A DNA stretch of 21,133 bases, taken from the IMG/VR virus record IMGVR_UViG_3300049732_000079, positions 1-21,133 of that record; one strand, 5' to 3'. The notes beneath the pieces were generated by a model. The model did not search any database. It worked only from the letters and a program-made list of their open reading frames with translations, and was not told the DNA's origin. The DNA comes from a virus. Positions within the stretch are counted from its first letter, which is position 1, and every line of letters begins with the position of its first letter. The translations under genes were made by a program, and so were the position numbers. This document shows, piece by piece, positions 1 through 21,133 of this stretch.

Positions 1-25
1 GGACTCCTGCGACGCTCAGAGTCAT
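1..25 (-). CDS. Start of a further gene, cut by the window edge
   Basis: An ATG at 25 has AGAGGAG six bases upstream and opens MTLSVAGV before the window ends. It follows the preceding stop by 51 bases on the same strand. Too little is visible to name it, but the strong ribosome-binding site makes a real gene likely. Confidence 0.55.
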
Positions 26-76
26 ATCGTCTCCTCTTGCCGCGTCAATCGCCGCCGACGCGGCCGAGGAACAGTG

Positions 77-475
77 CTAGGCGTTGCCTGCGGTGATCGT
101 GAACGACGAGATCGACACCGTCGCCCCCGACACGATGCTCGTGGTGTTCAGGTTCAGGTCGGAACCGGACGTGCCGACGGAGCCGTCAAGCACATGCGTC
201 GAGCCGCCAGACTGGACGATCCGGAACCACGTCGCTGTGCCGGTCGCGTTCGCCGACGAATCCGACGTGATCGCGTTGAGGGTGAGCACCCCACCGGATG
301 CCGCGGCGGCGAACGTCGAGTTGCATGTCAGCTCGGCGAGCAGCGTCGTCGCCGTGCCGCCCGTCGCCGGGCGGGACCCGTCGTAGATGCGCAGCAGCGC
401 CGACGCGCCAGCCCGCGCCGTGATCTCATCGAGCATGTTGTTTCGCAGCGGGTTCTCGTTCAGGCCGAGAGCCAT
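77..475 (-). CDS. Small conserved phage protein (putative virion protein)
   Basis: 132 residues. The start MALGLNENPLRNNMLDEI, then ALLRIYDGSRPATGG and LLAELTCNSTFAAAASGGVL, is a pattern I recognise from uncharacterised small proteins in tail or late regions of many tailed phages. The rest is Ser/Thr/Gly-rich and beta-like (TGTATWFRIVQSGGSTHVL, SIVSGATVSISSFTITAG). No membrane segment is seen. The ATG at 475 overlaps the preceding stop and has AGGAG about ten bases upstream. It may be a tail-tip or capsid decoration protein; function is unproved. Ends TAG. Confidence 0.7.
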   Translation of the reverse strand: MALGLNENPLRNNMLDEITARAGASALLRIYDGSRPATGGTATTLLAELTCNSTFAAAASGGVLTLNAITSDSSANATGTATWFRIVQSGGSTHVLDGSVGTSGSDLNLNTTSIVSGATVSISSFTITAGNA

Positions 476-600
476 CAGTCATCTTCTCCTGTGTCGTCGT
501 CCGGCTCGGGTTCCGGTTCGGGGTCGGGGTCGGGTGGGTTGATGACGGTCCCTTCGGCGTGAACCGTCAAAGTAATCGCGGCGGGCTCGACGTCGGACAT
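475..600 (-). CDS. Small acidic Pro-rich hypothetical protein
   Basis: 41 residues. The first half (MSDVEPAAITLTVHAEGTVI) could form beta strands; the second is a run of Asp-Pro and Glu-Pro pairs followed by DDDTGEDD, extremely acidic and probably unfolded. The Pro/Glu run comes from near-repeated six-base units. The ATG overlaps the holin stop (TGATG), so translation is probably coupled; the ribosome-binding site is weak. The stop overlaps the next ATG. I do not recognise a family; a role in virion decoration or as a linker peptide would be guesswork. Confidence 0.6.
   Translation of the reverse strand: MSDVEPAAITLTVHAEGTVINPPDPDPEPEPEPDDDTGEDD
503..539 (+). repeat. Degenerate six-base repeats encoding Asp/Glu-Pro pairs
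   Basis: Consecutive near-identical six-base units such as TCGGGT, TCCGGT and TCGGGG occupy this stretch on the plus strand. On the coding strand they give alternating Asp-Pro and Glu-Pro residues in the small acidic protein. Such runs can expand or shrink without breaking the frame. Confidence 0.7.
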
Positions 601-776
601 CAGCCGTCCGCCGGATCCGTCTCGTTCGGGAAGAAGTAGACGCCGATCGCCGTCAGGGCGGCAATTGCGACCTGCCACCAGTCGTCCTGGCTGAACTCTC
701 CGTCCGAAAGGGCGGCTTGGACGGTGGTGGCGACGAGGCCGGCGACGGCCACGAGAGCCTTCACGTACTTGGACAT
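600..776 (-). CDS. Holin (two-helix, putative)
   Basis: 58 residues: MSKYVKALVAVAGLVATTVQ forms the first membrane helix (about 5-23), a short acidic loop (SDGEFSQDDWW) follows, then a second helix (VAIAALTAIGVYFFP, about 36-50) and an acidic end. This matches the common actinophage holin or lysis membrane protein layout (helix, short loop with D/E and W, helix ending in P-N). Holins permeabilise the inner membrane so that the endolysin reaches the wall. The ATG at 776 has TAGGAG four bases upstream. An in-frame GTG at 860 would add a 28-residue Ser/Lys-rich extension. The stop overlaps the next ATG. Confidence 0.72.
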   Translation of the reverse strand: MSKYVKALVAVAGLVATTVQAALSDGEFSQDDWWQVAIAALTAIGVYFFPNETDPADG

Positions 777-783
777 GGTTCTC

Positions 784-870
784 CTATCTGCGGATGAGCC
801 CGACGAGGGCTTGGAGGGCGATGACGCCGACTTCGACGACGACGCTTGGGTGTCGGTCACCAGGCGCCTC
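784..870 (-). other. Open hydrophobic frame after the 871 stop, no own start
   Basis: Directly after the TAG of the preceding gene, the same frame stays open for 28 codons to a second TAG at 784, encoding a run with VVVEVGVIALQALVGLIRR, a plausible membrane helix with G or C at nearly all third positions. There is no ATG, GTG or TTG in it. A GTG at 860 with an ideal AGGAGG is in another frame, so it would need a -1 shift to reach this helix. It may be a frame-disrupted tiny gene, a readthrough tail or chance. Confidence 0.3.
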
Positions 871-1167
871 CTATGGGCAGGGTGTGACGGGGAACAGCCG
901 CTCGGTCGACGCGTACAGCTCGGCGGCGAGACGGGCAGCGGCTTCGTCGTCGGTGCCGGCTTGGATGACACGGGCAAGCTCGCCGGCGAACGAGACAAGG
1001 TTTTCGTTGGCGCGGTTGTCGAGCTCGCAGTCGGTGCGGGTCGACCGGTCGATCTCCCGTTCGAGGTCGGAGATGGTGCCGCGGGCGATGAAGAACCCGC
1101 ACGCCGACAGCAGGTACAGGATGGTGATGAAGATGGCGACCCGGTGGCGGCTCAGAAGGCGACGCAT
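871..1167 (-). CDS. Membrane-anchored small protein with lipobox-like motif
   Basis: 98 residues. A basic start (MRRLLSRHR) precedes a hydrophobic segment (about 10-28) that contains LSAC at 20-23, which fits the lipobox consensus; hydrophobic residues continue after the Cys, so it may instead be an ordinary membrane anchor. Residues 31-95 are helical and charged (TISDLEREIDRS, FAGELARVIQAGTDDEAAARLAAEL), with Cys at 47 and 97. The topology would place the C-terminal part outside the membrane, as in spanin-like or holin-accessory proteins. The ATG at 1167 is best (AAGGAG five bases upstream); a GTG one codon earlier is possible. Ends TAG. Confidence 0.6.
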   Translation of the reverse strand: MRRLLSRHRVAIFITILYLLSACGFFIARGTISDLEREIDRSTRTDCELDNRANENLVSFAGELARVIQAGTDDEAAARLAAELYASTERLFPVTPCP

Positions 1168-1358
1168 CACGTCTCCTTACCGTTGCCGTTGCGGCGCACC
1201 CGGTCGATGGCGTTCGAGACGGGGATGCCCATCATCAGCAGATAGAACGGCAGTCGGGTGATGTCGCCGGAGACGATTGCCGAATGCACCACCAAGGCGC
1301 ATCCGGTCGCGAACGAGACGACTTCGAGGCCGAGCCGGATGCGGGACGGTGTCCACAA
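1167..1358 (-). CDS. Small membrane protein, putative holin-like
   Basis: 63 residues with two probable membrane segments (about 9-30, LGLEVVSFATGCALVVHSAI, and 35-52, RLPFYLLMMGIPVSNAID) and a basic end (RVRRNGNGK). This two-helix arrangement with charged ends is common among phage holins and other lysis-region membrane proteins. I chose TTG at 1358 because AAGGA is seven to eight bases upstream; a GTG at 1394 gives 75 residues but has no ribosome-binding site. Its stop overlaps the next gene's start. It could be a holin, an antiholin or an unrelated membrane protein. Confidence 0.6.
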   Translation of the reverse strand: MWTPSRIRLGLEVVSFATGCALVVHSAIVSGDITRLPFYLLMMGIPVSNAIDRVRRNGNGKET

Positions 1359-1416
1359 GGCGGTTCCTTCCTCGGCCGCTTGCGGGCGCGACACCTAGCG
1401 GACTGGCGAGAGATTG

Positions 1417-1534
1417 CTACTGGCCGACGACGGCCACGATCACGACGACCGCCACCACGGCGACGACGGCTTCCGATCAGGAACGGGACCGCTACACCGC
1501 CGACGATGATCACGACGAGAGGGTGTTCGAGCAC
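1417..1534 (-). pseudogene. Frame-disrupted small membrane protein (putative)
   Basis: A GTG at 1534 has AGGAG nine bases upstream and encodes MLEHPLVVIIVGGVAVPFLIG, a good membrane segment. In the same frame it then turns into an Arg-rich stretch with poor codon use, running on to 1235 inside the next gene. In the neighbouring frame, the same bases encode EAVVAVVAVVVIVAVVGQ followed by TAG at 1417, with G or C at nearly every third position. So the natural protein probably needed one base fewer near 1470, a sequencing error, a mutation or a +1 shift. With a corrected frame it would be about 38 residues and wholly hydrophobic. I treat the function as unknown. Confidence 0.35.
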
Positions 1535-1590
1535 GCGCCCTGCTCCTGTTCGGGCTGGCCGGCGGGGAGGGAGCGACGTCGCCGGGTCGG

Positions 1591-1692
1591 TCAGTCGTCC
1601 TCGTTCCCGTCGAGCCGTCGGGCGGTCCGCCAGTAGCAGTCCCACGCCCGATGCCACAGCCGCCACAGCCGCCACAGCCAGTCGATCATCAT
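1591..1692 (-). CDS. Tryptophan-rich 33-residue protein in the lysis cassette
   Basis: A small gene that I found by reading the frame directly. It starts at ATG ATG (1692), 16 bases after the endolysin stop, and ends TGA at 1591. It encodes 33 residues with six Trp (5, 7, 10, 13, 17, 21), alternating with Arg and Leu (WLWRLWRLW), then an acidic tail (LDGNEDD). Codon third positions are almost all G or C, as in real genes here. The Trp and Arg spacing suggests an amphipathic helix like those of membrane-active peptides, so a lysis role is possible. The ribosome-binding site is weak; coupling to the endolysin is likely. I know no named family for it. Confidence 0.6.
   Translation of the reverse strand: MMIDWLWRLWRLWHRAWDCYWRTARRLDGNEDD
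1653..1679 (+). repeat. Three tandem 9-base repeats within the Trp-rich gene
   Basis: The unit GCCACAGCC on the plus strand occurs three times head to tail at 1653-1661, 1662-1670 and 1671-1679. On the coding strand it gives the repeated Trp-Arg-Leu step of the small Trp-rich protein. Gain or loss of units would change the helix by three residues without shifting the frame. Confidence 0.9.
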
Positions 1693-1708
1693 GTCTGCGC
1701 TCAGACGC

Positions 1709-2578
1709 TCAGGCGATGTTCTGGAAGTTGTTCACCTGGAGCCAGCCGACGTCGTCGACGTAGAACGTGGGCACGCCAGCTGCGGCAGCGTTGGCGACGT
1801 TCTTCTCTCCTTGGATCACCTGGACCTGTCCGCCTTGCACCATGACGGCCTCTTCGACGCCGCTCGGGGTCTTGTGCCTCACGATGACCATGTCGCGCAC
1901 CGTGCCTTTCGTGGTCGGGGTCGGTAGCGGCTGCGGCGGCGGGGTCGTTCCGCCGCCGCTGGCCGGGGTCGACTGCGGCAGGAAGATCCCGTCGTGGACC
2001 ATCCGCCAGATGCGATCCCCCGGGCACGCCGTGCGACGGTCGACGTCGCGGTGCCCGAGCTGGCGGCGGGCGCGCGGCCAGCGCGGCCACAGCACATGCT
2101 CGACGAGCCAGCGCACCGCGTTGATCTGCGACGGGTCGACGTAGCCGTCGAGCGACACGACCAGCTGCACGGCGACGTTCTCGGCGTTCTCGTCCTCGGC
2201 GTCGCCCGGCTCGTTCTGCGCCGCTGACCGGTACAAGCCGCGGGCCTCGAAGATCCACCCGAACTGTTCGCCCGGGCGGGCGGAGACGACGTAGTTGTAG
2301 CCGAGGTCGTAGCCTTCGTACTTCGCCGTGGTCGGGTTGTCGCGCCCGATCCGGTAGTCGTGCTGCATCGACCGCAGGTGAGCGAACGGGTCGCGGACGC
2401 CGATCTGGTAGCGGTTGCCGCCGGGCCAGTGGATCGTCTGCCCCTTGACTTCGCCGTCGACGTACGCCGCGAACGAGTTGGGGCGCCACTGATCGATCGG
2501 GCGTCCGGTGCGGTCCTTCGGGGCGGGGTCGGGGAACGTGGCGAGCCACTCTTCGCGGCGGATCAGACGCGGCGGCAT
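1709..2578 (-). CDS. Endolysin, N-acetylmuramoyl-L-alanine amidase (PGRP-like)
   Basis: 289 residues. The catalytic amidase_2/PGRP-like domain (about 40-200) cuts the bond between muramic acid and the peptide stem. Likely zinc ligands are H50 in QTIHWPGGN, H176 in QLGHRDVD and C185 in TACPGDRIW. YNYVVSARPGEQFGWIFEARG at 95-114 fits the fold's core strand and helix, as in actinophage amidases. A Gly/Pro/Thr linker (about 205-223) leads to a C-terminal domain (about 225-289) of unknown type, probably for wall binding. The ATG at 2578 has GGGAGG nine bases upstream. There is no signal peptide, so export should depend on a holin. Confidence 0.9.
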   Translation of the reverse strand: MPPRLIRREEWLATFPDPAPKDRTGRPIDQWRPNSFAAYVDGEVKGQTIHWPGGNRYQIGVRDPFAHLRSMQHDYRIGRDNPTTAKYEGYDLGYNYVVSARPGEQFGWIFEARGLYRSAAQNEPGDAEDENAENVAVQLVVSLDGYVDPSQINAVRWLVEHVLWPRWPRARRQLGHRDVDRRTACPGDRIWRMVHDGIFLPQSTPASGGGTTPPPQPLPTPTTKGTVRDMVIVRHKTPSGVEEAVMVQGGQVQVIQGEKNVANAAAAGVPTFYVDDVGWLQVNNFQNIA

Positions 2579-2692
2579 GGACGGTCACCTCCCAAGGCGT
2601 CTTTCCCGCATTTCCCGCCGTGCCTGGCGGCCGTTGCGGGGTGGGTGGGCACTGTCGTGCCCGACGACCGGTCTGCGGCCGCTCAGAGCGGC
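2579..2692 (-). other. Intergenic region with hairpins before the endolysin
   Basis: This 114-base gap is the largest in the window. It holds three short inverted repeats: 2678-2692 (six-pair stem, three-base loop, directly after the fibre-like gene), 2647-2662 (six-pair stem, four-base loop) and 2615-2630 (five-pair stem). None has a following U tract, so these may be weak terminators, processing sites or chance pairing in GC-rich DNA. A possible eight-codon reading frame (2611-2585) ends in the endolysin ribosome-binding site. I see no clear promoter. Confidence 0.35.
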
Positions 2693-3337
2693 TCAGAGGT
2701 ACAGGTCAGCGGCGGCCACGTCAACCAGCGCGGGCGGCATATAGAACTCGTCGTTGTCGGCCCACGTGAACGGCACCGTGGACGATGAGACCGCCGCGTA
2801 GACGTTCGTGTCGGTGGCCGCGACCGTGTCGAGCGCCAGCGCACGAAACGAGGTCGTGGACACGTCGTATACGTAGCCGAGGTAGGTGCGCACGCCCGAG
2901 TCGGTGAACGTGCACGGCCACTTGAGTCGGACAGCGGCGGTGGCCGTGAGCGGATCGGTGGCCATCTCCAACGGCGACGAGAACCTGATGTCGCCCGACG
3001 CTTCGCCGGTGGTGCCCAGCTTCCACTCGACCGACACTAAGGCGCTGTTCCACCGCCGCTTATACACCCCCGCGACGCTGGGCGAACCGCCGGTGCCGAG
3101 CGTGACGTTCGTGAACGTCGGCGTGTACGTCTGCCATTCGAGGTCCCAGCCGAGCCAGCCGATGCCGTCGTCGAGGATGAACCGGTTCGTGTCGATCTCG
3201 AAGCACATCCGCCCGGGGTATCCGTTCGCCGGTCGGGTCGCCGACGTGATCTGGGCGAGCACCTGGACGCCGACCTCTTCGATCCACTCCGTGTCGGGCT
3301 TGACGACCGTGTCGGCGAATGAGGGGACACCAGGCAT
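2693..3337 (-). CDS. Minor tail / fibre-like protein
   Basis: 214 residues. The N-terminal part has SATRPANGYPGRMCFEIDT followed by ILDDGIGWLGWD, a pattern seen in phage tail proteins that carry a TRP...G...Y/FE.DTN...DG..W segment before a receptor-contact domain. The rest is beta-rich (WQTYTPTFTNVTLGTG, VYKRRWNSALVSVEWKLG). It probably sits at the tail tip and may bind host glycans. The ATG at 3337 has AAGGAC seven bases upstream and follows the large tail protein by 16 bases. The binding target is unknown. Confidence 0.75.
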   Translation of the reverse strand: MPGVPSFADTVVKPDTEWIEEVGVQVLAQITSATRPANGYPGRMCFEIDTNRFILDDGIGWLGWDLEWQTYTPTFTNVTLGTGGSPSVAGVYKRRWNSALVSVEWKLGTTGEASGDIRFSSPLEMATDPLTATAAVRLKWPCTFTDSGVRTYLGYVYDVSTTSFRALALDTVAATDTNVYAAVSSSTVPFTWADNDEFYMPPALVDVAAADLYL

Positions 3338-3353
3338 GAGCAGTCCTTCGCCG

Positions 3354-6350
3354 TCAGAAGTGGAACGGGTCTTCGCCGATCGCCGACACGCCGATCGCGA
3401 ACCAGGGCGCTTCGGCGGCCGACTCGACGGCAGGCACGAGGTACAGGCGGACGAGCCACGGCTGGTCGAGCGCCCGGGCGCTGAAGATCTCTTCGACGCC
3501 TTCCACGATGCAGTCCTGCGCGAGCGGGTCGCCGACCCCGTGCGGGGTGCGTTCGACCGCGACGCGGTGCCCGAGGTCGAGACCGAACACGACAGGGAAG
3601 AGAGCGTCAGGGTCGGCCCGGGGGAAGATCGACAGGGCGGCGATGCGTACCTGACGGTCCTTGTGGCGGCGAAGCACGTAGGCGGCGAGGTCGCGCACGG
3701 CGTCGTCGTTCGTGATCGGCGTCCCGCTGTACGTGCGGGTGCGGGTGGCGCGCCGCAGGCGGGTCGGGACGTAGCGGCGTTGCGGCAGCCCGCCCGGGCG
3801 CACCGCGATGACGTTGTTCACGATCGTGTCGAGCGACGCGGGTTCGATCGCGACCCCGTCGAAGTGCAGGGCCACGTCGTCGTCTGCGAACGTCGCTTGC
3901 ACGACGGTCGCCGGTTCGCTCTGAAGCTGCCAGATGCGGCCAGGGAATGTGAGCTTGCCGTCCCCGGCTACGAAGAAGCGCGTCTGCTCTGCCTCTGCGA
4001 GCGTGGACAGGTACTGAAGCAGTGTGCCGATCGGGGCGCCACGGACGTAGGTCGATCCGGCGGCGACGTCCGTGTACGACGTCGGCCAGCGGGCAGAGCG
4101 CAGCACCATCCGCGCCCGGTCTCCCGCCTTCTGTACGCCGAGCCCGATCTTCGCCGTGATGTGATGCTCGAGGATCGTCTGCGGATCAAGGTCCTCCGTG
4201 TAGGCGGCGATGTGACCGACCCCGACGCCTCGCGGCGACAGCCACACCCCGACCTGTCCAGCCACGCGATCATCAGTCAGCGACGCACCTGCCGTAGCTG
4301 TGGTCGCCAGTTGCCCGTCGACGTACACCTGGACGACGCTGGTCGGCCCGGCAATGGTTGTGAGCCGGGCGGCGACGTGGCGGTACTGGACGAAGTCGGG
4401 TCGGGCGACGTCGAGCGTGAGCAGTTCCTGGAACGACTGGGCGGCGAGAATCGCCGCGGCCCGCTGATCTTCGGCGGCCGATTTCTCGGACGCCTGCGCG
4501 GCTTCGACCGCGCGCTTCTGTTGCTCGACCAGGTCCAAGGTCCGCTGATTGTCGCGGCCGGTGATGCCTTCGACCCATGCCCAAACTTCGAGGTTCTTCC
4601 TGACCCGCTCGGCTTCCACCCGTAGCGCCTTCGCTCGCTTCGACGCGACCGCGGCGGCGTTCGCCTTCGCCGCGTCGAGCGACGCCTCCGCAGTCTCCGG
4701 GTCGAAGAACGTCGTAGAGCCGATCGTGACCCAGTCGGTCTGATAGTCGTCGGCGACCCCGTCGATGCACTCGAACCGGACTTCAGTGGTCTCGGTGAAG
4801 CGGCCCGCGACGGGCGTCGTACTGAAGGTGCGCCGAGCGTAGGCCCGCCATGCGTTCAGGCCAGAGTTCACCCTTGCTAGGTGCGCCGTGTACGTCTCGG
4901 TCCCTGATCCGCTGTAGTCGGGGAAGCGTTGCACTCCGACGTCGAGTAGGAGATCGACGGCGCGGATCGGCACGTCGCCGTCCGGGTGGTCATGCACCGC
5001 GTGCCCGGCGGCAGTCAGACCGGAAGCCCACGGTCCGGTCATCCCGTTACCCGCGTAGGGGGACACGGCCCGGGCTTCGTGTCCGGTCAGGACCTGCCCC
5101 TCGAAGTCGTGGCCCGACGCGTCGCGGGTGGCGCCGCCCGTCGTGTCGTCCAGCGGGAAGTAGACGAGCAGGTCGTCGTGCTGGCGCACCTTCAGTTCGT
5201 ACTCGGTGACAGGGCACTCTGCGCCTTCGAGCAGCTGGAAGGCGTCGACGAACTCGACGGTCGTGACGGTGGCGGCGTCGACGTCGCCGCGCATCATCTC
5301 CTGCCGCCAGTCCTGAGCGAAGCCGAACGCACGCCGGTAGGTCTCGCCGGCGAAGGTGGTCGAAACCCGGATCGGGACCAGCTCGAGCAGCTTCCCGAAG
5401 TAGGGCCCGTCCGCGTACGACGGGTCGTACTTCCGGTCGCGGCGCGCAGTGAACCGAAGCTCGCCTGACCCGGCGGTGACCGGCACGAGCTCGCTGCGCC
5501 TGCCCCGCTTCCACGCGACCGTTTCGACGTCGGCCGTGATGTCCGTCCAGACGTGGCTGGAGTCGTACGGCTCTGAGTCGAACGCGGCCTCGATCAGCAC
5601 CCCGACGCCGTAAGGGGTCTCGGTTGCTTCGTTGCCGCCGGTTCCGCCGCCACCTCCGCCGATCGTCCCGGTGATCGTGAACCCGACCGCCGACGCGGCG
5701 TGGCACCATCCGCCGCCCGACAGGTAGGTGTAGTCGAGCGTGTCGTCGGTGGACTCGAAGCGGGTCACGCCGAGCCAGCGGAGCGAAACGGACGAGCCCG
5801 AGGACGTGCCGTCGCTCAGCGAACCGGACGAGACCATCGTCGTGCCTGTGTCGGGATCGACGGCTGAGGGGATGCTGTATTCGTGCTGCGCGAAGTTCGA
5901 TAGGACCCATTCGGTCAGGGTCGGGCCGCGTGGGCTGAGCGTCGCCGTGAGAGCGAGCGCGCCGTCGGCGGTGCCGGTCGCGAAGAACGAGACGGTGCCT
6001 TCGACTTGGTAGACCTCGATCCGCACGATCGACGCGTTCGCCACGGTGGCGGTGATCGTGCCCGACAGGTCAGCGCCGACTGTCGCCGCGTAGATCGCGG
6101 TCAGGCATTGCCGGTTCGAGTCGGAGACGTTGGCGTCTTTCTCGATCGTCGACGTGAGCCCGTTCGGTGTGTCGTCGAAGGCGAGCGTCCCCAAGGTGTC
6201 GGTGATGACGGGGTTGCCGAGGACGCTGGCGGAGTTGCCGACGGCTTCGACGGTGACGAGCAGCGTCGCGCCTTGCACGAGTCCGGACAGGCTCGGCGTG
6301 GTCGCCGCGGTGGCAATCGCCGTCGCCCATCCGATGATCTCCGGGGTCAC
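3354..6350 (-). CDS. Large minor tail protein (distal tail/baseplate hub-like)
   Basis: 998 residues. Segments: an unusual N-terminal beta-rich domain (about 1-228); a glycine linker (TIGGGGGGTGGNEATE, about 229-244); a distal-tail-like domain (about 245-390, with VAWKRGRRSELVPVTAGSGE); a LamG-like domain starting LLVYFPLDDTTGG at 394, interrupted by a long helical segment (about 550-645) and resuming at VVQVYVDGQLATTATAG (672-688) to about 730; and a hub-like C-terminal part (about 740-998) with RFFVAGDGKLTFPGR. It probably forms the tail tip and contacts the host surface. The GTG at 6350 overlaps the tape measure stop as GTGA and is preceded by CCGGAG. A much longer upstream extension of the frame is shadow sequence inside the tape measure gene. 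Confidence 0.88.
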   Translation of the reverse strand: MTPEIIGWATAIATAATTPSLSGLVQGATLLVTVEAVGNSASVLGNPVITDTLGTLAFDDTPNGLTSTIEKDANVSDSNRQCLTAIYAATVGADLSGTITATVANASIVRIEVYQVEGTVSFFATGTADGALALTATLSPRGPTLTEWVLSNFAQHEYSIPSAVDPDTGTTMVSSGSLSDGTSSGSSVSLRWLGVTRFESTDDTLDYTYLSGGGWCHAASAVGFTITGTIGGGGGGTGGNEATETPYGVGVLIEAAFDSEPYDSSHVWTDITADVETVAWKRGRRSELVPVTAGSGELRFTARRDRKYDPSYADGPYFGKLLELVPIRVSTTFAGETYRRAFGFAQDWRQEMMRGDVDAATVTTVEFVDAFQLLEGAECPVTEYELKVRQHDDLLVYFPLDDTTGGATRDASGHDFEGQVLTGHEARAVSPYAGNGMTGPWASGLTAAGHAVHDHPDGDVPIRAVDLLLDVGVQRFPDYSGSGTETYTAHLARVNSGLNAWRAYARRTFSTTPVAGRFTETTEVRFECIDGVADDYQTDWVTIGSTTFFDPETAEASLDAAKANAAAVASKRAKALRVEAERVRKNLEVWAWVEGITGRDNQRTLDLVEQQKRAVEAAQASEKSAAEDQRAAAILAAQSFQELLTLDVARPDFVQYRHVAARLTTIAGPTSVVQVYVDGQLATTATAGASLTDDRVAGQVGVWLSPRGVGVGHIAAYTEDLDPQTILEHHITAKIGLGVQKAGDRARMVLRSARWPTSYTDVAAGSTYVRGAPIGTLLQYLSTLAEAEQTRFFVAGDGKLTFPGRIWQLQSEPATVVQATFADDDVALHFDGVAIEPASLDTIVNNVIAVRPGGLPQRRYVPTRLRRATRTRTYSGTPITNDDAVRDLAAYVLRRHKDRQVRIAALSIFPRADPDALFPVVFGLDLGHRVAVERTPHGVGDPLAQDCIVEGVEEIFSARALDQPWLVRLYLVPAVESAAEAPWFAIGVSAIGEDPFHF

Positions 6351-8773
6351 ACTCCTACTCCGGCGCGGCGACCGGCCGCAGTGATGTCCGCGATGAGCTC
6401 GGCGGCGAGGGTGCGGTTCGTGATGATCGGCCCGTTGATCTGCAAGGGCTGCACCGGGGCGAGACGCGATCCTGTGGTGGACCAGTGCCCTGCAGCTGCG
6501 CCGGCTGTCGGCACGGGGCTGAGCATGCCGACCACCCCGGACATGCCCCGGGCGGCCTGCTCGAACCCTTGCACGTAACCTGCCACCGAGTCCCGGCCGA
6601 GGGCGGCGAACACCTTCGACGGCGACCCGATCCCGAGGACGCCCTTCACGACGTTGACCGGCGTGAGAGCAACGTCGCGCGCCTTCCTCGCCAGCTCGCC
6701 CGCCATCGATCCGATGCCGTTGATGAAGCCGCGGATCAGCGCCCGGCCCGCGTCGTACAGCAGCGACCCGAGACTGCCGAGCCCGGAGAGGATCCGGCCG
6801 GGCAGACCTCGGATCGATTCGATCAGTCCGCCTACGGCTGCGCCGATCCCTCGTGCCAAGCCGAGGATCAGGCCAGTGCCTTGACTGATGAGCAGCGCGG
6901 ACAGGTTGCCGAGCGCGCCGAGGATCTGGCCTGGCAGCTTCCGGGCGAACTCGACGATCCCGACGATCGCCGTGCCGACGGCTCGCTTGCCGGCGTCCCA
7001 CGCGGTGCGCATCGCCGACTCGACGATCTGCAGCAGCCCTGACAGGATCCCGCGCAGGATGCCGAGCGCCCCGCGCACGGTCGCCTGTATGGCGGTCCAC
7101 ACGCCGGCGACGATGTTCTTCGCGCCCTCCCACGCCTTGGACCAGTCGCCCTTGAGGATGCCGGCGAACACCTGGATGATGCCCTGGATGACGTCGACGG
7201 CGCCCTGGACGATCCCGGAGATGAACTCCCACGATCCCTTGGCGATTCGCACGATGTCGTCGCCGAAGAGCTGCCACGCCTTCTTGGCGATGGCGACGCC
7301 GGCGACGATCGCGGCGCCGACGGTGAGCAGCGCGGCGCGGGCGACCTGTTCGACGATGTCCCATACGTCGCGGAAGGTGTCGGCGATCGCCGGCCAGTTG
7401 GCCTTCACCCAGTCGACGACGAACCGGTAGCCGGAGACGATGGCATCGACGACCGGCTGGCCGTGCGTCTGCCATCCGCGGCCGATCGCCTGGAAGGCAC
7501 TGACGGCGGCCTCTTGGATCTTGGGCCACCACTCGACGACCTGCTCGATCGCAGCCTGCACCGCAGCGAAAGCGGTCTGGACACCGTCGCGGAACCAGCG
7601 GACGTTCTTGTAGGCCCACAGCAGACCGGCGACGAGGGCGGCGATGCCGGTGATGATCAGGCCGGGGCCGGCATTCCACGCCACCGCGAGGCCAACCAGG
7701 CCAGCGGTGATCCCGCCGATGGCGACGAGGATCGTCTTCTTGCTCGACCCGAACGCTTCGGCCAGGTCCTCGACGAGAGCGACAGCGCCACCGATCACAC
7801 CACCGACGATCCGTTTCAGCTCCTCGAACGCGTCGGGGAGCCGGTCGACGATCCACTCGACGATCGGCTGGCCCCACTGTTGCCACGCCTCGGCGAGGGC
7901 TCGGAACGCGGCCTGCACCGCTTCGAGGGCGTGCGGCCACGCCTTCTCCAAGGTGGGCAGCAGCCGGGTCGACAGGAACGTCATCACAGCGGCGACGACC
8001 GGCATGAACGCCTTGCCGATCGTGGCCTTGAGGTTGTCCCACTGGGCGGCGACGATCCGCTGCTGGTTCGCGAGACCGTCCGACGTGCGAGTGAAGTCGC
8101 CCTGGGCGAGCGCGGTGTCGTTGAGGATGAGCGCATAGGCGGCCTGCGCCTTCACCGCCGGGTCGAGCGCCTCCTTCGTCGAGTCGATCAGGCCGAGGGC
8201 GAGCGCCTGCTGCTTGAGGCGGGCGTCGTTGATCGCCACCCCGTACCGCTTCAACGGTTCGGTCTCACCCGACAGACCGGAGCGCAGGGCTTCGATGGCG
8301 TCGTCGATCGACGTGTTGTTGAACGAGGCGAGGTCGGCGGCCAGCTCGGTGAGCGTGGTCGACATCTCGGTCGCCTTGCCCCGGTTCACACCGAAGGCTT
8401 GGAACAGGTTCCCGTACGTCGACGCCGCTTCGAGGGCCTGCTGGCGGGACTGCCCGAACGCCGTCGCCGCCTGGTCGGCCCAGTCGATCACCCCTTGGGC
8501 CTGGTCGCCGAAGACGACCGTCGTCTTCGAGATCGATTCCTCGAGGTTCGACGCAGCGGCGACGGCGTCCTTCGCGAAACCGGCGAACAGCAGCACCCCG
8601 CCGATCGCCGCAGCGAACGCGACCTTGAACGCTGCGCCGGCGACAGCGCCGGTCTTCTTGAAGATCCCGCTGATCCCGGACGCCTGCTGCTGCATCCCGG
8701 CCTTCAGGTCGGAGCCGAAGCGGCGAAGATCCGGCTGAACCGGGACGTAGCCCTTGCCGACCTCGGTGGCCAT
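6347..8773 (-). CDS. Tape measure protein
   Basis: 808 residues. An N-terminal hydrophobic segment (about 43-66), then a phage minor tail/TP901-like core (about 80-260: SISKTTVVFGD, ELAADLASFNNTS, GLSGETEPLKRYG), a second hydrophobic region (about 347-387), Trp-marked amphipathic repeats (WPHALEAVQAAF, WWPKIQEAAVSAF) and the C-terminal signature GIGSPSKVFAALGRDSVAGYVQG. At roughly 0.15 nm per residue, the helical length suggests a tail near 120 nm. It spans the tail lumen and probably helps DNA entry. The ATG at 8773 has GGGAGG a few bases upstream, the SD overlapping the chaperone stop. Confidence 0.95.
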   Translation of the reverse strand: MATEVGKGYVPVQPDLRRFGSDLKAGMQQQASGISGIFKKTGAVAGAAFKVAFAAAIGGVLLFAGFAKDAVAAASNLEESISKTTVVFGDQAQGVIDWADQAATAFGQSRQQALEAASTYGNLFQAFGVNRGKATEMSTTLTELAADLASFNNTSIDDAIEALRSGLSGETEPLKRYGVAINDARLKQQALALGLIDSTKEALDPAVKAQAAYALILNDTALAQGDFTRTSDGLANQQRIVAAQWDNLKATIGKAFMPVVAAVMTFLSTRLLPTLEKAWPHALEAVQAAFRALAEAWQQWGQPIVEWIVDRLPDAFEELKRIVGGVIGGAVALVEDLAEAFGSSKKTILVAIGGITAGLVGLAVAWNAGPGLIITGIAALVAGLLWAYKNVRWFRDGVQTAFAAVQAAIEQVVEWWPKIQEAAVSAFQAIGRGWQTHGQPVVDAIVSGYRFVVDWVKANWPAIADTFRDVWDIVEQVARAALLTVGAAIVAGVAIAKKAWQLFGDDIVRIAKGSWEFISGIVQGAVDVIQGIIQVFAGILKGDWSKAWEGAKNIVAGVWTAIQATVRGALGILRGILSGLLQIVESAMRTAWDAGKRAVGTAIVGIVEFARKLPGQILGALGNLSALLISQGTGLILGLARGIGAAVGGLIESIRGLPGRILSGLGSLGSLLYDAGRALIRGFINGIGSMAGELARKARDVALTPVNVVKGVLGIGSPSKVFAALGRDSVAGYVQGFEQAARGMSGVVGMLSPVPTAGAAAGHWSTTGSRLAPVQPLQINGPIITNRTLAAELIADITAAGRRAGVGV

Positions 8774-8776
8774 CGG

Positions 8777-9345
8777 TCACCTCCCTGCGAGCATGCGGCG
8801 CGCCAGGTCGCGCGGGTGGATCACGGTTCGCTGCGGCGCCGAGGGCGTGCCCGGGCGCGGGTAGCGCAGCACCGGCGGGAGTCGTGGCCGCTTCTTCGGG
8901 TCGCTGTGCAGCTGGACCGTGACCCGGATGAGAGCGTCGAGGAGCTCGGCGATCAGGGCGAGGAGCTCCTCGTCGTGTCCCCAATGGTCGCGGCGCGCCT
9001 TGGCGAGGGCGGCCAGCTCGGTGAGGTCGAGCTCGGCGAGAGCGGAGGGGGCTATGCCGGTGACGGCGGCGAGGGCAGCGACGCCTCGGGTGACGTCGCC
9101 GACGTAGGGTCCTCCCCGTTCTCGGATGTCGGGGGGATCATCTCGTCGACGGTGGCCAGCCAGCCGTCGAAACCCTTCGGTCCGCCGGGCATGCCGAGCG
9201 TGACCCACGCCGCGTACAGCGACCCTTCGATGGGGGGCCAGTCGGCGCCCCACTTGCGTTCGGCGGCGACGAGCCCGGCTGCCTTCAGCCGAATCTGTGT
9301 GTGTTCGCCGGCGATGACGAGGGAGATCGCGTTCGTGCCGGCCAT
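8777..9345 (-). CDS. Tail assembly chaperone, frameshifted product (gpGT-like)
   Basis: Predicted fusion of about 189 residues made by a -1 ribosomal frameshift at 9136-9130. The first 72 residues are shared with the short chaperone; the remaining 117 continue in the -1 frame as DIRERGGPYVGDVTRG and then a helical T domain with LAELDLTELAAL and ELLALIAELLDALIRV. The T part has no good start of its own and stops three bases before the tape measure ATG. The G/GT pair made in unequal amounts is a strongly conserved feature of long-tailed phages. Confidence 0.87.
9052..9345 (-). CDS. Tail assembly chaperone, short product (gpG-like)
   Basis: 97 residues, between major tail protein and tape measure, the usual place of the tail assembly chaperones. 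The first part has an alpha/beta body (AISLVIAGEHTQIRLKAAG, ERKWGADWPPIEG). The C-terminal tail after the slippery site is Ser/Pro-rich and low complexity. Like lambda gpG, it probably coats the tape measure protein during tail assembly and is not part of the finished virion. The end is normal termination at TAG; a fraction of ribosomes should shift into the -1 frame to make the longer product. Confidence 0.85.
   Translation of the reverse strand: MAGTNAISLVIAGEHTQIRLKAAGLVAAERKWGADWPPIEGSLYAAWVTLGMPGGPKGFDGWLATVDEMIPPTSENGEDPTSATSPEASLPSPPSPA
9130..9136 (-). promoter_or_regulatory. -1 ribosomal frameshift slippery site
   Basis: The minus strand reads C CCC CCG in the frame of the short chaperone (codons ATC CCC CCG). 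This is an exact X XXY YYZ heptamer that lets both tRNAs re-pair as CCC CCC in the -1 frame. The -1 frame is open across this point and continues into the T domain. Spacing from upstream start and downstream stop fits known tail chaperone frameshift sites. Confidence 0.85.
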
Positions 9346-9926
9346 CAGCTGCCGGCCTCAGCGAACTCGCCGAGGTTGGCGTCGTCGGTCTGGAAGATGA
9401 ACGGCTTCGCCCCGGCGTCGGCGGCGAGGACCTTGACCGAGGTGGAGAGGTTGATCGAGTCCTGCCGGTTGACGACGAACTCGACGCCTTCCTGGTTCAT
9501 CACCTTGCGGTAGCAAAACCGGTAGTTCTGGTCGCCGTCGGCGAACTCGACGATCAACGCGAACTCGTCGACGTCACTCTCATCGGGCGGCTCGTACTCG
9601 TAGTTGCCGGGCGTGCCCTCGGACCAGGTGCCGCCGCCCATCGCGGTGGCGAACGTGTTCTGGTTGAGCTGGCGCGGCACCCAGGCGATGGTCTTCGGGA
9701 TGGCGGTGGGGATGACGCGCAGAGGGTCGAAGCTCTGCCACGCCATGATCTCCTGCACCTCGCGACCGAAGTTGAACGTGACGCCGTCCTCGGTGACGTA
9801 GCCAAGCTCGGTCCACAGCGCATCGTTGACGGCGGTGGAGATGTTGGTCGGGAATGCGGTGCCGACCGGGGCGCGGTAGATGTGCCCGGTGAGACCGACG
9901 ACGACCTCTGACGATTCGAGGCTCAT
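9345..9926 (-). CDS. Major tail protein
   Basis: 193 residues, the likely tube subunit. It starts with SSEVVVGLTGHIYRAPVGTAFP, a pattern common in actinophage tail tube proteins, and is beta-rich throughout, with GYVTEDGVTFNFGREVQEI and YRFCYRKVMNQEGVEF. The strong ribosome-binding site (AAGGAG, seven bases before the ATG) fits high expression. A 52-base gap separates it from the terminator gene. Its stop overlaps the tail chaperone ATG (TGATG). Confidence 0.9.
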   Translation of the reverse strand: MSLESSEVVVGLTGHIYRAPVGTAFPTNISTAVNDALWTELGYVTEDGVTFNFGREVQEIMAWQSFDPLRVIPTAIPKTIAWVPRQLNQNTFATAMGGGTWSEGTPGNYEYEPPDESDVDEFALIVEFADGDQNYRFCYRKVMNQEGVEFVVNRQDSINLSTSVKVLAADAGAKPFIFQTDDANLGEFAEAGS

Positions 9927-9978
9927 GGTGGGGCTCCTTCATGAGAAGGCGCGGCGGGGCGACCGCCGGCCGGTTGGT

Positions 9979-10398
9979 TCAAGGGTTGGGATGGGCGAAG
10001 ACGGTGGCGGTGAACGTCCACCTCGGCTTGGCCGGCTCGAAGTCCTGGTCCGGGGTGTCGGCGAGACCGCCGACGTCGACGCCGGTGACGACGCCGAGGT
10101 CGTGGACGCCGGCGAGCCGGGCAGCGAGCACACCTTGGACGGTGGCGGCGGTCTGCCAGGCGTCGTGCTTCGAGCCGCCCCAGCAGTCGATCTGCAGCAG
10201 CGCGTGCACGACCCACAGCGGCCGGCGGGTGTGCTTCACGTCGTCGTACTGGACGACGCGCACCGCCGGGAACTCGACGCCCTTCGGCAGCGCCGTGTAC
10301 ACCCGGTCGTCGACCAGCGCGGTCACTTCGGCCTGGTCTCGCAGGAACGCCGAGACGAGCGCCTCGACGTTCGGGAGCATCACCAGCTGCTCGGTCAC
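9979..10398 (-). CDS. Tail terminator protein
   Basis: 139 residues. A helix at the start (LPNVEALVSAFLRDQ) is followed by beta strands such as FPAVRVVQYDD and ALLQIDCWGGSKHDAWQTAATVQGVL, matching the pattern of tail completion/terminator proteins that cap the tail tube where it meets the head. The GTG at 10398 has GAGG seven bases upstream and overlaps the previous stop as GTGA. The gene lies directly before the major tail protein, where this function is normally found. Confidence 0.82.
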   Translation of the reverse strand: MTEQLVMLPNVEALVSAFLRDQAEVTALVDDRVYTALPKGVEFPAVRVVQYDDVKHTRRPLWVVHALLQIDCWGGSKHDAWQTAATVQGVLAARLAGVHDLGVVTGVDVGGLADTPDQDFEPAKPRWTFTATVFAHPNP

Positions 10399-10721
10399 CG
10401 TGTCGCCTCGAAGTCGAGACCGGCCTCGCGGGCTGCCCGCTCGAGCACCCGGTAGGGGTGGTTGTTGACGGAGCCGTACTCGACGAGGTGCCAGTCCGAC
10501 CCGTCGGAGCCGTAGGCGCCGACCCATCCGGCGGGGGTGAGCCGAGCCGGTTGCATCACGAGGGACGGCCGGTAGGGAGGGCCGCCATGCCGGCCTTCCG
10601 GAGCGATTCGCCGCGCGGCATTGAACGCCCGCCGGGTCCGTTCCGACACGAGCGCCTGCATCGCCGGATCCCGGGCGAGGTCACGCTCTACATGAGGGTT
10701 GAGCTCGAACCGGAACGTCAT
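10395..10721 (-). CDS. HK97 gp10-like head-tail/tail completion protein
   Basis: 108 residues. The family pattern is the central small-residue segment followed by WHLVEYGSVNNHPYRVLERAAREAG near the end; HK97 gp10-type proteins usually show a VEFG or VEYG motif, then an HP or AP segment and a final helix. It is probably involved in tail completion or neck assembly. The ATG at 10721 overlaps the head-closure stop as ATGA, and its stop overlaps the next GTG. The local ribosome-binding site is weak. Confidence 0.82.
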   Translation of the reverse strand: MTFRFELNPHVERDLARDPAMQALVSERTRRAFNAARRIAPEGRHGGPPYRPSLVMQPARLTPAGWVGAYGSDGSDWHLVEYGSVNNHPYRVLERAAREAGLDFEATR

Positions 10722-11056
10722 GTCGTCACCCGCCGCACGGTGCACTCGATGTGGGTCACCCGCCCGAGGCGTGGGTTGTGCGCCGGCCACGGCGGGCCGA
10801 ACAGCTCGTACGGGACACCGTCGACGGCGACGCGGGACGTCGCAGTGATCGCCGTGTCCGGTGGCAGGTAGAGCCGCCACTCTTCGAGGTGCACGGCGCG
10901 GTTGTCGGTCTCTTCGCGCCGCTGCTCCTGGTGCAGCCAGCAGCGCACTTCGACGGTGGCGGTCTGCTCGGTGGGGTCGCCCATGTCGTCGGCGGCGCCG
11001 TCTTGGGTGACGGTCGTGACGGTGGCCGTCTGCGTCATGAGCCGGACCGGGTCCAC
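10718..11056 (-). CDS. Head-closure (stopper) protein
   Basis: 112 residues. The start MDPVRLMTQTATVTTVTQDG and a compact beta-rich body with CWLHQEQRREE and WRLYLPPDTAI resemble head-closure proteins of siphoviruses, which seal the packaged head before the tail joins. I chose GTG at 11056 because it keeps the opening segment before RLMTQTATV; an ATG at 11038 would remove six residues. Neither has a strong ribosome-binding site. The 3' end overlaps the following gene as ATGA. Confidence 0.72.
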   Translation of the reverse strand: MDPVRLMTQTATVTTVTQDGAADDMGDPTEQTATVEVRCWLHQEQRREETDNRAVHLEEWRLYLPPDTAITATSRVAVDGVPYELFGPPWPAHNPRLGRVTHIECTVRRVTT

Positions 11057-11060
11057 AGAG

Positions 11061-11717
11061 TCACGACCTGGACGAGACGATGGTGCCGCCGGTGCGGGCG
11101 AAGTGGCGGCGCAGCCGGGCGACCTCGATCTCGTTGAGGAGCAGCCCGTACGGCTGGCCATCGGCCGGGATCGAGTAGGTGACGTTGTACGCGCCGAGCG
11201 CCTCGGATCGGATCCCGGCCGGGTTCTGCATGAACCGCAACCCCGCCGACAGGGCGACCGACTTGACGACGGCGGGCACGGCGTCGGGGCCGGCGGTGTA
11301 GACGACCTCGACCGTCGAGGCGGGGCCGCCCCAGTGGAGCCCGGCTTCCCACCCGGCGCCTTGGATGCCCCAGATCTCCCAGTCGGCCTCGACGTCGATG
11401 GAGTCGAACCCGTTGGCGACCGGGACGCCGCGGCGGATCAGCGACCGTTCGTTCCACGCCCACGCCCCCGCAGCAACCGCGAGACCGTTGAGCGTGACCG
11501 AGTCGACGGCGGTGACCGGTCGGCGTGGCAGGTCGAGGTCACGGGACCAGGTGCCGGCCAGCTTCGAGGTGTGCTCCTCGGCACGGAACGTCTGCCCGGT
11601 GATCCCCTCGATCTCGCCGGAGATCAGGTCGAGCGCGAGCTGCGCTTGGGTGAGCTCGTCGTCGGAGAGGGCGCGGGCGAGGAGCTTCTGGACGTCGAGG
11701 TTCGTGGCGAACGACAT
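11061..11717 (-). CDS. Head-tail connector (adaptor) protein
   Basis: 218 residues. It starts MSFATNLDVQKLLARALSDDE with helical packing typical of gp6/gp15-type adaptors that sit under the portal ring, and has a beta-rich middle and a helical C-terminus. The ATG at 11717 follows GAGGTGAG and overlaps the last glycosyltransferase stop. Position directly before head-closure, gp10-like and tail terminator genes is the main support. Pfam-level family membership cannot be proved by eye. Confidence 0.78.
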   Translation of the reverse strand: MSFATNLDVQKLLARALSDDELTQAQLALDLISGEIEGITGQTFRAEEHTSKLAGTWSRDLDLPRRPVTAVDSVTLNGLAVAAGAWAWNERSLIRRGVPVANGFDSIDVEADWEIWGIQGAGWEAGLHWGGPASTVEVVYTAGPDAVPAVVKSVALSAGLRFMQNPAGIRSEALGAYNVTYSIPADGQPYGLLLNEIEVARLRRHFARTGGTIVSSRS

Positions 11718-12547
11718 CAGCTCACCTCACTCGCGTCGGGGAGCCAGCGGAGCAGCTCGATCTCGTCTGGGTCTCGGGTCTCGTAGACGTGGCGGCGGAA
11801 CCGGATCACCCTGTCGCCGACCTTCACGGTGCGCGACTCGCGGGCGGTGGCGAACCTGACCGGCCGTTCCGGGATCTCTGCCGGTGCCGGGTCGACTCGG
11901 TCGACGAGCGCCTGCATCAGGCGGGGGACGCCGCGGGCGTGCCGGTAGCGGGCGACCAGCTCTTCGGCTTCGGGTGAGCCGCGCAGGTTCGGCGCGGGGT
12001 GCGGATGCCACAGGTGCACGAGAGGAGCGTCGAGGCGGGCCGGCTGACCGGCGAGCGTTTCGAGCGCCCACCCGAACGAGAGATCTTCGCCGCCCCATCC
12101 GAGGTACCGGTCGTCGACGCCGCGCACGTCGTCGAACGCCGAGGCGGCGACGACGGTGATGCCGCCGCCGGCGACTGCCGGGTAGGGAGCACGGATGGTC
12201 GCTCCGAGCCGTGGTTGTGCCCCGGCGAGAACTCTCGACGTCTCCTTCTGGTTGAGCCTGTACACGGTGCGGTGAGGCACCACCCACCCGACAGCACGGG
12301 ATTCGACGAGGTTGATCGCCGCGCGGAGCGTGTCGGCGTCGACGAAGCTGTCCGCGTCGGCGAGCACGAGCACATCGGCGGACGTGCCGGCCCGGGCCGC
12401 CGCGAGCGCTGACCCCTTGGACCACTCCCCTGCACACGAGCCGACGTGGATCGGCCAGCTCTCGTAGCGGCGGCGGACGTGGCCCCAGGCGGCGTCGCGG
12501 TGCGGGCAGTCACCCGTCCGGAACGGGACCAGGATCGACGTCGTCAT
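11717..12547 (-). CDS. Glycosyltransferase 5 (galactosyltransferase-like) with extra C-terminal domain
   Basis: 276 residues. The GT-A part (about 1-215) has VLVLADADSFVDAD with a DxD pair (D64, D66) and YLGWGGEDLSFGWAL at 148-162, the hallmark GWGGED motif of galactosyltransferase C-terminal (Glyco_transf_7C) domains. Residues from about 225 to 276 form a separate beta-rich segment (VRFATARESRTVKVGDRVIRF then YETRDPDEIELLRWL) not needed for a GT-A fold. The ATG at 12547 lies inside the previous gene and has only a poor ribosome-binding site, so coupling is likely. The stop overlaps the connector ATG as TGATG, which ties the cassette into the structural operon. Confidence 0.88.
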   Translation of the reverse strand: MTTSILVPFRTGDCPHRDAAWGHVRRRYESWPIHVGSCAGEWSKGSALAAARAGTSADVLVLADADSFVDADTLRAAINLVESRAVGWVVPHRTVYRLNQKETSRVLAGAQPRLGATIRAPYPAVAGGGITVVAASAFDDVRGVDDRYLGWGGEDLSFGWALETLAGQPARLDAPLVHLWHPHPAPNLRGSPEAEELVARYRHARGVPRLMQALVDRVDPAPAEIPERPVRFATARESRTVKVGDRVIRFRRHVYETRDPDEIELLRWLPDASEVS

Positions 12548-13334
12548 CTCGCCATCGCAGGTAGGGGGCCGGGTCGTGGACGAGCCCGAAGTCGACGGGT
12601 GAGAACGCCCAGAAGTATTGGCGGAACACGTCGTGCAGCGCCTGCTCACCGAACCGGTCGATGAGGGCGTCGTAGCTGCGCCAGTGAGCGCCGAGCGTCT
12701 CGGGCAGGTCGGCGGCCCGGTAGGCGGCTGCGCCGTTGCGGGCCTTGCGCACCATCTGCTCCGGGGAGCGGTACGGAAAGTGGCGCACCTCGAAACCGAG
12801 GTCGACGCTGATGGCGCGGGATGGGAGGTCGACCCCGTGGTTGCCCTGGTGGACGACTGCTCCCGGCTCCCACCGGAAAGCCACCTTCGGGAGCGCACCC
12901 GGTTGGCGTTGCCGCCATTGCATCGAGCGGAACGGATCCGAGTCGTCGGGGTCGATCGCGGTGGCGAAGTGGTTGAACAGCACGGCTGGCACCACGTTGA
13001 CGTCCCGCTCGGCGTTGGCGCAGACGACGCTGATCCGTTCGAGATGGCTGAACCACAATTCGTCGGCGTCGACCGGGACGATCCAGCGGGCACCGTTCGC
13101 TGCGGCGCGCTCGGCGAGAGCGGTCATCTTCTCCGATTGGCGGTAGGCGGGATCCGGGTCGTCGACGACATCAAGGGGCAGGTCGCGGCTCAGGGCGGCG
13201 AGGATGTCGCGGGTACCGTCGGTCGATCCGTTGTCGGCGACGATGAGCTCGTCGACTTCGTCGGCCAGGTGGCGGAGCATCCCGGCGATGACGTCGGCCT
13301 CGTCCTTCACCATCGAGACGGCGAAGGTGGCCAT
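12510..13334 (-). CDS. Glycosyltransferase 4 (GT2 family)
   Basis: 274 residues. It shows a GT2-like start (MATFAVSMVKDEADVIAGML), the sugar-nucleotide segment IVADNGSTDGTRDIL at 31-45 and the metal-binding VDADELW at 88-94, with VRHFPYRSPEQMVRKARNG at 183-201 in the C-terminal half. This layout fits the glycosyl transferase 2_4-type family, which is common in phages and capsule loci. It starts at an ATG overlapping the previous stop (TGATG). Its 3' end overlaps the fifth glycosyltransferase gene by 38 bases. The enzyme is probably cytoplasmic. Confidence 0.87.
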   Translation of the reverse strand: MATFAVSMVKDEADVIAGMLRHLADEVDELIVADNGSTDGTRDILAALSRDLPLDVVDDPDPAYRQSEKMTALAERAAANGARWIVPVDADELWFSHLERISVVCANAERDVNVVPAVLFNHFATAIDPDDSDPFRSMQWRQRQPGALPKVAFRWEPGAVVHQGNHGVDLPSRAISVDLGFEVRHFPYRSPEQMVRKARNGAAAYRAADLPETLGAHWRSYDALIDRFGEQALHDVFRQYFWAFSPVDFGLVHDPAPYLRWRDDDVDPGPVPDG

Positions 13335-14002
13335 CAGTAGCCGACCCCGACCCGGTCGCGGCCGATGTGGTGGATCCACTCGCCCGAATCGCGGGCACCC
13401 CAGAAGCCGAAGCGGAGCTCGGGATCGTCGAGGAGCTGGTGCGTGAACCGGCCTTCCGACTCGGGGCCCTGCGGCCAGTCGTAGAGCCACGGCAGGGACG
13501 CTCGGAACAGGCTCGGGTTCGTCGTCCAGAAGCGGCGATGCTCCAACCACACGTGCTGCCCGTCGGAGCGCTCGCAGTAGTCGCCGGGGTGTTGCTCGAC
13601 GATGCCGCCGGCGGCGCGCTCGGCGTCGTTCCACGGCTGGCGGCGGAGCGCGAGCTGCGCCAGGTGCCGGTTGGCGTCGAGCACGTGGGCGAGGTCGTCG
13701 AGGTTGACGGGCCGGTTGTAGGTGAAGTCGTCCTCGACGCAGAACACGTGGCTCTCGGCGAGATCGCAGAGGAGCCGCCAGGCGTGGCGGTACGCGCCGG
13801 CGAACCCTGCTCGCGTCCGGGTGGCCCACAAGTGCCAGGCCGGGAACCGGGCGCGGAGCCACGTGTGGTAGTCGCCGTCTGCGGAGTCGTCGTGGATGAC
13901 GCCGGCGGCGATGTCGCCGGTGATCTGCTCCTCAAGGGACGGGATGGCTCGGGCGATGCAGTCGCGTCGGCCGTCCGTCATGACGATGACGGCGATGCTC
14001 AC
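13334..14002 (-). CDS. Glycosyltransferase 3 (actinophage type)
   Basis: 222 residues. The N-terminus MSIAVIVMTDGRRDCI is followed by VFCVEDDFTYNRPVNL with an acidic triad (E90, D91, D92) at the expected DxD position, then QLALRRQPWNDAERAAGG and a C-terminal block with WLEHRRFWTTNPSL and SGEWIHHIG. I recognise this combination from putative glycosyltransferases of actinobacterial phages; no substrate is known to me. The GTG start overlaps the previous stop as GTGA, and its own stop overlaps the next ATG as TGATG, so translation is probably coupled. Confidence 0.78.
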   Translation of the reverse strand: MSIAVIVMTDGRRDCIARAIPSLEEQITGDIAAGVIHDDSADGDYHTWLRARFPAWHLWATRTRAGFAGAYRHAWRLLCDLAESHVFCVEDDFTYNRPVNLDDLAHVLDANRHLAQLALRRQPWNDAERAAGGIVEQHPGDYCERSDGQHVWLEHRRFWTTNPSLFRASLPWLYDWPQGPESEGRFTHQLLDDPELRFGFWGARDSGEWIHHIGRDRVGVGY

Positions 14003-14553
14003 GCGGCGTCGCCTTCGGTGCGGCAGGCGTGGCCACGCCGGTAGGTCCACGTGATCCGGTCGGTCCAAGCGAAGCGGGCGCCCTGGTCGGCCATCCGGTT
14101 CCACAGCTCCCAGTCCTCGTACCGCTCGTCTGCCCGGAACGAGCCTGCGTCGACGATCGCCGACCAGCGGGTGGCGACGGTGATCGGGAAGATCCCGTGC
14201 CGACGGAGGGTCTCGCGCTGGTAGCGCCGGTTGAAGTACTTCGCCGGGAGCGGAGGCCCTTCGAAGCGGCACCACGAGTAGACGACGTCAGCGCGCTCAC
14301 GCTGAGCGAGGTCGAGGAGGACCTCGAGGTGATCCGGATCGAGGAGATCGTCGTCGTCGAGGAACGCGACCCACTCGGTGCGGGTCACCTTCAGCAGCTG
14401 GTCACGTATCAGGGCGGGCCCGCGGCCAGAATGGTCCACCGCAATCATATGATCGGCCGGTGGGTGGGTCTGGGCGTTCACGGAGGCGACCGCCTCGGCG
14501 AGCATCACTGCCCGTTCCGGCAGCGACGGGGTGATGACAGTCACGTCCGCCAC
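13999..14553 (-). CDS. Glycosyltransferase 2 (GT2 family)
   Basis: 184 residues, a compact GT2-type enzyme. It starts MADVTVITPSLPERAVMLAE, has the acidic cluster FLDDDDLLDPDH (D66-D69) for metal and nucleotide-sugar binding, and YEDWELW at 145-151, which fits the ED catalytic-base motif of the GT-A fold. The GTG start at 14553 has GGAGG nine bases upstream and overlaps the first glycosyltransferase gene by 13 bases. An upstream extension of the frame lies inside the first glycosyltransferase gene and reads as shadow sequence. At 184 residues it is short for the family, leaving little room for a separate acceptor domain. Confidence 0.88.
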   Translation of the reverse strand: MADVTVITPSLPERAVMLAEAVASVNAQTHPPADHMIAVDHSGRGPALIRDQLLKVTRTEWVAFLDDDDLLDPDHLEVLLDLAQRERADVVYSWCRFEGPPLPAKYFNRRYQRETLRRHGIFPITVATRWSAIVDAGSFRADERYEDWELWNRMADQGARFAWTDRITWTYRRGHACRTEGDAA

Positions 14554-15206
14554 AAGTGCTGCCTCCGCCAGTAGATCTTGCGGCCGAGCCGCATCCGGGC
14601 ATGCTGCTGCTCGTACAGCGGATCGGTCGGTGCCTTGCCCCAATTGGGATGGAGGTGCTCGACGATCGACGTGAGACACGGCCGGAACGCCCGACGGGAC
14701 ATTGCGGTCTGGACGAACTCGTCGTCGACGTACTCGTGCGGGTAGCCCTCGTGCAGGATCTTGCCCGGTTCGTCGATGGTGCCCCACCGCTCGACGTACG
14801 AGCGGCGCACGAGACTGTGCGTCGAATGCTGACCGGCGACGACTCTGGCGTTGCCGAGGTCGTTGGTGCCCACCACACCGACCGTCTCGTCGGCCATCAC
14901 AGCGAGCGCTTCTGTGAGCCAGCCGGGATGGAAGTGCAAATCGTCGGCGGCGAGGAACAGGAACGGTTCGATGCTGTCCCGGTAGGCGGCGTTGACCTTG
15001 CGGGCGTAGTCGCCGCGCGGGTTCGGCGCGACCACCATCCGATGCGCCCCCGTCGCGGCGACCGCTGCGAACTCGTCGCCGTCACCGCGGGTGAGCACGA
15101 ACAGCACCCGATGCGCCTCGGGGGTGGCCGCGTCGATTGAGGCCAGCAGCGGGGCGACCCTGTGCGGCCGGTGCAGGACCGGCACGACGATGAGGGTCGC
15201 CCCCAC
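14541..15206 (-). CDS. Glycosyltransferase 1 (GT-A type)
   Basis: 221 residues, the first of five consecutive glycosyltransferase genes. The N-terminus GATLIVVPVLHRPHRV begins a Rossmann-like nucleotide-sugar fold. FLFLAADDLHFHPGW at 83-96 carries the DxD-like metal site (D88, D89); YVDDEFV at 159-165 and VEHLHPNWGKA at 182-192 are likely catalytic or substrate-binding elements. No signal peptide or membrane segment is seen, so it should act in the cytoplasm, probably on virion proteins. The GTG start lies six bases after the capsid stop and has only a weak ribosome-binding site, so reinitiation after capsid translation is likely. The sugar donor cannot be told from sequence. Confidence 0.85.
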   Translation of the reverse strand: MGATLIVVPVLHRPHRVAPLLASIDAATPEAHRVLFVLTRGDGDEFAAVAATGAHRMVVAPNPRGDYARKVNAAYRDSIEPFLFLAADDLHFHPGWLTEALAVMADETVGVVGTNDLGNARVVAGQHSTHSLVRRSYVERWGTIDEPGKILHEGYPHEYVDDEFVQTAMSRRAFRPCLTSIVEHLHPNWGKAPTDPLYEQQHARMRLGRKIYWRRQHLWRT

Positions 15207-15212
15207 TGGTGG

Positions 15213-16172
15213 TCAGCTGGCCTGGAACGGCTCGAGGAACGCGAACGGGTAGCGCGTCGCCGCGTTCGTGTTCACGAGGTTGATCGGGTTGGGCAGCGCC
15301 CATCCGACCCGGAACACGACCCGCAGCGCGACCATGTCCTGCTGCGCCAGGTTGTAGACGATGGCGCCGTTGCCGTCCTGGATGACCGCCTCGGTGAGCA
15401 CCTTGAAGGTGACGTCCTGACGGACCGCCCACACGAGCTGGCTCCAGTCGCCGGAGATAAGCAGCGCCCGCGACGGATCGATGGCGCCGTTGCGGGGGAA
15501 GACGAGCTGCTCGCCGTCGAGCGCGTACTGGGCGGCGTCCTGCAGGTTGGCCAGGAAGATCGGCCGGTTGTCGGCGTCCTTCAGGCCGCGCAGCTTGGCG
15601 CGCAGCGAGAGCGCGGCGACGTGGCCGTTCACCATGTAGCCGTCCTCTTCGACCTTCGCGATGACGCCGTTCTCGGCGAAGATGTCGTCGTAAAGGTCCG
15701 AGTACGACACATTGAGGGTCACCTCGTGGCCGGCGGCCTCGGCGGCCTCGAGTACACACTCCGGCCAGGAGGCCGGGGCGTTGATCCCGTAGAGGACGGC
15801 CTGGTCGAACGCCTTGCCGATCGCCGACACGATGGCGGGGCGAGCCTCGCCGAAGATGTCGTAGTCGGCGTCGTCGAGGACGGCCTCGGGGATCGGCACG
15901 ATCACCGCGAGCTCCTCGGCGTTCAGGTACACGTTGTCCCAGGAGACGTCGGTGGTCTGCTTGAGCCCGGTGTCACCGTCGACGAAGTAGGCGGTGGGCA
16001 GGCTCGACCAGACCGGCATCCGGCGCTGCTTGCGAGTCATGTCCTGGAGGCGTCGGCCGAGGGTCATCACGGCCGAGTCGCGGGCGACCTCGCCCAGGAT
16101 CTCGCGCGTGACGTCCTCCGGCATGAGCGCCTGGGCTTCGGTGCGGCTGATGGCCGCGTCGTAGGTAGCCAT
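15213..16172 (-). CDS. Major capsid protein (HK97-like fold, putative)
   Basis: 319 residues, following the scaffold gene, with a strong ribosome-binding site (AAGGAG six bases before the ATG) as expected for the most abundant virion protein. The N-terminus is short, with MPEDVTREILGEVARDS leading into a helix and the segment RMPVWSSLPTAYFVDGDTG, which resembles the N-arm and P-domain start of actinophage HK97-fold capsids. The C-terminus ends in NAATRYPFAFLEPFQAS. There is no large N-terminal delta domain, in line with a separate scaffold gene. The likely role is building the icosahedral shell; it is also a plausible acceptor for the adjacent glycosyltransferases. Confidence 0.9.
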   Translation of the reverse strand: MATYDAAISRTEAQALMPEDVTREILGEVARDSAVMTLGRRLQDMTRKQRRMPVWSSLPTAYFVDGDTGLKQTTDVSWDNVYLNAEELAVIVPIPEAVLDDADYDIFGEARPAIVSAIGKAFDQAVLYGINAPASWPECVLEAAEAAGHEVTLNVSYSDLYDDIFAENGVIAKVEEDGYMVNGHVAALSLRAKLRGLKDADNRPIFLANLQDAAQYALDGEQLVFPRNGAIDPSRALLISGDWSQLVWAVRQDVTFKVLTEAVIQDGNGAIVYNLAQQDMVALRVVFRVGWALPNPINLVNTNAATRYPFAFLEPFQAS

Positions 16173-16190
16173 GGTTGCTCCTTGGAGGGG

Positions 16191-16721
16191 TCAGCGACCC
16201 GCCCGTTGGCGGATCACGTCGTTGATTGACTGCCCGTTGGACGGCTTTGCGCCCCCTCCGGGGAGTGGCCATGGCCGGGCCCCTTGCGGGGCGAGGTACG
16301 GCTTGGCCTTGACCAGCTCGTCGATTGCCGACGTGATGGCCTTGGCGTTCGGCTCACCGTCCGCGGTGAGGAACGTCGAGAGGTCGCCGAGCAGCGCCGC
16401 TGCGTCGGCCGGGTCGGCGAGCTTCCCGGCTGCGGTGGCGCGGATCTCGGCGCGCAGGAGTCTGTCGTTCGCCTCGGCGACGGCCTCGGCTCGACCAACG
16501 GCGCGGGCTTCGGCTACCGCCTTCTCCTGCTCGGACATGGTCGCCTTGCGGAGCTTCTCCAGCTCGGCCTCGGCGGTCTTGGCCGCCTTCTCGGCGGTCC
16601 GAGCGCGAGCCTTGAACGCTTCCAGGGCCTTGACACCGGCGTCGCCGAGCTGCTCGTCGGAGCTCGACTCGTCGTCTTGCGTGGCGTCGCCGTCAGCTCC
16701 GGGGTCTTGCTCTTCGGCCAT
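16191..16721 (-). CDS. Capsid scaffold protein
   Basis: 176 residues. The N-terminus is acidic and Ser/Asp/Glu-rich, followed by a long Ala/Glu/Lys helix of about 50 residues predicted as a coiled coil (from GVKALEAFKARARTAEKAAK), and a C-terminus with Gly/Pro then a basic end (VIRQRAGR), a common capsid-binding pattern in scaffolds. Scaffolds guide assembly of the major capsid protein into a prohead and then leave. I chose the ATG at 16721 because AAGGAGG lies five bases upstream; an in-frame ATG at 16772 would add 17 residues without a comparable site. No separate maturation protease is seen nearby. Confidence 0.85.
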   Translation of the reverse strand: MAEEQDPGADGDATQDDESSSDEQLGDAGVKALEAFKARARTAEKAAKTAEAELEKLRKATMSEQEKAVAEARAVGRAEAVAEANDRLLRAEIRATAAGKLADPADAAALLGDLSTFLTADGEPNAKAITSAIDELVKAKPYLAPQGARPWPLPGGGAKPSNGQSINDVIRQRAGR

Positions 16722-16768
16722 TGCGGCCTCCTTCGGTGTGCTCGCCCGGCGTTGCGCCGGCGAGGCGG

Positions 16769-17587
16769 TCATGCGGCCAGATCGCTCGGACCGGTGAAGT
16801 CGTCCCCGGCGCGGGTGAGGACCTGGCCCATTTCGCCGTGGTGGTGCACGGCGACCAGGTCCGGTGCCGTGGTCGGGTCGATCGGGTTCCCGTCGGCGTC
16901 TACGAAGCCGCGCTGGCGCCAGTAGTCCGGCCCGCGCGCCTTCAGCTCGAACAGCAGGTCCCGGTTGATCACCCGGCCCGGGTCCACATCGCCGGCGATC
17001 GGGGCGATCGTGCAGTCGCAGCGTCCGTGGAGCGGCGCGAGGTCAGCTCGCTTGTACCGCTGCGTCGACGCGGTGGCACAGAACACGCAGGACGAACCGG
17101 TGAGCACGCGACGCCACCCGGCGATCCAGTCGCGGCGGTCGCTCATCTCGGTCAGCGCCGTCCGGTTGGCGAGCACCACGTCGGTCTCGGCGGTCGCTAC
17201 AGCACGCTGCCGGCCGATGCGCATCGCCTCGGCCCAGGTACGGCCTTCGGCGAGCACCCGCCGAGCGGTGACGATCGGACGTTCGTACACCTCGGCCAGG
17301 CTTGCTCCGCCACGGATCGTCGGGGATGGGACCGGACCGGTGACAGGCTCGACGTCCATCAGGGTGTCGAGTGCCTGCAGATAGCCGGCCGCCAGGGTCG
17401 ATGTCTGCGCCAGTGCGCCCTCGACGGTGGGGAGGGCTGCAGCGAGCCACCGGCCGGTGGAGCTGGCGTCGACGTTCGCGTACCGGTCCCAGATCCGTCC
17501 GATCCCTTCGCCGGTGACACCGCGGATCGCGAGGAGCCTGCGGTGCTGGGCCCGCGTCGTCGCGGCCATGCGCCGGACGTCAGCCAT
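16769..17587 (-). CDS. MuF-like minor head protein
   Basis: 272 residues. MuF/SPP1 gp7-type proteins bind the portal and are carried inside the capsid. The C-terminal half has the family's probable metal-binding pattern: C167 and C170 in SSCVFC, then H187, C190 and C192 in LHGRCDC. The N-terminal half is helical. The ATG at 17587 has GGAGG six bases upstream and overlaps the portal stop. An upstream extension of the same frame exists but lies wholly inside the portal gene and reads as Arg/Ser-rich shadow sequence, so I excluded it. The 3' end overlaps an ATG by four bases, but the next gene probably begins downstream of it. Confidence 0.88.
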   Translation of the reverse strand: MADVRRMAATTRAQHRRLLAIRGVTGEGIGRIWDRYANVDASSTGRWLAAALPTVEGALAQTSTLAAGYLQALDTLMDVEPVTGPVPSPTIRGGASLAEVYERPIVTARRVLAEGRTWAEAMRIGRQRAVATAETDVVLANRTALTEMSDRRDWIAGWRRVLTGSSCVFCATASTQRYKRADLAPLHGRCDCTIAPIAGDVDPGRVINRDLLFELKARGPDYWRQRGFVDADGNPIDPTTAPDLVAVHHHGEMGQVLTRAGDDFTGPSDLAA

Positions 17588-18995
17588 CCGGCACCTCCAG
17601 CGGGAACCGGCCAAGCTCCGCTTCGATGTCGCCAGCGATCGCAGTCTGAGCCTGCATCGCTGGGAACCGGGCGATCTGGGCGGGGCTGTAGCCGAGGTCC
17701 TCCCACAGCTGCGGGAGCGGCACGCCGAGGTCCTTGCGCTTGGCGACAGCATCGACGTGCTGCGACTCGGTGCGGGTCTCCGGGTCACCCCAGATCGTCT
17801 CCGCTGACGTGGCGTCGGCCAGCTTGGCGATGTTCTGGACCTTGCCTGCGAGACGGATCACCTCTTCCCAGCCCTCACCGAAGTGGCGCATCTTGCGGCG
17901 GCACTTCGCGACCAGCCCCGTCTCGGCGGCCTTGATCGACTCGCCCGACAGCCGGTCCGCGGAGGCGTTCAGGTAGTGGGGTGGCGTGCGTGAGATAGAG
18001 GCGATGTGCTGGATCACCATCTCGATTGCCTTCACGAAGTTCGCGAGGTCGACCGCCTCGAACTGGCCGAACTTCGCCTTCTCCGATTCAAGCCACCACA
18101 GCCGCCCCGCGCCAGGCTTGAAGTCCGGCGGGATGTCCTGCCCGGTCGTGGCGTCGGTCTGCGGCTCGTAGCCGACGAGGTGCCGTTGAGGGAACGCAGC
18201 GAACTCTGACGCCGTCAGCATGTCCGCGATCAGCTTGTTGACCGCGTCCTGCAGAGGGATGATCGAACGGATCTCCGAGTGCACACCCCAGCCAACGCGC
18301 CGGTCGGTGGACAGGCGAGGACGGTTGAGGAGCTCGACGACGGGTACGACCTCGAGCGGGTTGGGCATCGACCCGGACTCGTCGACGTTCTCGGCGGTCG
18401 GGTCGACGATCCACTGGCCGCGCTCCGGTGCGACCAGATCGCCCAGGCGCTTCGACTGGCTGCGGAACAGGTACACGGCGTCGGGCAGGAACAGCTCGGC
18501 GTGCTCGTAGCCGTCGTCGTCCATGTAGGTGCGCAGCCCAGCTCGGCGGCGGTGACGCATCTTCGGGTGGCAGTCGACGATCGTGCCGGTCGCCGACTCG
18601 ACGGTGATCTCCGCAGTCGACGCTTCGCGATCGGCGACCCACACGACTGCGTATGCGGCGCCGGCGACGAGCGCCTCCTGGTGGGCGAGCTGGCTCTGAG
18701 CGTCCATTTCGTTCGCCTGCCAGATGTCCCACGCGTCCGTGTCGCCCTTCGGGTCCGAGCCGATCCTGAACCCGTCGACGTTCAGCCGCTCCTCGGCGGC
18801 ATCGACGACCACCTCGCACCAGTTGTCGGCGAACGCGCGGAACAGTCCGCCGAACGCCTCGAGGAACTTCTCGCCGGCGAAGGCGAGGTTGTGGGCGCCG
18901 TCGTAGTAGGCGTTGCAGCGCTGCACGTGGCGGCGGCGCAGGACGAGGTCGCGGTACAACCGGCGAAGGGTCGTCAGCGGATCTTCATCAGCCAC
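17580..18995 (-). CDS. Portal protein (SPP1 gp6-like)
   Basis: 471 residues, within the usual size of SPP1-type portals. Portal dodecamers sit at one capsid vertex, form the DNA channel and dock the terminase and then the tail. Family-like segments are YYDGAHNLAFA at 30-40 and DNWCEVVVDAAEERL at 57-71, followed by the long alpha/beta wing and stem region. The start is GTG at 18995 with GGGAG about seven bases upstream, 16 bases after the large terminase stop. The 3' end overlaps the MuF-like gene by eight bases. Placement between terminase and minor head protein agrees with the call. Confidence 0.93.
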   Translation of the reverse strand: MADEDPLTTLRRLYRDLVLRRRHVQRCNAYYDGAHNLAFAGEKFLEAFGGLFRAFADNWCEVVVDAAEERLNVDGFRIGSDPKGDTDAWDIWQANEMDAQSQLAHQEALVAGAAYAVVWVADREASTAEITVESATGTIVDCHPKMRHRRRAGLRTYMDDDGYEHAELFLPDAVYLFRSQSKRLGDLVAPERGQWIVDPTAENVDESGSMPNPLEVVPVVELLNRPRLSTDRRVGWGVHSEIRSIIPLQDAVNKLIADMLTASEFAAFPQRHLVGYEPQTDATTGQDIPPDFKPGAGRLWWLESEKAKFGQFEAVDLANFVKAIEMVIQHIASISRTPPHYLNASADRLSGESIKAAETGLVAKCRRKMRHFGEGWEEVIRLAGKVQNIAKLADATSAETIWGDPETRTESQHVDAVAKRKDLGVPLPQLWEDLGYSPAQIARFPAMQAQTAIAGDIEAELGRFPLEVPDG

Positions 18996-19011
18996 TGGCC
19001 ACTCCCGGCTT

Positions 19012-20643
19012 TTAGACGCTGCCTCCCCGGCGGCGCTTCACCTTCAACGCACCAGCGGCGATAGCGTCGCCGCGCGCCTCCCACGACAGGCACCCGGCCA
19101 TCGCCAGGTCGATCTTCTTCGGTGAGTCCGGACGCTCCTTGCGGATGAGCCACAGCGGCTCGCCGTCCTCGTCCCGCAGCCCCGGCAGCTCCTTGCGGAC
19201 CGCGTTCCCGACGTGGGCCTCGTACACCGGATGCCCGTCGTGGCTGAGCGACCCGTCGAGGATCGCGTCGCGGTAGGCACGCACGGCGTACGCCATCGGG
19301 ACACGCCGGTTCGTCCACCACTTGACGACTCGCTCGCCCCAGCGACCCGCCCACGCGTCGAGCTGGTCAGCCCAGTACGGCGGATCGGCGTACAGCCGCC
19401 ACACCTTCCACCGGTCGAACGCGGTGACCAGCACCGCTTCGACGTCGCCGGCGTCGATCTCCCAGTCGTCGCCGGCGTGATCTGGGCGTTCCCACACGCC
19501 GAGCACCGACTGCAGCCCGGTCTCGACCTCGGTGGCGACGAGCCCGGTCGAGTCGTGCCGGCGGGCGCCGTCGAAGCCGAGGGTGATCATCGACCCTTCG
19601 GGAATCGACGCCGCCGGATCGGCCAGCCGTCTGAACAGGTCCGGGTCGAATGCACGGCCGCCGCCTGGCACCCACTGGTTCAGCCACACCCGCCGAAAGA
19701 ACGAACGGTCGGTCCTCGGCTCGAACCAGCGCGACACGAGAGCATCGATATCGCCCGACCATTCCGCAGCCGGACCGGACGCCTCAAGCAGCGCCTCTCG
19801 CACCTGCTCGGGGGTGTCCATCGGCATCGTGTCAGGAGCCCACCTCGCGAAGTAGAAGAGCCTCGGGTCGTCGACCTTGCCGGCGGCTATCTGCTCGGCG
19901 TAGAAGCGGGTGTCCTCAGCGACCGACCCTTCACCGGGTTCACCGGCCGTCGTCGTCTCGAGCGACCAGGCGTCGGCCCCGACCCGCTTCGGGACGTTCT
20001 CCAACATCGTCGAGTGCGCCTTCTTCTGCTTCGGCAGGCTCAGGCGGTGCGGTTCGTCGAAGTGCTGGAAGGTGGTGCGGGCCCCGTCCCGGGCGGCAGG
20101 GGATCCGGCGAGCCCGACGATCTTCCCTGCGGCCTTGCCTCGATCGTCGAGGACGAGGATCCGTTCCTCGCCGGTGTCGAAGTCGCCGGCGACGTCGGAC
20201 TCCTCGATGATCGACTTCGCTACGAAGAACGCCAGCTCGTCGACCTGGTCCTTCGTGTAGGCCAGCATCGGGATGTACGGGTCGCGCACTCCCCGACCGA
20301 CCGGAACCCACTTGCCCCGCCAACGCCACCCGTCGCAGCGCACCGGCGCGGCCGGGTGCGCTTCGCAGATCGCGAGCAGCGCCGCCTTCTCGGTCTTCGC
20401 GGTGCCCTTGCGCATCTCCAACGCGACACGCTTGAACCGGCGACGCCCGGCGAGGCGGTGATCCTTCGGGAACACCTCGTAGGAGCGGTAGATCTGCGCT
20501 CGGAACTCCGGCTCGATCTCGTACCGGTCACCCTTGCGCTCGCCAGGCCCGTAGACGAGGAACGACTCGATGAAGTCGCAGACGTCAGGTCCCAGCGTCG
20601 GCCACGGCCGCCTCTCGAGGGGCGGGACGATCAGGGTCGTCAA
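19012..20643 (-). CDS. Terminase large subunit
   Basis: 543 residues, the ATP-driven DNA-packaging motor and headful or cos nuclease. The ATPase part shows a Walker A-like loop RKGTAKTE at residues 78-85 (K83, T84) and a Walker B-like segment FQHFDEPHRL at 192-201 with D196 and E197. The C-terminal RNase H-like nuclease part shows acidic residues in expected places: D358 in LGFDGARRHDS, D420 in LYADPPYW and D512 in KKIDLAMA. The start is a TTG overlapping the TGA of the small subunit gene, so translational coupling is likely; the local ribosome-binding site is weak. It ends in TAA, the only TAA stop I found among these genes. The Walker A loop has Ala82 where Gly is usual. Confidence 0.95.
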   Translation of the reverse strand: MTTLIVPPLERRPWPTLGPDVCDFIESFLVYGPGERKGDRYEIEPEFRAQIYRSYEVFPKDHRLAGRRRFKRVALEMRKGTAKTEKAALLAICEAHPAAPVRCDGWRWRGKWVPVGRGVRDPYIPMLAYTKDQVDELAFFVAKSIIEESDVAGDFDTGEERILVLDDRGKAAGKIVGLAGSPAARDGARTTFQHFDEPHRLSLPKQKKAHSTMLENVPKRVGADAWSLETTTAGEPGEGSVAEDTRFYAEQIAAGKVDDPRLFYFARWAPDTMPMDTPEQVREALLEASGPAAEWSGDIDALVSRWFEPRTDRSFFRRVWLNQWVPGGGRAFDPDLFRRLADPAASIPEGSMITLGFDGARRHDSTGLVATEVETGLQSVLGVWERPDHAGDDWEIDAGDVEAVLVTAFDRWKVWRLYADPPYWADQLDAWAGRWGERVVKWWTNRRVPMAYAVRAYRDAILDGSLSHDGHPVYEAHVGNAVRKELPGLRDEDGEPLWLIRKERPDSPKKIDLAMAGCLSWEARGDAIAAGALKVKRRRGGSV

Positions 20644-21080
20644 CCGGCGAGCAGCGCACGCGGGTCAGCGCGGCGACCGCTCGGCTTCGCCTCCTTCGTC
20701 CCCTCTCGGCGGCGGGCGATCTTCTCCTCGGCCTCCTCGCCGCGGTCGATCTCCCACTGCAGCCGGCGACGGTCGATCGGCGTCAACCCGAAGCACTGCC
20801 GCTGCAGCCGGATCTCGGCGGCGAGTGCCTGGGACGGTTCCTTCCAGAACTCGTCGACCAGGACCGCGAGCAGCACCAGGCCGTGGAGGTCGGAGGCGTC
20901 GTACTCGGGCGCCATCGGCGACGCCCACACATCCGCCCACCACGCCTTCGTCCTCGTGTGCCAGGTCCGGCCCGCCGGCAGCTTCGGTGTCTTGACGTCG
21001 TGAACGACCAGCAACGTGCGAGCTGTCGATGCCTGATTCCGACGGCGTCGCGCCGACGGATGCTTCGGCAACGGGGGCAT
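20640..21080 (-). CDS. Terminase small subunit (putative)
   Basis: About 146 residues, the first gene of the late cluster, overlapping the large terminase gene at its 3' end. The protein starts MPPLPKHPSARRRRN, a basic opening common in actinophage small terminases, and has a Trp-rich stretch (TWHTRTKAWWADVW), an acidic helical middle and a charged C-terminus rich in E, R and K. Small terminases recognise the packaging site and load the large subunit. I chose the ATG at 21080 because GGGAGG lies four bases upstream; ATGs at 21092 and 21102 are possible but have weaker ribosome-binding sites. The call rests on position next to the large terminase and overall character, since no strict motif identifies this family by eye. 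Confidence 0.75.
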   Translation of the reverse strand: MPPLPKHPSARRRRNQASTARTLLVVHDVKTPKLPAGRTWHTRTKAWWADVWASPMAPEYDASDLHGLVLLAVLVDEFWKEPSQALAAEIRLQRQCFGLTPIDRRRLQWEIDRGEEAEEKIARRREGTKEAKPSGRRADPRALLAG

Positions 21081-21133
21081 TGCGCCTCCCATTCATCAGC
21101 AAACCCTGGGTTCCGTACAGGGAAAAATCTGCA

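What the first reader, a model, noticed from the sequence alone, without database searches (positions are those of the whole stretch)
11717..15206. Five consecutive glycosyltransferase genes inserted between capsid and connector genes
Five different GT-A type enzymes, each with its own DxD-like or acidic site, occupy 3.5 kb exactly where a connector gene would normally follow the capsid gene. Junctions are overlapping or only six bases apart, and the last stop overlaps the connector start, so they are expressed with virion genes. Glycosylated virions are reported for some mycobacteriophages. Five enzymes suggest a multi-sugar structure, possibly built stepwise on capsid or tail proteins, which could affect immune recognition, host binding or stability.
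Basis: partly seen in the sequence, partly recalled or inferred. Interest (0 to 1): 0.75.

Follow-up and report, generated by a model that had tools for sequence, protein, structure and literature searches.

The report
Five-gene phage virion glycosylation cassette
Between its capsid gene and its head-tail connector gene this uncultivated actinobacterial phage carries five sugar-adding enzyme genes; the same block recurs in many unrelated phages, and its last enzyme goes hand in hand with a serine at the very end of the capsid and tail-tube proteins, which points to that serine as the place where the sugars are attached.

Summary
Five genes on the minus strand (15206 to 11717) lie between the major capsid protein (MCP) and the head-tail adaptor, with gaps of 6 to -38 nt. 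All five are glycosyltransferases (GTs); a confident fold confirms GT3, which Pfam misses. The block is not peculiar to this contig. A homologous GT1-GT5 series, same order, occurs in more than 20 other contigs and in a Parafrankia soli prophage, beside at least five unrelated MCP families, always among head genes where context is readable. New here: the likely acceptor. In the window only the MCP (..FQAS) and the major tail protein (MTP, ..EAGS) end in Ala/Gly-Ser. Across four MCP families, loci with the GT5 family have a Ser-terminated MCP in 41 of 43 cases (57 of 193 without GT5 in the locus). Che8, reported to carry glycans on its capsid, has GT5 (gp109), and both its MCP and MTP end in Gly-Ser. 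Best explanation: GT5, with a polypeptide GalNAc-transferase/beta-1,4-galactosyltransferase-like fold, starts an O-glycan on the C-terminal Ser of MCP and MTP; GT1-GT4 extend it. New variant of a known kind.

The parts
15213..16172 (-). Major capsid protein (HK97 fold, phrog_10), 319 aa, ends ..LEPFQAS; terminal Ser is the predicted glycan acceptor (codon 15216-15218)
   Evidence: PF05065 3e-30, phrog_10 7e-47; C-terminus
14541..15206 (-). GT1, 221 aa, GT-A family 2-like; most widely conserved cassette member, used as tracer
   Evidence: PF00535 7e-6; 33 viral loci and 4 bacterial-genome loci
13999..14544 (-). GT2, 181 aa, family 2 GT; least conserved member (25-32% identity between most lineages)
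   Evidence: PF00535 2.5e-13, phrog_14775 4e-27
13334..14002 (-). GT3, 222 aa, GT-A fold, phrog_3047 'galactosyl transferase'
   Evidence: phrog_3047 1.6e-15; AF2 pLDDT 94, Foldseek TarP/SpsA E 7e-8
12510..13334 (-). GT4, 274 aa, Glyco_tranf_2_4; profile matches GmaR (flagellin glycosyltransferase, by my own knowledge)
   Evidence: PF13704 2e-13; PDB 22ao GmaR 6e-7
11717..12547 (-). GT5, 276 aa, Glyco_transf_7C; proposed initiating enzyme acting on C-terminal Ser; conserved DAD (64-66), G152-x-E-D155, H178/H181
   Evidence: PF02709 6e-7, phrog_1721, alignment A7, AF2 pLDDT 95, Foldseek beta-1,4-GalT / ppGalNAc-T
11061..11717 (-). Head-tail adaptor that follows the cassette
   Evidence: phrog_442 2e-19, phrog_137 3e-13
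9345..9926 (-). Major tail (tube) protein, 193 aa, ends ..FAEAGS; terminal Ser is the second predicted acceptor (codon 9348-9350)
   Evidence: tblastn to annotated major tail proteins; C-terminus

Best explanation
The five genes are a virion protein O-glycosylation cassette. GT5, a soluble GT with a polypeptide GalNAc-transferase / beta-1,4-galactosyltransferase-like fold, transfers the first sugar from a host nucleotide sugar to the hydroxyl of the C-terminal Ser of the capsid protein and the tail-tube protein in the cytoplasm. GT1-GT4 then add further sugars in sequence, so that many identical chains cover head and tail. Shown here: genes, order, folds, conservation, link of GT5 to terminal Ser. 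Inferred: transfer itself, GT5 as the initiator, order of the other steps, sugars, benefit.
For: Same-order cassette beside at least five unrelated MCP families (phrog_10, 283, 1328, 777, 133/4523) in head gene clusters. Among the window genes and open reading frames whose C-termini were listed, only MCP and MTP end in (A/G)S. Full-cassette phages end MCP and, where found, MTP in Ser even when those proteins are unrelated. Systematic test in four MCP families: GT5-positive loci 41/43 Ser-terminated, GT5-negative 57/193; all loci with GT5 as the only cassette member are Ser-terminated; about 23 separate GT5-positive clades, 22 with Ser. Che8 is reported to carry glycans on its capsid (PMC11256854), and glycans at the C-termini of capsid and tail tube are reported for mycobacteriophages (PMC12619734); Che8 encodes a GT5 homologue (gp109), its MCP ends KTGS and its MTP SDGS. 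Firecracker, Raela, Brujita, prophiGD91-2 and GMA2 show the same pairing. No transmembrane segment in any of the five GTs.
Against: No mass data. L108 and L110 have GT1, GT2 and GT5 but MCP ends ASV/GSA. Baka MCP (..APSF) and Kudefre MCP (..DTSA) do not end in Ser although their tail proteins do. Many GT5-negative loci in phrog_283 and phrog_1328 also have Ser-terminated MCPs (44 of 82), so Ser alone is not diagnostic; GTs may lie elsewhere in those genomes. Related sequences inflate the counts. GT5 resembles sugar-to-sugar beta-1,4-GalT as much as polypeptide GTs; GT4 (GmaR-like) could be the initiator.
Confidence: 0.74

Rival explanations
1. The cassette glycosylates virion proteins, but at other sites (internal Ser/Thr, decoration or fibre proteins), or GT4 or GT2 starts the chain; the terminal Ser is a by-product of relatedness or of capsid C-terminal composition.
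For: GT4 profile hits GmaR at 6e-7; Ser-terminated MCPs are common without GT5 in two MCP families.
Against: The Ser link recurs in about 22 of 23 separate GT5-positive clades, in unrelated MCPs and in MTP; loci with GT5 alone are all Ser-terminated.
Confidence: 0.15
2. The enzymes modify the host cell surface (receptor masking, superinfection exclusion), as in serotype-converting phages.
For: Phage GTs often do this; GT3 folds like TarP, a wall teichoic acid GT; some relatives are prophages (L121).
Against: No transmembrane segment and no flippase or Gtr partner seen among the window genes; location in the head operon in unrelated phages; does not explain the terminal Ser link.
Confidence: 0.06
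3. The enzymes glycosylate hypermodified phage DNA.
For: Phage GTs that glycosylate DNA are known (paper cited in PMC12619734).
Against: No thymidylate synthase / hydroxymethylase family (PF00303) match in ten cassette-related contigs, including ones of 64 and 103 kb (contigs may be incomplete); cassette tied to head genes, not replication genes.
Confidence: 0.03

Closest known systems
Virion glycosylation of mycobacteriophage Che8 (Freeman et al. 2023; primary paper not held, read through PMC12619734, PMC11256854, PMC11652166)
   Same: Phage-encoded GTs; GT5-family member (gp109) and GT2-like gp108; glycans reported at capsid and tail-tube C-termini; Che8 MCP and MTP end in GS
   Different: Che8 GTs lie at the right genome end, three genes, none a clear GT1, GT3 or GT4; different MCP
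Cluster J mycobacteriophage Baka
   Same: GTs gp14, gp16 (GT5 family), gp20 plus methyltransferase between MCP gp10 and adaptor gp22: the same slot
   Different: Other enzymes in other order; MCP does not end in Ser
Corndog / Firecracker (cluster O)
   Same: GTs incl. GT5 family (gp35) plus O-methyltransferase within head genes; MCP ..VGS, MTP ..GDS; authors suspected capsid glycosylation (PMC4351075)
   Different: Placed between portal and protease; no GT1, GT3 or GT4 match
Caudovirales GX15bay
   Same: Adjacent GT3 and GT4 homologues, 40-41%
   Different: GT cluster lies before terminase; no GT1 or GT5 match found

Membership tests
Phage virion protein O-glycosylation systems (Che8/Corndog kind) | Phage-encoded GTs | tested here: met
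Phage virion protein O-glycosylation systems (Che8/Corndog kind) | Shares an enzyme family with a phage reported to be glycosylated | tested here: met
   GT5 profile hits Che8 gp109 (1e-16) and Firecracker gp35 (5e-19)
Phage virion protein O-glycosylation systems (Che8/Corndog kind) | Hydroxyl residue at the C-termini of capsid and tail tube | tested here: met
   MCP ..FQAS, MTP ..EAGS
Phage virion protein O-glycosylation systems (Che8/Corndog kind) | Covalent glycan on purified virions | not testable with these tools
   Needs mass spectrometry
GT-A fold glycosyltransferases | GT-A fold with DxD-like metal site | tested here: met
   GT3 and GT5 by model, GT1, GT2, GT4 by Pfam; conserved D64/D66 and H178/H181 in GT5
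GtrABC serotype conversion | Membrane flippase and membrane-anchored GT | tested here: not met
   No transmembrane segment in the five GTs, no flippase seen in the 21-kb window
DNA hypermodification | Modified-base synthase (PF00303) in the genome | tested here: not met
   0 of 10 contigs; contigs may be incomplete

The most novel reading that the evidence does not exclude
GT5 is the founding enzyme of a tag-directed protein glycosylation: it reads little more than a free C-terminal Ser, regardless of the protein fold, so any virion protein gains a glycan by acquiring a terminal Ser, and the five-gene cassette moves between unrelated phages as a portable coat-glycan module.
Probability: 0.4. 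Interest if true: 0.82.

Novelty: new variant of a known kind. Interest (0 to 1): 0.64.

Why it matters
Virion glycosylation of phages was reported for a few mycobacteriophages. Here a larger, order-conserved five-enzyme module is found in at least five capsid lineages, including a prophage of Parafrankia, and a simple sequence sign (GT5 family plus terminal Ser on MCP and MTP) predicts which phages are glycosylated and where. That makes substrate recognition, chain building and purpose directly testable.

Tried and rejected
A pooled Fisher test within the phrog_10 MCP family (10/10 vs 5/53, p 2e-8) was not relied on: the tree shows those ten MCPs form a single clade. It was replaced by tests in three further MCP families and by clade counts. 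GT1 and GT5 tblastn against cultured phages finds no or only remote relatives, so cultured phages alone would have missed the cassette. GT1 relatives in bacterial MAGs (L123, L124): L123 lies among host metabolic genes, so a cellular origin of the family is possible but was not pursued. L071 and L083 (Ser-terminated, no GT5): L071 has one other family 2 GT, L083 none. NCBIfam gives only weak, below-cut-off GT hits. Corndog, Bxb1 and TM4 records were not retrievable under the accessions tried. A search of the held papers for the C-terminal serine link found nothing, but the primary 2023 paper is not held and may describe it.

Full report
Observation. The window is a 21,133-base IMG/VR viral contig. 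Its genes run on the minus strand: terminase, portal, MuF-like protein, scaffold, major capsid protein (MCP, 15213-16172), five genes at 15206-11717, head-tail adaptor (11061-11717), other connector genes, major tail protein (MTP, 9345-9926), tape measure. The five genes are tightly packed: a 6-nt gap after MCP, then overlaps of 4, 4, 1 and 38 nt, and a 1-nt overlap with the adaptor. GT1, GT2, GT4 and GT5 match Pfam glycosyltransferase (GT) families; GT3 matches only a PHROG family. High-confidence models of GT3 (pLDDT 94) and GT5 (pLDDT 95) match GT-A enzymes: GT3 TarP and SpsA, GT5 chondroitin synthase, beta-1,4-galactosyltransferase and polypeptide GalNAc-transferases.

Conservation. Another contig (L005) has the same block at 100% protein identity. 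Profile searches found the series GT1-GT2-GT3-GT4-GT5 in the same order in more than 20 distinct contigs, some with additional genes interposed. In the clade of the window (L007, L008, L012, L091, L095, L114 and others) it lies between MCP and adaptor. In a second group it lies after the adaptor (L106, L109 with a variant set, and the prophage of Parafrankia soli, L121). In phages of 64 and 103 kb (L101, L103) it lies just before an MCP of phrog_777; in a 172-kb contig (L097) it lies near a fused protease/MCP of phrog_133/4523 and a tape measure gene. GT1 and GT4 are mostly 50-64% identical to the window's, and GT3 mostly 44-60%, where the MCP is not even detectable as a relative. The cassette is therefore inherited partly independently of the capsid gene, yet keeps its place among head genes. 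Variants contain methyltransferases (L109, L106). The closest MCP relative without the cassette, L009, has in the same slot a methyltransferase-domain protein and a CDP-glycerol-transferase-like protein.

Acceptor. Comparing C-termini revealed that MCP and MTP of cassette phages end in Ser: window ..FQAS and ..EAGS; L007 ..AAAS and ..GHAS; L012 ..VGAS and ..PVAS; L095 ..ANAS and ..PAAS. Unrelated MCPs of other cassette phages do the same: phrog_283 (..HGS..AGS..QGS..EGS), phrog_1328 (..NTTGS), phrog_777 (..VGS..CPS), phrog_133/4523 (..VEGS). In the window, among the genes and open reading frames whose ends were listed, only MCP and MTP end in (A/G)S.

Control. Relatives of three further MCP families were fetched and every locus scored for the GT5 family and the last MCP residue. 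GT5-positive: phrog_10 7/9, phrog_1328 8/8, phrog_283 17/17, phrog_777 9/9 Ser-terminated, 41/43 in all. GT5-negative in the locus: 9/59, 11/18, 33/64, 4/52, 57/193 in all (three of the phrog_10 negatives are cassettes cut by a contig end). Loci where GT5 is the only cassette member are all Ser-terminated. On MCP trees the GT5-positive loci form about 23 separate clades, 22 of them with Ser (here the three cut cassettes were counted as positive). Terminal Ser is common in phrog_283 and phrog_1328 even without a nearby GT5, so the rule runs from GT5 to Ser, not back; GTs elsewhere in the genome, as in Che8, could explain part of this.

Link to known biology. GT5-family members occur in Che8 (gp109), Firecracker (gp35), prophiGD91-2, Kudefre and Frankenweenie; a tblastn with Che8 gp109 finds 176 phage records. 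Che8 MCP ends KTGS and MTP SDGS; Firecracker LVGS and KGDS; prophiGD91-2 SSGS and EEAS; Raela PQGS and FGGS; Brujita ETAS and EAGS; GMA2 has three structural-region proteins ending TGS. Controls without a known GT5: Giles MCP ..IVTP, Muddy MCP ..ESE and MTP ..EGE, Eileen MCP ..LIF but MTP ..AGS. Published statements held here: glycans at the C-termini of capsid and tail tube in mycobacteriophages (PMC12619734), Che8 capsid glycans (PMC11256854), O-glycosylated capsid or tail or both (PMC11652166). The primary paper is not held.

Mechanism. GT5 is the most likely initiator because it is the member shared with the other GT-bearing phages, is sufficient for the Ser link, has the fold of polypeptide GalNAc-transferases and beta-1,4-galactosyltransferases, and keeps the metal and catalytic residues (DAD, GWGxED, HLWH). 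GT4, whose profile matches GmaR, is the alternative. GT1, GT3 and GT4, the most conserved members between lineages, would then build a common chain. None of the GTs has a membrane segment, which fits action on cytoplasmic virion proteins. DNA glycosylation is disfavoured by absence of PF00303 in ten contigs, wall modification by location and by the Ser link.

Verdict. Real, conserved, most likely a virion glycosylation cassette; new variant of a known kind. No claim on immune effects is made.

Noticed in passing
L009:4093-6368: Closest cassette-free MCP relative fills the same slot with a methyltransferase-domain protein and a PF04464 CDP-glycerol-transferase-like protein; its MCP ends ..GSGS and its MTP ..GSGS, a different shared tail.
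   Followed up: partly
L108 and L110: Partial cassettes (GT1, GT2, GT5 only) with MCP ending ASV and GSA; the only clade that breaks the GT5-Ser rule in the systematic test.
   Followed up: partly
L134:15295-18366 (Gordonia phage GMA2 orf16-18): Three consecutive structural-region proteins all end in ..TGS, next to a GT5 family gene (orf22) and a methyltransferase (orf21).
   Followed up: no
L137 (Mycobacterium phage Muddy MCP and MTP): MCP and MTP of this phage both end in similar acidic Gly-Glu tails (..GEGEGESE and ..GEGEGEGE), another case of matching C-termini on the two main virion proteins.
   Followed up: no
L123:9977-14709: GT1 relative inside a 945-aa multi-domain GT of an Actinomycetota MAG, among host metabolic genes; possible cellular source of the family.
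   Followed up: partly
L132:10159-15376 (Baka gp12-gp20): Capsid-adaptor gap holds a gene annotated as serine/threonine kinase, a methyltransferase, three GTs and unknown genes.
   Followed up: no
L002:6336-17480 (GX15bay): Several GT genes with endoglucanase, mannanase and a methyltransferase upstream of terminase, including neighbours homologous to GT3 and GT4.
   Followed up: no
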